The notes below the pieces were generated by a model that was not told the origin of the DNA, did not search any database, and saw only the letters and a program-made list of their open reading frames with translations. Shown piece by piece: positions 1 through 64,000 of a stretch of 64,000 bases of DNA. Positions within the stretch are counted from its first letter, which is position 1, and each line of letters begins with the position of its first letter. Source of the DNA: Corynebacterium sp. (GTDB lineage Bacteria; Actinomycetota; Actinomycetes; Mycobacteriales; Mycobacteriaceae); NCBI RefSeq assembly GCF_030532195.1, contig NZ_JAUNLP010000007.1, positions 62,001 to 126,000 on the forward strand, written 5' to 3'. The translations under genes and the position numbers were made by a program.

Positions 1-129
1 AACTCCGATGCCTACACTTTCAACTTGCGCTAACTTAAAGTGCTTGACCGCGTGTAAGAGCAGCTGCGGAAAAGCTTCAGGCACTGCCGAGGGGGCTAGG
101 AGGGGAGGGTGCGAGGCGCGGGGGAGAAG

Positions 130-1698
130 CTAGCGCTCGGCCCCCAGGCCGAGCGCAATGGCCTCAGCAATCGTGCCAGCTTCCAGAAGACGCATTCCCG
201 CGGGCCCCTTAGAACCACGGGGCACAATCGCGGTTTTGAATCCCATGCGGTGTGCTTCCTTCAACCGCCATTCCAGGTCAGTGACGCGGCGAACTTCGCC
301 GGCGAGCCCCAACTCACCCAGCGCGATGGTCTTGTCCTGGAACGTACGCTTAGTCATCGATGAAGCCAGCGCCAATGCAATTGCGAGATCAGCAGCTGGC
401 TCCGACAGCGTCATGCCGCCGACTGTGGAGACATACATCTCCATCCGCGCCAACTGTTTGAAATTGCCGTGCTCGGTCAGCACGGCCGCCACCATGGGCA
501 CACGCCGCGGATCGAGCCCTGAGACGTTACGACGCGGATTGTGCGCCTCAGTATTGATAACCAGGCCTTGAACCTCCGCCAAAATGGGCCTGCGCCCATC
601 CATTGCCACCGTAATTGCTGTTCCCGATGTCGGCGTGCGGTGGTGCAAAAACAGCCCAGATGGATCTTCGACCTCCGCAATACCGCCTGCGGTCTGTTCA
701 AAACAGCCCACCTCATCAGTGCTGCCGAAGCGGTTTTTCAGGCCTCGCAAAAAGCGCAGTCCCGAATGCCGGTCGCCCTCGAAATTCAGCACCACATCAA
801 CCAGGTGCTCCATCGTGCGAGGCCCCGCAACATTGCCGTCCTTGGTCACATGTCCGACCAGGAAAATCGCCGTTCCGGTTTCCTTTGCCAGCGCCGCCAG
901 CGCGGAGGTCACAGCTCTTGCCTGCGCGACGCCACCACGGGCACCGTCAACATCAGCGCGCATGGTCTGCACCGAGTCCACAATCAGCAGCCCAGGGGAG
1001 AGCTCGAGCGTTAAATCAATGACATCTTCAATATTCGACACCGCTGACAAATACAGCGAATCCGACAGCGCTCCAGTGCGTTCCGCGCGCAGGCGCACCT
1101 GGCCTACTGACTCCTCGCCGGTGACGTACAGCGTTGGACCCAAATCACCGTCTGCGCAGCGGTATGCCACCTCAAGAAGCAGCGTCGATTTACCCACACC
1201 AGGCTCGCCGGCCAGCAACACCAATGACCCCGGCACAATACCTGAGCCAAGCACTCGGTCCAGCTCGCCAATGCCCGTGCGCACCGCATGCGCAGCCTTG
1301 GCGGAAATTCCCGTAATGGCTCTCACTGACTGGTCAGAGGCGGGGATTCGGTCTGTCAGTGATGTCTCCGAGGCGAATCGCTCCCCGGCTTCGTCGTCAA
1401 GCGCGCGCTCAGCTAACCTGCGACTGGTCGCTGCGATGTCGGAGCGGGTAGACGCTGCTGCTTTACGACGGCGCCCCTGCCCGTCCGGCCCCGCAGCGGT
1501 GGCTGACTGGCGCCGTTTCTTGGCCGCGCGTGCGGCAATTGAATCTTCGAGACCGCCGCCGGACTTCCCGCTGCCAGTGCGAATCGTGACTTTTTCGAGC
1601 GTGCCCCACTCTTTGCAGTTAGGGCATTGCCCGACCCATTTTGATACTTGCCAGCCACATGCTGAGCATTCGTAGGCTTCGTCTTTGGCCTTAGCCAC
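130..1698 (-). CDS. radA: DNA repair protein RadA (Sms)
   Basis: RadA is a RecA-like ATPase that processes branched intermediates in recombinational repair in the cytoplasm. The 522-aa product has an N-terminal zinc finger (Cys11, Cys14, Cys25, Cys28), a Walker A motif GEPGVGKST at about 164-172, a Walker B-like LLIVD at 237-241, the RadA-specific KNRFG motif at 321-325 and a C-terminal Lon-protease-like domain. It is about 60 residues longer than the usual ~460; the extra length lies in a Lys/Arg/Ala-rich linker between the zinc finger and the ATPase (about 40-125). The next gene downstream would lie left of the window. Identity is firm. Confidence 0.97.
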   Translation of the reverse strand: MAKAKDEAYECSACGWQVSKWVGQCPNCKEWGTLEKVTIRTGSGKSGGGLEDSIAARAAKKRRQSATAAGPDGQGRRRKAAASTRSDIAATSRRLAERALDDEAGERFASETSLTDRIPASDQSVRAITGISAKAAHAVRTGIGELDRVLGSGIVPGSLVLLAGEPGVGKSTLLLEVAYRCADGDLGPTLYVTGEESVGQVRLRAERTGALSDSLYLSAVSNIEDVIDLTLELSPGLLIVDSVQTMRADVDGARGGVAQARAVTSALAALAKETGTAIFLVGHVTKDGNVAGPRTMEHLVDVVLNFEGDRHSGLRFLRGLKNRFGSTDEVGCFEQTAGGIAEVEDPSGLFLHHRTPTSGTAITVAMDGRRPILAEVQGLVINTEAHNPRRNVSGLDPRRVPMVAAVLTEHGNFKQLARMEMYVSTVGGMTLSEPAADLAIALALASSMTKRTFQDKTIALGELGLAGEVRRVTDLEWRLKEAHRMGFKTAIVPRGSKGPAGMRLLEAGTIAEAIALGLGAER

Positions 1699-1929
1699 AG
1701 CTCAAACCGCCTTTGCATCAAAGTGGATAAAAATTGCCCCAGATACGCAAGAGCGGACCAGGGGGCGGTGTCTTAACAAAAGGTCTAAGCCCAAAAGACT
1801 GTCTCGAAGACTTTTACGCCCCATGGTCCGTATCAAGCGACCAATCGCCCGTGCCCGCTCGATGAAAACTCTTCGCGTGATGCGGGACAGGACCGCCCGC
1901 AGCAGCGCTATCGCTGCAGGCAGGAATGA

Positions 1930-2616
1930 TTACTTGGACTCAATCATGCCGTCAGCGCCACGGTCCGGCTGACCGGCCTCGAGGATGTCGGCGGAGATGG
2001 TGATGTCCAGGTCGTAGGAGTTCTTGTTGCCCTGCGGGTCAGAGAAGGTGAAGGTTGCCTCACGGTTCTGGCCAGCGGCGCTGCTGTTGGCGCCAACCAG
2101 GGTGGTCGGGTCCAGCTTGTTGGTGTAGTAAGCGATGCAGCCGGTGCCTTCCTTGGCGTTCTTGGCCAGTGGCTTGATGATAGCCTCCGGGCCAGCAACA
2201 ATCTGGCACTCGCGCGGCAGGGAGAGATCGCCCTTGGCCGCCTTAGCGAAACGCGGGGTCTCAGCGACCTTGGTCAACTTGACCTCGCCGAGGCCTTCAA
2301 CCTCAACAGAGTCCAGCGTGTAGACGGACTCAGTTGCGCGCTGCTGGTTGCTGGCGGAGAACTTCAGACCAGCGGTGCCAGCCTCCGGGTCAACCAGGAT
2401 GTGAGCGTCGCGGATGTTGATGAAGCCGAGAGCCGGGTTAGCGTCGCCAGCACCGGTGCCAGCAGCGTCCTTGCCAGCGTTCATTGCACCGTCGACAGCT
2501 GGGTGCTGGTTAGCGGTCTGCGAAATCTGGCCGGCGCCACAGGCAGCCAGCGCAATTGCGGATGCCGCGGAGACGGTAACGAGGGCGCTGCGGCGAAGTA
2601 CGGACTTGAAGGCCAT
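1930..2616 (-). CDS. Secreted lipoprotein of unknown function
   Basis: The 228-aa product begins with a basic n-region, a hydrophobic core and a lipobox LAAC with Cys26, so it should be a lipid-anchored extracytoplasmic protein. I recognise no catalytic motif; the rest looks like a beta-rich domain. A good ribosome binding site (GGAGGAAA) sits about 8 nt before the ATG. As I recall, a hypothetical lipoprotein lies between radA and carD in other corynebacteria too, so this is probably a conserved but uncharacterised gene. It is transcribed divergently from carD, and the shared intergenic region contains a large dyad. Confidence 0.85.
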   Translation of the reverse strand: MAFKSVLRRSALVTVSAASAIALAACGAGQISQTANQHPAVDGAMNAGKDAAGTGAGDANPALGFINIRDAHILVDPEAGTAGLKFSASNQQRATESVYTLDSVEVEGLGEVKLTKVAETPRFAKAAKGDLSLPRECQIVAGPEAIIKPLAKNAKEGTGCIAYYTNKLDPTTLVGANSSAAGQNREATFTFSDPQGNKNSYDLDITISADILEAGQPDRGADGMIESK

Positions 2617-2668
2617 GACTAGGTTTCCTCCAGTAGCTCGAGGATGGGCGATAGGATTTTGTATTTAA

Positions 2669-2699
2669 AGAACACCTTAGTGTCTTCCTAAGATGTTCT
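2669..2699. promoter_or_regulatory. 12-bp inverted repeat between lipoprotein gene and carD
   Basis: Two 12-nt arms (AGAACACCTTAG at 2669-2680 and CTAAGATGTTCT at 2688-2699) are complementary except at one position and are separated by 7 nt. The site lies between two divergent genes, so a terminator role is unlikely. An operator, or a 5' UTR hairpin of the lipoprotein mRNA, fits better. Just downstream, an extended -10 (TGATAGGGT, hexamer 2732-2737) could drive carD. Confidence 0.55.
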
Positions 2700-2768
2700 C
2701 ATACTACCCGTAAAATCATGGGGGGACATGATAGGGTGGAAGGCCGTTGGAAAGGGCGTGTGCATTAC

Positions 2769-3344
2769 ATGGAATTCAGCATTGGCGATACCGTAGTTTA
2801 TCCACACCACGGAGCCGCAAAGATTGAAAACATCGTGGAGCGAGAGCTGAACGGAGAAACTGTTCAGTACCTCGTATTGCAGATTCTGCAGAGTGATCTG
2901 AATATCCAGGTGCCAGCCAAGAACGCCGAGCTGGTCGGTGTCCGCGATGTGGTCGGCGAAGAGGGTCTGCTGAAGGTCTTCTCTGTACTGCGCGAGACCG
3001 ATGTTGAAGAGGCCGGAAACTGGTCCCGCCGTTACAAGGCCAACCAGGAGCGCCTGGGTTCCGGCGACATCAATAAGGTCGCAGAAGTTGTTCGTGACCT
3101 CTGGCGCCGTGACCAGGACCGCGGTCTGTCCGCAGGTGAAAAGCGCATGCTGAGCAAGGCTCGTCAGGTTCTCGTCGGCGAGCTGGCTCTGGCGGAGGGC
3201 GTCGATGAGGCCAAGACTGAAGAAGTCTTTGCTCGCATTGATGCCACCATTGAGCGTCACCGCGCACTGGCAGAGGAAAAGGCTGCTGGTGATAAGAAGG
3301 ACGACGCCGATGACAAGCCGGTGGATCTCGACGCTAAGAAATAG
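2769..3344 (+). CDS. carD: RNA polymerase-binding transcription factor CarD
   Basis: CarD binds the RNA polymerase beta subunit and stabilises open promoter complexes; it is essential in mycobacteria. The 191-aa protein starts [17 protein letters not shown], the canonical N-terminus of the Tudor-like RNAP-interacting domain. The DNA-binding C-terminal part contains the highly conserved NWSRRYKAN and DLWRRDQ...LSAGEKRML segments. The frame is open upstream to 2718, but the family start and the GGAAAGGG ribosome binding site at 2749-2756 favour ATG 2769. The C-terminal tail is extended and charged (Lys/Asp-rich) compared with mycobacterial CarD. A strong terminator follows. Confidence 0.96.
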
Positions 3345-3399
3345 AGCTGTCTGATAAATAGAGCTGAGCGATAGGCCGGTCTGACAGACTTTTTACAAG

Positions 3400-3443
3400 A
3401 CGGCTGGTGCACAAATATCCGACGTGTGCACCAGCCGTTTTGT
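3400..3443 (+). terminator. Intrinsic terminator after carD
   Basis: A perfect 14-bp stem (ACGGCTGGTGCACA at 3400-3413 with its complement at 3425-3438), an 11-nt loop and a short T-rich tail. It separates carD from cysS and overlaps the upstream part of the cysS reading frame, which supports the later cysS start. Confidence 0.9.
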
Positions 3444-3485
3444 GCATTTTCACCCGCGTGTAGTTCCACCGCTATGCTCGGGGGC

Positions 3486-4889
3486 GTGACTTTTCAAATC
3501 TTCGATACCGCATCCCGCCAGCTGAAGGATTTCGAGCCGCTCCGTAAGGGGCATGCCTCTATCTACCTGTGTGGTGCAACGCCGCAGGCGCAGCCACACA
3601 TCGGCCACGTTCGCTCCGGTGTTGCCTTTGACATCCTGCGTCGTTGGCTCATGGCCAAGGGGTTGGACGTTGCATTCGTGCGCAACGTCACCGATATCGA
3701 TGACAAGATTTTGACCAAGGCAGCAGAACATGGCCGTCCCTGGTGGGAGTGGGTCTCCCGCTTCGAGCGCGAATTTACCTGGGCCTACAATCAGCTCGGC
3801 GTGCTCCCGCCATCCGTTGAACCGCGCGCGACCGGCCATGTCACTCAAATGGTCGAGTACATGCAGCGTCTGATGGACAACGGCTTTGCCTACGATGTCG
3901 ACGGCAGCGTCTACTTCGACGTTGATGCCTGGACCAAGGCTGAGGGCAGTGACTACGGCAGCCTGTCCGGCAACCGCGTGGAAGATATGGAGCAGGGCGA
4001 GACCAATACCCCTGGCAAGCGCGGCGCGCACGACTTCGCGCTGTGGAAGGCCGCCAAGCCGGGTGAGCCGTCGTGGCCGACTCCGTGGGGCAACGGCCGC
4101 CCGGGCTGGCACCTAGAGTGCTCCGCCATGGCGACCTACTACCTGGGTTCCGAGTTCGACATCCACTGCGGCGGTCTGGATCTGCAGTTCCCGCACCACG
4201 AAAACGAAATTGCACAGTCGCACGCAGCCGGTGACGGCTTCGCCCGCTACTGGATGCACAATCACTGGGTCACCATGGCCGGTGAGAAGATGTCCAAGTC
4301 GCTTGGCAACGTGCTGTCAGTGCCGCACATCCTGACCATGGTTCGTCCGGTCGAGCTACGCTACTACCTCGGCAGCGCCCACTACCGTTCCGTCCTGGAG
4401 TACTCCGAGGAGGCTCTGCAGGAGGCAGCGGCGGGTTACCGTCGTATCGAGGCGTTCTTGCACCGTGCCGTCGATAAGCTCGGCGATATCAAAGTGGGGA
4501 AGTGGACGCCGGAATTTGAAGCCGCGCTCGACGCCGATCTCGCCGTCCCACGCGCGCTCGCGGAGATTCACAACGCCGTGCGTGCGGGCAATCAGGCGCT
4601 TGCCGACGGCGACGAGACCAAGGCGAAGGAGATTGCCGGCGCTGTCCGCGCAATGGCCGGTGTCCTCGGTTTTGATCCGCTGGATGAGAAGTGGGCAACG
4701 GAGACCTCTACCTCGGACGGCGCAATGCATGCTCTGGGTGTTCTGGTGGAGCATCAGCTGGAAGAGCGCACCCGTGCTCGTGCTGAGAAGGACTGGGCTA
4801 CTGCCGATGCTGTGCGTGACCGTCTGAAGGAAGCGGGTATTGAGGTAACTGATACACCGGATGGTCCGGCTTGGTCTGTCGCTGATTAA
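3486..4889 (+). CDS. cysS: Cysteinyl-tRNA synthetase
   Basis: Class I aminoacyl-tRNA synthetase that charges tRNA-Cys. The HIGH-like signature appears as PHIGHVRSG, the zinc-binding residues are in YLCGATP, HLECS and HHENE, and the KMSKS loop is EKMSKSLGN. The product from GTG 3486 is 467 aa, a normal length. I chose this start because the open frame upstream (to 3426) runs through the carD terminator, because family members start VTFQIFD-like, and because a -10 hexamer TATGCT (3473-3478) lies 7 nt before it, implying a leaderless transcript. Confidence 0.95.
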
Positions 4890-4899
4890 AATTCCTTTT

Positions 4900-4927
4900 T
4901 CTATTACAACCGGTCTATTACAACCGG
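4900..4927. repeat. Perfect 14-bp tandem duplication
   Basis: TCTATTACAACCGG occurs twice head to tail (4900-4913 and 4914-4927) in the short gap between cysS and rlmB. It is probably a slippage or duplication product and may vary between strains. Confidence 0.85.
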
Positions 4928-4957
4928 CTCGCAAACGCCTACAGAAAGCAGGTAGCA

Positions 4958-5905
4958 ATGGCAGGTAATGACCGCCGTCGTGGCGCAGTGCGCAAGAGCA
5001 GCAAGAAGCAAGTCAAGGGCTCCGGTGGCCAGAAGCGCGGACTGCGTGGCAAAGGCCCGACCCCGAAGGCGGAAGACCGCGTCTACCACGCAGCGCACAA
5101 GCGGGCCAATGAGAAGCGTCGCCGTGACTCCGGGCGCCATGAGCGCAAGGGCGATGGCACCGAACTGGTTGTGGGACGTAACCCAGTTGTGGAATGCCTC
5201 CACGCGAAGGTGCCCGCTGCCTCGCTGATTGTTGCACTGGGTACGGACAATGACGATCGCCTGCAGGAGGCCGTGCTCATTGCCAACTCGCGTGGCATTC
5301 CGATTCGCGAGGTGCCTCGTCACGAGCTCGATGCGATGACCGGCAACACCATGCACCAGGGCATTGGTCTGCAGATTCCGCCATACAAGTACTCCTCGGT
5401 GGAAGATCTCATTGATTCTGTGGCCAGCAGCGGCGAGCCGGGACTCGTCGTGTGCCTGGATAACATCACCGACCCGCGCAATCTCGGTGCGGTTATCCGT
5501 TCTGTTGCCGCATTTGGTGGTCACGGTGTGGTCATTCCGGAGCGTCGCTCGGCATCTGTCACCGGCGTTACCTGGCGTACCTCTGCGGGCACAGCTGCAC
5601 GTCTGCCTGTCGCTCGTGCGACCAATATGGTGCGCTCGCTCAAGCAGTTCCAGAAGGCCGGCTACCAGGTGGTAGGCCTCGATGCAGGTGGCGAGCACAC
5701 CCTGGATACCTACGACGGCACCACTCCGGTGGTTGTGGTCGTTGGCTCCGAGGGCAAGGGGCTGTCGCGCCTGGTGCGCGAAACTTGTGACACCATCATG
5801 TCCATTCCGATGACCGGTTGGGTGGAATCGCTCAACGCATCGGTTGCCGCTGGCGTGACTTTGAGTGAATTTGCTCGTCAGCGCAGGGCAAAGAGCGCCG
5901 AATAG
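4958..5905 (+). CDS. rlmB: 23S rRNA (guanosine-2'-O-)-methyltransferase RlmB (SpoU/TrmH family)
   Basis: SPOUT-fold methyltransferase that 2'-O-methylates G2251 of 23S rRNA with AdoMet. The 315-aa protein has a basic, probably disordered N-terminal extension (about 1-65, many Lys/Arg), a substrate-binding domain starting [13 protein letters not shown], and the SpoU motifs [29 protein letters not shown] and [16 protein letters not shown]. It follows cysS, the usual corynebacterial order, and is probably cotranscribed with it. Confidence 0.94.
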
Positions 5906-6453
5906 CAGGGCGTTCTTTTGCCCCCGACTGTTGGCATTATCAATTCGTTATAAAAACGGTGTCTACGTGGATATAGCCAAGGGTGTAATTAGCTCTGTCG
6001 CTAATAATTACCCCCGGTAGTTTACGCTGGGAAAAGAAATTCTTTTTCCGGCGTGCGCTGCGCAAATGCTCGCATTAATATCGCAGCTAACAGGAAATTC
6101 TTCGCAGTCTCTCAGCATAGGGGCGACGCAATTATGCTCCTGAAAATGAGGGCATGAATGGTTGAATGTGATGAATTCTGCGGACCGATTGGCGGCTTAC
6201 ACGGCCAACTTTTGGGTAGTTGAAGTGCCTCCACCAAGGCGACTTCAGCAGTGGTTTTCTGTTGGCAGGGGATAAACAAAATCCTTATAACTCTTTGCTA
6301 GGAAGAAGTGCCACACAAAAAGGGTGGGGGGATTTCAGCGGCGAGTTTATGAGCGCTCAGAGGTGCATAGGGGGGCTCGCCGCAGTTGAAGGGAAGTCCG
6401 GGCAGTCTTCTCATAAGTGGCTTGGCTGATGCGTGGGGGGACGTATTTCAGCC
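5906..6453. other. 548-bp intergenic region, no recognisable gene
   Basis: This lies between the convergent ends of rlmB and the zinc permease gene. It is AT-richer than its surroundings. I see no clear terminator and no convincing coding frame; the 69-codon frame at 6220-6429 lacks recognisable content. An imperfect hairpin (TGAAGTGCC with GGCGACTTCA, about 6221-6246) is present. A non-coding RNA is possible but unsupported. Confidence 0.4.
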
Positions 6454-7347
6454 TTAGTCGCCGGGAAGGCTGTTCGGCATTTCCTTTTGTTCCCACTTCG
6501 CAGCCTGGACGTCATCACGTGTTGCCTTGCGTGATTGCACAGCGCCGATGGCATAGCAGATTAGGTAAATGACAAAAGAGATGGTGGTTACCAGCACGCT
6601 CACCGGAATACCGGGTGCCAGCGACAGGATAATGCCACCGACGGCGGATACTTCCGCAAAGATGGTCGACAGGATGACGGCCTTAACAGGCGATGCGGTG
6701 ACGAAGGCGGCGGCAGCGCCAGGGGTGATAATCAGCGCGATAATAAGCAGAGAGCCGACAATCTGGACACCCTGAGCAGCAACCAGACCGGTGAGAATTG
6801 CGAAGTAAATTGCCAATCCCTTGACGTTTACACCACAGGCAGCGGCCATAATCGGATCCGCCGAGGCGAAGAGAAGTGGCCGCCATTTCCACGCAATGCC
6901 ACCGACCACGATGACCGCGACACAGGCCATGGTCCACAGTGAGGTGTCATTCAGGCCAATGATTTGGCCGGTCAACAGTGAAAAGGCCGTGCTTGTGCGC
7001 CCCGGATAGAGGTGGATAAAGAGCACGGATAGTCCCATGCCGAAACTTAAAACCACCCCGACAACAGCATCTTTGCCGCCCTTGATTGACAGCAGTGCCA
7101 AGATGACCGCAATAATCACCGAACCCACGATGGCGCCACCGCTGACGCTTACCCCCAGAAGCAGAGCAGCTGAGGCGCCCATAAGAGCGAGCTCACTGGT
7201 GCCATGGACAGTGAAGCTCATCTGACGCATCACAATCAGTGGTGAGATCACGCCGGAAATGAGCCCGAGTAAAACAGCGGCGATAAGTGCGTTGTGGACG
7301 AAGCCGACCTGGAGAAGCTCGGCAGTATCAGCAAAGTACTGAGCCAT
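6454..7347 (-). CDS. znuB: Zinc/metal ABC transporter permease (ZnuB-type)
   Basis: The 297-aa, strongly hydrophobic protein has about eight predicted membrane segments typical of the ABC-3 family that imports Zn2+ or Mn2+. The family features are an early glycine-rich segment (GLISGVISPLIV) and the late ALIITPGAAAAF motif. Its ATG overlaps the stop codon of the ATPase gene by one base (TAATG), so the two are translationally coupled. Zinc rather than manganese is inferred from the His-rich binding protein and the Zur-like box at the head of the operon. Confidence 0.88.
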   Translation of the reverse strand: MAQYFADTAELLQVGFVHNALIAAVLLGLISGVISPLIVMRQMSFTVHGTSELALMGASAALLLGVSVSGGAIVGSVIIAVILALLSIKGGKDAVVGVVLSFGMGLSVLFIHLYPGRTSTAFSLLTGQIIGLNDTSLWTMACVAVIVVGGIAWKWRPLLFASADPIMAAACGVNVKGLAIYFAILTGLVAAQGVQIVGSLLIIALIITPGAAAAFVTASPVKAVILSTIFAEVSAVGGIILSLAPGIPVSVLVTTISFVIYLICYAIGAVQSRKATRDDVQAAKWEQKEMPNSLPGD

Positions 7348-8027
7348 TAGGCGATGACCAACCTTCCCTCGACTTCGGCGACGACAATCTTCGCCTGATA
7401 GAGCTCAGACAGTGTCTCTGACGTGATGATTTCTCTCACCGGCCCCACAGCATGGCCATGAGGCGTCAAATACAGTACGCGGTCACAGACATCCAAGATT
7501 GGATTGATGCCGTGAGTGACAAAGACAACTGCGGTGCCATGCTGACGACAGCGTTGGTCCAAGCGTTCAACCGTGGTGCGCTGTGCCGCAGGATCGAGGG
7601 AGAGCAAGGGTTCGTCGCATAGCAAAAAGTCCGGATCTGAGACGAGCGCCTGTGCCTGCCGGACCAGTTGTTGCTGACCGCCAGAGAGCGTGCCGACGCG
7701 ACGGTCGGCGATTCCTGTTGCGCCGACATAAGCCAGCACGTCGTCGGTGGCGGAGCGATTTTTTCCAGCGGCGAGCTCGACGAGATCGCGGACTCTAATG
7801 GGCAGCGCGGAATCAAACATGCGCTGCTGCGGGATGTATCCCAGCTTGCCTTCGACTTCTACCGTGCCGCTGGTCAGTCGGCGGGTTCCCAATGCGGTGG
7901 TGAGCAGAGTGGATTTGCCGACGCCATTTGGTCCCAGGATGGCGAGGAATTCGCCGGGTTCGACATTGAGATTCAGGTCGGACCATAGCGGGGCAACGGC
8001 GGCGTTAGTAAAAGTCAGGTGGGGCAA
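7347..8027 (-). CDS. znuC: Zinc/metal ABC transporter ATP-binding protein (ZnuC-type)
   Basis: Cytoplasmic ATPase of the same importer, 226 aa. Walker A is GPNGVGKST, the signature LSGGQQQ, Walker B FLLCDEPLL, and the switch His lies in VFVTHG. The start is TTG, two bases after the znuA stop codon, with no better start nearby; tight coupling to znuA is likely. Confidence 0.9.
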   Translation of the reverse strand: MPHLTFTNAAVAPLWSDLNLNVEPGEFLAILGPNGVGKSTLLTTALGTRRLTSGTVEVEGKLGYIPQQRMFDSALPIRVRDLVELAAGKNRSATDDVLAYVGATGIADRRVGTLSGGQQQLVRQAQALVSDPDFLLCDEPLLSLDPAAQRTTVERLDQRCRQHGTAVVFVTHGINPILDVCDRVLYLTPHGHAVGPVREIITSETLSELYQAKIVVAEVEGRLVIA

Positions 8028-8029
8028 TG

Positions 8030-9028
8030 CTATGCGGACTCCAGTTCAGACAAGGTCTGCTTGTAGAGGTCGAAGAAAGACTGATCGGCACTCGGAGATT
8101 CGTAAACGTTGATGATTTTAACGCCCTTTGCCTTTGCTGCCTCGACAAGGCGCTGCGAAACCTGATCATGAGTCTGCGGCGCGTCGATGAGGTAGTCAAG
8201 ATCGCCGGACTCAATGAGCTTCAGCATCTCGTTGACATCAGCTGCCGAAGGCTCAGACTCATTGAGCGTGGACTGACGGTAGCCCTTCGGGGTGATGTCC
8301 TTGACCTTGGTGTCCTTCAAAATGTCGTCAGCGAGTGGGTGGACCTGCGCCACCTTAGCGGCCTTAATCTTGGACTTGGACTTTTCGATGGCCTTGAGCT
8401 CCTTGTCAACAGCGTTCATGTCGGCCTTAGCGCCCTTCTTTGTCAGCGCATCTGTCAGCTGCTGTGCAGTTTCCTCGACAGCATCGGTGTCGTACCAGAT
8501 GTGTTCGTTGGTCTCGCCGTCGTGATGGTGCTCGTGAGTGTCGTCGTGCTCTTCGTGGTCGTGGCCTTCTTCGCCTTCGTGATCGTGGTCGTGGCCCTCA
8601 TGTTCATGGTCGTGAGCATCTTCGCCCTCATGCTCATGATCGTGACCGTGCTCATCCGTTGGCAGAGCGGAGATGATGACCTTGTCCTGCGTATCTCGCA
8701 GGGAAGAGGTCAGCCAGGCGTCGTAATGCCCGCCGCCGGCGATGAGAATGTCAGCCTTTTCGACTTTCGCCATATCCGATGCTGCTGGTTCGTAGGAGTG
8801 CGGGTCGATGTCGTTGGATGAGATGATGGGGTCGATAGAGACCTTTTCATCATCGGTGACGGCATCGGCAATATCTGCCCAGACCTTCGTGGAAGTGACG
8901 ACCTTGATATTGTCCTGCGACTGGCCTGCAGTGGACTTGGTGTCATCGCTGGAGCAAGCGCCCAGGCCGGCCACCAGGCCTGCGGCTGCGACTACTGCAC
9001 CAATACGTGTGGAAAAGCGTGCCTTCAT
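8030..9028 (-). CDS. znuA: Zinc ABC transporter substrate-binding lipoprotein (ZnuA-type)
   Basis: Lipid-anchored metal-binding protein that feeds the permease. From ATG 9028 the product is 332 aa: signal peptide with lipobox LGAC, a cluster A-I binding protein fold with metal-ligand regions around DPHSYEP and HIWYD, and a His/Asp/Glu-rich loop of about 43 residues (about 127-169) containing HDHEHEG repeats. Such loops are typical of zinc rather than manganese binding proteins. The frame also offers ATG 9040; 9028 is preferred because a GGAT ribosome-binding sequence is better spaced there. First gene of the znuA-C-B operon. Confidence 0.93.
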   Translation of the reverse strand: MKARFSTRIGAVVAAAGLVAGLGACSSDDTKSTAGQSQDNIKVVTSTKVWADIADAVTDDEKVSIDPIISSNDIDPHSYEPAASDMAKVEKADILIAGGGHYDAWLTSSLRDTQDKVIISALPTDEHGHDHEHEGEDAHDHEHEGHDHDHEGEEGHDHEEHDDTHEHHHDGETNEHIWYDTDAVEETAQQLTDALTKKGAKADMNAVDKELKAIEKSKSKIKAAKVAQVHPLADDILKDTKVKDITPKGYRQSTLNESEPSAADVNEMLKLIESGDLDYLIDAPQTHDQVSQRLVEAAKAKGVKIINVYESPSADQSFFDLYKQTLSELESA

Positions 9029-9093
9029 ATGCGTATCCAATCATGCTGCCAAGCCATAGCGAAGAGCGCATCAACTTCGACAGCAAAGCGTTG

Positions 9094-9114
9094 TTGAAAA
9101 TGGTTATCGTTTGA
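9094..9114. promoter_or_regulatory. Zur-like operator upstream of znuA
   Basis: An imperfect dyad of the form TTGAAAAT-GGTT-ATCGTTTGA lies about 65 bp upstream of znuA. It resembles the AT-rich dyad bound by Fur-family Zur repressors in actinobacteria. On the znuA strand a -10-like CATAAT lies next to it, so a bound repressor would block transcription. Assignment is by resemblance and context. Confidence 0.6.
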
Positions 9115-9311
9115 TTATGTCTATATAGTAGGTAACGCAGTCGGTGAGAAACAAGATGCCGTGGTTGAATGCGGGATGAATGTACCAACTTGGGTAGAGT
9201 TGCAGACGGAATGATACGTGTGGTGCCCACTGCCGCCGTCGCCTTTTTGGGCCATGGAAAGCAGCGGTCGGCCCTCACTTGAACTTATGTCATGAAGGGT
9301 CGGTATTTTCC

Positions 9312-10508
9312 GTGCAAAATCGCCGTCGACGGGGGACTTTAGCTTCAATCGCAGCAGAGCTTGGAGTATCGCGGACGACTGTCTCCAATGCCTACAACCG
9401 GCCAGATCAGCTCTCGGATAAGCTCCGCGAGCACATTCTGGAAACCGCTGAACGGCTAGGCTACCCAGGGCCGGACCCGATGGCCCGCGGCCTGCGCATG
9501 CGCCGCGTTGGCGCCATCGGTGTGTTGTTCACTGAGCATCTACCGTTCGCTTTCGAAGATCCCGCCTCCGTGGACTTCCTCGCAGGTCTTGCAGAAGAGC
9601 TCGGTGAGATGGGCGATTCCATGCTGGTTATCCCAGCTTCCTCACAGGAGGACGGTGAAGTTGATCTCAACTTGATCCGCCAGGCAGTCGTCGACGGCTT
9701 TGTGGTCTACTCCGTGGCAGACAATGATCCATTCCTCGCCGCGGTTCGTGCGCGCAGCTTGCCGACGGTTGTGTGCGACCAGCCGGCAGATCTTGCAGCC
9801 TTGCCGTTTGTCGGCATTGATGACCGTGAGGCAATCAAGCCGGCTGTGCGTCACCTGACGGAACTGGGGCATCGCAAGATTGGCATTTTGTCGGTGCGAC
9901 TGTCGCGTACCCCAAACTCGGGTTATGTCACCGCCGAGCGCCTGGCCCAAGCGCACCATCAGGTGCAGAAGAACCGTGTTGAAGGTGCGCTAGAGGCCCT
10001 GGCTGAGGCTGGTATTGATCAGGCGGACGTGCCCATTATTGAGCGCCACCTCAACGACCGGACGAACAACCGTGATGCAGCACAGCAGTTGCTCACTGAG
10101 AATCCAGACCTCACGGCCGTTGTGTGCACCACGGATACGCAGGCCATCGCCGTGCTGGAATATGCCCGTGACAATGGCATTCGAGTTCCAGAGGATCTCT
10201 CCGTCACTGGATTTGACGGTATTGAGCGGGCACGCTTCCTGGGCTTGACCACGGTGGTGCAGCCTAACAAGGAAAAGGGCATTGCCGTGGGGCGTGCCCT
10301 GGCCACCGAGCTGAAGGCTGCGCGCGATGAAAATGGTGTCCCGGGTACGGCTGCAAACAGTGCAGGTGACACCGCGAACGCTGTTGGTGGCCAAGGTGGT
10401 CAAGGCGTGGGGCAGAGCGAAGAGCCAGTTCAGCGCAAAGCTCCGCGAGTGCTGTTGGAGACGGAATTCGTCGTCCGCTCTACCACTGCGGCCCCTAGTG
10501 TTTCCTAG
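9312..10508 (+). CDS. ipsA: LacI-family transcriptional regulator, IpsA-like
   Basis: A LacI/GalR-type repressor/activator. The N-terminal helix-turn-helix is TLASIAAELGVSRTTVSNAYN, followed by the hinge and a periplasmic-binding-protein-like effector domain (for example SVTGFDGIERARFLGLTTV). In C. glutamicum, IpsA (inositol-responsive, controls myo-inositol-phosphate synthase) is, as I recall, encoded next to the same zinc transporter genes, so orthology is inferred from synteny plus family. A low-complexity Gly/Ala/Gln insertion of about 35 residues lies near the C-terminus. GTG 9312 gives 398 aa; a TTG at 9279 would add 11 residues. Confidence 0.75.
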   Translation: MQNRRRRGTLASIAAELGVSRTTVSNAYNRPDQLSDKLREHILETAERLGYPGPDPMARGLRMRRVGAIGVLFTEHLPFAFEDPASVDFLAGLAEELGEMGDSMLVIPASSQEDGEVDLNLIRQAVVDGFVVYSVADNDPFLAAVRARSLPTVVCDQPADLAALPFVGIDDREAIKPAVRHLTELGHRKIGILSVRLSRTPNSGYVTAERLAQAHHQVQKNRVEGALEALAEAGIDQADVPIIERHLNDRTNNRDAAQQLLTENPDLTAVVCTTDTQAIAVLEYARDNGIRVPEDLSVTGFDGIERARFLGLTTVVQPNKEKGIAVGRALATELKAARDENGVPGTAANSAGDTANAVGGQGGQGVGQSEEPVQRKAPRVLLETEFVVRSTTAAPSVS

Positions 10509-10586
10509 TCAAAACTCCGACCGTTTTTGGGGTACTGTGCGTTCACGAAACTTTACAGGGTTCGGTACGTGGTTAAGGTTGATTGC

Positions 10587-11210
10587 ATGACAGACGCAAC
10601 AAATTTGAGCAACTCCCTATCGAATCAGGCCGACGACCAGCCTAAAGTCACCAGTGAGGACATTGCCGAGCTAGGCGGTCCCGTTGAATTAGACGAGATG
10701 TCCATTCGTGGCGCACTGAGTGAGTTCACTACCGGTGTCACTATTGTTGCGACTGAAGATGATGGCGAAAAGTACGGTTTCGCCTGCCAATCCTTCTCTT
10801 CGCTGAGCCTTAATCCACCGATGATTCTCTTCACCGTTATGAAGACATCGCGTAGCTGGCCACATATTAAGAAAACCGGTACGTTTTCTGTCAACGTTTT
10901 GGCCGAAGATCAGGAAGCGATCTCTGCAGCCTTTGGCCGTCGTAACGGCGAAAAGTTCAACACCGGTCAGTGGAGCCGTTCCGAGCTGGGCAATCCGCTG
11001 CTACGTGGCTGCTCGGTGTGGATTGATTGCAACGTCGCCGACGTGCACGAAGGCGGCGACCACTGGATTGTAACTGCCAATATTGTCGCCATCGGCGTGC
11101 GCGATGAGGTCAACCCGCTGATTTACCACCGCGGTTCCTACGCGCGCGTTGCTCACGCGGGTGTGGATGCTCCGTACGAGCAGAAGTGGCGTCAGCGCCC
11201 TTCGGTGTAG
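10587..11210 (+). CDS. Flavin reductase-like (FMN-binding split-barrel) protein
   Basis: The 207-aa product belongs to the flavin reductase-like family: GALSEFTTGVTIVAT at the start of the barrel, FACQSFSSLSLNPPMILF, and a C-terminal YHRGSYARV segment. Such proteins reduce FMN/FAD with NAD(P)H or act as the small component of two-component monooxygenases; no oxygenase partner is nearby, so the physiological role is open. ATG 10587 was chosen over the upstream open frame because the latter covers the probable promoter. It ends 19 bp inside the convergent lipoprotein gene. Confidence 0.85.
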   Translation: MTDATNLSNSLSNQADDQPKVTSEDIAELGGPVELDEMSIRGALSEFTTGVTIVATEDDGEKYGFACQSFSSLSLNPPMILFTVMKTSRSWPHIKKTGTFSVNVLAEDQEAISAAFGRRNGEKFNTGQWSRSELGNPLLRGCSVWIDCNVADVHEGGDHWIVTANIVAIGVRDEVNPLIYHRGSYARVAHAGVDAPYEQKWRQRPSV

Positions 11211-11677
11211 CCAGATGTCACCGCGGTCCAGCCGCGGTTTTCGTCATACTCACTGGCCTTTTCGGAGTCCGTGAGTTCCCGCATCCGCAGACCATTGTCG
11301 TCGCGTGTGTAGGTGAACTCGCCAACAATAATCTCGCGGAAGCGCTTCGCGTACGTTTGCGCCTGCACAGAGCAATCGGTCGCGCGATCTTGCTCCGGAG
11401 CCCCCAGCTCAACCGCCTCGCCCTTCCACTTCAGGGCGCCGGACTCATTTCCGCACGCATCGGCGAGGGTGTACGTGGTCTGCCCCAGCGTAATGGTCGG
11501 CGCATCAACACCGTCGGGGATGGCGTGGGGGAGCGCAGGGTCGTCATAAATCGCCGTGACTTGCCATTGCTTGCCGACGATCTCCGCTGCCGGCTTTGCC
11601 TGGCAAGCAGTAACCGTCAGCGTTGCTGAGGCGGCGATGGCCACAGCGGCCATCGTCTTGGTTCCGAGTCGACCCAT
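11192..11677 (-). CDS. Secreted lipoprotein, possibly META-like
   Basis: 161 aa with a signal peptide and lipobox-like TVTAC (Cys25). The mature part starts IVGKQWQVTAIYDDP and contains TITLGQTTYTLADACGN, which resembles the META/HslJ domain pattern, but the match is weak and I would not assign a function. It overlaps the convergent flavin reductase gene by 19 bp at the 3' ends. Confidence 0.75.
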   Translation of the reverse strand: MGRLGTKTMAAVAIAASATLTVTACQAKPAAEIVGKQWQVTAIYDDPALPHAIPDGVDAPTITLGQTTYTLADACGNESGALKWKGEAVELGAPEQDRATDCSVQAQTYAKRFREIIVGEFTYTRDDNGLRMRELTDSEKASEYDENRGWTAVTSGYTEGR

Positions 11678-11698
11678 ATTGCGTGTGACCCCGCGGTA

Positions 11699-12088
11699 TT
11701 AGTTCGCTGCCTTCTTGGTCGCCTTCTTAGCGGCCTTCTTCGTAGTCTTCTTTGCTGCCTTCCTAGTTGCCTTCTTGGCAGCCTTCTTCGTCGACTTACG
11801 AGTGCTCTTCTTGGCAGCCTTCTTAGAGGACTTCTTTGCAGTCTTCTTGGTGGACTTGCGTGTGCGCTTCGTGGTCTTTGGGGCGTGTTCCTTCTCGTAT
11901 TCCTCGTGGACCTTCTTGAAGCTCAGGCCTTCCTTTTCCACGCCAAGCATGCACATCAGAGTCACAGCATCGTAGAAGTCCTCAGCGAAAGTAGCCACAA
12001 TTCGCCGTGCGCCAGCTGCGGTTTTTTCTTCGACCTTGTGAAGAGCCTCGTTCTGAGCAGTGCGAGTGTCTGTGACCTTCGGTGGCAC
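11699..12088 (-). CDS. Histone-like Lys/Ala-rich nucleoid-associated protein
   Basis: 129 aa. The first ~60 residues form an acidic/neutral domain; the remainder is a tail of KKAAKK, KKSTRK and KKATKK repeats like eukaryotic histone H1 and bacterial H1-like proteins, which bind DNA non-specifically. The start is GTG with an excellent AGGAGG ribosome binding site 5-6 nt upstream. DNA compaction is inferred from composition only. The repetitive tail codons make the length prone to strain variation. Confidence 0.85.
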   Translation of the reverse strand: MPPKVTDTRTAQNEALHKVEEKTAAGARRIVATFAEDFYDAVTLMCMLGVEKEGLSFKKVHEEYEKEHAPKTTKRTRKSTKKTAKKSSKKAAKKSTRKSTKKAAKKATRKAAKKTTKKAAKKATKKAAN

Positions 12089-12325
12089 GAATCCTCCTGG
12101 CTAACTGGCCGGTTACTGCGCCTCATCAGCGGTCTTCCGCAGCCACCTTGCGGCACACTATTGCCGCTGACAGTTGCGGCGGCAATGGGAGACGTGATGA
12201 TTGCGGCAGACAGCTAAAAGCGCTATCTACAATACAAAAACCTTATTCTACCACGTTATTGTCAAGTCGCGCGGGCTCGGTTGTGCAGCGCAGATTTGCA
12301 TGACCATCTGTGTGACCGCCCATGG

Positions 12326-13993
12326 CTATCGCACTCGAGGATTCATACCGCCCTTGAAGCGGTATGCCCGTGGGCGACGAATCTTGGCGCGCGGATTGGC
12401 CGGACGGATGCGGCCCACACCGGACTTCATTGGGCGCTTGAGACCACTGTCCTCGCGAAGGGCGCGTGGGCGACGCAGCCTGCGGGCCATCCATTCACCA
12501 AGCACAATGCCAGCAGCCAGCGCCGTCGCAATACCCAGCGCAGAGGCCAACGCCGTGAAACCACCGATGGGGTCATCGTGCAGTAGTGCGTGCATGCCAC
12601 GGTAGATGGTCATACCTGGAAGCAGCGGAGTCACACCGGCCACTGCTGTAATCAGTGGCGGAATCGACCAGCGACGGGCCAGCAGGCCACCGATTAAACC
12701 AATCAGCGTAGCCGCCGCACCCGCACTGGTCACAGGGTGAATTCCCATCGGCGTCAGGATGAAGTAGTGCGTCATCGAACCCACGAAGGCCACTACGCCC
12801 GAGATTGCCAACGCCGTCAGCCCTGCATTGGAGGCCAGCGCAAACGCAATCGAGGCCATGGTTCCGGCCAGCACTCGGACCGTTGCCTGCGCAAAATTCA
12901 CGTCGGAGCCCGCGATGACGTCGGGAAGCGGAATGCCCAGCACTGCGGATAGTTCGATGCCCAGCGCGATGCCTGCGACGATACCGCCGGTGAGCAGCAT
13001 CGTGTCGAAAAATCGTGCGGACCCGGTCACGGGGGCGCCGGTGATGCCGTCCTGTAGCGCTTGGACAAGGGTGAGTCCTGCGAGCATGACGACGATACCG
13101 GAGGCGACCAGCCTTGATGGTTGCATTTCAAAGGGAAGATATGCCTGGGCTGCGTTGAGTACCGCCGCAGAGAGTGTGGCGATGAGGCCACCGACCGCAT
13201 TTTGGAAGAACGTTGGTAGCTCGCGGGCGGCGAGCTCGCCAATCACGATGACGATAGCGAGTGTGACCAAAGCGGCGATGATTGCGACTGCAGCGCCCGA
13301 GCCCAACAGCACTGTCACGGAGGAGGCAAGTAGCGCCCAGCCGCTGTAGATAACGCGGAGACGGTACTTCGCGGGCTCGCGTTCGACTTTGTCGATGGCC
13401 TCGATGGCATCGTCGAGAGGCAGCTGGCCCGCGCGAATCTTGCGAATGACACGGTCTGTGTGACGAAGGCGCTCAAAGTCGGGGACAGGGGCCGCGACGA
13501 CGCGCATTGCCGTGATTGGAGTGCGACGGTCACCAATGAGGTGGTAGACCGACACGGAGGTCAGCGTGATGTCGACCTGCATCCGGGTAAGTCCGTAGGC
13601 TGCGGCGACGGCCTTAATCTGCAATTCGGTGTCGCGGTTGCCGGAACCGCAGGCCAGCAGTAGGCCGCCGATTTGCGCGGAGAGGTCGAGGACTGCCGTG
13701 ACCTGGCTGGGATCGGAGTAGTCGATAGGTGCAAGTGGCAGCGGGGTGCTGGTGGATTGAACCAAGTCGACCGTGGATGTTGGGCCGGAGACGAAATCGA
13801 TGACGCGATCTTTTAGCGTCGAGTGCTCTTCGACTGCCTCAATCGCCGGAAACTGCGTCTGCGGAGGGTCATCGTTGTCGACTGTGGTGTCGTGGGTCTC
13901 GGTAGCGTCGTCGGTTTTGTTGACATCGAAAGCATTGTTTTCCATCGCGGAGTTTTCTCCGTTATTTGGATTGCTGTCACCATCGAATGACAT
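12326..13993 (-). CDS. thrE: Threonine/serine exporter ThrE family
   Basis: Membrane exporter for L-threonine and L-serine driven by the proton gradient. The 555-aa product has an N-terminal cytoplasmic region containing the conserved ThrE domain start (LSAQIGGLLLACGSGNRDTELQ), about ten membrane segments in two blocks, and a short basic C-terminal tail. It is longer than the ~490 aa C. glutamicum protein because of an acidic/Thr-rich N-terminus. ATG 13993 is preferred over the upstream frame start since an AAAGGAAG ribosome binding site precedes it. Thr/Ser substrate is inferred from the family. Confidence 0.9.
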   Translation of the reverse strand: MSFDGDSNPNNGENSAMENNAFDVNKTDDATETHDTTVDNDDPPQTQFPAIEAVEEHSTLKDRVIDFVSGPTSTVDLVQSTSTPLPLAPIDYSDPSQVTAVLDLSAQIGGLLLACGSGNRDTELQIKAVAAAYGLTRMQVDITLTSVSVYHLIGDRRTPITAMRVVAAPVPDFERLRHTDRVIRKIRAGQLPLDDAIEAIDKVEREPAKYRLRVIYSGWALLASSVTVLLGSGAAVAIIAALVTLAIVIVIGELAARELPTFFQNAVGGLIATLSAAVLNAAQAYLPFEMQPSRLVASGIVVMLAGLTLVQALQDGITGAPVTGSARFFDTMLLTGGIVAGIALGIELSAVLGIPLPDVIAGSDVNFAQATVRVLAGTMASIAFALASNAGLTALAISGVVAFVGSMTHYFILTPMGIHPVTSAGAAATLIGLIGGLLARRWSIPPLITAVAGVTPLLPGMTIYRGMHALLHDDPIGGFTALASALGIATALAAGIVLGEWMARRLRRPRALREDSGLKRPMKSGVGRIRPANPRAKIRRPRAYRFKGGMNPRVR

Positions 13994-14320
13994 GTCGACA
14001 CTTCCTTTCCCCGATATTGCCCAGGGGCATGTCCCCAGTGGTTTAGCGATAGTCACCCTACCCCTTTGTTGTCCGTGATTCTCAATCGCAATCTGCGACT
14101 TTTGTGTGACTTGCGTGACTCAAGGAAAATTCCTATCTGAACGGGGCTTTTGGCTCACAGCGAAGCGCTGTTTTTGCCCGGTTTTTTACTTCTGCTCGCC
14201 AACCTGTAGAATCCCCTGTCAGCGGCACAGCTGCGTTCGAATCTCAGGTTGACTCTGAATCTTTCGGACGAGCAACGGCATATGCCAAGAGGGGCTATGC
14301 CAAGAGGTCGCTTTAAAGTT
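13994..14320. other. thrE upstream region and tRNA-Thr upstream region
   Basis: There is no gene here. Near thrE, a GGGG-CATGT-CCCC element lies in its probable 5' UTR. A 15-bp-spaced direct repeat (TATGCCAAGAGG at 14281-14292 and 14296-14307) lies immediately before the tRNA gene; it may affect tRNA transcription or be a duplication scar. Confidence 0.5.
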
Positions 14321-14396
14321 GCCGGGATGGCGCAATTGGTAGCGCAACTGATTTGTAATCAGTAGGTTACGGGTTCGAGTCCCGTTTCCGGCTCCA
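14321..14396 (+). tRNA. tRNA-Thr (anticodon UGU)
   Basis: A complete cloverleaf. The acceptor arm GCCGGGA (14321-14327) pairs with TTCCGGC (14386-14392); the anticodon stem ACTGA/TCAGT encloses the loop TTTGTAA, giving anticodon TGT, which reads ACA/ACG threonine codons; the T arm contains GGTTCGAGTCC; CCA is encoded (14394-14396). A terminator follows directly. Confidence 0.97.
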
Positions 14397-14399
14397 AAG

Positions 14400-14436
14400 C
14401 CCCTGGTAGGAGACAAATCCTGCCAGGGGTTCTTTG
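14400..14436 (+). terminator. Intrinsic terminator after tRNA-Thr
   Basis: A 12-bp stem (CCCCTGGTAGGA, 14400-14411, with TCCTGCCAGGGG, 14418-14429; one G-T wobble) is followed by a T-rich tail TTCTTT. Confidence 0.88.
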
Positions 14437-14569
14437 GTGTAAGAGGGTGCTTGCAACACCTTTGCAACGTATTTCATTGCTTCAATGTAAAAAATGACCC
14501 GATCCGGGTGGGGCGAGTCGTAATCCTCCGTCGCTCCCCGACCGTGCTCCATACAGGCAGGGAGCGAGG

Positions 14570-14609
14570 GCCCCCGTTTCTAATGCCTCAGTATCGCACC
14601 GGATAACCT
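14570..14609 (+). promoter_or_regulatory. Promoter and putative control box of the restriction endonuclease gene
   Basis: The box GCCCCCGTTTC (14570-14580) is followed after 23 nt by a -10 hexamer TAACCT (14604-14609), which ends 7 nt before the ATG at 14617, so the mRNA should be leaderless. Relative to the start codon the box covers -47 to -37. The same 11-mer occurs at the equivalent place before the methyltransferase gene. Confidence 0.7.
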
Positions 14610-14616
14610 TTGGGCC

Positions 14617-15726
14617 ATGGCAGAACCTTACCTCTACGGACTTTCCGGTAACCACGATTTTACGAACACTGAATCGCTTGGAAAGAACGTTTTCACCAAC
14701 GCATTCCCTCTGGCGCTAGCACAGTACATGGATCAGCAAAGGGGCCTGAAGCTTCCGCTCATTAGTGCCAAAGTGGATGCAAGAGGTGACATCACGACGG
14801 AACATATAATGACTCCGTGGAGTGAGATTATTGAGACTGAATCCACCCGCGCAAAATTCCTTTTTGAAACCGTCTTTGACCAGTTCGATCGATACACTCA
14901 CACTTCTGCAAACAAATCGGATGTTGTGGTAATTAACGAGCGGGGAGAGCATCGTCGCGCGTTTGAGGTGAAGCTCGTGGTAGTGCCAACCTCAAGTACA
15001 GCAAGTCGCCCGCGGGAAGAGCAGTCTTGTGAGATTGTTTTTCGACCCTCGTCGATAGAGCAGTTAGCATTCTCAATCGCGCACAGTTACGGTGCTGAGA
15101 GGCGGTTTGAGCTGCTCGACATCATCACAAAAGTTCTAATTCATCCAATAGATTTTGACTGGTCAAACAGAGAGTTTATGGCTGACAAGATTGATCTATT
15201 TATTGAGGCTGCAGAAGCGCTCATCGCGGCTGGGGTCTCATCACAGACACCGCTTGTCCTTATCGCAATTTGGAGGACAGTTGGGCAAACGCCAAAGATT
15301 GATAATCATGCGTTTGACACATTTGTAGCAACCGATTTGGGCTTCTTGGTTCTACTTTTGAACACTGTGAAAAGGGGCAAAAAGACCAGCCAGATTACCC
15401 GTCCGCAGCGCTCACTTATCTGGCTCATTCACGCGCTCTGGCAGTATGGCATGCAGAGGTCGCTGAATTTTCCACGTACTCACGAGAAGCTCGCCTACGG
15501 TCCTCAGACTGATAAGGCTGGATCCTTCGCGAACGTACCTACCAGAGAGTTCATTATGTCTCCTGAGTTCATTAATCCCCGCGTTTCCCGCGAAGAACGC
15601 CATAAAATCCTAGCCCCAGAAGCGGTGCCTGAGCTGATGCCAGAGAGGCGTCTTGACCAATCGCTCTGGATTCAAGATTTGTTAGAGGGTGCAGACATCG
15701 AATTTCTGGGAGGAGAAACTATCTAG
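14617..15726 (+). CDS. Type II restriction endonuclease, HindVP-like
   Basis: The 369-aa protein begins with a YLYGLSGNHDFT...LGKNVFTNAFPLALAQYM segment that resembles the start of the HindVP/HgiDI family of type II endonucleases (GRCGYC specificity in known members). A PD-(D/E)XK-like catalytic core fits Asp102 and Glu117-Val-Lys119 (FEVKL). It is convergent with an m5C methyltransferase gene and overlaps it by 4 bp at the shared CTAG stop codons. Codon use is AT-richer than the core genes, suggesting acquisition. Nuclease function is well supported by context; the family assignment is from memory of the motif, and specificity is inferred. Confidence 0.78.
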   Translation: MAEPYLYGLSGNHDFTNTESLGKNVFTNAFPLALAQYMDQQRGLKLPLISAKVDARGDITTEHIMTPWSEIIETESTRAKFLFETVFDQFDRYTHTSANKSDVVVINERGEHRRAFEVKLVVVPTSSTASRPREEQSCEIVFRPSSIEQLAFSIAHSYGAERRFELLDIITKVLIHPIDFDWSNREFMADKIDLFIEAAEALIAAGVSSQTPLVLIAIWRTVGQTPKIDNHAFDTFVATDLGFLVLLLNTVKRGKKTSQITRPQRSLIWLIHALWQYGMQRSLNFPRTHEKLAYGPQTDKAGSFANVPTREFIMSPEFINPRVSREERHKILAPEAVPELMPERRLDQSLWIQDLLEGADIEFLGGETI

Positions 15727-16868
15727 GTGTGGTGCTCCACCCATGCCTGGGCGATGGCCTCACCGATGAATTTTCCCAAACGTACAGGAACAGCGTTACC
15801 AATCATCTGTTCGATATTGGTGCGGGAACCAACCCAAGTGAACCCCTGAGGGAAGGTCTGTACTTCGGCGCGTTCCGTGGTAGTCAGAGGGCGAGCCTCC
15901 GAAACTGGCGCGGTGTCGCCAGGATGTCCTGGGTAACCAGCAGGAATGGGCCTGTTGACACCACGGATGGTGGGGGAGGGCTCGTCGATGGAGAAGATGC
16001 CGCGTCGAGCGTATGAGCGTGGGTGACGGTAGTAGTGTTCCACGCCCAGACGATTGCCGAAATAGTCTCGCATCGTCATAGGTTGGTCTGACTGGTTTTC
16101 TTGCAGAAGCTCCAGAATACGGGTGGTCAAAGCCTCTGAATGCGTGCCGAAAGCGATTAGGCGCTTGCGCGTCTGGGGTACGCCGCAACGGTCCGCGTTA
16201 AGTACGATTTTCTCAACGTAATACCCCGCATCGCGCATAGTGCCTAACGCGCGGTTGTAGGCGGCTGCACCCGCTGCTCGCGCGACGTTTTCCATCACGA
16301 AAAGTGGTGGCTGGTAGTGAGCAACAATGGCTGCGTATTTCTCCGTCAAATCCGCCCTGGCACCTTCTCTGCGCTTGCCAGCGCTGGAAAAATCTTGACA
16401 CGGAGGACCACCAATAATTGCTGGGCGGGGTGATTTTTCAAAGAATGGAGCGAGCCGTTCTACGCTGGCCGGGACATTGCTGAGGTCCAGGAGTTCTGCG
16501 GGGTGACCGAGGTTCGCGTTGTAGGTATCCACCGCGCAGGCCCAATTGTCGAAACCGTACAAAACGTTGAATTGGGCGAGCTGAAAACCGAGTGATAAAC
16601 CGCCGCAACCAGCAAAAAGGTCAACTACTGTCGGTAGCGCTGGATCACACGGTGTATCACCAACCGAGCCTGTCGGCGGAGCAGCGAAAGCCTCGATAAT
16701 CTCCCTGGCCCACACCGCGCCGCCATTGATGTCAGGCGAGGTAGGCTCAGGTAGTTGCCCCCGAGAGCGCATCGTGCGAACTGTCGCTGGTGATTTACCC
16801 AGCAGGGCAGCAAGACGCTTCACGTCGTATAGGCCCGTCGCCTCGTCTGGTCCGGTCGAAATGGTCAT
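15723..16868 (-). CDS. DNA (cytosine-5) methyltransferase with N-terminal helix-turn-helix
   Basis: 381 aa. All main C5-methyltransferase motifs are present: motif I DLFAGCGGL (83-91), motif IV GGPPCQDFSS with catalytic Cys157, ENV (193-195), motif VIII QTRKRL (231-236), a target-recognition region, IX RGVNRPIP and X GNAVP (357-361). Residues 13-60 form an added MerR/excisionase-like helix-turn-helix (LYDVKRLAALLGKSPATVRTM, then RGQLPEP and a VWAREII segment). Methylation protects host DNA from the convergent nuclease. An extra DNA-binding domain of this kind lets several m5C methyltransferases act as transcriptional regulators of their own systems. Confidence 0.93.
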   Translation of the reverse strand: MTISTGPDEATGLYDVKRLAALLGKSPATVRTMRSRGQLPEPTSPDINGGAVWAREIIEAFAAPPTGSVGDTPCDPALPTVVDLFAGCGGLSLGFQLAQFNVLYGFDNWACAVDTYNANLGHPAELLDLSNVPASVERLAPFFEKSPRPAIIGGPPCQDFSSAGKRREGARADLTEKYAAIVAHYQPPLFVMENVARAAGAAAYNRALGTMRDAGYYVEKIVLNADRCGVPQTRKRLIAFGTHSEALTTRILELLQENQSDQPMTMRDYFGNRLGVEHYYRHPRSYARRGIFSIDEPSPTIRGVNRPIPAGYPGHPGDTAPVSEARPLTTTERAEVQTFPQGFTWVGSRTNIEQMIGNAVPVRLGKFIGEAIAQAWVEHHT

Positions 16869-16875
16869 ACAAACT

Positions 16876-16914
16876 ACCCTACGACACTAGGGGGTCATAA
16901 ATCGAAACGGGGGC
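16876..16914 (-). promoter_or_regulatory. Promoter and putative control box of the methyltransferase gene
   Basis: On the minus strand the box GCCCCCGTTTC (16904-16914) precedes, by 22 nt, the -10 hexamer TAGGGT (16876-16881), which ends 7 nt before the ATG at 16868; again a leaderless layout. The box covers -46 to -36 relative to the start, nearly the same as at the nuclease promoter. Confidence 0.7.
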
Positions 16915-17716
16915 GTTGCAAAACGTAAACATGCAGGTAATTGCGATTAATCTTGTTTGAGTAGCGCAGCGAGAAGAGGCCGGGCGAAAAGATGCTCTCG
17001 GCATTTGATGCTGACGCTTGGGAATTGCTGCACGACTGGTTGCTGCCGTACCGTATCATTTTCGCCGGTGCGGTAGATTTCGTCGGAGCGCCCAGTCTCG
17101 CCTTCTGTGGCCACGCCGTCGATGCTCTAGAAGTCTCTGGGGTGAGGGGCAGTCTGCGTGCTCGGGCCGGGGTGGCTGGGGCATGGATTGCGCCGACGAA
17201 TCCTGCTCCCTCGCACCGCGGCTGCTGGGGGAGTGGGGTGGGCATCATCATCGAAAGCATAGATTCTGGAGCGCTTCCGGAAGTCCTGTCGAGATAGCCG
17301 CGTTGCTACGAGGCTGCCGGTGATGTCCGTAGGGGGCTTGCGCCCGCAAGGTATCCGGTGAAAACCGGCAACTTAGGTTAGCGAAGTTTTTCCAGGGTAT
17401 ACAGTAGGCGATTAGCGCAACCGCTGGTGTATTTGCTTGCGTTTGGCCCGTCTGCGATTCCCTTCACTGTGCGGCTAGCTAAGGGAGGGGGCATCGCAAG
17501 CATGGCATTTAGCCCGAGCGGTATCAACGCTCCGAGGCGACCCGGCTTTGTGCAACGTCTGTGCGTCGCCTGCAGGTCTGCGTTTGTGTGTTTCGAGATT
17601 ATGTTGTGCGCATATTTAGTCATTGATGCCATAGAGCCAAGCATCATCTTGCCTTATAGTGTTGTCGGATTTTCATAACCAGTCAGTGCCTGCAAGTCAG
17701 CTCTTTCCACAACAAA
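16915..17716. other. About 800 bp of weakly coding accessory DNA
   Basis: Overlapping frames on both strands (for example a 101-codon frame at 16992-17297 on plus and a 121-codon frame at 16895-17260 on minus; 83 codons at 17427-17678 on plus) show no recognisable domain or ribosome binding site, and each looks like the shadow of another. The stretch may be decayed coding sequence left in an accessory region. Confidence 0.4.
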
Positions 17717-17940
17717 TTAAGTGGCGATTTGAACAATTGCACTGAGGTTTGCGTCCAAGGTGGTCCAGTCGTCAAATGGCAGAGCTGCCAACGGGGTGGA
17801 GATGTGAAAGCAATTCATCTCGACGGGGTCTGCTGTCAAGCCCTTAGCAGAAGCTGACTCCTTCCACGATTTGATTGCGCGGCAACCGCGACGGTCAGGG
17901 TGTCAACCTGAAGTTTGACGGGTTGAGCTGAGGTGGGCAT
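17717..17940 (-). pseudogene. Frameshifted small gene of unknown function
   Basis: Reading from ATG 17940 gives MPTSAQPVKLQVDTLTVAVA; a one-base shift near codon 20 opens a continuous frame (AIKSWKESASAKGLTADPVE and so on) that ends ...SAIVQIAT and stop at 17717. The span is 224 nt, exactly one base short of 75 codons, consistent with a single-base deletion in a 74-aa protein. Both halves have protein-like composition. I do not recognise the family; the SWKES segment faintly recalls WXG-type proteins but that is not evidence enough. Confidence 0.5.
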
Positions 17941-18487
17941 GCTCAAGTGTCCAAATGTTCTGACGCTTCTTTTTGGCGTGCTCTCATTTGCGAATTTGAG
18001 AATTTTTGAACCGTTTGCGAATCATTCTGCTGAGGTACCGCGTACATAGGGCGAGCAAGGTCGGTTAGAAATCAAGTATTACTTGGTAACTCAACAAAAT
18101 ATGAAAGTTTAGATTCAAGCAAGGAGCCTGCTACCTTAACCTAATTTAAAACCCCTTCGTCGATGGAAAGAAAGGTTTCTTTAATTTTATTGTAGATGAA
18201 TGAGGCGAGACATTCGCATAATAATTATTAGGAGATTGATTCTGTGGCGGGGGCGGGGTGTGTTCCTGAGATTTCCATTGAGAGGGTCGACTATATTGCT
18301 ATGGCCTATAACTATGAGTGCAGTAGTTTTACTATGTCCTTTCTTGTGTTCAAGGCGAAATGATATAATTCTAGCATGTATCGCTATTTTGTAAGCCGGG
18401 AAATAGTGGCTACACATTGGATAAGGGTATACGTAGGGCGTAATTATCTTTCGGTAGCGGAAGATATAGGCAGTATGCGATACTTGA
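17941..18487. other. AT-rich intergenic DNA without a gene
   Basis: The stretch is strikingly A+T rich with long runs of A/T near 18090-18240. No frame with a ribosome binding site or recognisable product was found. It precedes the AT-rich orphan gene and probably supplies its promoter. Confidence 0.45.
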
Positions 18488-18490
18488 GTG

Positions 18491-19183
18491 ATGAATAGTA
18501 TCTATGAACATGTCATGGCTTCAATGGCGAAACCGGCGATAAAGCCTGATTTTTGCTCGATGGCGTTAGCTAGGTTTCCAGGTGAATGTTTTGGAGATCT
18601 GATTCGGGCGAACTTCGCGTCTCCTAAAGAGGTCCTGGATGTTCAGGTAGCGCGAATGATACGTGACTTCAAGGGGCCTGCAATAGGGGTGATGGGTAGT
18701 GCTTCAAATCCGTTCATGGCAAATAACGTTTCACAAAAGTGGTATGACGAGCAATTGGAGATAGTGGGCTCAGCTGCATTTCAAGCCGTGCTGGGGCGGT
18801 ATGCATATCTGAATCGACAACGGCTACGTGATGTTATGGCCTCTGTTGAAATTGTGCATGGCGTGGATGGTGAAGGCTGGCGTGACGATGACGGTCCAAT
18901 TGAATGCGATGACACAAGCTTTGGAAAAGTTCTGGAATGCGATGGAGGGAGTGCAAATGTACTCCTCAGTAAATTAGCTGATTTTACAATTAATCTAATG
19001 GTAAAATTCGGAAATTGCCCGCGTCAATTATTTCAAAATAGTGAATTTTCAATAGTTCTTGCCACGCAGATTATCTTGGTCGTATTTAGCTCTGGTGGAA
19101 CTGAGGAAATTCAAGATGAATCTGTAAAGTTGTGGATGGCGTATTGCTTGGCTAAGGCGATACGGGATGTTGCTAAGGGGTAA
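18491..19183 (+). CDS. Orphan AT-rich gene, unknown function
   Basis: A 230-aa protein (from ATG 18491; GTG 18488 also in frame) with no family I recognise. It is soluble, contains two acidic segments (for example DDDGPIECDD) and a C-terminal hydrophobic helix-like stretch (ATQIILVVF). Its A+T-rich codon use differs clearly from the core genes, and it stands alone in an accessory region, which points to horizontal transfer. Since it lies beside a restriction-modification pair, a defence or toxin-antitoxin role is conceivable but unsupported. Confidence 0.6.
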   Translation: MNSIYEHVMASMAKPAIKPDFCSMALARFPGECFGDLIRANFASPKEVLDVQVARMIRDFKGPAIGVMGSASNPFMANNVSQKWYDEQLEIVGSAAFQAVLGRYAYLNRQRLRDVMASVEIVHGVDGEGWRDDDGPIECDDTSFGKVLECDGGSANVLLSKLADFTINLMVKFGNCPRQLFQNSEFSIVLATQIILVVFSSGGTEEIQDESVKLWMAYCLAKAIRDVAKG

Positions 19184-19773
19184 TAGGGTGTTTTAAACGC
19201 ATCAGCAGAGTAGTTAAATGGAGTTGAATTCTTCAATATCGCAGTTGATGGTTTGTAGTCGTGTTTTTTGGGGTGGCCGTTGCTGAGCAAGCGTAATTGC
19301 GAGGGGGATTGATTGTGAAGCTTTCGCAAGAGCTCTAATGGTGGGGATTTGGGTCAGGGGTTGATCGTGCGGTGATTTATTTAGTAGTTCGATTCTTATG
19401 AGAGGGGAGGGTCGTGTGCTTAGGCAGAGCGGTCAAGTCACCGTGGGTTACTGCAGTCCTTATTTTCGTTTACGTGCTTGCTCACTGTGTGGCCAGAACC
19501 TCGGGGTATCAGTGGTGAAGAACCTCGGGGGTGTGATCTTGGGGTAATTCACCAGACCGTCACCACTGGTCACAGAAGTGAACATGTGTAACTTTAGCCC
19601 CATTATTCACACGAGTTTCAGATGTGTGTAAGCTTAGACTTGTTTTTCAGTCACAAGCGTCGATAGGGCTGGCCACGGGGAAGGGCTTGCGCTATGGGCG
19701 CTTTTGTGAATTTTGTTCAAAAAATCCTTAAGCTGGGGCTGCTTTTCCAGCAAAACCTACTTACGATAGAGCC
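19184..19773. other. 590-bp intergenic region with short repeats
   Basis: No convincing gene. A possible 44-codon frame starts GTG 19416 behind a purine-rich AGAGGGGAGGG and ends at a TAA near 19548; it contains CSPYF and CSLCG. AACCTCGGGG occurs twice within about 35 bp, and ATGTGTAA/ATGTGTGTAA-type motifs occur before the next gene. The right edge is the probable -10 (TACGAT, 19762-19767) of the next gene. Confidence 0.35.
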
Positions 19774-20181
19774 ATGTCCGAGGTGCTATTTGTCAGTAGT
19801 TCAAACATGGGACTTTCGCGCCTGCTAGAGGGGTTGCTGCGTCAAGCTGCTCCGGGACTCACGGTTTTGTCCGCAGGCATAACAATTGATGAAGATGATC
19901 GCGGGTTGGATGAGGACGCGCGACAGGCTCTCACTGAGGTGGGGGCGCGCTGCGATGGTGATCCGCACCAGCTGACACCGTCGTTGGCTGATGACGCCGA
20001 CGTGGTTATTGTGCTGGGCAACATTGATGTCTCTGACTACATCGCACCTGATGTAAAAACCGAGCGCTGGATGTATGAAGATCCAGCGGAGAAGGGGATT
20101 TACGGGGTCGAGCGCTACGTGCAGCTGCGGGATGAGCTGTATCAGCGAGTTACAGAGTTGGCCAAGCGCTTCGCACCATAG
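19774..20181 (+). CDS. Low-molecular-weight phosphatase / arsenate reductase-like protein, probably inactive
   Basis: 135 aa with the LMW-PTP/ArsC fold pattern: N-terminal VLFVSSSNMGLSR in the place of the catalytic loop, and YEDPAEKG matching the general-acid loop. In active members the loop starts with Cys and carries Arg before the Ser (C-x5-R-S); here these positions are Ser8 and Leu14, so phosphatase or reductase chemistry should be lost. A -10-like TACGAT ends 6 nt before the ATG (leaderless). It may be a binding or regulatory pseudoenzyme. Confidence 0.75.
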   Translation: MSEVLFVSSSNMGLSRLLEGLLRQAAPGLTVLSAGITIDEDDRGLDEDARQALTEVGARCDGDPHQLTPSLADDADVVIVLGNIDVSDYIAPDVKTERWMYEDPAEKGIYGVERYVQLRDELYQRVTELAKRFAP

Positions 20182-20277
20182 TTCATCGGGCTAGTTCCTC
20201 AGAGTGAGCCGATTGAGCGATAGTTTTTCTGGCAATAATGCACGCGTCCAAGCAGACAGCACCTAATGTATAGAGCT

Positions 20278-21120
20278 ATGACTATTGGCCCATCGCTCCG
20301 ACGATCTCTGTACAAGCTCGCCGAGAAGAAAATGACTCCGGCAAAAGCAAAGTTCCTGCTGAATATTTGGCCGCCACTGTTTGGCACCGGTATTCGCATT
20401 ACGGACATTTCGGATGACTGGTCGACGGGACGCCTGGAGTTGCGTCTTAATGCGTTGACCGCCAATATGCACGGTGCCGCATTCGGTGGCGCCCTGTTTT
20501 CGATGACCGACGTGCTGTTCGGCACGCTGGTCATGCAGCGAATGGATGCCAGGAAGTACGAAGCCTGGACTCGAACCGGCTCGTTCGAGTTCGTCCGTCC
20601 GGGTAAAAACGGCGCATACCTTGAAGTTGAGGTATCTGATGAGATGGTTGCCAAGCTCAAGGCAGACACCGAGGGCGGTTACTCCACCGTTATTCCGTAC
20701 ACCTCGGTGATTCGCAATCGCGATGGCTCGCTAGTCGGTATTGGTCAGCAGGAGCTCTATGTGCGCCGACGCGGCCGCAAGAAGCCACCGGCGAACCCGA
20801 ATCAGCAGGATGAAGTCGCCGGCGCAAACCTGATTTCGGCCGCGCGCACTCTTGCCCGCCTGGGCATGCGAAACGTGGAAGACCGTGACCTGTTTGTCCA
20901 GCAGGAGCGCACCGCACGCCGGTGCATCTCGCCGGAGTCCCGCGCCGTGGCGTGGCTGAACGGCGTACTCGAATACGGTGAGGTCACCGTCGAGGACTAC
21001 CGTGCGGCAGGGCTTCCCGACGTCGTCATCGAGGCATTGACCTCGGAGAATCCATCACCAGCAGCACAGCAGCTGCTTGCGGATGTCGTCACGGCCCGCG
21101 ACTCGCTGACAAAGTTCTAA
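20278..21120 (+). CDS. DUF4442/PaaI-like hotdog protein with C-terminal helical extension
   Basis: 280 aa from ATG 20278 (ATG 20266 also in frame). Residues about 15-170 match the DUF4442 hotdog fold related to thioesterases (ANMHGAAFGGALFSMTDVLFG; WTRTGSFEFVRPG). The last ~100 residues (ARTLARLG...SRAVAWLNGVLEYGEVTVEDYRAAGLPDVVIEAL) resemble the AWLHDVLED...T.EDLRAAG part of HD-domain hydrolases, but the His-Asp pair is replaced by Asn-Gly. So this may be a fusion of a hotdog domain to a degenerate HD-like module. Substrate unknown. Confidence 0.75.
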   Translation: MTIGPSLRRSLYKLAEKKMTPAKAKFLLNIWPPLFGTGIRITDISDDWSTGRLELRLNALTANMHGAAFGGALFSMTDVLFGTLVMQRMDARKYEAWTRTGSFEFVRPGKNGAYLEVEVSDEMVAKLKADTEGGYSTVIPYTSVIRNRDGSLVGIGQQELYVRRRGRKKPPANPNQQDEVAGANLISAARTLARLGMRNVEDRDLFVQQERTARRCISPESRAVAWLNGVLEYGEVTVEDYRAAGLPDVVIEALTSENPSPAAQQLLADVVTARDSLTKF

Positions 21121-21932
21121 GTCAATAGCCGAGTCAAAAGAGCAACTACGCCGGGGTCTGTCTGCTGCTTCCAATGCGCGACAGACCTGCCGCCCAGCTC
21201 GGTTTCGATCAATATAGTTCGGCTATCCGGCAGGAAGTGCTGCGCAGTGTCAGACCACGGAATGACCAGACGGTCATTGTGGCTGATGACATTTATCCAG
21301 TCGGGGCTAGCCGCCTTGGTGGGCCGGTCGCGCAATATGGGCGTATATCCGGGCAATGGGTATTCTCCGTTTGTCACCGCAATTTGGTCGACCAAGGCCT
21401 GGCCCATGAGATAGCGGGCAAGCGCGCCATTCCACCAGGTCAACGCACGTGCAATCCCGGACAAATGTATGCCACCGACCGAGCCCGACACACAGATGAC
21501 GCGGCGCAGAGTTACTTGCCGCGCCGCAGGTTGCGAATCCGCGCGATCAGTTAGACGCATGCCAACAAGGTCCGTGTACAGCAAAAAGGCGATGAGCCCG
21601 CCTTGGGAATGAGCCACAAGATCGACAGCATCTGAGCCAGTGTCGGCACAAATGCGGTCAATATGGGCCTCGACTTCGGCAACCGAATCGCCAACGGCCC
21701 CGGTGCCGCGCTCACCATAGGCTGGCGCGTACGCCAGGCGGCCGCGGGCGCGGAGTCCGTCGATAAGCGGTGCCCACGCACCGGGACTGTCGAGCGTGCC
21801 ATGTAGCGCGATGACCGGCACGGGATCGGACGGATTCGGTGGGTTGGGACGCGTGGGGCGCGTTGCAATTGGAGGGAAGATACGTGCCAAAAGCGGCCTA
21901 TTCGGTGTGCTCGGTCGGATCAAAATCCTCAC
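21117..21932 (-). CDS. Alpha/beta-hydrolase, lipase (EstA/LipE-like)
   Basis: 271 aa with the nucleophile elbow AHSQGG, an oxyanion segment VIALHGTLDSPGAW and a late HWKQ His candidate. The pattern is that of class 2-type actinobacterial triacylglycerol lipases. No clear signal peptide: the N-terminus is Pro/Arg rich. The GTG start lies 35 bp inside the upstream lipase gene, so the two are translationally coupled and probably arose by duplication. Confidence 0.85.
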   Translation of the reverse strand: MRILIRPSTPNRPLLARIFPPIATRPTRPNPPNPSDPVPVIALHGTLDSPGAWAPLIDGLRARGRLAYAPAYGERGTGAVGDSVAEVEAHIDRICADTGSDAVDLVAHSQGGLIAFLLYTDLVGMRLTDRADSQPAARQVTLRRVICVSGSVGGIHLSGIARALTWWNGALARYLMGQALVDQIAVTNGEYPLPGYTPILRDRPTKAASPDWINVISHNDRLVIPWSDTAQHFLPDSRTILIETELGGRSVAHWKQQTDPGVVALLTRLLT

Positions 21933-22740
21933 CTACCAGCTTGAACAGTGCCTCGCGAGTAAGGGCGCGCGCACGCCAATCGTGTGCCATCTGCTCATGC
22001 AAAACAACGGCCTGAGGAAACGTATCCTGCAGATAGAGATTAGTGACCATACCGCGGTCGCCGTCGTGCAGGAAGCAAGACTGCGGAGGCGAAATCAACT
22101 GGTCGAATTTGGTAGCGATGCAGGTGTAGGAGACACCGGGGCCGAGGATATCGTGCGAGTTGGAATCCAGAACCATTTTCGAGCCGGTCAACTGTTCCAA
22201 GCCAGAGATGCCCCAGTAGCTCTGCACAAAGTTACTCAGCAGCGACTTGGTTCCCGGGATTTTGGTGAGACCAGCGGCGATACCGCCCAGGCTGGTGCCG
22301 TGATTCGGCGCAGCCAGGCAGACAACATGCTTGATACGTTCGGGGATGCGCAGGGACAGCAACGTTGCAATCAAGCCACCTTGAGAATGCCCCACGATAA
22401 CCGCGTGTTTGGAACCCGTGGCGTGCAGCACTGCCTTGATATAGGGCACGAGCATGTCAATGGACTGATTGATGGGCTCTGTGGCACGGCGCCCGAAGTC
22501 GGGGGCAAAGACTGCCCAGCCATCCTCCCGCAACTGGTTGCCAAGGGACTCCCAAATACCCTTGACCTGGCCAGTTCCGTGCAGGAGGATTATCGGCCAC
22601 GGCCGGTGCTTAGAAACCTTGGCGCCCCAATGGTCTTCGAAAACACCGCGCAGCGGACGATAAATGGCATAGGGCAGAGACGCTGATTCATCCGGAGCGT
22701 CTGAGTGCTCTACATCTGCCGATTCTGGGGTTGGGATAAT
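21898..22740 (-). CDS. Alpha/beta-hydrolase, lipase (EstA/LipE-like), no canonical start codon
   Basis: The lipase frame contains LPYAIYRPLRG, PIILLHGTGQVKGIWESLG, the elbow GHSQGG and the late HEQMAHDW region. Upstream of the conserved core there is no in-frame ATG, GTG or TTG: the frame is open back to a stop at 22804-22806, inside the 3' end of the HIT gene. The first usual start (TTG 22533) would delete the oxyanion loop. I set the start provisionally at an ATT codon (22738-22740), behind AGGATAAG. A lost start codon or rare-start translation are the alternatives; so gene status is uncertain although the core is intact. Confidence 0.6.
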   Translation of the reverse strand: MIPTPESADVEHSDAPDESASLPYAIYRPLRGVFEDHWGAKVSKHRPWPIILLHGTGQVKGIWESLGNQLREDGWAVFAPDFGRRATEPINQSIDMLVPYIKAVLHATGSKHAVIVGHSQGGLIATLLSLRIPERIKHVVCLAAPNHGTSLGGIAAGLTKIPGTKSLLSNFVQSYWGISGLEQLTGSKMVLDSNSHDILGPGVSYTCIATKFDQLISPPQSCFLHDGDRGMVTNLYLQDTFPQAVVLHEQMAHDWRARALTREALFKLVGEDFDPTEHTE

Positions 22741-22781
22741 CGGTGGCTTCTTATCCTGTGAGTCTTTGCCTGAGGTGACGA

Positions 22782-23204
22782 TTAGCCGACTACCTTTCCA
22801 TTTTCATCGGTGCCGAGTGCAGCGCGCAGCTTATTAGCTGCCTCATCCAAGGACTCGGCCGAGGGATTGCGATCAACCGACTGCAGGTTGTAGCCCGACA
22901 TGTCATGAGCCGGGAAGACGTGGATGTGAGTGTGCGGAACCTCGAAGCCGGCGATGAGGTAACCCGCACGCGGAGCGTCAAAAGCCTCTACCACTGACTG
23001 ACCAACCTTCTGTGCAACCTCATTGAGGTGAGCCCACAGCTCAGGGGAGGTATCAGTCCACTTATCGACCTCTTCGATAGGAACAACCAGCGTGTGACCA
23101 GGTGCAATCGGCTCGATGGTCATAAACGCCACTACCGTCTCATCGCGGTAGACAAAATGACCGGGCAGTTCACCATTAATGATTTTTGTAAATACTGTGC
23201 TCAT
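22782..23204 (-). CDS. HIT family nucleotide-binding protein
   Basis: 140 aa. The histidine triad is PHTHIHVFP at about 95-103 (His-x-His-x-His). HIT proteins hydrolyse or transfer nucleoside monophosphates (for example adenosine phosphoramidates). The gene is divergent from purD; this HIT/purD neighbourhood is, as I recall, also present in C. glutamicum. Confidence 0.93.
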   Translation of the reverse strand: MSTVFTKIINGELPGHFVYRDETVVAFMTIEPIAPGHTLVVPIEEVDKWTDTSPELWAHLNEVAQKVGQSVVEAFDAPRAGYLIAGFEVPHTHIHVFPAHDMSGYNLQSVDRNPSAESLDEAANKLRAALGTDENGKVVG

Positions 23205-23282
23205 GGCTAAAGGGTAACCCGAATAGCGGATTGGGAACAGGCTCGATAAGTATTATCCGGCCCCATCAGTAAGATGATTGCT

Positions 23283-24557
23283 ATGCGCATCCTCGTAATT
23301 GGCTCCGGTGCTCGTGAGCACGCCCTGTTGTACGCAATGAGTAAGGACCCGCAGGCTACGGAACTGCACGTAGCCCCAGGTAACGCGGGTATGAGTGAAC
23401 TGGCAACCATGCACCCGCTGGTTGTGGACGATCCCGCTGCCGCCACCGCGCTGGCAAAGGAAATTTCTGCGGACCTGGTTGTCATTGGTCCGGAAGTTCC
23501 GCTGGTCGCCGGCGTGGCGGACGCCCTGCGTGATGCCGGCTTCGCTGTCTTTGGTCCGAACGCTGATGCAGCTCGCATTGAGGGCTCTAAGGCTTTCGCC
23601 AAGGACGTCATGGAAGCTGCCGGTGTGAAGACTGCTTCGGCAGAGGCTATTCAGCCAGGCGCTTCTGATGAGGACATTGCGGCAGCAATTGACCGCTTTG
23701 GCCCTAACTGGGTGGTCAAGGATGACGGACTGGCAGCTGGCAAGGGCGTTGTGGTGACACAGGACCGCGCTGCCGCTATCGAGCACGCCAAGGCCGTGCT
23801 GGCAGCTGGCAACCCAGTTCTGCTGGAGTCCTTCCTGTCTGGCCCAGAGGTCTCCCTGTTCTGCCTGGTTGATGGCGAAACTGTCGTTCCGCTGTTGCCG
23901 GCACAGGACCACAAGCGCGTTGGCAATAATGACGAAGGCCCGAACACCGGCGGCATGGGCGCCTACTGCCCGCTGCCGTGGCTGCCGGAGGATGCAACTG
24001 AGCGCATTGTCTCCGAGGTTTGTGAGCCGGTCGCCCGTGAGATGGCCGCTCGCGGTTGCCCGTTCCAGGGCCTGTTGTACGCGGGTTTGGCCTGGGGTGA
24101 GGACGGTCCGGCAGTGATTGAGTTCAACTGCCGCTTTGGTGATCCGGAAACCCAGGCCGTTCTGGCACTGCTGGAATCCCCGCTGGCGCAGCTGCTCAAC
24201 GCCGCTGCTACCGGCACGTTGGCTAACTTCGGTCCGCTGTCCTGGCGCGATGGTTACGCTCTGACTGTTGTGCTGGCAGCGGAGGGTTACCCGGTATCCA
24301 CTCGTACTGGCGATGTCATTGAGGGCGCAGAGCCCGGCCGTGAGGCCGACGGCATTCTGCATGCCGGCACCACCCGCAACGCCGCAGGTGAGCTGGTTTC
24401 CGCTGGCGGTCGTGTCCTCAACGTCATTGGTGTGGGAGACACTCTGGAAGAGGCCCGCAACAAGGCATATGAGATTATCAAGACCATCAAGCTCGAGGGC
24501 TCGCACTACCGCACCGACATTGCTCTGCCGGCCGTTGAAGGCCGCATCAAGATTTAG
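23283..24557 (+). CDS. purD: Phosphoribosylamine-glycine ligase (GAR synthetase)
   Basis: ATP-grasp enzyme of step 2 of purine synthesis. 424 aa with the N-terminal [18 protein letters not shown], an ATP-grasp region ([15 protein letters not shown]), the [16 protein letters not shown] segment and the metal-binding [12 protein letters not shown] motif. ATG 23283 is chosen over an ATG 3 codons upstream because it matches the family N-terminus exactly. Confidence 0.97.
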
Positions 24558-24586
24558 TGAGCATCGTCATTTAATAAGCACAGTCC

Positions 24587-24642
24587 AGGGGTAAGAGAGC
24601 TACCTAGATTCGGTAGCTGCCCCTAAGGGCTGCCAATATTGG
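24587..24642 (+). promoter_or_regulatory. Hairpin and palindrome between purD and the aminotransferase gene
   Basis: A stem AGCTACC (24598-24604)/GGTAGCT (24612-24618), extendable by AGGGG/CCCCT, is followed by the 10-bp palindrome CCAATATTGG (24633-24642) just before the ATG at 24647. The hairpin has no clear T run, so it may be regulatory rather than a terminator; the palindrome could be an operator. Confidence 0.4.
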
Positions 24643-24646
24643 AGGT

Positions 24647-25867
24647 ATGAACCCCGATTCACAGCCTCACCAGCAGCCTTTGGCATCTCTCGCTTCGCGC
24701 CGCAGCGAGGTTGCACCATTCCATGTGATGGATGTTCTAGCCGCGGCGCAGGAGAGACAGCGCACTCATGGGGATGCGCTGTTTTTGTGTGTGGGGCAGC
24801 CCTCCACGCCGGCACCGATGCCGGCGATTGCTAGAGCTCGGCAGGATTTGGATAGTCAGGTGCTGGGCTACACTGCGGCCGTCGGCACGCCTGAGCTGCG
24901 TGAAACCATTGCGGCGTGGCATAGCCAGACGTACGGCACGCACACGACTGCTGCTGATGTGGTAATCACGACGGGATCGTCGGGCGGATTTGTCGCGCTG
25001 TTTTTGGCTGCGCTTGATGTCGGCGATGATATCGTGCTCGCACGTCCGGGATACCCCGCTTACCGCAACACGCTGGAGGCGCTTGGCGCCAATATCGTCG
25101 AGATTGACTGTGGGCCGGAGTCGCGCTTCCAGCTCACCGTGGCGCACCTTGAGCAGCTGCCGCGCGTTCCCAAGGCCGTAATTGTCACCAGCCCGGATAA
25201 CCCCACTGGCACAATCATTGATGCTGCGGAGCTTCAGGCCATCGCGAAATGGTGCGAGCACCATGACTGCCTGCTCATTTCCGATGAGATTTACCACGGC
25301 ATTACGTATGGGCGGCAGTGTGCGTCGGCACGTGAGTTCTCCGATGCTGCGGTCGTTGTGGGCAGCGTTTCCAAGTACTTCTCCATGACGGGGTGGCGCG
25401 TGGGTTGGCTTATCGTGCCGGAGTGGTTGCGCGCCCCGCTCGATCGATTGGAGGCCAACCTCACTGTCTGTCCACCAGCAATTTCGCAGGCAGCGGCGGT
25501 GGCGGCTTTTAGCCCGGAGGCAATTGCCGAGCTGAACTCGCACGTCAAACGCTACGCTCGCAACCGCGACGTCCTGCTTGAGGGGCTCCCGCGCGTGGGG
25601 CTGGACAACATCGCCCCGCCAGACGGCGGCTTCTATATCTACGCCAACATCGCAGGGCTTTACGACGACCCCAGCCGAGTCGACTCCATGACCTGGGCTC
25701 GGGAATTGTTGGCCGCAACCGGTGTGGCGGTCGCGCCGGGCATTGACTTTGATACTGAAAACGGTCACGAGTGGGTGCGGCTGTGCTTCGCCGGGGAAAC
25801 GGATGACATGGTCGATGCCATCCGACGTATCGGTGAATTTACTGGACGCGGCGCGCATATCGGGTAG
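24647..25867 (+). CDS. PLP-dependent aminotransferase (aspartate aminotransferase family, class I/II)
   Basis: 406 aa. The pyridoxal-phosphate lysine lies in SVSKYFSMTGWRVGW; other family features are TTGSSGGF, SPDNPTGT, ISDEIYHGITYG and the late Arg in HEWVRLCFA. The preferred substrate cannot be read from sequence; an aspartate aminotransferase is encoded beside purD in C. glutamicum, as I recall, and this is probably the same gene. Confidence 0.9.
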   Translation: MNPDSQPHQQPLASLASRRSEVAPFHVMDVLAAAQERQRTHGDALFLCVGQPSTPAPMPAIARARQDLDSQVLGYTAAVGTPELRETIAAWHSQTYGTHTTAADVVITTGSSGGFVALFLAALDVGDDIVLARPGYPAYRNTLEALGANIVEIDCGPESRFQLTVAHLEQLPRVPKAVIVTSPDNPTGTIIDAAELQAIAKWCEHHDCLLISDEIYHGITYGRQCASAREFSDAAVVVGSVSKYFSMTGWRVGWLIVPEWLRAPLDRLEANLTVCPPAISQAAAVAAFSPEAIAELNSHVKRYARNRDVLLEGLPRVGLDNIAPPDGGFYIYANIAGLYDDPSRVDSMTWARELLAATGVAVAPGIDFDTENGHEWVRLCFAGETDDMVDAIRRIGEFTGRGAHIG

Positions 25868-26545
25868 CCGATAGCGTTGTTACGGGTAAAACCGGGCGCT
25901 AGAAGCTGTCCAAAAATATCCCAAAACTGTGATTTATGACACATTGTGAGAATTGATTTCGCCAAACTGACGGTCTTCATTTTTGCCTATTTTTTGCGGC
26001 CAGCGACAGGGGCTCAATTGGGCTCGGTGAGCGTGAAAATGGCGCTAGTGTAAAGCGGTAAAAACCGGCGTTGATTTCACAGTTTTCTAGCTTTGTCGCA
26101 GTCATGTCAGGGCGTGTTTAGTCGGGGGTTGGAGGCTGTGATTTGGATGGCTTAGTGTGGCTGAGATTGTCAGCGGATGGTGCTTGGGGAGACCATTGTC
26201 AGTTGGTTGCAGTAAGCGACTATCGGTGATTTTCCGCCAACTTATCTGTGCAGGTGAATGTCTGTTTATGTGGGTATGTGTTGAGTATCGGACGCTAACG
26301 GTTTGGTGCTATCAAGTTCGATGTCGTGTCATATAAAAAGCGTGCGGGGGTGGAGAGGCGTGGAGGTGAAGTGTCGTCATTGAAGGATGCTATTGAACGG
26401 TGTGCAGTTTGAGTCTGGCCAAACTGCGGTTTAGTGTCGTCCGAACGCTCGGTCGGAATGTCTGTAAGGTTCGGCAAAGCGATGTTGATGCGACACTAAA
26501 AAGCGGCCTTTCGGCACGCGAAAAGTGGCCAAAAAACCGCGCGAA
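25868..26545. other. Intergenic region rich in dyads
   Basis: No gene is supported. Two dyads are visible: GCAGTTTG (26404-26411) with CAAACTGC (26420-26427), a perfect 8-bp stem with an 8-nt loop, and TTTAGTGTCG (26430-26439) with CGACACTAAA (26491-26500). The stretch could encode a small RNA or hold operators. Confidence 0.4.
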
Positions 26546-26611
26546 AGTTAACAACTGGTTAACTAAATAGAAACTTTAGTACTTGTCAGGGGTCTGGCTG
26601 CCCGCTACACT
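26546..26611 (+). promoter_or_regulatory. Promoter with adjacent 7-5-7 palindrome for a small gene
   Basis: A perfect palindrome AGTTAACAACTGGTTAACT (26546-26564) sits upstream of a consensus-like sigma-A promoter: -35 TTGTCA (26583-26588), 17-nt spacer, -10 TACACT (26606-26611). The palindrome is a plausible operator. Transcription would give a 5' UTR of about 105 nt before the small gene at 26722. Confidence 0.65.
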
Positions 26612-26721
26612 TCAGTAGTCACAGGCTCTAATCGAGGTATTGAAACACCGAACATACTGCGGAGAATCAAAAAATCGATTGGATAAATCCAACTATCAAG
26701 ACCAGAAAGAGGTGACCTCTG

Positions 26722-26877
26722 ATGGACGCTCTTAATGAGATTATCGACATTGTGTCCCCAGTGGACGAGGGTAAGAACGAATCCGTGCAGGATGCGTTGG
26801 CACCGCTGCTGGCGGAGGCCATCGTAGAGGCAGCCCCGCAGTCGGGCACTGTCGCCGATGACCGCCGCGCTGCCTAA
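26722..26877 (+). CDS. Small 51-aa acidic protein, unknown function
   Basis: The frame runs ATG to TAA and encodes MDALNEIIDIVSPVDEG..., ending TVADDRRAA. It is acidic, lacks cysteines and looks helical. Support: a consensus promoter upstream, a strong ribosome binding site (AAAGAGGTGA) and core-like codon use. The ribosome binding site lies in the palindrome AGAGGTGACCTCT (26710-26722 or so), and TTGGATAAATCCAA occurs earlier in the leader. No family recognised. Confidence 0.6.
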   Translation: MDALNEIIDIVSPVDEGKNESVQDALAPLLAEAIVEAAPQSGTVADDRRAA

Positions 26878-26886
26878 ATCAGGATC

Positions 26887-26917
26887 CTTGGTCAGCCGCT
26901 AAAACCGGCCGACCAAG
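26887..26917. terminator. Hairpin between small gene and trpB
   Basis: Arms CTTGGTCAGCCG and CGGCCGACCAAG (one mismatch) around a short A-rich loop, between convergent genes. The T run is weak; it probably serves as a bidirectional terminator. Confidence 0.55.
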
Positions 26918-26935
26918 TTGACGGGATAGTTCGAA

Positions 26936-28306
26936 CTATTTCTTCAGGTATTCCTGAACTTGTTCCATATCCTTATCGCCGCGACCCGACAGATTTACCA
27001 ATAGCAGCAGTGGCTCATCGCCATCGGTAGTCGGAAGGCCGAGCTCGCTACCTGCAGAGTTATCGTCTTCGCGGAGTCGCGCAATCTTAATGGCCTGCGC
27101 CAACGCATGAGAGGATTCCATCGCCGGAATAATTCCCTCCATGCGGCTGAGCAGCTGGAAAGCCTCCAGTGCCTCCTCGTCGGTAATACCGACGTAGGTG
27201 GCGCGGCCATTTTCATCAAGCATGCCATGCTCCGGTCCAACAGACGGGTAATCCAAGCCCGCCGAGATGGAATGAGAAGGCAACACCTCGCCGTCGTCGG
27301 AAAGCATGACGAATGAACGCATGCCGTGCAGAATACCGACCTTGCCAGCGTTAATCGGTGCACCGTGGTGGTCGGTGTCCAGCCCCTCGCCCGCAGGTTC
27401 CACGCCAATGAGTGCGACGTCGGCATCATCGATGTAGTTGGCAAATGCGCCAATCGCATTCGATCCACCGCCGACGGCGGCAATCACAGCGTCGGGCAGA
27501 CGACCGTAACGCTCCAGCATCTGAGCGCGCGACTCAGCAGAGATAATCTGCTGGAACTCGCGCACGATGGTGGGGAAGGGGTGTGGACCGGCAGCGGTAC
27601 CCAGCAGGTAGAACGTCGTGTCGAGCGTCTTGCTCCACTCGACCAGCGCCTCATCGATAGCATCCTTGAGGCCAGCTTCACCGTTGGTCACCGGCACAAC
27701 CTTGGCTCCCATAAGCTCCATTCGCTCGACGTTGGGGTGCTGTCGAGCCACATCGTGGGCGCCCATGTAAATCACGCACTCCAGGCCCAGCAGTGCAGCT
27801 GCCATTGCGGTAGCTGTGCCGTGCTGGCCCGCACCCGTCTCAGCAATGAGTCGGGTTTTTCCCATGCGCTTAGCCAGAAGTGCCTGGCCAAGTACGTTAT
27901 TTCCCTTGTGTGCGCCACCGTGGTTGAGGTCTTCGCGCTTCAAAATAATCTTGGTACTCGGCGTCGAAAGACGGCGACATTCAAACAGCGGAGTCTGACG
28001 CCCCAAGAAATCACGGCGCAAATCATCGAGTTCGCTCAAGAACTGCGGATCGCTCATTGCGTCTACGTACGCTGCTTCCAGCTCATCGAGCGCCGGCAGC
28101 AGGAAATCCGGAACTTCCTGTCCACCGAATCGACCGAAGAACGCCGGCAGCAGGGTTTCGCGCACCTCGCCGGCACCGTCAATGCTTGACGACGGAACCC
28201 TGGTTGCCGTTGGTGCCGACGCCTTGGCAATGGCTTCCGGGCTGGGAGTACTAGCCCGGCGCGAGTTATCGGTTGCGTCGGTTACGACAGAGTTTGTCTC
28301 AGTCAT
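26936..28306 (-). CDS. trpB: Tryptophan synthase beta chain (stand-alone)
   Basis: PLP enzyme that joins indole and serine to tryptophan. 456 aa with [17 protein letters not shown], the PLP lysine in HGGAHKGNN, the phosphate loop GGGSNAIG and the ETGAGQHG segment, all typical of TrpB1. The N-terminal ~45 residues are a variable Ser/Thr/Ala-rich extension. No trpA or other trp gene is adjacent, yet the gene has its own attenuator and leader peptide. So it may work in indole salvage or with a TrpA encoded elsewhere. Confidence 0.93.
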
Positions 28307-28361
28307 TGTTAGGGCCTTTCGTTGCTATTTTCCTCGCGGGCCCTTGGTGCTGTTTAAAGCG

Positions 28362-28402
28362 ACAAAAGAAAAGAGCCCGCTACCTATTTCTCGTGCGAGC
28401 TC
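28362..28402 (-). terminator. Trp attenuator terminator before trpB
   Basis: On the minus strand GAGCTCGC (28395-28402) pairs with GCGGGCTC (28373-28380, one wobble), followed by TTTTCTTTT (28362-28372). The 5' arm can alternatively pair with a GCGAGC just downstream of the leader peptide (about 28450-28455), giving the antiterminator expected when ribosomes stall at the Trp codons. Confidence 0.85.
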
Positions 28403-28460
28403 GTACGTGACGGGTTAGCCGTCAAGACTTAAAAGATGACGTGTGATATCGCTCGCCGGA

Positions 28461-28511
28461 TTATGCGAGCCACCACCACTTCGTGGGTGGAATAATCAGG
28501 GGTGTCATCAT
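28461..28511 (-). CDS. trpL: Trp leader peptide (TrpL)
   Basis: A 16-codon frame encodes MMTPLIIPPTKWWWLA with three consecutive Trp codons (TGG x3), the hallmark of ribosome-mediated attenuation. The Trp codons lie in one arm of a hairpin (CCACCCAC/GTGGTGG), and the attenuator terminator follows about 60 nt downstream. A -10-like TATTGT (complement at 28519-28524) ends 7 nt before the first ATG, so the leader mRNA is probably leaderless. Controls trpB by charged tRNA-Trp supply. Confidence 0.9.
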   Translation of the reverse strand: MMTPLIIPPTKWWWLA

Positions 28512-28656
28512 GAAAATGACAATAACTCATGTTTTCCGCCGTGAGCAAAGCCGGGGGAGTAATTGGGGGTCAGGCCGCGGCCTTGGCTACGGACGTGAGG
28601 CAGCACACGCGCCGTGATATCGACACCTTTGAGTCGGCAGACTAACGTCTATTCGA

Positions 28657-30087
28657 GTGAGTACGTTGTCGCAGTCGCGCACCAAGTCACGGCGTGGAAT
28701 TCGTCCCACGACTTTGGTGGTGTGGAGCTATGCCGGTCTCATTACTGTCGGCACGATTTTGTTGATGCTGCCGTTTTCAGCGGCGAATCCGAGCCCCGAA
28801 GGCAGCTGTGAGCCGCCGCGTATCGGCAGCCTATGTCTTCCCACTGCCGTGTCTGATGCGTTGTTTACCGCTACCTCTGCGACCAGCCTGACAGGCCTCA
28901 TCACTCTGGATACCGCGACGCATTGGTCGATGTTCGGCAAGGTCGTCATCATGCTGCTGATTCAGTTCGGCGGTCTGGGGTTCATGACCTTGGCATCCCT
29001 GTTCGGCCTCTTTGTTGCAGGCAGGCTTGGTTTGAACCGCCGTGCAGGTGCCCGTGTGGAAGGCCGTGGCACCGACATGGGGGAGATCTCCTGGGTGGTC
29101 AGGGCTACTGTCTCCTTCACCTTGCTTGTTGAATTCCTCGTCGCCGTCGCACTGACGCTGCGGTTTCACCTGGGGTACGGATACACCTGGGGTAGGGCTA
29201 TATGGGAAGGCGTCTTCCACGCCATCTCGGGTTTTAATAACGCCGGTTTCGCGCTGTACTCGGATAATGTCATCGACTTCCAAACCGATGCTTGGGTGTT
29301 GCTGCCGCTGGCATTTGCGCTGATGGTCGGTGGCTTGGGTTTCCCCGTTTTGCTGGAGGCCTGGCGTCACTTGAAGGCCTGGTTCAGCGTGCGCACTCGC
29401 GGGCAACTACCTCGCCGCTGGTCGTTGACCTCACGCTTTACCATTCAAGGAACCATCGCGCTCGTGGTCATCGGCACGCTCATGGTTGCGCTCTCCGAGT
29501 GGTCCAACGCGATGGATGGCTTGACGACGAAAGAGAAGCTGCTCAACGCATTCTTCGCAGGTGTCAGCCCGCGTACCGCTGGTTTCAACGCACTCGACTA
29601 TGCCGATTTTCACCCATCCACGCTGCTGGGCACGGACATTTTGATGTTCATTGGTGGCGGCTCGGGCGGTACTGCCGGTGGCGTGAAAATTACTACCACG
29701 GCGGTCATTCTCGCCGCTGTCTTGGCGGAGATCCGCGGTGATTCCTCCGTGGCCGTGGCGCGTCGTCGCTTAAGCCCCAAGGTGCTGCGGCAAGCGCTGG
29801 TCATCCTGGCTTTCGCAATTGGCCAGGTGATTGTCGCGGTGCTGGCAATTAGTTATTTGGCGCCGCAATTTTCCACTGATCAAATCTTCTTTGAAGTAAT
29901 CAGTGCCTTCGCCACAGTGGGATTGTCCACTGGTATTACTGGCAGTCTGCCCGTGGCGGCGCAGGCAATCATCATCGTTCTCATGTTCGCTGGTCGTGTG
30001 GGGCCTATTGTGTTGGCAACAGCCTTGGCCGCTCGCCCGCAGCAGCGCATCTTTGACTACCCCGACGAAAGGCCCTTCATTGGCTAA
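28657..30087 (+). CDS. Potassium uptake protein, TrkH/KtrB family
   Basis: Membrane subunit of a Trk/Ktr K+ transporter. 476 aa with four pore-loop repeats: TATSATSLTGL, HAISGFNNAGFALYS, GVSPRTAGFNAL and SAFATVGLSTGIT, each with the selectivity-filter glycine context, plus paired membrane helices. GTG start, with a -10-like TAACGT ending 8 nt before it. The gene overlaps the RCK subunit gene by 8 nt, so the two subunits are coupled. Confidence 0.94.
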   Translation: MSTLSQSRTKSRRGIRPTTLVVWSYAGLITVGTILLMLPFSAANPSPEGSCEPPRIGSLCLPTAVSDALFTATSATSLTGLITLDTATHWSMFGKVVIMLLIQFGGLGFMTLASLFGLFVAGRLGLNRRAGARVEGRGTDMGEISWVVRATVSFTLLVEFLVAVALTLRFHLGYGYTWGRAIWEGVFHAISGFNNAGFALYSDNVIDFQTDAWVLLPLAFALMVGGLGFPVLLEAWRHLKAWFSVRTRGQLPRRWSLTSRFTIQGTIALVVIGTLMVALSEWSNAMDGLTTKEKLLNAFFAGVSPRTAGFNALDYADFHPSTLLGTDILMFIGGGSGGTAGGVKITTTAVILAAVLAEIRGDSSVAVARRRLSPKVLRQALVILAFAIGQVIVAVLAISYLAPQFSTDQIFFEVISAFATVGLSTGITGSLPVAAQAIIIVLMFAGRVGPIVLATALAARPQQRIFDYPDERPFIG

Positions 30088-30775
30088 CTCGAATCCCTTT
30101 GCCGCGTTCACTGAGCACTTATCCAAGCGAAGGAGCTCATCCCCCGTTGTCATTCTCGGCATGGGACGCTTCGGCCAAGCACTCGGCGAGGAACTGGTCG
30201 CCGGCGGTGTTGAAGTTCTCTGTGTCGATCATCGCGAAAAAGTCGTGCAGGAACTGTCGTCCACCTTTGATTATGTGGTGACAGCGGACACCACCATGCC
30301 GGAAGTGCTCAAACAGCTGGGTGTCAATGAAGCCGAGCGCGTGGTCATCGCCATCGGCAGTGATATCGAGGCATCATTGCTTACCGCATCTGCGCTGGTG
30401 GACATGGGTGTGCCGATGATTTGGGCCAAGGCGGACAACGCGGCCCATGCGAAGATTCTCGGCCAGATTGGTGTGCATCATGTTGTGCGCCCAGAGGCCG
30501 ACACTGGCCGTCGCATAGCGCACTTGATTGGCGGTAAGGTTCAGGACTTCCTGGAGTTTGACCGCGATTACGCAGTTGGCAAGGTCGCCCCGCCGATTCA
30601 CTGTCTGGATAAGACCGTGGCGGAGATTAACCAGATTGCGCCTGTCACCGTTGTCGCGGTGCGCAAACGAGGCCAGCGCTTCCGTCCTGCGTTTGCCGAC
30701 GATCGCATTACAGCCGGTGACCTGCTAATTGTCTCGGGCGGTATCCGCGAGCTGGAGACCTTCGCCGGCGAGTAG
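30080..30775 (+). CDS. Potassium uptake regulatory subunit, TrkA/KtrA family (RCK)
   Basis: 231-aa cytoplasmic ring protein that gates the TrkH/KtrB channel in response to nucleotides. RCK_N has the dinucleotide motif VVILGMGRFGQALGEEL; conserved acidic residue at the end of the next strand (VLCVDHR); TrkA_C follows (APPIHCLDKTVAEINQI...ITAGDLLIVSGG). The TTG start at 30080, inside the last codons of the channel gene and behind AAAGG, gives the normal family N-terminus; the frame is open far upstream but overlaps the channel gene there. Confidence 0.93.
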   Translation: MANSNPFAAFTEHLSKRRSSSPVVILGMGRFGQALGEELVAGGVEVLCVDHREKVVQELSSTFDYVVTADTTMPEVLKQLGVNEAERVVIAIGSDIEASLLTASALVDMGVPMIWAKADNAAHAKILGQIGVHHVVRPEADTGRRIAHLIGGKVQDFLEFDRDYAVGKVAPPIHCLDKTVAEINQIAPVTVVAVRKRGQRFRPAFADDRITAGDLLIVSGGIRELETFAGE

Positions 30776-30798
30776 CCCTTTCCTATACCCGTGACCTG

Positions 30799-31140
30799 CT
30801 ACCTATCGCCGTGGCTGTCGATACCCTCAACACCGGTGACGGTGGTGAGTAGGAATACCGAATCCGCCAGGGCCTTCACGCCATGCTTGACGTGGGTGAG
30901 AACCTTGAGGTTGCCCTCGGAGATAGTCGTCTCATCCGCGCCGGTGATGCGCACCTCACCAGCGAGGACGAACATCGATGCCGCTGGCGGAGAGTTGTGC
31001 GCGGACAGCTCAGTTCCTTCGGTCAGTGCAATGAGAGTCTGGCGCAACGGACCATCATGGACTGCAATTTCGGCGGCGCGACCATTGCTGCTGGCCTTCG
31101 CCTGAGTCAAGAGCTCATCTTTCTGAGAGAAAATCTTCAT
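30799..31140 (-). CDS. Cupin-like protein
   Basis: 113 aa resembling a small single-domain cupin: LTEGTELSAHNSPPAASMFVLAGEVRITG, then a second strand set around LTHVKHGVKALADSVFLLTTV. The first motif lacks a full set of metal-binding His residues, so catalysis is doubtful. Located 6 bp after thiE on the same strand, probably cotranscribed. Confidence 0.8.
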   Translation of the reverse strand: MKIFSQKDELLTQAKASSNGRAAEIAVHDGPLRQTLIALTEGTELSAHNSPPAASMFVLAGEVRITGADETTISEGNLKVLTHVKHGVKALADSVFLLTTVTGVEGIDSHGDR

Positions 31141-31146
31141 GGTTTG

Positions 31147-31908
31147 CTAGCTCCTTTGCGTAACAGCAGCCCGCAACGCACGTGCCGCTTCTTCCGGGTC
31201 TGCAGCATCAGTGAGCGCCCGTACCACCACGATACGCTCCGCACCAGCAGAAACAACGTCTTCGACGGTATCGGCATTGATGCCGCCGATAGCCCACCAC
31301 GGTTTTACAGGGTCGGCCGCGCCGCGGTCGTGGGGATGGACAATATCGGCAACTGAATCCTGATGAGATTCCGCGGAGCCCTGGGCACGCAGCTGTCGCA
31401 CCAGTGAAGCTGCCTCGGACACCGCATCAAGTCCCACCGGCTTACGGTCGGGTTTTGTCGGGGTGGCAAACACCGGACCAATTACGGCGTAGTCAATGCC
31501 ATCGTCGGCAAGCGAATCTGTAAACATCTCGATGGTGCGATTAGAACGACCCAGCAGGACCTCGGGGCCGACAATGCGGCGCGCCTGCTCGGTGGTGAGA
31601 TCTTCCTGACCGACGTGCAGAATGTCGGCGCCGGTCAGTGCGGCGATGTCGGCGCGGTCGTTGACGGCGAAGAGTTTGCCGTGTTCAGCAGCGACCTCGG
31701 CAAGGGTTTCCACGGCGGCGATTTCGTCGCGAGTGTCAATCTTCTTGTCGCGCAGCTGAATAATGTCGGTGCCGCCTTCGTAGCAGGCGTGCAGGAATTC
31801 GCGGAGATCGCCGCGGGTGGAGCGGGCGTCTGTGCACAGGTACAGACGGGCATCGGCTAGGAGTGCTTGGCGGGATGCGCGCGTGGCGCTGGATGCGGAG
31901 GCGTTCAT
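31147..31908 (-). CDS. thiE: Thiamine-phosphate synthase
   Basis: Couples hydroxymethylpyrimidine diphosphate with thiazole phosphate. 253 aa TIM barrel with the diphosphate-binding DIIQLRDK, the FAVNDRADIA segment, GADILHVGQEDL, GRSNR and the late WWAIGGINADTVEDV. It is divergent from the thiO operon. A -10-like TAGCAT ends 6 nt before its ATG, so it is probably leaderless and not under the riboswitch on the other strand. Confidence 0.95.
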   Translation of the reverse strand: MNASASSATRASRQALLADARLYLCTDARSTRGDLREFLHACYEGGTDIIQLRDKKIDTRDEIAAVETLAEVAAEHGKLFAVNDRADIAALTGADILHVGQEDLTTEQARRIVGPEVLLGRSNRTIEMFTDSLADDGIDYAVIGPVFATPTKPDRKPVGLDAVSEAASLVRQLRAQGSAESHQDSVADIVHPHDRGAADPVKPWWAIGGINADTVEDVVSAGAERIVVVRALTDAADPEEAARALRAAVTQRS

Positions 31909-31970
31909 GGCCCCATGCTAGGTGAGGTTTGCGATGCGGTGTCGAGCCACCGATGGGGAAAGTCTTATGA

Positions 31971-32098
31971 TGGGGGAGTACCAATTCCGCGGGAGCCACC
32001 CGGGATGCGTCGGCAAAAGTCATGCCGATGCCGTTGTGGCTGAGAGGGCGAGGAGCGCCGACCGCTTATACCTGATGCGGGTTATGCCGCCGGAGGGA
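31971..32098 (+). ncRNA. TPP riboswitch (THI element)
   Basis: The conserved pieces are in order: GGGGGAGT at the P1/P2 start, GGCTGAGAGGGC (pyrimidine-sensing arm), and ACCTGATGCGGGTTATGCCGCCGGAGGGAGG (the diphosphate arm, here quoted in three parts: ACCTGAT, GCGGGTTATGCC, GGAGGGAGG). The last segment contains the ribosome binding site of thiO, 3-10 nt before its ATG, so TPP probably blocks translation initiation. There is a longer P3-like hairpin insertion between 31985 and 32035. Confidence 0.93.
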
Positions 32099-32101
32099 GG
32101 A

Positions 32102-33292
32102 ATGGCAGTGAACGCTGCCACGACACGTGCTGCCGAAAAAGGCCAGGCAGGCAGGGAAAACACGTCGAAAAGCGCCGTCATCGCAGGCGCGGGCGTCATT
32201 GGCTTAGCGACGGCGTGGAGACTACTCCACAGGGGATTCGAGGTCACAGTCCTCGATGCCGAGCCCGTCTCGGGCGCATCATTTGCGGCCGCTGGCATGC
32301 TGGCGCCCGTCGCAGAAGTGGTGTGGGATCAGCCGACGCTGTACCCACTGATGGTGGAATCGGGCAAGCTCTACCGCGACTTTGCCCTGGCGATTGCGGA
32401 AGAATCCGGGCAGGATGTCGGTTATATCGAAAATTCCACCTTTGTCTGCGCAGGCGACTCAGCCGACCGCCAGACTTTGAGCGAGCTGGTGGAACTGCAG
32501 CATGACCTGGGCATGAACATCACCCGCATTACCGCCACCCAGGCGCGCCGGGCGGAACCAGCGCTGGGACCGGGCTGCGTGGGTGCTGTCGATATTCCAG
32601 GTGATCACCAGATTAATCCGCGCATGCTGGCCGATGCCTTGCTCACCATTTTGGGCGACCGCGTCGTCCGTACCAATGCTGCGGAGATTATCTATGCCGA
32701 GGGCAGTAGCCGTGCGGTGGGACTGCGCGGTGAGGACGGCACCGATTACCTCGCTGATGAAGTGGTGCTGGCTGCAGGTCTCAAGACCGGCGCAATCGCA
32801 GGTCTGCCCGAGAATCTCAATCTGCCACTGCGTCCGGTCTACGGCGATATCCTGCGTCTGCGCGTGCCGGAGCGCCTGCAGCCGCTGGTCACCCGCACTA
32901 TTCGCGGTGTGGTGCAGGGCCGACCGGTCTACATCGTCCCGCGTGCCGACGGTACCGTCGTCCTCGGCGCCACTTCCCGCGAAGATGACATGACCGGTGT
33001 CTCCGCGGAGGGCGTTCACCAGCTGCTGCGCGATGCCTACCGTCTGGTTCCGGGCATCCTGGACTGTGAGATCTATGAAATGACCGCCCGCGCACGTCCC
33101 GGCTCCCCTGATGATGTGCCTATGATTGGCCGCATTGTGCCAGGGCTGACCGTCTCCACCGGCTACTTCCGCCATGGCATTTTGCTCACCGCCATCGGCT
33201 CAAAAATCACTGCAGAAATTGTCGCCGGTGACACAAGCGCCACCGACTCGGCACTCATTCGGGCCGTCAACCCATTCCGCTTCAGCGTCTAA
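32102..33292 (+). CDS. thiO: Glycine oxidase ThiO
   Basis: FAD enzyme that oxidises glycine to the imine used for thiazole formation. 396 aa from ATG 32102, right after the riboswitch. FAD-binding motif VIAGAGVIGLATAWRL, then GASFAAAGMLAP, and the C-terminal TARARPGSPDDVPMIGR plus GYFRHGILLTA. The open frame extends upstream through the riboswitch, which is not coding. First gene of thiO-S-G-F. Confidence 0.94.
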   Translation: MAVNAATTRAAEKGQAGRENTSKSAVIAGAGVIGLATAWRLLHRGFEVTVLDAEPVSGASFAAAGMLAPVAEVVWDQPTLYPLMVESGKLYRDFALAIAEESGQDVGYIENSTFVCAGDSADRQTLSELVELQHDLGMNITRITATQARRAEPALGPGCVGAVDIPGDHQINPRMLADALLTILGDRVVRTNAAEIIYAEGSSRAVGLRGEDGTDYLADEVVLAAGLKTGAIAGLPENLNLPLRPVYGDILRLRVPERLQPLVTRTIRGVVQGRPVYIVPRADGTVVLGATSREDDMTGVSAEGVHQLLRDAYRLVPGILDCEIYEMTARARPGSPDDVPMIGRIVPGLTVSTGYFRHGILLTAIGSKITAEIVAGDTSATDSALIRAVNPFRFSV

Positions 33293-33310
33293 CTGAAAGG
33301 GCCAACTGAC

Positions 33311-34405
<1,095 letters not shown>

Positions 34406-34406
<1 letters not shown>

Positions 34407-35632
34407 TGGCAGATCACGGCAGCGCATTGAGTGATCGTGACCTGCGCAGGTACGCGCGTCACCTAACTTTGCCTGGCTTTGGTGCGCCAGCGCAGCAGGC
34501 GCTGCGACGCTCCCGCGTGCTGGTCGTCGGGGCAGGTGGACTGGGCTCGCCCGCGCTGCTGTACCTGGCTGCCGCGGGGGTCGGCCACATCACCATCATT
34601 GACGATGACGTGGTTGATGAGTCCAACCTGCAGCGCCAGGTCATCCACCGTGAGTCCGATATTGGGCGCCCCAAGGCCGAGTCCGCCGCCGATGCGGTGC
34701 GTCGGCTCGACTCGGAGGCCTCGGTCACGGCAATCGTCGGCAGGCTCAGCGTCGACAATGCGCTTGAGCTCTTCGCCGACCATGATGTGGTGCTTGACGG
34801 CGCGGACAACTTCGCCACTCGCTACCTGTCCTCCGATGCCGCCGAGCTGACCGGAACGCCGCTGGTCTGGGCCACAATTCTGCAATTTGTCGGGCAATTG
34901 TCCGTCTTCTGGCCAGGTCGTGGCCCCATGCTCCGCGATCTCTACCCCGACATTCCCGACCCCGGCTCCGTGCCCTCGTGCGCGGCCGGCGGAGTCCTCG
35001 GCGCGATGGTCGGCCAGGTCGGTTCGATGATGGTCGTCGAGGCAATCAAGGTGCTCACCGGCGTCGGCAACGTCGCTGTGGGCAAGCTTGTGCTTATCGA
35101 CGCCCTGGAGGCCACCACTCGGTCGCTGTCATTTGCCGCCGACCCGGAGCGCGAACCCGTCACCGACCTGACCGAGATGGCGCAGGTGTGCGCAGCGTCT
35201 TGGTCGGAGGACGATGCTGTCTCGGAGCCGAGTGTACGCAGCGTTGGCCCGCATGCGGTCGCGGAGTTGATCTCCCACGGCGCGACGGTGCTGGATGTGC
35301 GTGAGCCGGAGGAACACGAGCAGGCCGCCATCGCCGGATCAGTGCTGGTGCCACTCGGTGAGATTCGCAGCCGCGGTTGGGCTGCAGTCAATGAGGCGCT
35401 GGCCAAGGTCGACGGTGCAGAGCAAGTCATCGTTCACTGCCATTCCGGAGCGAGGTCGCAGCAGGCGATTGAGTTACTGAACAGTGAGAACACTGATGGT
35501 GAGGCTGAGGGCGAGGTCAAGGCGGAAGCGAAAAACAACGCCAAGCCCGAGCTAATCAACCTGGAGGGTGGCATTGTCGCCTGGCAGGCGGCGGGGCTGG
35601 GAACCGTCGTAAAGCGGGCTGACTTTGAGTAG
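34406..35632 (+). CDS. thiF: Sulfur-carrier adenylyltransferase ThiF/MoeB-type with C-terminal rhodanese domain
   Basis: 408 aa. The N-terminal E1-like domain has the nucleotide motif VLVVGAGGLGSPALLYLAAAGVG and DDDVVDESNLQRQ; it adenylates the ThiS C-terminus. The C-terminal rhodanese domain has the persulfide loop HCHSGARSQQ with Cys, and GGIVAWQAAGL. An acidic/Lys-rich insertion (TDGEAEGEVKAEAKN) interrupts the rhodanese domain. The fused layout is common in actinobacteria and may also serve MoaD. Confidence 0.92.
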
Positions 35633-35651
35633 TGTGTGACGGACTCCGTAC

Positions 35652-37238
35652 TTATGCTTGCGGCTCCAGAGTCGTCGACCATAGCTCGGTGCCGCGGGTG
35701 GTAAGCAGACGGACGGTCATTTCACGTGAATCGCCGTCGATGTCGACCTCGCCGAAGTGCTGAAAATCCTGAGTTGGATCCGCGTTGGCGTTGTCCTTGC
35801 CCGGCGCGTGCACGTACTCGACCTTTGGGCCGAAGGTTGAATCCATCTCATTAGGTCCGAAAGCACCTGCGTGGAGCGGCCCGGAGACAAACTCCCAAAA
35901 TGGTGCGAAATCAGTGAACTGAGCGCGCTCGGGGCTGTAGTGATGAGCGGCGGTGTAGTGAACGTCGGCAGTGAGCCAAACGACGTTGGCGACATTCTTA
36001 ATGGCGCTGAGGACACGTGCGATTTCACGCTCGCGGCCGGCAGGCGCGCCGTTAGCCCCATTAGACACACTCTCCTGGTCGCCGTTGTCGCCATCTGGGA
36101 CGATGATGCCCAGTGGAAGGTCGTTGGCGACAATTTTCCACGTGGCACGGGACTCCTTGAGTGAGTCAATCAACCAATTCGTCTGCTTCTCACCAAGAAT
36201 TGGTTCCGCAGTGGCCGAACGCGGGTTGTTAGATGTGTTTTCGCCCTTGTAGCTGCGCATATCCAAGATGAAGATGTCCAGTAGAGGCCCGTAGGACACC
36301 TTGCGGTAAACACGACCGTCTACGGCCATTTGCTCATCAATCGGCTGCCACTCGTGGAAAGCCTGGTAAGCGCGCTTGGCGAGTGTATTGACATCTCGGA
36401 CGGAGTAGCGATCGTCGTCGAGAACTTCGTTGGGGTACCAGTTGTTGACCGTCTCGTGGTCGTCCCACTGCACAAGCTGTGGCACTCGCGCGTTGAAGGC
36501 TAGATAGTTGCTATCCATGAGGTTGTAGGAATACTGACCACGGTATTCTTCCAGAGTCTCGGCCACTTTCGACTTGGCCGGAGTGACCAGGTTGTGCCAC
36601 ACAGTGCCGTCGGAAAGCGTGACGGATTCCTCCATCGGGCCATCGGCGTAGCAGGTATCGCCGGAGTGGATGAATAAGTCGGGATTGCGCTCCAGCATGG
36701 TGGAAAAGCCGGTGAAGCCGCCGATTACATTGTTGATGCCCCAACCTTGACCTGCGACATCACCGGACCAGTGTAAGCGGATGTTGGAGGCTCGAGAAGG
36801 AGCGGTGCGGAAAGTGCCAATAACAGGATCAGAACAAATTCCAGTGTCGGCATCCTCGAGAGTGACACGATAGAAGATTTCCTGGCCAGGCTCGAGTCCG
36901 ACGACGCGGAGGCGTCCGGTACCGTCAGTGGCCGGTGTCAGCGGAGCGTTGCTGCGAAAGACTTTTGCATTGTGGAAATTCTCAGTAGCTGCAGTTTCAA
37001 CTACCATGCGGGCGGGCCGGTCAGAGCGTGCCCAAATCAATGCGCCATCGCCACGGATGTCGCCACTTGCTACACCATGGGTGAGTTGAGGGCGCTTACG
37101 GAGCAATCCCGGAGATGACAACGATGGCGAGCCCGGTGTAACCAATGCTGGAGCCGCAGATGGATGAGCTAGTGCGGCTGAGGTGGCAAGTGCTGTGGAG
37201 GCGCCCAAACGGAGAGCGCGACGACGGGAAAGCTGCAT
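35652..37238 (-). CDS. phoD: Alkaline phosphatase PhoD family, Tat-exported
   Basis: 528 aa. The N-terminus has a twin-arginine signal (SRRRALRLGAS, then a hydrophobic Ala-rich core). The PhoD fold is seen from LTHGVASGDIRGDGALIWARSD; metal-site segments include HSGDTCYADGP, WDDHETVNNW, and LTADVHYTAAHHY. PhoD phosphomono/diesterases scavenge phosphate outside the membrane using Ca2+/Fe3+. It is divergent from the BCCT gene. Confidence 0.93.
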   Translation of the reverse strand: MQLSRRRALRLGASTALATSAALAHPSAAPALVTPGSPSLSSPGLLRKRPQLTHGVASGDIRGDGALIWARSDRPARMVVETAATENFHNAKVFRSNAPLTPATDGTGRLRVVGLEPGQEIFYRVTLEDADTGICSDPVIGTFRTAPSRASNIRLHWSGDVAGQGWGINNVIGGFTGFSTMLERNPDLFIHSGDTCYADGPMEESVTLSDGTVWHNLVTPAKSKVAETLEEYRGQYSYNLMDSNYLAFNARVPQLVQWDDHETVNNWYPNEVLDDDRYSVRDVNTLAKRAYQAFHEWQPIDEQMAVDGRVYRKVSYGPLLDIFILDMRSYKGENTSNNPRSATAEPILGEKQTNWLIDSLKESRATWKIVANDLPLGIIVPDGDNGDQESVSNGANGAPAGREREIARVLSAIKNVANVVWLTADVHYTAAHHYSPERAQFTDFAPFWEFVSGPLHAGAFGPNEMDSTFGPKVEYVHAPGKDNANADPTQDFQHFGEVDIDGDSREMTVRLLTTRGTELWSTTLEPQA

Positions 37239-37462
37239 GGAACCAAACGTTAGGGAGTAGAAATTTACTCCTTATGAAGCGAGTATGAACTCGAAGAAAA
37301 GTTATATTTTCAGTTTGAGCGAACCATCGGTAACGAAACGGTGTAAACCCATACGACAGTTAGCGCCCTTTTGTAACGTAGATACATGTCTTGGGAGGTG
37401 AACTCCTGGGCTGCCTCGTAACTGAGGTAGACGATCTAGAAACGAAAGGCGCTGTCCCTGCT
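37239..37462. promoter_or_regulatory. Divergent phoD/BCCT intergenic region with hairpins
   Basis: In the probable BCCT 5' UTR two small hairpins are visible: GGAG-GTGAA-CTCC (about 37392-37404) and CTGCCTC-GTAACT-GAGGTAG (37411-37431 region). They may modulate transporter expression; no known riboswitch is recognised. Confidence 0.35.
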
Positions 37463-39244
37463 ATGGGATCTACACAAACGCCAGAAGCAAACACGCAAGA
37501 AAGTGGTCCGCGCAGAGCTTTAAAGAAGCTACCGACGGATCCACTGATCTTCCTGACGTCGATAGGCTTCATTGTCGTCTTCGTCGCAGTGACTATCGTG
37601 CTTGGCGACAAAGCCCGCGATGCCTACGCCACGGCCTCCGACTGGGTGACTTCCAACCTGGGATGGCTGTTCATCGGTGGTGTGTCGGCAAGCTTCATCT
37701 TCCTCATTGGTCTATTCGTGTCCCGCTACGGGCGCATCCAGCTGGGTGATGATGACGAAGAACCCGAATACACCATCGCCGAATGGTTCGGCATGCTCTT
37801 CGCCGGCGGTACCGGCTCCATGCTCATGTTCTGGGGTGTCGCAGAGCCACTGAATCACGCCTACAACCCACCATTTGGTGGCGACCCCATGACCCGCGAG
37901 GCACAGAACACCGCGATGGGCTTTACCATCTACCACCTGGGCATTCACATGTGGGTAATCATGGCGTTGCCGGGTTTGGCACTAGGCTACTTCATTTATA
38001 AGCGCCACCTCCCACCACGCGTTTCGTCAATCTTCGCGCCGCTGCTAGGTACACGCATCTACTCATGGCCGGGCAAGCTTATCGACGCCGTCGCCATCAT
38101 CGGCACCGTTGCCGGTATCGCGGTATCGGTGGGTATGGGTGCGATGCAGATTAATGCCGGTGCTGCTCGTGTTCTGGGTACCCCGGAAAACTCCATGGTG
38201 CAGCTGGTGCTCATTGCAATCATCATCGTGATTGCTTCAATCTCTGTGGCTCGTGGTTTGGACAAGGGCATTAAAATCCTGTCCAATGCCAACATCTGGG
38301 CTGCAATGGGTCTGATGGTGTTCGTCCTGCTGATGGGGCCGACCCTGACGTTGCTGCGCCAGACCGTTGATACTGCTGGTATCTACCTGGACTTGTTGCC
38401 GCGCATCATGTTCTGGACGGATTCCTATGATGTCAACCCAGAGTGGAAGCAGGGTGCCTGGACCGTCTTCTACTGGGCGTGGACCATTTGTTGGTCGCCG
38501 TTTGTGGGCATGTTTGTCGCTCGCATCTCTCGTGGCCGCACCGTTCGCCAGTTCATTGCCGGCGTCATTGCGCTGCCGACGATCGTGTCGATTCTGTGGT
38601 TCTCCATCTTCGGCCGTGCGGGCTTTGAGCTGGAAAATGAGCAGCCAGGTATTCTGACTAAGCCTGTTGTCGAGGGTGGCGATCCATCACCGGCACTATT
38701 TATCCTGCTGGAGCAGTACCCACTGACAACGCTGGTCAGTGTCTTCGCGCTGTTGGTAATCATGATCTTCTTTGTCACCTCCATTGACTCCGCGTCGATG
38801 GTGATGGACATGATGTCCACTGGTGAAGAGAACAAGACACCGACTCTCTACCGCGTGCTGTGGGGCATCATGATTGGTGCCGTAGCCGCCTCGCTGCTGC
38901 TGATCTCGGGTGAAACTGCACTGGAAGCGCTGCAATCTGCGGTGATTGTTATTGGTGTGCCTTTCTTCTTCCTCCACTTCATCATGATGTACTCCCTGGT
39001 CAAGGGTATGAGCGATGACCATATGGCCGTGCGCAAACCGGTCACCCGCCAGTGGAGCAAGACCGACACCCCAGAGAAGCTGGAGAAGCATGAGGCCGCA
39101 CCCGCGCCGGGCTATGACGAGGAAGGCAATGAGCTGCCACGCCTGGAGTACACCCACGATGAAGAAGGCCGTCTGGTGATTCAGTCCGATGTCGTGGTGG
39201 AAGGCGATGTTGATTTGGGTGATGAATCCAAGGACGATAAATGA
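37463..39244 (+). CDS. BCCT family transporter (glycine betaine/ectoine/choline type)
   Basis: 593 aa from ATG 37463, about 12 membrane helices. The family signature is ...WTVFYWAWTICWSPFVGMFVARIS...; the glycine-rich substrate stretch is SVGMGAMQINAG, and FGMLFAGGTGSMLMFWGVAEP is also typical. It has a charged C-terminal tail of ~70 residues, which in BetP senses osmotic state. Substrate (betaine, ectoine, choline, carnitine) is not readable; osmoprotection is the likely use. A start upstream at 37391 is in frame but less likely. Confidence 0.92.
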   Translation: MGSTQTPEANTQESGPRRALKKLPTDPLIFLTSIGFIVVFVAVTIVLGDKARDAYATASDWVTSNLGWLFIGGVSASFIFLIGLFVSRYGRIQLGDDDEEPEYTIAEWFGMLFAGGTGSMLMFWGVAEPLNHAYNPPFGGDPMTREAQNTAMGFTIYHLGIHMWVIMALPGLALGYFIYKRHLPPRVSSIFAPLLGTRIYSWPGKLIDAVAIIGTVAGIAVSVGMGAMQINAGAARVLGTPENSMVQLVLIAIIIVIASISVARGLDKGIKILSNANIWAAMGLMVFVLLMGPTLTLLRQTVDTAGIYLDLLPRIMFWTDSYDVNPEWKQGAWTVFYWAWTICWSPFVGMFVARISRGRTVRQFIAGVIALPTIVSILWFSIFGRAGFELENEQPGILTKPVVEGGDPSPALFILLEQYPLTTLVSVFALLVIMIFFVTSIDSASMVMDMMSTGEENKTPTLYRVLWGIMIGAVAASLLLISGETALEALQSAVIVIGVPFFFLHFIMMYSLVKGMSDDHMAVRKPVTRQWSKTDTPEKLEKHEAAPAPGYDEEGNELPRLEYTHDEEGRLVIQSDVVVEGDVDLGDESKDDK

Positions 39245-39429
39245 AATCTAGGCTAGTACTTTGCCTAGTATTTCTATTTGTTTTCGTAATCGTTGGTTTT
39301 CTCGCGCTAACAGTTGTGGCGCTAATCGGAGGCAATATTGGCATTACTGAGCTAGTGCTGCTGATTATTGTTTCGGCACTCGCCGCAGGCGGAGTCACGT
39401 GGACGGTCGGAAACCGTCACCACAAGTAA
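39241..39429 (+). CDS. Small membrane protein coupled to the BCCT transporter
   Basis: 62 aa with two hydrophobic helices (LVLCLVFLFVFVIVGFLALTV and ELVLLIIVSALAAGGVTWTV) and a short basic end. Its ATG overlaps the transporter stop codon (ATGA), so it is made in fixed ratio to the transporter. Small partner peptides are known for some Na+-coupled transporters (for example MetS with MetP); a similar subunit role is inferred here. Confidence 0.8.
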   Translation: MKSRLVLCLVFLFVFVIVGFLALTVVALIGGNIGITELVLLIIVSALAAGGVTWTVGNRHHK

Positions 39430-39441
39430 ACAAATAGAAAA

Positions 39442-39483
39442 CGCTGCCCAGGGAAAACCATAAGCAGTTTCCCTGGGCGGCGT
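39442..39483. terminator. Bidirectional terminator between BCCT unit and glu operon
   Basis: A 15-bp stem (CGCTGCCCAGGGAAA with TTTCCCTGGGCGGCG, one mismatch) with T-rich flanks, especially on the minus strand (TTTTCTATTTG). It lies between convergent genes and can end both transcripts. Confidence 0.88.
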
Positions 39484-39532
39484 CGCTGTACCCGTCGTAA
39501 AGCGGTTGTCGGCGCGGTGCCGAAACTGAGTT

Positions 39533-40471
39533 TTACTCGTAGGTACCGCGCAGATCCTTGTAGTCCTCATCGTGCCAGTCCACGTTGGCCTGGTCCTTGG
39601 TGGTGACACCGACGTCAGGCTGTTGTGGGACCTTTGCAATGATGTTGCGGCGGGCGCGACCGGCGCGGAGCTGGCGCTCAATGCGCTCGGCAAGATTGGC
39701 CAGGCCGAAGTTGATGGCGATGAGGATGATGGCGACGACGATGAGCGATGGGATCATGGCGCCGTAGTACTCGCCAAGCTGGCGACCGGAACGGACGACC
39801 TCGACGTAGCCAATCATGTAGCCCAGTGCGGAGTCCTTCAAAGCGATGACCATCTGCGAGATAATCGCCGGCAGCATAGCGGCGACAGCCTGTGGCAGCA
39901 GAATTGTGACCATCGTCTGGCGGTGGGAGAGACCCAGCGCAATTGCGGCTTCGCGCTGGCCCTTTGGCAGCGATTCAATGCCGGCGCGCAGCGTCTCAGC
40001 GATTACGGAGCCGTTGTACATGGTTAGACCGAACACGACGGCGGCAAAACCGAGGTAGTTCGACGGGAATAGCTGCCAGATGGCGAACACCGAGTAGGCG
40101 AACAGCATCAGCACCAGCACCGGGATAGCGCGGAAGAACTCGACAATCACCGAGCAAATCCAGCGCACCGGTGCGATGGGGTTCAGCCTGCCCACACCCA
40201 GGAGAGCGCCAATCAGCAGTGCCAGAATAATTGACACTGCGGCAGCGACAATGGTGCTGAGCAGGCCCGGCAGAATGTAGGTTGTCCACGTGGTGGACTC
40301 GAGGAAGAAGGACCACTTATTGGCCTCGAACTGGCCCTTATCGGCCAGCTTCCACCCCACCCACGCAAGAATTGCAACTGCGATGGCAGCCACAATCCAT
40401 GTCAGGGTTTGGTTGAAACGACGTGCCTTTGGGCCGGGCGCATCGTAGAGAACTGTTGCACGAGTAGCCAT
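39533..40471 (-). CDS. gluD: Glutamate ABC transporter permease GluD
   Basis: 312 aa inner-membrane permease of the His/Glu/Gln family. The N-terminal helix is followed by the permease domain ([26 protein letters not shown]) and the EAA-type loop [23 protein letters not shown] hydrophilic C-terminal tail of ~50 residues is typical of GluD. Its ATG at 40471 overlaps the gluC stop (TAATG); an upstream GTG/ATG choice at 40489 is possible but less coupled. Confidence 0.93.
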
Positions 40472-41157
40472 TAGCGCTTCACCGCCCAACGCTTACCAGC
40501 CCAGCCGAAGAACAGGCCGGTCGGCAGGGTAAGAATGATGAATCCGACGGCGATAATGCCGAAGATCACCAGGATGTCGCTGGCGTAGTTCTCGGTCATG
40601 GTCTTCATCAGCAGCGAGGCTTCAGCAACGCCAATCACTGAGGCAATGGTGGTGTTTTTCGTCAGCGCAATCAGGGTGTTGCCCAGCGGCACGATCGCGC
40701 CGCGGAAAGCCTGCGGGAAGATGATGTGGCGGAAGCTCTGCCCGAAGCTAAGTCCCAGCGAACGCGCGGCCTCAGCCTGGCCAAACGGCACAGTGTTGAT
40801 GCCGGCACGCAGTGACTCGGCGACAAAGCACGAGGTGTAGGCGACAAACGCCAGCACCGCCAGACGGAAGTTCTGCTTCACAATGAAGGAGTCATTCTCC
40901 GCAGCTAGCAGCAGTCCCAGGTTGTAGTAGAGACCCATCGAGGCCAAAAGCACAATGAGCGTCAGCGGGGTGTTGCGGACGATGTTGATGTACCAGGCCG
41001 ACAGGGTACGCAGGATTCCTACGGGGCTCACGCGCATGGCAGTGAGCAAAATGCCGAAGAGTAGGGAACCGATTGCAGAAGCGACTGTCAACTTAATGGT
41101 CACCCAGAAAGCCGGCAATAGTTGCGGGCCCATTTCTGCCCAGAGTTCGGGATTCAT
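40471..41157 (-). CDS. gluC: Glutamate ABC transporter permease GluC
   Basis: 228 aa permease, with [21 protein letters not shown] and the EAA loop [22 protein letters not shown] that contacts GluA. Pairs with GluD to form the pore. Coupled to gluD. Confidence 0.94.
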
Positions 41158-41175
41158 AATGCGTTGACCTCCTTC

Positions 41176-42144
41176 CTATTTCTTCTCGACGAACGACAGG
41201 TCACCGATATTCGGCTTGTCGCCGAGTTCAAACTTGTCGCCCAGGTGCTTTTCGACGATCTTTTCAAACTCCCCGGAGTCATAGAGCTCCTCCAGGGCCT
41301 CATTGATTGCCTCACGGCTGGCATCGTCGCCCTTGGGAAGACCGATGCCGTAGTACTCATTAGTCCAGTACGAACCATCTGGATTGCGCAGTTCAACCAC
41401 GCGGAAGTCATCGCCAAAGCGTTCCTTGTAGCGCTGTGCAAAGCCCGCGAGAATGGTTGCGTCAGTGGTCAACGCATCGACCACACCCTGCTTGACACCT
41501 TCCGCGCAGGCGGCGTAGGTATCGAACTCCTGCAACTGCACCTCAGGTAGTGCTTCCTTAACCTTTTGCGCTGGAGTGGAACCGGAAACAGAGCAAAGCC
41601 GAGTGCCCGGGGCGACGTCGTCAAGCCCCTCGATGCCCATGGAACCGCGGACCAACAGCGCCTGGTGCGTGACCAGGTACGGGCCGGCGAAGTCGACGGC
41701 TGCGAGGCGACCGGAGTTGATGGAGTAGGTCGCGGCGATCATGTTGACCTCGCCATTGTTGATCAGCGTCTCACGCTGGGCGGACGGGGTTTCACGCCAC
41801 TCCATCTCAGGTACATCCCAACCGTTCTTATCGGCGATGTACTTGATGACGTAGCGGGAGACGTCGTTGTCGACACCCACGAACTCGCGGTCCGGAGTGC
41901 GCTCACCGAGACCCGGCTGATCGAATTTGGTGCCGAGAGTGACGTGACCTGCCTGAATATCTGCCAGCAGGTTTCGTGGTCCGCTGCTACCGCAGGCGGC
42001 GAGGCTCACCGTCGTGGCAACGGCGATGACAGCAGCCGTCACGCGTTTGCCGATGCGACCGCTGCGGCTGCTGCGGTCGGTGCGACCGCTATAGCCACAG
42101 TGAGCCCCTTTAAGGCGGGCCCCTTTAAACAGTGAAAACTTCAT
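41176..42144 (-). CDS. gluB: Glutamate-binding lipoprotein GluB
   Basis: 322 aa. Lipobox SLAAC with Cys51; the preceding region is unusually long (about 30 charged residues before the hydrophobic core) and its DNA carries a direct repeat of GCCCCTTTAA. The mature part is a family 3 solute-binding protein (TLGTKFDQPGLG, FVGVDNDVSRYVIKYIA, ETLINNGEVNMIAATYS). It captures glutamate outside the membrane. The true start might be internal, but no better start with a ribosome binding site was found. Confidence 0.92.
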   Translation of the reverse strand: MKFSLFKGARLKGAHCGYSGRTDRSSRSGRIGKRVTAAVIAVATTVSLAACGSSGPRNLLADIQAGHVTLGTKFDQPGLGERTPDREFVGVDNDVSRYVIKYIADKNGWDVPEMEWRETPSAQRETLINNGEVNMIAATYSINSGRLAAVDFAGPYLVTHQALLVRGSMGIEGLDDVAPGTRLCSVSGSTPAQKVKEALPEVQLQEFDTYAACAEGVKQGVVDALTTDATILAGFAQRYKERFGDDFRVVELRNPDGSYWTNEYYGIGLPKGDDASREAINEALEELYDSGEFEKIVEKHLGDKFELGDKPNIGDLSFVEKK

Positions 42145-42159
42145 GGTGTCACGCCCCGC

Positions 42160-42915
42160 CTAGTGCCCGACGATCTTCGCCAGGAAGTCCTTGGCGCGAT
42201 CACTCTGCGGGTTGGTGAAGAAGGTCTCTGGGGCAGTGTCTTCGATGATGGCACCGTCGGCCATAAACAGGATGCGGTCAGCCACGCGGCGGGCGAAGCT
42301 CATCTCGTGGGTGACACAGACCATGGTCATGCCGCCCTTGGCCAGGTCGGTCATGACATCGAGGACCTCATTAATCATTTCCGGGTCGAGCGCCGAGGTC
42401 GGCTCGTCGAAAAGCATGACCTTCGGATCCATAGCCAGGGCGCGTGCAATCGCGACGCGCTGCTGCTGACCGCCGGAGAGCTGTGCCGGGTACTTATCGG
42501 CCTGTGCAGCGATGCCGACGCGGTCGAGCAACTTCTCCGCGCGCTCGCGAGCCTCGGCCTTGGGTAGCTTGCGAACCTTGACGGGAGCCAGCGTGACATT
42601 GTCCCGAATGGTCATGTGGCTAAACAGATTAAACTGCTGGAAGACCATGCCCACCTCAGCGCGCAGGCGAGTGAGTTCCTTGCCCTCTTCCGGCAGCAGC
42701 TTGCCGTTAATACGAATTTCACCGCTATCGATGGTTTCGAGGCGGTTAATAGTGCGGCACAGAGTGGACTTACCCGAGCCGGATGGGCCCAGAATGACAA
42801 CGACCTGGCCGGCTGGGATTTCCAGATTGATATCCCGCAGGGCGTGGTAATCGCCGAAGTATTTATTCACCCCGGCGATTGAAATCATGCTCTGTGGTTC
42901 AGAAGATTCAGACAT
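42160..42915 (-). CDS. gluA: Glutamate ABC transporter ATP-binding protein GluA
   Basis: 251 aa ATPase: Walker A GPSGSGKST, Q loop FQQFNLF, signature LSGGQQQ, Walker B VMLFDEPTS, switch VCVTHEM. ATG 42915 is favoured over the frame start at 42945 because a perfect -10 TATAAT (complement at 42923-42928) ends 7 nt before it, giving a leaderless message. First gene of gluABCD. Confidence 0.94.
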   Translation of the reverse strand: MSESSEPQSMISIAGVNKYFGDYHALRDINLEIPAGQVVVILGPSGSGKSTLCRTINRLETIDSGEIRINGKLLPEEGKELTRLRAEVGMVFQQFNLFSHMTIRDNVTLAPVKVRKLPKAEARERAEKLLDRVGIAAQADKYPAQLSGGQQQRVAIARALAMDPKVMLFDEPTSALDPEMINEVLDVMTDLAKGGMTMVCVTHEMSFARRVADRILFMADGAIIEDTAPETFFTNPQSDRAKDFLAKIVGH

Positions 42916-42922
42916 GAACGAA

Positions 42923-42928
42923 ATTATA
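42923..42928 (-). promoter_or_regulatory. gluA -10 element (TATAAT), leaderless
   Basis: The consensus hexamer TATAAT on the minus strand ends 7 nt before the gluA ATG, so transcription should start at or next to the A of the start codon. Confidence 0.75.
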
Positions 42929-43036
42929 GGTGACGCGGGACACATAGTACTTATCGGTGTTTGCCACGCTACATATCCAGGGGCAATTTCAGAGATTATT
43001 GCCGAGGTGAAGGTGTCCCACTAATCTGAATCGAAT

Positions 43037-44329
43037 TTAGCTCTTCATTTCCACATGGTGACGGCGGGCAACCGGCTTGTTGCCGTGGACGAACCAGTAG
43101 AAAACAGCCGACAGAACCACAACAACGGCAAGGCCCGCGTACATCTTGTCGAAGCCCATCGTGGAGGCAATCGAGCCCAGCACAATGGGGCCAAGGCCGA
43201 TACCTGCGTCGACAAGCAGCAGCAGCGTCGAGATCCCGGTGCCGAGCTTGTGTGCTGGTGCAAGGTGTACGGAAATGGTCTGGCAGGCCGGCATTAGCGT
43301 GCCGTAGCCGAGACCGCACAGCGCGCCGGCGGCAATCACGTGCCAGTCCGCGGTGGCGACGGCAAGGACAAGCAGCGAGATGGTGAAGCACACCAGGCCG
43401 ATGGCGATCACCGGATTATCCCCACGGCGATCCTGCAGACGACCCAGGAAGAAACGTGCCGCCATCATGGCGACGGCTTAGGCGATGAAGAAGAAGCTAG
43501 CGCCCTTGGTTAGACCATTGAGCTGCGAGTAGCGGTTCAAAAACGTAATCACGCCCGCATATGCCAGGCCCACCAGCAGCATAAACAGGCCAATCGGCAC
43601 GACGTTCGGGGTCACGATGTCACTGATGGAAAACGCGCGCTTGGTCTCGCTTGACGACGAGTCCTCGGTCGCCTTTTCTTCAAGTTCTTCCTGCACAGGC
43701 TTGGTGGACTGCGGCAGAACCAGTGCCAGCACCAGGCCGACAATTGACAGGCCCAGCGAGGTGCCAAAGAGAATGCCGTATCCAACAGAGCCAATCAGTG
43801 CCAGGCCGAGTGCAGGACCAATCGCTGTGGCCAGCGTAGTGCCCAGGGAAATGTAGCCGGTGCCTTCGGCGCGGCGGGAGGATGGAATGGCCTTTTGTGC
43901 CGTCGCCATCACGGCGGTGGAGGCGAAGGCGTAGGTCAGGCCGTGAATGACGCGGACTGCAATGAGCATTGGCAGGGAAGCGGACCACATGTATGCGGCG
44001 CAGGCAGCGGCAATGACCGCCAGTGAGCCGAGCATAATCTTGCGACCACCGAAGGTGTCGACCAAGTAACCAGAAAACAGGCGAGCGACAGTGGCGCCGA
44101 CGACAAAGGAGCTGGCGGCAAAGCCACCGGCGGCATCCGAAGCGGAAAAGCGCTCGACTGCATAGAGCGCCATGACCGTGATGAGCAGGTAGAACACCAG
44201 GTACATGCTGAAGTTAATCAGCCAGCTGAGGATAAAGGCGCCAGAAAACAGCTTGTCCTGCTTGGGGGCTGCGCCAGAGTTTTCCGCCTTCGTGGAGGAT
44301 TTCTTCTTTGTCGTTGTTTCTGTTGTCAT
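43037..44329 (-). pseudogene. MFS transporter gene interrupted by one in-frame stop
   Basis: A 12-helix MFS exporter read from ATG 44329 (MTTETTTKKKSS, then ILSWLINFSMYLVFYLLI). The frame runs ...GASFFFIA, then TAA (43475-43477), then continues without shift AVAMMAARFFLGRLQDRRG to 43037. The conserved MFS loop motif RFFLGRLQDRRG after helix 8 is beyond the stop. A single base change of a Tyr codon (TAC/TAT) to TAA would explain it. Only about the first 9 helices would be made. Next to a divergent MarR regulator, so it was probably a drug or metabolite exporter. Confidence 0.85.
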
Positions 44330-44521
44330 GCTGAAGTTATGAACTCGCTCTCGATTGGATCGTAGGTCGGGTCTTCGCGGAAGAAAGTCCTGAAAAATCG
44401 ACTTCCTAGAAATTTGTATCATGCAAAAAGGCTGATAGGGGTCGAATCGTAGCAAATCGTTTGTATTGTGCAAAAGATAGCCGCCAAGCCCCACCCAGAC
44501 GGTGACGAGATAGAATTAACA

Positions 44522-44534
44522 GTCAACGGTTGAC
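44522..44534. promoter_or_regulatory. Possible MarR operator in the MFS/marR gap
   Basis: GTCAACGGTTGAC is a perfect 5-3-5 dyad between the two divergent genes and overlaps a consensus TTGACA (44530-44535) that could be the -35 of the marR promoter. Such placement fits autoregulation. Confidence 0.5.
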
Positions 44535-44612
44535 AACGGTTTCAACTGCAGCATCAAAACAGAACTCGCCTACAGAACTCGCTAGACAAGCTAAAAAGGA
44601 TTGACTCGCACC

Positions 44613-45062
44613 GTGCGCAAAGATGATTTAGCAGCGCTCGTATTTGAAAACATGCTTCTCTCCAGGGTCAGCTCGAGCGGATATCGCCCGCATCGCCAAG
44701 ACATCATCCTGGATCGCTCGGCTGCTGCACTTCTCGCACGACTTGAATCACAGCCGGACATGACTGTCGCTGAGCTTTCCGATGCGCTGGGCCTTGATAT
44801 CTCCACGGTGCACCGCCAATTGGCCGCCGCCATGCGGCAGGGGTTGATTGCGAGGGAGTCCGCGCCGTCGTCAAGCGCGAAAGTGCATCATGCGACGGAG
44901 CAGGGACTTCAGCTGCTGTACCGGGAGATCGAAGCGCGCGTGGGCACAGTCGATGAGATTACGCAGTCCTGGCCTGATGAAGAGCTGGCGGAGTTCGTGC
45001 GATTGATGCGCAAGTTCAATGAGGGCGTGGAAGAAATGCGTGGTCAACCATGGCCTAGGTAA
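44613..45062 (+). CDS. MarR family transcriptional regulator
   Basis: 149 aa winged helix-turn-helix regulator: DRSAAALLARLESQPDMTVAELSDALGLDISTVHRQLAAAMRQGLIARE, followed by the dimer helices. GTG 44613 is taken as start; TTG 44601 is alternative and sits too close to AAAAAGGA. Divergent from the broken MFS gene, which it probably controlled. Confidence 0.88.
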   Translation: MRKDDLAALVFENMLLSRVSSSGYRPHRQDIILDRSAAALLARLESQPDMTVAELSDALGLDISTVHRQLAAAMRQGLIARESAPSSSAKVHHATEQGLQLLYREIEARVGTVDEITQSWPDEELAEFVRLMRKFNEGVEEMRGQPWPR

Positions 45063-45096
45063 CCGTGTCCGCGAAGGTCATGGAATACTTGAAGGC

Positions 45097-46527
45097 GTGG
45101 CTGAGAAAAAGAAGATCGCAAACGTCCTTGCAAACCGATACGCCTCTGCAACTCTGGCTGAGTTGTGGAGCCCCGAGTACAAGATCATCCTCGAGCGCAA
45201 GCTGTGGATTGCCGTCTTGAAGGCTCAGGTTGCCCGCGGAATTGAGGTTCCGGAAGGCACGATTGAGGCCTACGAAAAGGTCGTCGACCAGGTTGACCTC
45301 GACTCCATCGCCGCTCGTGAGCGCATTACCCGCCACGATGTGAAGGCCCGCATTGAAGAGTTCTGCGCCCTGGCTGGCACTGAGCACATTCACAAGGGCA
45401 TGACCTCGCGTGACCTGACCGAAAACGTGGAGCAGCTGCAGATCCTGCAGTCGCTGAAGGTCGTGCGCGATAAGGCTGTCGCGGTTGCCGCTCGCACCGC
45501 TGAGAAGGCTGCGGAGTACCAGTCGCTGGTCATGGCTGGTCGTTCCCACAATGTTGCCGCGCAGGCAACCACTCTGGGCAAGCGTTTCGCTTCTGCTGCC
45601 GACGAAATGCTCTTGGGCATTGAGCGCGTGGAAGACCTCATTTCCCGCTACCCGCTGCGCGGCATCAAGGGCCCGATGGGCACCGCGCAGGACATGCTTG
45701 ACCTCCTCGACGGCGACGAGGCCGCACTGGCATCGTTGGAAAAGGAAATCGCAGAAGGCCTCGGCTTCGACCGCGTCTTTGACTCTGTCGGCCAGGTCTA
45801 CCCGCGCACCCTTGACTTCGACGCACTGTCTGCGTTGGTGGAGCTCGGTGCCGGTCCGGCTTCGCTGGCAACCACTATTCGCCTGATGGCCGGCAATGAG
45901 ACCGTCACCGAGGGCTTCAAGGAAGGCCAGGTTGGTTCTTCCGCCATGCCGCACAAGATGAACGCTCGCTCCTGTGAGCGTGTCCACGGCTTCCAGGTCA
46001 TTCTGCGCGGTTACATGACCATGATCTCCGAGTACGCCGGTACTCAGTGGAACGAGGGCGACGTCTCTTGCTCTGTCGTGCGCCGCGTCGCACTGCCGGA
46101 TGCCTTCTTTGCCATGGACGGCATGTTTGAAACCTTCCTCACCGTCCTGTCCGAGTTCGGCGCATTCCCGGCCATGATTGACCGCGAGCTGGAGCGCTAC
46201 CTGCCATTCCTGGCTTCCACCAAGATCCTCATGGCCGCTGTTCGCGCTGGTATGGGCCGCGAGGAAGCACACGAGATCATCAAGGAGCACGCCGTTGCCA
46301 CCGCGCTGGACATGCGCGAAAAGGGCGCGGAGCAGAATCTCACCGAGCGTCTCGCCGCCGACGACCGCTTCCCGCTGGACGCCGCAGGGCTTGCCGACGC
46401 CCTTGCCAACCGCCACGCCTTCATCGGTGCCGCGGAATCCCAGGTGGACCGCGTTGTTGCGCGAGTCCAGGCCGTCGTGGATAAGTACCCAGAGGCCGCA
46501 GCCTACAAGCCGGGCGAGATTCTGTAA
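45097..46527 (+). CDS. purB: Adenylosuccinate lyase
   Basis: Acts twice in purine synthesis (SAICAR to AICAR, and adenylosuccinate to AMP). 476 aa with the fumarase/aspartase superfamily signature GSSAMPHKMNARSCE, RHDVKARIEEF, and HKGMTSRDLTEN. The long frame begins at 45019 inside the marR gene; the family N-terminus (AEKKKIANVLANRYAS) points to GTG 45097, although the ribosome binding site there is very close. Confidence 0.95.
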   Translation: MAEKKKIANVLANRYASATLAELWSPEYKIILERKLWIAVLKAQVARGIEVPEGTIEAYEKVVDQVDLDSIAARERITRHDVKARIEEFCALAGTEHIHKGMTSRDLTENVEQLQILQSLKVVRDKAVAVAARTAEKAAEYQSLVMAGRSHNVAAQATTLGKRFASAADEMLLGIERVEDLISRYPLRGIKGPMGTAQDMLDLLDGDEAALASLEKEIAEGLGFDRVFDSVGQVYPRTLDFDALSALVELGAGPASLATTIRLMAGNETVTEGFKEGQVGSSAMPHKMNARSCERVHGFQVILRGYMTMISEYAGTQWNEGDVSCSVVRRVALPDAFFAMDGMFETFLTVLSEFGAFPAMIDRELERYLPFLASTKILMAAVRAGMGREEAHEIIKEHAVATALDMREKGAEQNLTERLAADDRFPLDAAGLADALANRHAFIGAAESQVDRVVARVQAVVDKYPEAAAYKPGEIL

Positions 46528-46560
46528 CTTCTCGCACCTGGAAACTTCTCGCACTCATTA

Positions 46561-46590
46561 AAAACCCTGTCGCGGATGCGGCAGGGTTTT
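46561..46590 (+). terminator. Intrinsic terminator after purB
   Basis: AAAACCCTGTCGC and GCGGCAGGGTTTT pair over 13 positions (one mismatch) around a GGAT loop, ending in a T run. Confidence 0.92.
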
Positions 46591-46683
46591 CTCAGCTTGT
46601 TGGTGAAAGTGCCCGTGAGCAGCCAGATTAGTCGGTACGATGAGCATTAGGTATCGAAACCTCTTACGCGAAAGGTGCGCGAC

Positions 46684-47613
46684 GTGAATTCGGCTGTTAG
46701 GACTTCGCTTTCTCGACCAGGAGCAACGTTAAACGTGCTGCGCTGGGCCCCGGAAAATGACAAGGGCGCACCTGTCACGCCAAAGGGCGTGGTTCAGATT
46801 GTTCACGGGATGGCCGAATACGCCAACCGCTACGCGCACTTTGCGGAGTACCTGGTCTCTCAGGGCTACGCCGTTGTTGCGCATGACCACCGTGGCCACG
46901 GATTGACGAAGACCGACGCGGGCATTCAGGGTTTCTTCGCAGACTACGGCGGCTGGAACCTTATTCTCGAGGACCTGCATGCGGTTCGTCAGCTCGTCGA
47001 TAGGGAATTCGCCGGCAGCAGGCACTTCATGCTGGGCCATTCCATGGGGTCACTTCTAACCCGCAATTACATTGCCAAGTATGGCGAGGGGCTGGCAGGT
47101 GCCATCATTATGGGTACCGTGCCGGGGCCGGGTGCTAAGGGGGATGCGGGGCTGAAGATTGCACAGTTGCTGGCCAAGTTCCGTCCCACCGCGCCGGGCA
47201 AGCTGCTCAACACGTTGAGCTTCGCCGATTTCAACAAGGGCTTTGAACACCGCACAAACTTTGATTGGCTCTCTCGGGACCATAAGGTCGTCGATGCCTA
47301 TATCGCCGACGACAAGTGTGGTTTTGTTCCCACCAATGCCTTTTTCCGCGACCTTCTCGTCGGCACGCACTACGTCAACACACCTGAAGCGTATGAGAAA
47401 GCGCCGGATGAGCTGCCACTTTTCGTGGTCTCCGGTGCGGTTGATCCGGCGGGTGGTACTGCCTGTGTGGCCGAGGTTGTGGGCAAGTACCTGAACGCGG
47501 GCAAGACGGATGTGCGTTTCAAGGTCTACCCGGATGCGCGGCATGAGATTCTCAATGAGCTGAATAAGGATGAGGTCTACGCCGATATTGCCGCGTGGCT
47601 CGAAGCACACTGA
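46684..47613 (+). CDS. Alpha/beta-hydrolase, monoacylglycerol lipase-like
   Basis: 309 aa of the serine aminopeptidase S33/lysophospholipase family: oxyanion VQIVHGMAEYANRYAHFA, DHRGHG, nucleophile GHSMGS, acid region SGAVDPAGG, and His in YPDARHEI. Mycobacterial MGLL homologues cleave monoacylglycerols. GTG 46684 has a well-spaced GAAAGG; GTG 46675 is in frame upstream but overlaps that site. Confidence 0.88.
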   Translation: MNSAVRTSLSRPGATLNVLRWAPENDKGAPVTPKGVVQIVHGMAEYANRYAHFAEYLVSQGYAVVAHDHRGHGLTKTDAGIQGFFADYGGWNLILEDLHAVRQLVDREFAGSRHFMLGHSMGSLLTRNYIAKYGEGLAGAIIMGTVPGPGAKGDAGLKIAQLLAKFRPTAPGKLLNTLSFADFNKGFEHRTNFDWLSRDHKVVDAYIADDKCGFVPTNAFFRDLLVGTHYVNTPEAYEKAPDELPLFVVSGAVDPAGGTACVAEVVGKYLNAGKTDVRFKVYPDARHEILNELNKDEVYADIAAWLEAH

Positions 47614-47622
47614 GCGGCAGGA

Positions 47623-47640
47623 TTAGCGCATCTGCGCTAA
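47623..47640. promoter_or_regulatory. Perfect 18-bp palindrome
   Basis: TTAGCGCATCTGCGCTAA (8-2-8) lies 10 bp after the hydrolase stop and 113 bp before the VWA gene. No T run follows, so it looks more like an operator than a terminator. Confidence 0.5.
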
Positions 47641-47717
47641 GGGTATTGGGTGAAGCGCTGATTGCAGTGCTAAGTGGTTTCTGCGCTTCCACTGCGGCCA
47701 TACTTTTGTCATGTTAA

Positions 47718-47745
47718 GTTCCTTTTAAGCTGGATGAAAAGGAAC
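47718..47745 (+). promoter_or_regulatory. Hairpin covering the ribosome binding site of the VWA gene
   Basis: GTTCCTTTT (47718-47726) is perfectly complementary to AAAAGGAAC (47737-47745), loop 10 nt. The 3' arm contains the AAAAGGAA ribosome binding site, 7-8 nt before ATG 47753. In RNA the stem would hide the site and lower translation unless opened. Confidence 0.65.
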
Positions 47746-47752
47746 CGACCAC

Positions 47753-49777
47753 ATGAATTTCAGAAGAGAATTGTCCGCGGTCGTGCTCACCATCTCCATG
47801 CTGCTGACTCTCGCATGCTCATTTGTGGGACTCACCGCAGGGCGTGCGCAGGCGCAGGAGGCTGCGAGCACAATCCCGCCAACCATGGTGATCTTGGACG
47901 CGTCAGGGTCGATGCTTGCCGACGATGCGGGTGGCCAAACCCGTATGGATGCAGCGAAGGCCGCTACGAGTAAGTTCGCTGGCACTGTGGCAGAGGAGTC
48001 CTCGGTGGGACTCATGGCCTACGGCACCGAGGTTGGAAATTCTCCGGAGGAGCGAGAGGCTGGTTGCCAAGACATCACCACGTTGCTCCCTGTCGGTGCC
48101 GGGAATGCGGGGAAGATTCCCGGTGAAGTAGACAAGGTGCAGGCCTCCGGTCATACCCCAATGGGCCCGGCGCTGCGTCAGGCTGCCGAAGAGCTGCCGA
48201 AGGAAGGTCCGCGCTCAATCGTGCTGGTCTCCGACGGTGAGGACACATGTGCACCACCGCCGGTGTGCGAGGTGGCCAAGGAACTCAAGCAACAGGGCAT
48301 TGACCTGGTTATCAACACTGTTGGTTTCCTGGTGGACCCAGCAGCGCGCGCCGAACTGCAGTGCATCGCAGAAGCCGGAGGTGGCCAGTACCTGGATGCC
48401 CAGGATTCCGATTCGCTGGCAGATTCCATGAAGACACTGGCTACTCGCACTGCGCGCACGGCACAAACCAGTGCGGCAGAAATCCAAGGCGGCGACTCAC
48501 CGACAAGCGCCACGCAGGTGCCTGCCGACGTGGAAACGTTCTCGACCAAGTTGCGCGAAAAGGTACCGGAAGATCAGCGCAGCATCAACAACCTCGAAGG
48601 AGACGGCGCCGAGTATTTCTCAGTTCCGTATGCCGCAGGTGAACGGGTCACCGTCAGTGCCGCAACAGTGCCGGGTGCCACATCCGGATCGACCCTGATG
48701 GACGCCGATGTGGGCAATTTCAGTCTGGAAATTCACTTGGACGATGCCAATTGCTTCCTCACCAATGATTTCGGCAACGGCATTCTCGACGCCAACGGTC
48801 CCTTCTTCGCATCGATTACAACCAAGCAGGCCAAGGGCAACTGCAAACCAGGTGAGCTGGTGTTCTCAGTAACGCGCGAAGGCGGCCCCTTTAAGGGCAA
48901 AGAAATCCCGACAGACGTAACGATCAAGCGCTTTGCGCAGGAAGACCTGGAAGGTGTGCCGGAGGCTTTCTCATCTGATGACAAAAGCCTGGACACTCCA
49001 CCAGCCACGCCGAAGCCGGAGGATGCCAAGAAGGTAACCCCAGGTACGTGGTTCGATGATGCCACGGAGCTCTCCGCCGACGGCATCGACAGTGTCACGG
49101 CAGACATCGTTCCTGGTGAGACGCATGTTTACAAGATCAAATCCGATTATGGGCAGCAGCTCCGTGGCGCGGTCAAACTCCTCGACGTGCCAGAGGACTT
49201 GGAGTTGGGCAATGTCTCTGGGCTGGATATCACGACGCTGAACTCGGCACGCCAAGTCGCAGGTGAGGATGAAAACCGGTCGGTAAACGAGCATTTGATT
49301 GGAGAGGAGACAACTTTCGGCAACGCAGCCCGCATTAATTACCGAAACCTCGCCACTGAGGATGACGATCTCCCAGACGATTACAATGCCCGAAAAGCCT
49401 GGCTCGATGGTGAGCAGTACATCGTTGTGTTCTTCAATGACAGCTGGGGAGCTGGTGAATCTCGGGATGTCTCCGAGGACCAAAACGTGCCGATTACCTA
49501 CCAGCTCACCACCGAGTTGGCAGGGGAGAAGATTCCTGGGCCAGCCTTTGGCCAAGTCACGCACAGGACACCGAGCGAAAAGTCCTCCACAAGTGCCCAG
49601 GAAAAACCCGCGAACCAGGCAGACAAGACCGACGATGCCAAGGACGCTGAAACCAACCAGGCCAGCGATATCGGCTCCTTCTTTGAGGACATCAACATGC
49701 TGTGGCTGTCCATCGGAGCAATATTTCTAGCGGTGATTGTGGGCGTGATTATCGCGGTGAGCCGTCAGTCTCGCTAG
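47753..49777 (+). CDS. Secreted/membrane-anchored von Willebrand factor A domain protein
   Basis: 674 aa. Signal peptide with probable cleavage after AQA (about 35); a VWA domain (about 40-235) with the MIDAS motif DASGS (49-53) for divalent metal; a ~400-residue extracellular region of unknown fold; a Thr/Asp/Lys-rich spacer; a C-terminal transmembrane helix (about 649-669) and short basic tail. The protein should sit on the outer face of the membrane and bind a protein partner or cell-wall component through the VWA domain. Genes for assembly ATPases (MoxR) are not adjacent. Confidence 0.88.
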   Translation: MNFRRELSAVVLTISMLLTLACSFVGLTAGRAQAQEAASTIPPTMVILDASGSMLADDAGGQTRMDAAKAATSKFAGTVAEESSVGLMAYGTEVGNSPEEREAGCQDITTLLPVGAGNAGKIPGEVDKVQASGHTPMGPALRQAAEELPKEGPRSIVLVSDGEDTCAPPPVCEVAKELKQQGIDLVINTVGFLVDPAARAELQCIAEAGGGQYLDAQDSDSLADSMKTLATRTARTAQTSAAEIQGGDSPTSATQVPADVETFSTKLREKVPEDQRSINNLEGDGAEYFSVPYAAGERVTVSAATVPGATSGSTLMDADVGNFSLEIHLDDANCFLTNDFGNGILDANGPFFASITTKQAKGNCKPGELVFSVTREGGPFKGKEIPTDVTIKRFAQEDLEGVPEAFSSDDKSLDTPPATPKPEDAKKVTPGTWFDDATELSADGIDSVTADIVPGETHVYKIKSDYGQQLRGAVKLLDVPEDLELGNVSGLDITTLNSARQVAGEDENRSVNEHLIGEETTFGNAARINYRNLATEDDDLPDDYNARKAWLDGEQYIVVFFNDSWGAGESRDVSEDQNVPITYQLTTELAGEKIPGPAFGQVTHRTPSEKSSTSAQEKPANQADKTDDAKDAETNQASDIGSFFEDINMLWLSIGAIFLAVIVGVIIAVSRQSR

Positions 49778-49794
49778 CGTTTAAGATTGATGGC

Positions 49795-50217
49795 ATGGCA
49801 ACAGAATTCTTCCCATACATATCTTTTCCCGGTAATGGACGCGAAGCGCTGACGTATTACCAGTCCATCTTCGGCGGGGAACTGCATCTTCAGGATTACC
49901 CTGAAGTCGCGGACGGCCAGCCCAATCCCTTTCCGTTTACGCCGCCGAAGGACGCGCTGGCGCACGGCCTTCTCGATGCCGGTTGGCTGCGCATCACAGG
50001 CGGCGATGGCATCGGCGAACAATTGCCTGGGCTGGACAACGAGGTCTACTCGTTCATGATTCAGTGCAGCAGTGTCGCTGAAGCTGAAGACTTGATTAAC
50101 AAGTTCCTCGCCGCCGGTGCCACGCAGGCGATGCCATTTGCTAAAGCACCGTGGGGTTCGCATTACGGCCAGGTCAAGGATCCGTTCGGCGTGCTGTGGG
50201 CGTTTAACGCCGAGTAG
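49795..50217 (+). CDS. VOC family protein (PhnB/glyoxalase-like)
   Basis: 140 aa vicinal-oxygen-chelate fold, PhnB type: FPYISFPGNGREALTYYQSIFGGEL and a C-terminal AKAPWGSHYGQVKDPFGVLWAFN. Substrate unknown. -10-like TAAGAT ends 7 nt before the ATG (leaderless). Confidence 0.85.
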   Translation: MATEFFPYISFPGNGREALTYYQSIFGGELHLQDYPEVADGQPNPFPFTPPKDALAHGLLDAGWLRITGGDGIGEQLPGLDNEVYSFMIQCSSVAEAEDLINKFLAAGATQAMPFAKAPWGSHYGQVKDPFGVLWAFNAE

Positions 50218-50220
50218 ACG

Positions 50221-50937
50221 CTACAACGTCCAGTACACGCCGAATCGGTCGGGCTGAGGCTTGACGACGGCCCCAGCGCCCTCAGCTACCTCAGCGTCGG
50301 TGAGGCCCAGCGCTTCGCGGGCACTGTCCAGCTCCTGATCAGAATCGGCAGCTAGATGCATGGCGACACCATCACCGAAGGTGAACTTGTGCATGCCAGG
50401 AGAATCCAGAGTCATGAAGTTACCTGCTCCGAACAGGGTGTTGTACACCTCGGTTGCGGCCTGTGCCTGCGGCTCATCGCCGGTCCACATGAAGTAGGGG
50501 ATAACGCTGGGGCCAGTGGCCTTATCACCAGCGGCCTTGTCGCCTGCGCCGCCATCGGCGCTGCCGCCAAGCGACGGGTCAATCATCATCTGCCAATTGA
50601 CACCATTGCCGTCGGCCATCCAGCCAAACAGCGGTGAGAAGTCGTAGCCAGTCAGTGGCATGAGTGCACCACCGTTACCGATGGCATCGTCACCGCCCAT
50701 CAGGTGCTCCCACAGGCTGCGCAGCTGATTTTCCTGGCCCGGGGCAAACCGCACCATGAAGGACACTGCCGGAGTCAGCTGACGTTCCGCATCCTCAATG
50801 AGCTCGAAGTCCATGCCACCGATGTTGAGTTCGGTGGAGTTGGACTTGATTGTGGAGTTGAAAGCAACGGCGTAAAACCGCGCAGCGGCGCGGGGATCGT
50901 CGTTAAGCGCAATTACGGACGAGATAGAAAGCGTCAT
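50221..50937 (-). CDS. VOC family protein, two-domain PhnB-like
   Basis: 238 aa with two VOC half-domains (ALNDDPRAAARFYAVAFN... and VIPYFMWTGDEPQAQAATEVYNTLF) joined by an Ala/Gly/Asp linker. Substrate unknown. ATG 50937 chosen, because the longer frame runs into the neighbouring FMN reductase gene. Confidence 0.82.
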   Translation of the reverse strand: MTLSISSVIALNDDPRAAARFYAVAFNSTIKSNSTELNIGGMDFELIEDAERQLTPAVSFMVRFAPGQENQLRSLWEHLMGGDDAIGNGGALMPLTGYDFSPLFGWMADGNGVNWQMMIDPSLGGSADGGAGDKAAGDKATGPSVIPYFMWTGDEPQAQAATEVYNTLFGAGNFMTLDSPGMHKFTFGDGVAMHLAADSDQELDSAREALGLTDAEVAEGAGAVVKPQPDRFGVYWTL

Positions 50938-50962
50938 GTCGATTAAGCCTAATGTCGGGAAC

Positions 50963-51556
50963 TTAACCTCGCAGAGGGCGCAGCGTGCGGTCCCATTCAG
51001 CGAGGTCGTTGAGGGCGTTGGTGGCGGATTGGTTTTCGATGTCGGTGGCGTGGAAGCCGGCCTCATCGATGCGCTGGAAGTGGAACGGAATGGTCACGGC
51101 ATTGGGCGTGATCTTCATACCCAACGCGCCAAGCACTGATTGCAGGTGCTCGGCGGCGCGAATACCTGCGGAAATGCCGCCATAACTGACGATGCTCGCG
51201 GGCTTGTTGCCCCACTCGACGGATAGATAGTCGATGGCATTTTTCAGCGATGCCGGGATGGAGTGGTTGTACTCGGCAGTCATAAAAATAAACGCATCCT
51301 GGGCGGCAACCTGCTGTGACCAGGCCTTGGTGTGGTCATGCTCGTAGCGCTGCAGGCGAGGGTGATGGGGTTCGTCGAAAAGCGGCAGATTGATTTCAGC
51401 AAGATCGAGGACGGTGACGTCGAAGCGGCCATCGTTTTCCAGGTGCGTGAGTAGCCACTGGCTGATAGGTGCGCTGAGGCGGCCTGGGCGGGTCGTGCCG
51501 ACGATGAGGCCGAGGCGAATCTTGTCCTGCTGATCATCCAGCTGAGTGCTGCTCAT
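50963..51556 (-). CDS. NADPH-dependent FMN reductase family protein
   Basis: 197 aa flavodoxin-like: phosphate loop LIVGTTRPGRLSAPIS and FMN region TAEYNHSIPASLKNAIDYL. Likely quinone or azo/chromate-type reductase activity from the family; no substrate evidence. Ribosome binding site AAAGGA before ATG 51556. Confidence 0.9.
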   Translation of the reverse strand: MSSTQLDDQQDKIRLGLIVGTTRPGRLSAPISQWLLTHLENDGRFDVTVLDLAEINLPLFDEPHHPRLQRYEHDHTKAWSQQVAAQDAFIFMTAEYNHSIPASLKNAIDYLSVEWGNKPASIVSYGGISAGIRAAEHLQSVLGALGMKITPNAVTIPFHFQRIDEAGFHATDIENQSATNALNDLAEWDRTLRPLRG

Positions 51557-51965
51557 GTAATTAGTCCTTTATTTCCATATCAGTTGAGTTCGTAGAGTAT
51601 TACAACGCAAGATTGATGACGTGTCAATCAATGGTGTAAAGTCCAAGCTCATTAGGACTGACTGGTGCGATGAGTTGCGGGCTTTCGACGTCATCTCAAA
51701 GACAAGCGTTCCCCGCGACCGGTAACTTTGCTCTCACGGCCAGCTCCGACGGATTTATCAACGGCCGAATTTTTCCGTTGCGGGCCGCGGAAATCGTCGG
51801 CGCGTTCATAGTGATGCTCACGAACGCATTGACACCCGACGCTGACGCGCTTGACGACGTCACCATGGAGACAATCCCGATTGCGAAATTTGCACACCTC
51901 TAATGCGTGTGGCCAATTACGGGCGGATTCGGAATGCTCGTGACTAACATTTAATAGACATGCAC
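51557..51965. other. Intergenic region with a doubtful 77-codon frame
   Basis: A plus-strand frame at 51670-51903 (MSCGLSTSSQRQAFPATGNF...) has fairly GC-rich third positions but no recognisable product and a distant AGGAC ribosome binding site; a real gene is possible at about 0.3. TTGA-N7-TCAA at about 51612-51626 is an operator-like dyad near the reductase promoter. Confidence 0.35.
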
Positions 51966-51998
51966 AAGGGCCGGTTGAAAACTTTTCAACCGGTCCTT
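51966..51998. terminator. Terminator hairpin downstream of the small minus-strand gene
   Basis: AAGGGCCGGTTGAAAA and TTTTCAACCGGTCCTT form a 16-bp stem with one mismatch and almost no loop in DNA. It probably ends the small gene at 52039-52179 and possibly transcripts from the left. Confidence 0.75.
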
Positions 51999-52038
51999 GT
52001 TTCTACAGGTAATGCGAAGTGCACAAATACTGTGCGCC

Positions 52039-52179
52039 TTATGCATCCTTCTTGCGCTCGAGTTCAATCAATTCGGTCAATGCGGCAATCACCTTGTCAG
52101 CTTTTCCGTCCAGTTCACCAAGGAGATTTTCAATTTCAGTGAGCTTGTTCAGCTGGAGAGTCTCAACATCCATATCCAT
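52039..52179 (-). CDS. Small acidic coiled-coil protein, unknown function
   Basis: 46 aa from ATG 52179: MDMDVETLQLNKLTEIENLL, then a heptad-like helix ending ELIELERKKDA. Leu/Ile at a/d positions suggest a coiled coil. AAAGGG lies upstream of the start, and terminators lie on both sides, so this is a monocistronic small gene. The frame extends upstream to 52296 but runs into the terminator at 52282-52313. Confidence 0.6.
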   Translation of the reverse strand: MDMDVETLQLNKLTEIENLLGELDGKADKVIAALTELIELERKKDA

Positions 52180-52281
52180 TTGAAATCTGACCCTTTCCGT
52201 GCAGAATGCCGATACCTTGTCGGCACTCTTATTATAACTCGCAATAACTGTGTATGGCAGAGGCAATTTGCGCTGGAACGA

Positions 52282-52313
52282 AAAAGACCGCGTCACCTCT
52301 GACGCGGTCTTTT
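52282..52313. terminator. Strong terminator after the htdX-fabG4-fadA2 operon
   Basis: A perfect 14-bp stem AAAAGACCGCGTCA/TGACGCGGTCTTTT with a 4-nt loop and T run on both strands. Confidence 0.93.
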
Positions 52314-52376
52314 AATTGACAGCTTTTAGCTACCTGAAAAGGCGTAATAAAAGCGTATTTGCTACTTCATCGTGTC

Positions 52377-53297
52377 TTACTTCAATGGACGTACGGTGCC
52401 GTTGAAGTGCGGGCGCTTCTTCTTGCGATCCCAGGCGACGATGTCAATGGCACCTGGAGTATCAGCGCCGCGAGTCAGTGCGACATTGATGGTGGTCGGC
52501 AGTACAACTGGGGCGCCGAAAGAGATCTTGAACTCGTAGGGCTGACCCGGTAGCAAATCCGACTCTGCCAGAGCGCGGGAAGCGGTGTACATGCCGTGCG
52601 CGATGGCAGACGGCATTCCCAGAGCTTTAGCGGAAACCGAGGTGATGTGGATTGGGTTCCAGTCACCCGAAACCTTCGCCCACTTGCGGCCGGTGTTACC
52701 AGCCAGCTTCCACTGAGCAGTTGGGAACGGAACCTTGAACGGCTCGCGCTTGATGGTCTCAGCGCCGGACTTGATGGCCTCACGCTTAGCCTGGACTTCT
52801 TCGAAGCCCTCAGCTTCCTTCAGTCGGACACCCTTTGCAAGGTAAACCGATTCTTCCTCGACCAGGGTGGCGCCGGACTCGGACGAGGTCACGGTCGAAG
52901 CGAGCACAACTTCAGTACCCGAGCGGTGTGCGCGGAAAGCCGCGGCCTTAACCGTGATGTCGACCTTTCCGCCGAGAGTGATGGGGGAGAGCTCGCGGTA
53001 CGTGTTCTCGGTGTGAACCAAGCCCATCATTGGCAGCGGAAAGTCATCCGCGGCCATCAGTTCCATCTGAATAGGCATAATCAGCGCGTGGATGTGGCCG
53101 AAGAAGGCGTACTCGGACTTCGCGGCGCCGACTACATCACGGAAATCCTGGTCGCGGTCAGCGTCAACGGTCACACCACGGACTGCCAGCTCATCGACCT
53201 TGATGTCAATCGAGGTCGGGCGCTTTTTGGCCGAACCTGCGGCTGCCTTGGCGTAGAGCGGAAGCAGATTGGGAATGGCATCCAGGGTCTTAGCCAT
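52377..53297 (-). CDS. htdX: (R)-3-hydroxyacyl dehydratase, HtdX-like (MaoC domain)
   Basis: 306 aa. The hydratase-2 signature is SGDWNPIHITSVSAKALGMPSAIAHGMYT with the catalytic Asp and His; the N-terminal half is a second, motif-less hotdog. Gene order FadA2-FabG4-HtdX matches the M. tuberculosis Rv0243-Rv0242c-Rv0241c set, as I recall. Would dehydrate 3-hydroxyacyl intermediates in fatty-acid turnover or elongation. Ortholog name by context. Confidence 0.85.
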   Translation of the reverse strand: MAKTLDAIPNLLPLYAKAAAGSAKKRPTSIDIKVDELAVRGVTVDADRDQDFRDVVGAAKSEYAFFGHIHALIMPIQMELMAADDFPLPMMGLVHTENTYRELSPITLGGKVDITVKAAAFRAHRSGTEVVLASTVTSSESGATLVEEESVYLAKGVRLKEAEGFEEVQAKREAIKSGAETIKREPFKVPFPTAQWKLAGNTGRKWAKVSGDWNPIHITSVSAKALGMPSAIAHGMYTASRALAESDLLPGQPYEFKISFGAPVVLPTTINVALTRGADTPGAIDIVAWDRKKKRPHFNGTVRPLK

Positions 53298-53351
53298 ATG
53301 TTTTCCTCTTTCCTCCTTGTCGGAATTCCTGGTGCAAAGCGTTAGCTCTGC

Positions 53352-54710
53352 TTAGGCACCGACGATGTTCTGGCCACAGACGCGCAGGACGTGTCCGTTG
53401 ACGCCGAGAGCGCGGTCGGAAACCAGGAAGGCAATGGCCTGAGCAACGTCGCCTGGCTGACCACCCTGCTGCAGAGAGTTGACGCGGCGAGCAACCTGAC
53501 GGTTCATGAACGGAATAGCAGCGGTCATGTCGGTCTCGATGAAGCCCGGAGCCACAGCGTTGATGTTGCCACCGCGCTTTGCGAACTCCTCAGCGTAAGC
53601 CTCGACGACTGCGATAACGCCGGCCTTGGAAGTGGCGTAGTTGGTCTGTCCGCGGTTACCGGCAATACCGGAAGTCGATGCCATGGTGGCAACTCGCGGA
53701 GCCTTCTGGAAAGCCTTGTGCTTGAGCAGTTGCTCGTTCATCTTCAGCTGGGACTCAATGTTGACGGCGATGACCGAACCCCACTTGGCGTCATCCATGT
53801 TGGCGAACATCTTATCGCGGGTGATACCGGCATTGTGGATGACGATGTCCAGGCGGCCATAGCGCTTGATTGCTGCATCGGCGATGTTGTTACCGGCGTC
53901 ATCAGCTGTGATGTCCTGCTGGAGGGCCAGGCCACCGAGCTCGTTGGCGACCTTGGACAGTGCCTCGCCAGCCTGCGGAACGTCGATGACGATGACCTCT
54001 GCGCCGTCAGCCTTGAGCTGGCGCGCAATAGCAGCACCGATGCCGCGAGCCGAACCGGTGACAGCGGCAACCTTGCCAGCCAGTGGCTTGTCCCAGTCCG
54101 CCGGAATTTCACCAGCGTCGGAAGTGACGCGCAGGAATTGGCCGTCGATGAATGCGGAACGGCCCGAGAGGAAGAAGTGCAGGGATGAGATGACCGACGG
54201 AGCGGTGACGGAAACACCCGGAGCAACCAGGACTCCGTTGGCGGTGGAGCCACCGCGGACTTCGTGGCCGAGGGAGCGGATTAGGCCTTCGACGCCACCG
54301 GCAACGGCGTTTTCAGCAATTTCAGCTGCGGATGCGTTGTGGTGGGAGTCCTTCGCACGGGAGATGGAAATGATACGACCGGTCTTGTCCAGCTGGCGCA
54401 TGTGCTTAGCGGCAGCCATAACCGGACCCTGCAGCTCGGCAGGACGCTTAGCCTCGGTGAGAACCAGGATGATAGCGCCGATTTTGTCATCGGCAGCGCT
54501 GCCACGACGAACCTGCAGGCCCCACTCGGTGAGCTGGTCTGCGATGGCGTCGGCGTCGGCACCTTCACCGGTGACGAGGACCTTGTCATTGTTCAGCAGC
54601 GGAGCGCCCGGCTTGTAGCGGCGCAGGTACGGCGGCTGTGGCAGGCCGGCTGCCTTAGCCAGCCCAGTGAGCGGACCACCGTTGACGAGTTCCTGGTACT
54701 TATCGGTCAT
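53352..54710 (-). CDS. fabG4: 3-oxoacyl reductase FabG4-like (high-molecular-weight SDR)
   Basis: 452 aa, the length of the unusual FabG4 type. The N-terminal ~200 residues form a flavodoxin-like, catalytically inert domain; the C-terminal SDR has AAVTGSARGIGAAIARQL, NAGITRDKMFANM, catalytic Ser (STSGIAGNRGQ) and YATSK (Tyr, Lys). Known FabG4 uses NADH on CoA substrates. Lies 54 bp from htdX and 48 bp from fadA2, same strand. Confidence 0.9.
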   Translation of the reverse strand: MTDKYQELVNGGPLTGLAKAAGLPQPPYLRRYKPGAPLLNNDKVLVTGEGADADAIADQLTEWGLQVRRGSAADDKIGAIILVLTEAKRPAELQGPVMAAAKHMRQLDKTGRIISISRAKDSHHNASAAEIAENAVAGGVEGLIRSLGHEVRGGSTANGVLVAPGVSVTAPSVISSLHFFLSGRSAFIDGQFLRVTSDAGEIPADWDKPLAGKVAAVTGSARGIGAAIARQLKADGAEVIVIDVPQAGEALSKVANELGGLALQQDITADDAGNNIADAAIKRYGRLDIVIHNAGITRDKMFANMDDAKWGSVIAVNIESQLKMNEQLLKHKAFQKAPRVATMASTSGIAGNRGQTNYATSKAGVIAVVEAYAEEFAKRGGNINAVAPGFIETDMTAAIPFMNRQVARRVNSLQQGGQPGDVAQAIAFLVSDRALGVNGHVLRVCGQNIVGA

Positions 54711-54758
54711 AGGGAAAATCTCCTTGTAAGTAAATGTGTCTTTTTCGGTGATGCGCTA

Positions 54759-56081
54759 CTAGACGCGTGCCTCGAGCACTGCGACGACGCCCTGGCCGCC
54801 TGCAGCACAGACGGAAATCAGGCCGCGAGTGGTCTTGCCGGTTTCGTTGGCCTTCTCTCGCAGCATCTTGGCCAGCGTTGCGGTGATGCGACCGCCGGTT
54901 GCGGCGAATGGGTGACCGGCAGCAAGGGAAGATCCCTTGACGTTGAGCTTCTCGCGCGGGACGGAGCCCAGCGGGCCCTCCAGGCCCAGCTTGGTGCGGC
55001 AGAACTCGTCGTCCTCCCAAGCCTTCAGGGTGGACAGGACGGTACCGGCGAATGCCTCGTGGATTTCGAAGAAATCGAAGTCGTCGAAGGTCCAACCGTT
55101 GCGGGCTAGCAGGCGCGGGGTGGCGTATGCAGGAGCCATCAGCAGGCCCTCCTCGCCGTGGACAAAGTCAACAGCGGCTGCCTCGGAATCGACAACGTCG
55201 GCAAGCACTGGCAGACCACGCTCTTTGGCCCATTCCGGCGTGGAGATCAGGACTGCGGAGGCGCCGTCGGTAAGCGGGGTGGAGTTGCCAGCGGTCATGG
55301 TCGGCTCGGCTTCGAGGCCACGGCCGAAGACCGGCTTGAGCTTCGCCAGCTTCTCCGGGGTGGAGTCCGGGCGCATGTTGGTGTCGCGGGTAACGCCCTT
55401 GTACGGGGTGACCAGGTCGGAGAAGAAGCCCTCGTCGTACGCGCGAGCCATGTTCTGGTGCGATGCGGCGGCCAGCTGGTCCTGTTCCTCGCGGGTAACG
55501 CCCCACTTAGCGGTGGTGATGGCCTGGTGCTCACCCATGGACAGGCCGGTGCGCGGCTCGCCGGTCGACGGTGCGTCCGGAGCCAGGTCAGCCGGGCGGA
55601 CCTTCAGGAAGACCTTGGCCATGTCGAGCGTGGACTTCTGGCGAGTAGCTTCCAGCAGAATCTTGCGCAGGCGGTCATTGACGGCAATCGGCGCGTCCGA
55701 GGTGGTGTCAACGCCACCGGCGATGGCAGAGTCAATCTGGCCGAGCTTAATCATGTTGGACACGGAGTTGAGGGCCTCCATGCCGGTGGCGCATGCCATC
55801 TGGATGTCGAAGGCCGGGGTGTCCGGAGCCAGTGCGGAGCCGAGGACGGATTCACGGGTGAGGTTAAAGTCACGGGAGTGCTTCAGCACGGCACCAGCGG
55901 AGACTGCGCCGAGACGCTCGCCAGCGATACCGAAGCGGGCTACAAGGCCGTCGATAGCGGCGGTCAGCATGTCCTGGTTCGACTCATTGGAGTATTCCTT
56001 ATTAGAACGAGCGAACGGAATTCGGTTACCGCCGACGACGACTGCGCGGCGCAGAGAGTTCTTGTTGGCCTGAGCTGCCAT
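54759..56081 (-). CDS. fadA2: Acetyl-CoA acyltransferase (thiolase), FadA2/FadI-like
   Basis: 440 aa thiolase: the acyl-accepting Cys in QMACATGMEAL, FEIHEAFAG, GHPFAATGGR and the second Cys in SVCAAGGQGVV. First gene of the operon. Cleaves or forms 3-ketoacyl-CoA. With FabG4 and HtdX it supplies three of the steps of a beta-oxidation-like cycle; no acyl-CoA dehydrogenase is nearby. Confidence 0.93.
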   Translation of the reverse strand: MAAQANKNSLRRAVVVGGNRIPFARSNKEYSNESNQDMLTAAIDGLVARFGIAGERLGAVSAGAVLKHSRDFNLTRESVLGSALAPDTPAFDIQMACATGMEALNSVSNMIKLGQIDSAIAGGVDTTSDAPIAVNDRLRKILLEATRQKSTLDMAKVFLKVRPADLAPDAPSTGEPRTGLSMGEHQAITTAKWGVTREEQDQLAAASHQNMARAYDEGFFSDLVTPYKGVTRDTNMRPDSTPEKLAKLKPVFGRGLEAEPTMTAGNSTPLTDGASAVLISTPEWAKERGLPVLADVVDSEAAAVDFVHGEEGLLMAPAYATPRLLARNGWTFDDFDFFEIHEAFAGTVLSTLKAWEDDEFCRTKLGLEGPLGSVPREKLNVKGSSLAAGHPFAATGGRITATLAKMLREKANETGKTTRGLISVCAAGGQGVVAVLEARV

Positions 56082-56208
56082 GTGATTGTTCCCTTCAAAG
56101 TTCTTGAAGTGTGACGTGAATTACTAAATTTAGACAATACTGGTAGCGCTGTTTTCTGTCACGTTTTTAAAAATATTTTCGTGCAGATAGTTATTCGCTG
56201 GGGTGGAA

Positions 56209-56236
56209 GGCGGGTGGACAATCACATTCACCCGCC
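56209..56236. promoter_or_regulatory. Hairpin in the fadA2/purC intergenic region
   Basis: GGCGGGTG (56209-56216) and CACCCGCC (56229-56236) are perfectly complementary, 12-nt spacing, no T run. The site lies between divergent genes, so a regulatory role is more likely than termination. Confidence 0.45.
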
Positions 56237-56377
56237 GAGGAGTGTGTCAACGGCCACTCAAAAAGATATAAATTTTGCTGCTTTACGACGTATTTTGCGC
56301 CTATCCCCACTAGTTGGGGTGGTAGCCGGTGGTGTCAATAGAGTGCTAACGCCCGCGGGGGTTTAGACTTTATCGCC

Positions 56378-57271
56378 ATGCGACCTGAACTTTCCTCGTA
56401 TACCCATCTTTCTGCGGGCAAGGTCCGGGAAATCTACGAGATTGATCCTGAGACTCTGCTCCTGGTGGTCAGTGACCGTATTTCGGCCTACGACTACATT
56501 CTGGATACCCCGATTCCTGACAAGGGTCGGGTGCTCACCGCAATGAGTGTTTTCTTCTTCGACGAGATTGACTTCCCGAACCATCTGGCTGGTCCGGCTG
56601 ACGACGAGCGCATTCCGGAAGAGTGCCTCGGCCGTGCGCTGGTCTGCAAGAAGCTAGATATGCTGCCGTTCGAGTGCGTCGCACGTGGTTACCTGACCGG
56701 TTCCGGCCTGGCTGAGTACAAGGCCACCGGTAAGGTCTGCGGTATCGAACTGCCGGAGGGCCTGGTTGAGGGCTCGAAGCTGCCGGAGCCGATTTTCACC
56801 CCGGCAACCAAGGCTGAGCTCGGCGACCACGATGAGAATGTCACTTTCGAAGCAGTCGTCGAATCGCTGGGGCAGAAGCGCGCAGAAGAGCTGCGCGATG
56901 CCACCCTGAAGATTTACAGCGAAGCTGCCGAACTGGCTGCTGAGCGTGGCATCATCCTGGCCGACACCAAGTTCGAGTTCGGCCTCGATGCCGACGGCAA
57001 CCTGGTTCTGGCCGATGAGGTTCTCACTCCGGATTCCTCGCGCTACTGGCCGGCGGACTCCTACCAGGAGGGCTCGGTCAACCCGAGCTTTGACAAGCAG
57101 TACGTCCGCAACTGGCTGACCTCCTCCAAGTCCGGTTGGAAGAAGGACGAGGGCACCCCACCGCCGGCACTGCCAGGTAGTGTTGTGGAAGCAACTCGAG
57201 AGCGGTACGTGGAGGCCTATGAGCGCCTGTCTGGCCGCCGTTTTTCTGACTGGATTGGAGAACCTGCGTGA
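56378..57271 (+). CDS. purC: SAICAR synthase
   Basis: Phosphoribosylaminoimidazole-succinocarboxamide synthase, purine pathway step 8. 297 aa: [41 protein letters not shown], and [13 protein letters not shown] -10-like TAGACT (56364-56369) ends 8 nt before ATG 56378 (leaderless). Overlaps ptrB by 4 bp. Confidence 0.96.
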
Positions 57272-59490
57272 GTGAAGTGACCTCGTCCCCGGCATCCGTC
57301 GGCAAGCCTGCAGTGAAGGATTTGCCCGCGCCCAGTGCGAAACGGAAGCCGGTGACTCGGTCCTTCCACGGAAGGGACTTCACAGATGACTTTGAGTGGC
57401 TTCGCGACAAGGAAAACCCTGAGGTCATCGAATATCTAGAGGCTGAAAATGCCTACACGGAGGCATTTACCTCCGACCTCGACGACACCACTGAGGCCAT
57501 CTTCGAGGAAATTAAGTCGCGTGTGCAGGAAACCGACATGTCGGTTCCCACACGTCTGGGTGGCTGGTGGTACTACTCGCGCACGCAGGAGGGTAAGTCC
57601 TACGGGATGAGCTGTCGCCTGCGCGCCGAGCCGGGCGATGGCCTGGACGCATGGACTCCGCCGAGCATCTCCGATGACTCCCCGGCACCGGGAGAACAGG
57701 TCATCCTGGATGCCAATGAGCTGGCCGAAGGCCACGACTTCTTCGCGCTCGGCGCGGCCAGCGTCTCCAAGGACGGTAACTACCTGGCCTACTCCACCGA
57801 CACCACGGGCGATGAGCGCTACACGCTGCGCGTTAAGGATTTACGCACCGGCGAGCTGCTTGACGACGAGCTCGTGGGCATCGCCGCAGGTGCTACTTGG
57901 ATTGGTTCGGAGTGGATTTTCTATCAGAAGGTCGATGAGGCCTGGCGCCCGGACTCGGTGTGGCGCCACCGTGTCGGTACTTCCGCCGATGAGGATGTCT
58001 GTGTCTTCCGTGAGCCCGATGAGTCCTACTGGGTGGGCGTTGGTTCGACTCGCAGTGAGAAGTACCTAGTCATCGAGGCATCTTCGAAGATTACTTCGGA
58101 GGTTTGGTACCTCGATACCACCGATCCGACAGGTGAATTCACTTGCGTACGTCCGCGCGAGACCGGCGTTGAATACGATGTCGACCACGCAGTTATCGCA
58201 GGCCAGGACATGTGGATGATTACCCACAATATGACCGGATCGAACTTTGCGCTGGCCATGGTGCCGGTCGGTTCCTTCGATAGCGTCGATGACTTAACTG
58301 AACTGGTGCCACACCGCGACGATGTCCGTGTGGAGGGCGTGGACTGCTTCGCTGGCCACATCGCCTTTGGCTACCGACGTGGTGGCATTGGTCGTGTGGC
58401 GCTGGCCGTGCTCGACCAGAATGATGCTGCAGGCGCTGCCGCAAATGATGCAAATGGTTCAGTACCTGCCTCGGCAGTGAACTTCACCGAGATGGAGTTC
58501 GACGAGGAGCTCTACTCCGCTGGCACCACCGGCAATGCCGAGTGGGACACTCCAGTGCTGCGCTACGGCTACGGTTCCTTCACCACGCCGTCGCAGCTCT
58601 GGCAGCTCGACATTGCGTCGGGCAAGAGGGTGCTGCTCAAGGAGCAGAAGATTCGCGGGGAGTTTGACCGCGGTGATTACGTCGCTAAGCGTGAATGGGT
58701 GACGGCGGTTGACGGCGCGCAGATTCCGGTGTCCATCATTCATCGCGCGGACCTGGATCTGAGCACGCCGAATCCGACGTTGCTCTACGGCTACGGTTCC
58801 TATGAGGCATCGATGGATCCGGGCTTTTCCATTGCGCGTTTGTCACTGCTGGATCGCGGCATGATTTTCGTCATCGCGCACGTGCGTGGCGGCGGCGAGA
58901 TGGGCCGTGGCTGGTGGCAAAACGGCCGTGCGACCACGAAGAAGAATACGTTTACGGACTTCGTGGCTGTCGCTGATTACCTGCTTGATTCCGGGTGGAC
59001 GACGCGCGAGCAGATGGTTGCTCTCGGCGGTTCGGCCGGCGGCATGCTGATGGGCGTTGTCGCAAACATCGCCGGTGATCGCTTCGCAGGTATCCAGGCG
59101 GTCGTCCCATTTGTGGACTGCCTGACCTCCATGCTCATGCCTGAGCTGCCGCTAACCGTCGTCGAATGGGATGAGTGGGGTGACCCCTACCACGACGCTG
59201 CGGTCTATGACTACATGGCATCCTACGCTCCGTATGAGAACATTTCGGCTGATGCGAAGTACCCGAAGATTCTGGCTATCACCAGCCTTAATGACACCCG
59301 CGTGCTCTACGTTGAACCGGCGAAGTGGATTGCCAAGCTGCGCGATGTCGTCGGCGGTGAGCCCGGTCAGTTCCTGCTGAAAACTGAGATGGCCGCAGGT
59401 CACGGCGGTGTTTCCGGACGTTACGAGCGCTGGCGCCAGACTGCCTTCGAGTACGCCTGGATCGCCCACACGGCAGGCGCGGTGAAGTAA
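57268..59490 (+). CDS. ptrB: Oligopeptidase B (prolyl oligopeptidase family S9)
   Basis: 740 aa. N-terminal beta-propeller, then the C-terminal hydrolase with the catalytic Ser in GGSAGGML, the preceding [14 protein letters not shown] loop, Asp in SLNDTRVLY and His in GHGGVSGRY. Cleaves after basic residues in short peptides, in the cytoplasm. GTG start overlaps the purC stop (GTGA). Confidence 0.93.
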
Positions 59491-59492
59491 GC

Positions 59493-60164
59493 GTGGACAT
59501 CCGCTCTCTGCTCACCGCGCAGGGCATCGACGTCGAGTCGCTTAACGACGACACGTTGGCCGTCTACCACACCCTTTTTCGGCGGCGGGATGTCCGCCGT
59601 GAATTCGCCGGGGAAGTGGTGGATAAGCCGCGGTTGATGCGTGTTTTATCCGCAGCGCATGCGGCGCCCTCGGTCGGGCTGTCGCAGCCGTGGGACTTCC
59701 ACATCATCCAAGATCCGGAACGCCTGCAGGAGTTTTCCGACCACGTTGCAGGCCGTCGTGATGAGTTCGCCGCCAAGCTGGAAGGCGAGCGGCGAGAGAC
59801 CTTCAACCCGATTCGGATTGAAGGAATTGTGGACTCGGGCACCGGCATCGTGGTGACTTACGATCCCACTCGTGGCGGCAAGAACATCCTCGGCCGCGAC
59901 ACCATCGACGACACGGGTCTGATGTCCGTGGCATTGGCTATTCAAAACCTGTGGCTGGCTGCGACTGCGGAAGGTCTCGGCGTGGGCTGGGTCAGCTTTT
60001 ACCTCGAGGATTTCCTGGCCGATTTCGTCGGCGTCGAGGCCCCCGTGCGGCCGGTGGCCTGGCTCTGCATCGGGCCCGTGACACACCTGGCAGCCGAGCG
60101 GGACCTGGAGAAATTTGGCTGGCGCAAGGGGCTGGCGCTCAATGACGTGGTGCATTGGGAATAG
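59493..60164 (+). CDS. bluB: 5,6-dimethylbenzimidazole synthase BluB
   Basis: 223 aa nitroreductase-fold enzyme that fragments FMNH2 to DMB, the lower ligand of cobalamin. Motifs: FRRRDVRREF, SVGLSQPWDFHII, and SVALAIQNLWLAATAEGLGVGWVSFY (BluB-specific). GTG start 2 bp after ptrB. No other cobalamin genes are in the window. Confidence 0.88.
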   Translation: MDIRSLLTAQGIDVESLNDDTLAVYHTLFRRRDVRREFAGEVVDKPRLMRVLSAAHAAPSVGLSQPWDFHIIQDPERLQEFSDHVAGRRDEFAAKLEGERRETFNPIRIEGIVDSGTGIVVTYDPTRGGKNILGRDTIDDTGLMSVALAIQNLWLAATAEGLGVGWVSFYLEDFLADFVGVEAPVRPVAWLCIGPVTHLAAERDLEKFGWRKGLALNDVVHWE

Positions 60165-60250
60165 GCGAACACTAAGAATCACGTGAGTATTTCCGAAGCA
60201 TTGAGGTAATTGTTACCGAAAATTTACGTACGCCTGTTTGTGTTAGACGC

Positions 60251-61060
60251 ATGGCAGGCAGTGGGGTGCAGGAACAGATTCGGCCGAAGAACCAGGTTGT
60301 CCGTCCGGCAGGCAAGAAGCTGGTGAGCGTTGAGGACAAGAGCATTGGTTCTCCGCTTTTGGTATCGGTCTCCGGTTTGCGGGATGGCACATTGCTCGAC
60401 GTTGCCCGTTTCGTCGCTGCGATGGAGCAGCGTGATATCACACCATCGCTGCTGGTAGCGCCTCACGCCGGAAAGAACTGGGCTCTGCGGGATGCGCCGG
60501 CTGTGCTGGATTGGCTTCGTCGTCGCAGTGATGATGGCATCGAGATTGTGCTTGCAGGGTTCGACCAATCAGTTCGAGGTCGTGTCGCGGAATTCGCGTC
60601 GTTAAGCGAGCACGAAGCGCGGCTACGCCTGACTGCAGCGACGCGTCAGATGCGGGCGATGGGGTTTGAGACGGACGTGTTTGCGCCACCGAAGTGGACC
60701 ATGTCGCCGGAGACCATCAACGTGCTGCCGGAGCTGGGTTTCCGCATTGCCGCAGATCGCAACGGCGTGCATGACCTAGCTACAGGCGCGGTTGATCCGA
60801 CTCGTGTGCTGGCTGTTGGTGAAGGCTTCGGTGGCGCGCGGTGGTGGCGTCGCGCGGTACGTTCCTCGGTGCAGCGTGCGCTGAGCAAGAATCGTGCGAT
60901 TCGCATCTCGGTTAATGCGTCGAAACTGCGTGAACACAAGCTGCGCGAGGATGTCATGAGCATTATTGATGAGGCCATTGATCACGGTGCGCAGCCGGTC
61001 AATCATGCGGCGGTGCCGCTGGGCAGGGAGATTGTCGCCGGTATAGAGAAGGCTAGCTAG
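60251..61060 (+). CDS. DUF2334 (polysaccharide deacetylase-like) protein
   Basis: 269 aa of the deacetylase-like superfamily, DUF2334 type: PLLVSVSGLRDGTLLDVARFVAAM, and ...MGFETDVFAPPKWTMSPETINVLPELGFRIAADR. The usual metal-binding Asp/His pattern is incomplete (AGFDQS where many have HGxxH), so enzymatic function is uncertain. Confidence 0.75.
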   Translation: MAGSGVQEQIRPKNQVVRPAGKKLVSVEDKSIGSPLLVSVSGLRDGTLLDVARFVAAMEQRDITPSLLVAPHAGKNWALRDAPAVLDWLRRRSDDGIEIVLAGFDQSVRGRVAEFASLSEHEARLRLTAATRQMRAMGFETDVFAPPKWTMSPETINVLPELGFRIAADRNGVHDLATGAVDPTRVLAVGEGFGGARWWRRAVRSSVQRALSKNRAIRISVNASKLREHKLREDVMSIIDEAIDHGAQPVNHAAVPLGREIVAGIEKAS

Positions 61061-61100
61061 CAGGCCTACGCAGCGCGCGAAACTGACTTAGGCTGGTGTC

Positions 61101-61592
61101 ATGAGTGAACTTTTTGACATCCGAGTGACCACCATCGACGGCAAAGAAACGACGCTGAAGGACTGGGAAGGCCACGTCCTGCTCATCGTCAACACCGCAT
61201 CAGAGTGCGGTTTTACGGATCAGTACGACGGGCTGCAGGCGCTGTTCGACGAACTGGCACCCCGTGGCTTCTTCGTGCTCGGCTTCCCCTGCAACCAGTT
61301 TGGCGGCCAGGAGCCGGGCAGCGCAGAGGAGATTAAGGCTTTTTGCCAGCGTGAATTTGGTGTTACATTCCCGCTGTTTGAAAAGATTGAGGTCAATGGC
61401 GACAACGAACATCCACTGTACTCGCTGCTCAAGCAGACGCCGGATGCCGATGGCGAGGCCGGCGATGTGAAGTGGAACTTCGAGAAGTTCGTGATCAGCC
61501 CCGCAGGCAAGGTCGTCGGTCGGTTCCGCTCCAAAGTTGAGCCTGACGACGAAAACCTGCGCGACCTCATCGAGGACAACCTGCCAATTTAG
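61101..61592 (+). CDS. mpx: Glutathione peroxidase family protein (mycothiol peroxidase-like)
   Basis: 163 aa. Peroxidatic Cys in NTASECGFTDQYDGLQ, Gln in FPCNQFGGQEPG (with resolving Cys candidate), and Trp in VKWNFEKF. Corynebacteria lack glutathione; the C. glutamicum homologue works with mycothiol/mycoredoxin or thioredoxin. Cytoplasmic. Confidence 0.9.
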   Translation: MSELFDIRVTTIDGKETTLKDWEGHVLLIVNTASECGFTDQYDGLQALFDELAPRGFFVLGFPCNQFGGQEPGSAEEIKAFCQREFGVTFPLFEKIEVNGDNEHPLYSLLKQTPDADGEAGDVKWNFEKFVISPAGKVVGRFRSKVEPDDENLRDLIEDNLPI

Positions 61593-61619
61593 CGGTTTGG
61601 CTTGAGGTTTCGAGCTGAG

Positions 61620-62555
61620 TTACTTCGCCTGTAGAGGCGAATTCTCAAACAGACCGGTGGCACCGTAGCCTACGATGCCACCCCGATTGCGCACCGTCAT
61701 GCTGGCCAGGCCGACCTTGCCAAGTTCATCGCCACCGATGGTGACCCAATCGCCTTGCACGCCCACAACCATGTTGGCGTGGACGCCAAGTCCCGCGGGG
61801 TAGCGGTAGAAGATAATGTCACCAACCTGCGGAGAGAATTCCTCGTCAGTCATAAAGGCATCGTGATCTTGGTAGGCCTGCATCAGCTGCTCTACGTCCG
61901 TGACTAGCCACGGGTTAGCGGATGCGCTCGAAGCGGTGGAGCCAGCCTGCGTAGAATCAGACGCCTCATACAACGGCACACCCGCCGAGGCGAGCAGGAA
62001 TGACAAGAATGGTGCAGTCCACGACCCAGAGCAGTCGACCTCATTACCGAAAGCATCGAGCTTCGGGTTGAGGCCCTCTGCGCTCTCGCCTGCGCGGTCA
62101 TTGCCGCCGGTGGCTGAATCCCCCGTAATTCCCGCAACTCGATCAGCCGCAGCCGCAGCGAACTCCGCATTTTCCTCCGGATCCGCATCGGAGTCTGGGT
62201 TTGCCCCGACCTTCGGAATAGCCTTGCGGATTTCCTCCGAATCGGCGCCGCATGCCTGCCCGAAATAGATTTCAGGAGACGGCTGCTCCTCATACTGGTA
62301 GCGAGCAATGTCCTTCAACGCCTGCTGATAATGCGGGCGATCGCCCTCGGTGTGAGGAAAAGTGCCACCTCGCCAGGCCAACACGTTGACCGGGCCGAAA
62401 AGAGTAAACCAACCAGCGAAGATAAAGATTGCGGTCAGCAGCAGAATCGAGACTGGAGGCATGGCCTCACGGACGCGCTGCAGAAAGCTGGGAGAGGACG
62501 GGTTCTCGGTGCCGTCGTCAAGCGAAGGAGACTGCGCGGGTGAATCAGGGGACAT
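61620..62555 (-). CDS. Membrane-anchored CHAP/NlpC-like protein
   Basis: 311 aa. Cytosolic Ser/Pro-rich start, one transmembrane helix (about 35-55), extracellular acidic spacer, then a papain-like fold: Cys in EVDCSGSWTAPFL and His in GVHANMVVGVQGDWVTIGG. Peptidoglycan amidase or peptidase activity is inferred from the fold. Confidence 0.78.
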   Translation of the reverse strand: MSPDSPAQSPSLDDGTENPSSPSFLQRVREAMPPVSILLLTAIFIFAGWFTLFGPVNVLAWRGGTFPHTEGDRPHYQQALKDIARYQYEEQPSPEIYFGQACGADSEEIRKAIPKVGANPDSDADPEENAEFAAAAADRVAGITGDSATGGNDRAGESAEGLNPKLDAFGNEVDCSGSWTAPFLSFLLASAGVPLYEASDSTQAGSTASSASANPWLVTDVEQLMQAYQDHDAFMTDEEFSPQVGDIIFYRYPAGLGVHANMVVGVQGDWVTIGGDELGKVGLASMTVRNRGGIVGYGATGLFENSPLQAK

Positions 62556-62736
62556 AATTTAACAGGATAGCCGGGGTCTGGGTGCCTTCACTCACCTATG
62601 CGTTCGCAAACTGGGGATGCGTATGAGTAAATTGAGCGGATTTTGGCACGAAATGTTCATACCAACCCACAGTTTGAAGCGCGCCTAACTGCTGCAATGG
62701 CTGTTTCCGGCACATCCCGCGGTTAGACTGTGGGAC

Positions 62737-63495
62737 ATGACTTCTCCCGACAGCCGTAGCGAACACGCGGAGCACGATCCCCGCGATGATCTGCCGAGCT
62801 TTTTGCGCGAGCCCGACAAGCTGGACAAGATCCTCTACGCCTCCCTGGTATTGGTGGCGATCTACGGCTTTGCGCTAATCCCATTCCGTGCAGTGTTGCT
62901 GCTGAAGTACACCTTCCTGCACACCTGGCTGTCGGGCTCCAACCTGTCGGTGTTGATTCTGGCGGCGGAGAATTCGCAGCGGCCCTGGTTCCTCGCGTTT
63001 GTCATTGTGATTGCGGCGCTGTCGACCATTAAGTTCATGCCGTTTTTCTACTGGATGGGCAAGAAGTGGGGGCCGGAATTCATCACGATGAGTTTCGGTG
63101 GACACCCGCCGAAGTGGTTTAAAAAGACCGAGGACTTTATTTACAACCACATTGGGTTGACACTGCTGGCCTCGTTCATCCCGTTTTCACCGATTCCGGC
63201 AACAATTGTCGTGGCCATCGGCGGTATTGCAAAGGTCCGCGGCTGGTTGGTTGCGGCCTATCTGTTCGTCTTTTCCGCGATGCTCAAGGGTTTCTACCTG
63301 TACCTGGGCCTGCGCTTTGGCCCGAGTATTCAGTCCTCCCTGGAGACTATTGATAGGTACGTGACCTACCTGACCTTCGCGCTAATCGGCTGGATGTTCC
63401 TGTCAATCTGGTGGAAGAATCGTAAAAACGAAAAGCAGCCTTCCGCGGAGGAATCGGCGGATTCCACTCAGAAGGCTGCTGAATCAGCAGAGTAG
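62737..63495 (+). CDS. DedA-like (VTT domain) membrane protein
   Basis: 252 aa with about five membrane segments. The LASFIPFSPIPATIVVAIGGIAKVRGW stretch resembles the re-entrant region of DedA/VTT proteins (lipid flippases such as UptA/PopT). N- and C-termini are charged and cytosolic. Assignment is moderate. Confidence 0.7.
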   Translation: MTSPDSRSEHAEHDPRDDLPSFLREPDKLDKILYASLVLVAIYGFALIPFRAVLLLKYTFLHTWLSGSNLSVLILAAENSQRPWFLAFVIVIAALSTIKFMPFFYWMGKKWGPEFITMSFGGHPPKWFKKTEDFIYNHIGLTLLASFIPFSPIPATIVVAIGGIAKVRGWLVAAYLFVFSAMLKGFYLYLGLRFGPSIQSSLETIDRYVTYLTFALIGWMFLSIWWKNRKNEKQPSAEESADSTQKAAESAE

Positions 63496-63516
63496 CTGCC
63501 GAGTGACTACAGCCAG

Positions 63517-64000
63517 CTACTTTTTGTCGGTTTTGGCGGCCTCGCGCGGTACCAGCGGCAGCGGGCTGTACTTGTCGCGCAGAGCCTTGAGCTCCAGGTC
63601 GTGAGCGTAGAGGCGCTTGTCTTCGTCTGTGGTCGGCTGGAAGTGTGGCACCGGCTGCGGGTTGAAGTCATCGTCAATTGCGACGTATGTCATCGTCGAG
63701 TGCAGCGCCTTCTGCAGGCCACCGAGCCCCTTGCGCGGCTCGCAGCAGTAGACCTGCACCGACAGGTGCATAGAGGTGGTACCGGTGCGCAGGATGCGTG
63801 CGCGCACCTCCACCAGGTCGCCGATGTGAATCGGCTTGTAGAAGCGAATGCCACCCGCGTAGACCGCAATAGTCTGGCGACCAGCCCAGTTAGTGGTCAC
63901 CGCCGTGGCGGCCTCATCAATCCACTCCATGGCAGTACCGCCGTGGACATTGCCACCCCAGTTGACATCCATGGGCTTCGCCAGGAAGCGAGTCACCATC
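63517..64000 (-). CDS. Acyl-CoA thioesterase (hotdog), possibly partial at window end
   Basis: 160 residues visible: MVTRFLAKPMDVNWGGNVHG, then EWIDEAATAVTTNW and RFYKPIHIGDLVEVRARI, characteristic of YciA/BACH-type thioesterases. An ATG is present at 63999, but family members often have some residues before this point, so the gene may continue beyond the window. Confidence 0.85.
   Translation of the reverse strand, partial: MVTRFLAKPMDVNWGGNVHGGTAMEWIDEAATAVTTNWAGRQTIAVYAGGIRFYKPIHIGDLVEVRARILRTGTTSMHLSVQVYCCEPRKGLGGLQKALHSTMTYVAIDDDFNPQPVPHFQPTTDEDKRLYAHDLELKALRDKYSPLPLVPREAAKTDKK

Follow-up and report, generated by a model that had tools for sequence, protein, structure and literature searches.

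A HindVP/BsaHI-type restriction-modification system whose methyltransferase carries a BldC/MerR-like domain and may control its own promoter

Introduction

When a restriction-modification (R-M) system enters a new cell it makes methylase ahead of nuclease, and the mechanisms known for this are chiefly C-proteins and 434-type helix-turn-helix (HTH) methyltransferases with divergent genes. Methyltransferases with N-terminal HTH domains have been described as repressors of their own genes (PMC3874152, PMC3695355), and the N-terminal domain of M.SsoII is 434-repressor-like (PMC3978073). A methyltransferase with a MerR/BldC-like domain that is conserved between Actinomycetota and Bacillota, and whose own promoter bears a recognisable element, would add another solution, one that raises the question of how the restriction gene is timed when its promoter lies 2.3 kb from that of the methyltransferase.

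Here we analyse a candidate of this kind in the window (the whole stretch of 64,000 nucleotides that was studied, from a Corynebacterium genome of 2.41 Mb). The reading we prefer, with a probability of roughly 0.55, is that a HindVP/BsaHI-type methyltransferase doubles as a regulator: by way of a BldC/MerR-like HTH it would bind a 29-bp element at its own promoter and so limit itself.

Results

Family assignments make the two genes considered here, R and M, a HindVP/BsaHI-type type II R-M system:

14617-15726, forward strand: R, HindVP/BsaHI-family type II restriction endonuclease, 369 aa (Pfam RE_HindVP, PADLOC REase_II, motifs)
15723-16868, reverse strand: M, C5-cytosine methyltransferase, 381 aa (Pfam DNA_methylase, PADLOC MTase_II)

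The genes converge and overlap by 4 nt at their stop codons. The RE_HindVP profile is matched by most of the length of R (E 9e-79, profile positions 2-325 of 332), while M matches both DNA_methylase (Pfam, E 1e-52) and MTase_II (PADLOC, E 3e-114), its catalytic domain beginning at about residue 80. The active BsaHI enzyme has ExK and PERR-D motifs (PMC2413257), and comparison with that work places in R an ExK motif, E117-V-K119, together with MPERRLD, which resembles SPERRFD; because these motifs are present, activity is predicted, and R is probably an active endonuclease. From the family of both proteins the target is predicted to be GRCGYC. The window shows no clear avoidance of this sequence (95 sites observed against 108 expected). 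Control by methylation of GRCGYC at the promoters was considered and rejected, since the only such site in 14400-17100, at 15647, lies within R. No small HTH controller gene of the C-protein type was recognised near the pair in the list of open reading frames, the short frames having been scanned in part.

The pair directly adjoins a tRNA gene, and the segment to which it belongs breaks synteny with a related genome:

14321-14396, forward strand: tRNA-Thr(TGT), left border of the variable segment with the R-M pair

The tRNA and its 3' flank (14321-14412) match the related genome at 93%, and synteny returns near ~19663. At the same tRNA the relative carries a phage-like island of ~8 kb and a second, attR-like copy of the tRNA 3' end; we therefore regard the tRNA-Thr site as an integration hotspot, occupied by the R-M system here and by a prophage-like element there. 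The same variable segment also holds, at 18488-19183, a 231-aa open reading frame with zero Pfam matches and a weak NCBIfam match only.

M carries an extra domain at its N-terminus:

16683-16832, reverse strand: N-terminal winged helix-turn-helix of M, residues 13-62, BldC/MerR/Xis-like (HTH_17, alignment, AlphaFold models, Foldseek)

An earlier, sequence-only reading of this DNA had described a convergent R-M pair whose C5 methyltransferase is fused to an HTH, the extra domain being put at residues 13-60. The Pfam and PADLOC identities and the gene coordinates bear out the former, and the domain itself is recovered twice over: as HTH_17 at residues 13-41, below the Pfam cut-off in each single protein and present in four of four homologues, and as a beta-HTH-wing-helix fold at residues 13-62 in the AlphaFold models. 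Alignment of the homologues shows the HTH to be highly conserved, with R31 and R36 invariant. Among solved structures the nearest in fold are BldC, RacA, MerR regulators, lambda gpNu1 and Xis/RdfS, with modest E-values; for BldC, Foldseek gives a probability of 0.99, a TM score (target) of 0.66-0.76 and E of about 0.04-0.09. Despite the modest E-values the fold class is consistent, and it is predicted to be MerR/BldC/Xis-like. It follows that the likeness to M.SsoII, which the sequence-only reading had also drawn, holds as an analogy of function only: as a relative of the domain M.SsoII falls away, HTH_17 being set against a 434-repressor-like fold.

Four systems pair a HindVP-type R with an HTH-bearing M: that of the window, one in genome G244 (locus L037) and two in viral contigs (L103 and L104). 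Identity among them is 60-64% for M and 46-52% for R. The G244 system is of the same family and has its genes in tandem, R then M; in L103, a prophage record, and in L104, which has 34% GC, they converge. Low GC and neighbouring genes suggest that L104 is a Bacillota element. Its system (1925-4266) adjoins an ABC-F gene and a nucleotidyltransferase gene, neighbours that presumably resemble the lsa(E)-lnu(B) resistance genes.

The further HindVP systems examined, L095-L101 and L108-L110, encode an M without the domain, and the plasmid and phage relatives include no HTH-bearing M among the matches listed. A search of genome contigs with the R protein returned no homologue of the HTH-bearing M; with the R alignment it returned only relatives of ~30% identity, the HTH being absent wherever an M was present. 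The genus, family, order and phylum samples gave only G244, a decayed copy in G002, two HTH-less Rubrobacter systems and one partial match, and the homologue search of viral contigs gave L103 and L104 only. A class-level search with the HTH domain yielded small MerR/BldC-like matches (E 1e-7 or weaker), among which no methyltransferases were identified. An apparent HTH match in L026 was discarded as read-through of another frame. Because the HTH occurs in G244, L103 and L104 and is absent from more distant systems, it marks one branch of the HindVP family that has spread between phyla.

Two observations from the genus may be recorded here. The decayed gene of G002, a congener (L036, 5368-6310), is a HindVP gene with a frameshift and a stop and without an M: a solitary, broken restriction gene. 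The closest methyltransferases in the genus (L006 and L007; 52-57% identity over the catalytic domain) are without the HTH and adjoin two conserved genes (266-268 aa and 140-141 aa) of another defence-like cluster.

Both genes of the pair have putative leaderless promoters:

14604-14609, forward strand: putative -10 hexamer of R, TAACCT, 7 nt before the ATG (direct reading)
16876-16881, reverse strand: putative -10 hexamer of M, TAGGGT, 7 nt before the ATG (direct reading)

The hexamers, each of the form TANNNT, end 7 nt before both start codons as the sequence-only reading had proposed. This signature, a TANNNT that ends 6-7 nt ahead of the start, has a rate of 0.9% at random positions and is present at 7 of 56 gene starts in the window; inspection by eye shows it as well at both G244 genes and at R of L103. 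Such promoters are ordinary here, since a third of the mRNAs of C. glutamicum are leaderless (PMC3890552). In the 60 nt before either start there is no significant inverted repeat.

Upstream of these hexamers the two promoters share an 11-bp box (offsets throughout count the A of the ATG as +1):

14570-14580, forward strand: 11-bp box GCCCCCGTTTC before R, -47 to -37, exact
16904-16914, reverse strand: 11-bp box GCCCCCGTTTC before M, -46 to -36, exact; left half of the M-promoter element described below

Direct reading confirms the two exact copies, inverted with respect to each other, and their offsets. The genome holds exactly two copies of the box, both at this locus. This number is not unusual, because a reversed control pattern likewise has two; with one mismatch allowed the box is found at 30 places and the control at 52. 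What is notable about the box is its placement, not its copy number. In dinucleotide shuffles of the 150-bp upstream regions of R and M, a shared 11-mer appears anywhere in 0.46% of cases and at an equal offset (within 1 nt) in 0.01%. When the crude gene starts in the window are compared in all 1540 pairs, a common 9-mer or longer at an equal offset turns up in three pairs, of which only the R-M pair is known to reach 11.

The box as such is not conserved: none of the homologous promoters contains it exactly, and the closest sequence in them has 3 mismatches in 11. The R promoters of G244, L103 and L104 have no recognisable counterpart of it and show no mutual similarity above that of shuffles, so that the R copy is seen in this genome only. 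The box before R may thus be a coincidence, the functional element being confined to the M promoter – an account that is compatible with autoregulation by M, and one that we consider possible at somewhat less than even odds. From the shuffle results and the number of promoter pairs we estimate ~0.07 such coincidences across the window, which renders the placement suggestive and not decisive, and conservation at R is zero in three homologous systems; on the other side, R and M are the very pair for which sharing makes biological sense, and the offsets agree to 1 nt.

A different view of the boxes would make them the terminal inverted repeats of a mobile cassette containing R and M. The copies are inverted, they flank both genes, and their segment stands beside the tRNA-Thr integration hotspot. 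Target-site duplications of 2-10 nt are nevertheless absent, for which reason terminal repeats were rejected; the interval that the boxes enclose has no transposase, and the copy before M is part of a promoter element that is conserved elsewhere. We hold a cassette to be highly improbable.

That promoter element emerged from alignment with the M promoter of L104:

16888-16916, reverse strand: conserved 29-bp M-promoter element ACGCCCCCGTTTCGATTTATGACCCCCTA, candidate operator, -48 to -20 (alignment with the L104 M promoter)
16891-16896, reverse strand: GACCCC core, common to all three available M promoters

The comparison covered three M promoters – those of the window, G244 and L104 – the viral record of L103 beginning at the M ATG. 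The window element ACGCCCCCGTTTCGATTTATGACCCCCTA and its L104 counterpart ACGCATCCGTTGCCATTATAGACCCCATA align without gaps over 29 bp with 21 identities, a result equalled in 3 of 2000 shuffles and to be read as one among about a dozen promoter comparisons. The box forms the left part of this block, and in both promoters GACCCC lies 18 bp downstream of the box start. GACCCC itself stands at -28 in the window, -22 in G244 and -42 in L104 (P 0.007 in shuffles); it is a rare word, preceding 2 of 56 gene starts in the window and occurring twice in the 11-kb, 34%-GC L104 locus. Apart from GACCCC the element is weak in G244, where G....CG...C..TT is retained before it. Comparison of the three systems anchored on GACCCC gives six invariant positions among the 18 preceding columns (P 3e-4), and the resulting 13-base invariant pattern has a single exact match in the 2.41-Mb genome, at M. 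When a 17-base version of the element was run against 2.9 million viral contigs, it matched five times, namely in L104 and in four contigs with no R or M homologue nearby; in the three of these that were inspected the match lies inside a phage coding frame; the scan therefore added no further system with an HTH-bearing M.

Counted from the predicted transcription starts, and as read by eye, the block spans about -48 to about -14 across the three systems and overlaps the -35 region and spacer, which is where MerR-type proteins bind. Some of the conserved sequence may belong to the -35 region as such: the aligned block of L104, again by eye, contains the -35-like TTGCCA. The L104 M promoter is also surrounded by a 10-bp perfect inverted repeat (3 of 300 shuffles). 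In G244 (L037, upstream of 7752 and 6552, reverse strand) the R and M regions share a sequence of their own, TAGTGGATCTGTC and TAGTGGATGTCTC, at differing distances from the two starts (46 of 600 shuffles).

The runs of C in these promoters permit an explanation in which the HTH of M has no part, the sites belonging to a regulator of the host, for example RamA, or being a portion of the -35 region. The RamA motifs of C. glutamicum are [ATC]CCCC-N and [ATC]GGGG-N (PMC4847777), the box contains CCCCCG, and the TTGCCA of L104 would suit a -35 function. The RamA motif is, however, so loose that it occurs in 11 of 56 window promoters, and a corynebacterial regulator would leave conservation in a Bacillota element unexplained; GACCCC, for its part, lies in the spacer and is not promoter consensus. 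An explanation of this sort strikes us as decidedly unlikely.

Discussion

The gene identities, the conserved HTH and the conserved M-promoter element are established by computation. The persistence of the element at the M promoter of a distant bacterium suggests self-control of M, and the co-occurrence of HTH and element, together with precedent, points to the HTH as the probable binder. Under autoregulation by M, the enzyme would accumulate from its leaderless promoter until its HTH occupied the element at -48 to -20, between the -35 region and the -10; bound there, M would compete with RNA polymerase, and would limit its further synthesis once the enzyme was sufficient.

A critical issue is whether M acts also on R. 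That it may do so is suggested by the copy of the half-element at the same place before R; the direction of regulation, and any effect on R, are inferred. The sequence-only reading had M bind the box at both promoters and so time both genes, for instance by activating R from -42 and repressing itself through the downstream GACCCC that only M possesses. One part of this stands, in that the box falls within the conserved M-promoter element, where binding is predicted; the other finds no counterpart at homologous R promoters. Arguing for control of both promoters are the equal offset of the box (1e-4 in shuffles) and its centre at about -41/-42, with no good -35 hexamer at R or M. A centre at this point is the usual position of an activator. 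Moreover M has box and GACCCC 18 bp apart and R the box only, which would give different responses. Against it, nothing like the box is present in the R promoters of G244, L103 and L104, the 11-mer is neither rarer nor commoner in the genome than chance predicts, and the evidence at R comes from one genome. Timing of both genes by M at the box is thus possible, if doubtful; that M also acts on R by way of the half-site common to both promoters is a plausible but weak step, and the half-site at R may reflect coincidence.

In a further form of the proposal, its BldC/MerR-like domain would let M control both leaderless promoters, which drive convergent genes from points 2.3 kb apart, through a split, non-palindromic operator, in which the full 29-bp element would serve self-repression and the half copy a delayed R. 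With only the left half of the element before R, M bound there would sit near -42, a position suited to activation, and would thereby delay R. We think this full scheme unlikely; if true, it would order methylase and nuclease without a C-protein or a shared divergent promoter.

Comparison with described systems brings out what is shared and what is particular. Like the BsaHI/HindVP family (GRCGYC), the locus has an RE_HindVP endonuclease with ExK and PERR-D motifs and the family's C5 methyltransferase; unlike it, the methyltransferase carries an N-terminal HTH, which the enzymes of the E. coli plasmid systems and of the other HindVP-type systems inspected do not, and the genes converge, whereas those on the plasmids read as divergent. 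SpyIM-type phage methyltransferases (Streptococcus phage phi1207.3) are likewise C5 enzymes with an N-terminal HTH, but theirs is HTH_3 (XRE type) and that of M is HTH_17.

With the SsoII/Ecl18kI type the locus has in common a C5 methyltransferase of ~380 aa with an N-terminal HTH of ~70 aa, and a promoter element distinct from the methylation site. The differences are substantial: their HTH is modelled on the 434 repressor and ours is an HTH_17, BldC/MerR-like; their element is a 15-bp inverted repeat between divergent genes and ours is non-palindromic, in a locus whose genes converge from promoters 2.3 kb apart. To the BldC/MerR-like winged-helix regulators (Xis and RdfS among them) the link is the predicted fold and the HTH_17 family. 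BldC binds non-palindromic 9-bp direct repeats head to tail, and at two M promoters box and GACCCC lie 18 bp apart; BldC sites are AT-rich, whereas the M-promoter element is C-rich, and in contrast to these regulators the domain described here is fused to a methyltransferase.

Follow-up and report, generated by a model that had tools for sequence, protein, structure and literature searches.

A conserved candidate tryptophan attenuator ahead of a stand-alone, probably indole-salvaging trpB in the Corynebacterium amycolatum group and Actinomycetaceae

Attenuators of trp operons have been described in Corynebacterium and Streptomyces (Seliverstov 2005, PMC1262725); in the passages cited here, they combine two or three Trp codons with an overlapping antiterminator and a GC-rich terminator, and are located before trpB or trpE at the head of a biosynthetic operon. 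For C. diphtheriae trpB1EDGC, the same passages already report a leader on trpB ahead of the other trp genes, and a trp leader before C. diphtheriae trpB1 also appears in a passage of PMC5784534. In Bifidobacterium, trpB is shown to take up exogenous indole (a passage of PMC11085991). Here, a leader with the layout of the trp operon attenuators was analyzed in a 64,000-nt stretch of Corynebacterium DNA (contig NZ_JAUNLP010000007.1; hereafter, the window), where, in contrast to the operons above, it precedes a single trpB gene, named trpBx (Table 1). Judged by trpBx, the closest named relatives are C. amycolatum SK46 at 90%, a strain carrying the label C. vitaeruminis at 89%, and C. lactis at 86%, and the host is a skin-type Corynebacterium of the C. 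amycolatum group. The trpBx of the second of these strains (NZ_JVVM01000022.1) is itself of the amycolatum group, and its C. vitaeruminis label may be wrong.

Table 1. Positions of predicted features at the trpBx locus, in window coordinates
Feature	Position	Strand	Basis
-35-like TTGCTC, 18 nt before -10	28543..28548	-	weak match, assigned by position only
-10-like TATTGT, 7 nt before leader start codon	28519..28524	-	TAnnnT spacing across leaders; predicted leaderless start
Leader peptide ORF MMTPLIIPPTKWWWLA	28461..28511	-	sequence reading, promoter-spacing comparison, computed coordinates
5'-end "lock" strand GATGAC	28504..28509	-	matched-versus-permuted pairing
Three tandem Trp codons	28470..28478	-	sequence reading
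Strand 1, GGCTCGC	28465..28471	-	helix tests and coordinates
Strand 2, GGCGAGCG	28450..28457	-	helix tests and coordinates
Lock partner GTCATC, just after strand 2	28435..28440	-	matched-versus-permuted pairing
Strand 3, GAGCTCGC	28395..28402	-	comparison of leaders, helix tests
Strand 4, GCGGGCTC, 3' arm of terminator	28373..28380	-	comparison of leaders, helix tests
Terminator U-run	28364..28372	-	comparison of leaders; nine-base U-rich run, eight T
Strand 5, AAGGGCCCGC, conserved, complementary to strand 4	28336..28345	-	alignment of leaders
Shine-Dalgarno-like GAAAGG	28315..28320	-	coordinates, accessibility test
Stand-alone trpB (trpBx), 456 aa	26936..28306	-	ORF and TIGR00263 profile

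A preliminary description of this DNA had read at this position a complete Trp attenuator, comprising a 16-residue leader with three Trp codons and a GCGAGC/GCTCGC antiterminator pairing, ahead of a trpB without an adjoining trpA. Each of these elements was confirmed: the leader, strands 1-4, terminator, and U-run stand ahead of trpB, and the pairing is present in the window sequence. No trpA ORF flanks trpBx, whose neighbors at the locus are aminotransferase and TrkH genes, with no trp genes. Elsewhere in the window, a run of ORFs at 31147-35632 reads like thiamine genes (thiE, thiO, thiG, and thiF), named from translations only. The locus has two marks of a classical ribosome-mediated Trp attenuator, namely, a short leader ORF with tandem Trp codons and mutually exclusive 1:2, 2:3, and 3:4 helices with a U-run, the latter supported by conservation. 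By itself, the single window sequence proves little: the folding of the attenuator stretch gives a z of -1.51, TGGTGGTGG is common in the genome (81 occurrences, with the reversed pattern occurring 55 times), and p values against shuffles are 0.065 for the 1:2 helix and 0.075 for the 2:3 helix. The reality of the attenuator is carried by its conservation across relatives. All seven C. amycolatum-group genes examined, as well as six of eight Actinomycetaceae genes classed as lone, have a WWW leader (WWR in one) with aligned strands. Among 75 leaders compared, the 2:3 helix reaches p 0.05 or less against shuffles in 45 and the 1:2 helix in 31, four or more T follow the hairpin in 58, and the terminator arms, read by eye, vary together. 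A search of all 4227 Rfam families, including any Trp leader model, returned only a sub-threshold ctRNA match (E 0.076; 21.4 bits versus a gathering threshold of 50). Standard terminator and promoter scans returned nothing at the leader; since the terminator loop of 14 nt exceeds the tool's loop limit of 8, the empty terminator scan is no counter-evidence. As read from its conserved sequence, the element preceding trpBx is a genuine Trp attenuator, with a predicted termination step and a predicted response to Trp.

In the proposed mechanism, the transcript would begin with the leader AUG. When Trp is plentiful, the ribosome would clear the WWW codons and the 3:4 terminator would form; with Trp short, it would stall on these codons and cover strand 1, so that 2:3 would form first and RNA polymerase would read into trpBx. 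Folding of the window RNA in the stalled state shows that 2:3 forms while strand 4 is absent. Once strand 4 is made, equilibrium folding prefers the terminator even in this state, and antitermination must therefore be kinetic. The U-run is absent from the leaders of A. denticolens, gaoshouyii, and timonensis (L049, L050, and L057), in which the 3:4 hairpin is present; termination may need another signal in these leaders, or their control may differ. For the same three, the automatic strand finder took a wrong hairpin in the 75-leader helix counts and in the terminator-arm comparison, and strand 3 was set by hand for the accessibility and lock tests. After the hairpin, 13 of the 15 leaders aligned for the window's type carry an exact GGGCCCGC (strand 5) and one carries a variant; strand 5 can pair with strand 4. 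This sequence is not rare (5 in the window versus 5.11 expected), its fixed position being the notable point. When the presence and absence of strand 4 are compared, the ribosome-binding-site accessibility of the window trpB responds (0.53 to 0.88), and 3% of shuffled controls show as large a change. Strand 5 as a general switch of the trpB ribosome-binding site was considered and dropped, most of 66 leaders tested showing no response. In two trpE leaders (L183 and L199), accessibility of the trpE Shine-Dalgarno is 0.68 without strand 4 and 0.01-0.02 with it, and strand 4 seems able to cover that site.

Upstream of the leader, a TAnnnT element precedes an in-frame leader start by exactly 7 nt in 51 of the 75 leaders, and does so in all 16 belonging to the window's type; the runner-up spacings cover 13 leaders (6 nt) and then 8. 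Among 11 further leaders, the spacing is 7 in two, 6 in eight, and neither in one. In C. glutamicum, TAnnnT is placed 3-11 nt before the transcription start (a passage of PMC3890552). This range, taken with the spacing of 7, places the expected 5' end of the RNA on the leader AUG or no more than a few bases from it, so that the message seems to open with the leader start codon, a predicted leaderless start. Pairing between the opening 14 nt of this mRNA and the segment after strand 2 is also better within a leader than between permuted partners (37 dereplicated leaders; mean 14.0 versus 10.8, a difference reached in 0 of 5000 permutations). When permuted within groups, this covariation gives z 7.1, with 5.3 for the 20 leaders of Actinomycetaceae type and 4.7 for the 17 of Corynebacterium, groups being set by locus number, which splits seven amycolatum-group leaders between the two. 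The test could use 64 of the 75 leaders, those left out having no TAnnnT at 6 or 7 nt or lacking another needed part. Other segments served as controls and gave values near zero, and other leader offsets gave low values, except for z 4.8 at +7 and 3.0 at -7, which overlap the start, and 2.2 at -21. In a held-out set of nine leaders the signal was weaker, with z 2.06 and 134 of 5000 permutations as high (p 0.03). Sequence by sequence, the helix is weak against chance (p 0.0775 in the window, and p 0.05 or less in only 3 of 16 leaders of its type); the claim rests on matched-versus-permuted pairs. The proposed role of such a lock is to hide the leader start codon once the first ribosome has moved on; alternatively, the same pairing could form a pseudoknot with 2:3 or support 1:2.

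The remaining pathway was reconstructed by a search covering trpE, trpC, trpB, trpA, and trpD. This genome carries trpA and a second trpB, 55% identical to trpBx, on contig C12, within the series hisH-hisA-hisF-hisI-trpE-trpC-trpB-trpA-lgt-pyk (interrupted by one or two further genes; the his, lgt, and pyk assignments come from reading the translations), and trpD lies elsewhere on the same contig. The 600 nt upstream of the C12 trpE yielded no Trp leader. The preliminary description had pictured a strain living on scavenged indole and had set against that idea a complete trp operon with a second trpB elsewhere. A complete-looking set of that kind is what C12 holds; as trpE, trpC, trpB, trpA, and trpD are all present elsewhere, the strain need not live on indole, and trpBx would supplement a complete pathway here.

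Among 126 TrpB proteins from the fetched loci, trpBx falls within one clade of 54, none of which adjoins trpA. Of the other 72, 64 adjoin trpA, six were judged cut by the end of the fetched DNA, and two are Oceanobacillus outgroup genes. In a 64-row tree, the seven amycolatum-group genes and 17 Actinomycetaceae genes group together (100/99), apart from 30 genes of other Corynebacterium, and a single Corynebacterium grouping is rejected (p-AU 0.007). The simplest reading is horizontal transfer, with old paralogy followed by losses as the alternative. Leader types agree with the tree, being WWWL in the amycolatum group and Actinomycetaceae and mostly WWWR in other Corynebacterium. The gene heads an operon (trpBx-trpE...) in nine Actinomycetaceae, three of them with a leader before trpBx, and in ten other Corynebacterium, all with a leader. 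A decaying remnant of a leader-trpB1-E-G-D-C-B2-A operon, with no present function, could be suspected, given that operons of this kind in Actinomyces and other Corynebacterium begin with the same gene; this is very improbable, as trpBx is intact, 85-90% identical within the group, and lone in all seven members, and its leader, promoter spacing, and strands are kept in all. The Corynebacterium sample came from a draw of 201 genomes of the genus, with 60 places fetched from the best-scoring ones together with second copies. Within it, all 20 lone clade trpB genes of other Corynebacterium lack a WW leader, which argues that attenuation is not essential to being stand-alone. Such clade genes without a WW leader occur at L147, L153, L155, L156, L158, L161, L164, L165, L169, L174, L177-L179, L184, L188, L190, L193, L195, and L198, some of them far from the trp operon. 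At four further loci (L048, L052, L054, and L056), trpBx itself starts 7 nt after TAnnnT and begins GTG ACG AC, as leader peptides do in relatives, and the trpE behind it has its own WWW leader; here, the attenuator looks to have been deleted, with the leader start joined to trpBx.

At the protein level, trpBx belongs to the TrpB1 class: it scores 557.5 bits with the trpB equivalog profile TIGR00263 (cut-off 392.45), with catalytic residues kept, and 136.9 bits with the TrpB2 profile TIGR01415, below the cut-off of 518.85. H86, K87, E109, and D305 (Salmonella numbering) are retained in all 54 clade proteins and S377 in 53. The sites facing TrpA behave differently. R175 is present in 65 of 65 partnered TrpB versus 1 of 54 clade members; R175, N171, Q293, and others are lost across the clade, and the window's type retains K167. 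The window protein has V175 and D171, in place of the R175/N171 expected of a TrpAB beta subunit. The clade has lost 16 columns that are conserved in the 65 partnered TrpB, and 10 of these map to the alpha-facing ranges (Fisher 5.7e-6), which we take to be 16-20, 161-181, and 274-294. These ranges are partly backed by published contacts of beta Arg175, Ser178, Gly179, Ser161, and Gly162 with alpha loops (a passage of PMC8187860). As controls, comparison of partnered Corynebacterium with partnered Actinomycetaceae TrpB placed 0 of 17 and 0 of 16 columns in the alpha-facing ranges, and the reverse test (columns conserved in the clade and lost in partnered TrpB) placed 2 of 10 there (p 0.16). By eye, few of the LBCA Res6 residues given in a passage of PMC11917138, considered as a possible predictor of stand-alone activity, seem to occur in trpBx. 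A further draw of 151 family genomes, from which the best-scoring 30 loci were taken (four genomes, G206, G212, G216, and G218, were already in the first set), gave a concordant split: all 15 proteins encoded next to trpA carry R175 and none of the 15 others do, the latter all belonging to the trpBx clade and 14 having a WW leader. Ten of these 15 trpBx genomes have a single TrpB match, with trpA searched in one of the ten (G206).

Nine named genomes have a lone leader-bearing trpBx, five with trpA and trpD and four with neither. The four are Actinomycetaceae (A. mediterranea, S. canis, S. cardiffensis, and Schaalia sp. Marseille-Q2122); in each, the one trpB over the cut-off is trpBx, with its leader, and the search for trpE returned only weak chorismate-binding matches (E 1e-29 to 1e-31). 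All four share a trpC-lgt-pyk scar at the place that in A. culturomici and S. suimastitidis is taken by trpE-trpC-trpB-trpA-lgt-pyk, and such agreement in loss and scar among four genomes argues against gaps in the assemblies. At loci L200-L203, trpC (IGP synthase) is kept beside lgt without trpA, trpB2, or trpE. A trpA is carried by this genome and by three named relatives of the C. amycolatum group. Its presence here, along with retention of K167 in the window's group, would suit a spare beta subunit that works with the C12-cluster TrpA for more flux when Trp is short; the clade-wide loss of R175, N171, Q293, and other contacts and the persistence of trpBx in four genomes without trpA make this unlikely. 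Slightly less likely still is the use of some other beta-replacement substrate under a Trp attenuator inherited from a trp operon: it would also account for the lost TrpA contacts, but E109 and the other catalytic residues are invariant, and there would be no point in keeping a Trp-sensing leader, once the pathway is gone, if the product were an unrelated one.

The stand-alone reading is supported by conservation of the leader and strands across genera, absence of an adjoining trpA throughout the clade, loss of interface residues, and co-retention in the four genomes. With a probability of roughly 0.74, trpBx would be a stand-alone TrpB that joins free indole, from neighbors or leaked inside the cell, to serine, and that is turned on by its own ribosome-mediated attenuator when charged tRNA-Trp is short, the termination, Trp response, and indole substrate being predicted from sequence. 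The enzyme is thus probably indole-salvaging, and in several Actinomycetaceae trpBx would be the only Trp-making gene left. The earlier picture of a strain living on indole falls away for this genome, but the idea of a Trp-controlled TrpB for scavenged indole is supported for the gene family, which never adjoins trpA, has lost TrpA-interface residues, and supplies the sole trpB of four genomes without trpA or trpD. A wider picture is put forward tentatively, at somewhat under even odds: regulated indole salvage by a stand-alone TrpB1 subfamily of Actinomycetaceae and the C. amycolatum group, the sole Trp-making gene in several, with a leaderless, locked leader, as would be the case for other Trp leaders of these families, such that about one ribosome would read each transcript.

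These results offer a genome-based case for indole, a common signal in mixed communities, as a regulated Trp source for supposed Trp auxotrophs, naming both gene and switch. They also bring together TrpB enzymes that have naturally escaped from TrpA, a resource for studying the loss of allostery in TrpB. If real, the start-codon lock would give the textbook attenuator a further step, one that limits the number of times each transcript is read.

A literature search of largely open-access papers found no prior report of a lone attenuated trpB or a 5'-end lock. For the trp operon attenuators of PMC1262725, a term search of the text found neither "leaderless" nor "promoter". Leader peptides without a ribosome-binding site, or leaderless, are represented by the C. 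glutamicum ilvBNC leader (cited in PMC4046766) and the mycobacterial poly-Cys leaderless short ORFs (cited in PMC13236596); these differ from the trpBx leader in sensing other amino acids, and the titles of the cited works name no 5'-end lock. Like trpBx, TrpB2_o (Merkl 2007, PMC1854888) is a trpB located outside operons beside an operon trpB; in contrast, trpBx is of the TrpB1 class, and passages of that paper place trpB1 in operons (most, or exclusively). The loss of Trp biosynthesis in Actinomycetaceae (PMC5404923) concerns the same family and the same loss as in the trpBx genomes; "trpB" and "tryptophan synthase" are absent from the main text of that paper, and its passages discuss no retained lone trpB. 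The trpRBA operon of Chlamydia trachomatis, in passages of PMC7755916 and PMC6302012, likewise represents an indole-rescuable, Trp-regulated synthase in a pathway-poor genome, but it keeps trpA and is controlled by TrpR and YtgR rather than by a ribosome-read leader. Attenuators on trp genes and the use of indole by TrpB are known, while a regulated lone gene as the sole survivor of the pathway, together with the lock, is open to direct testing.
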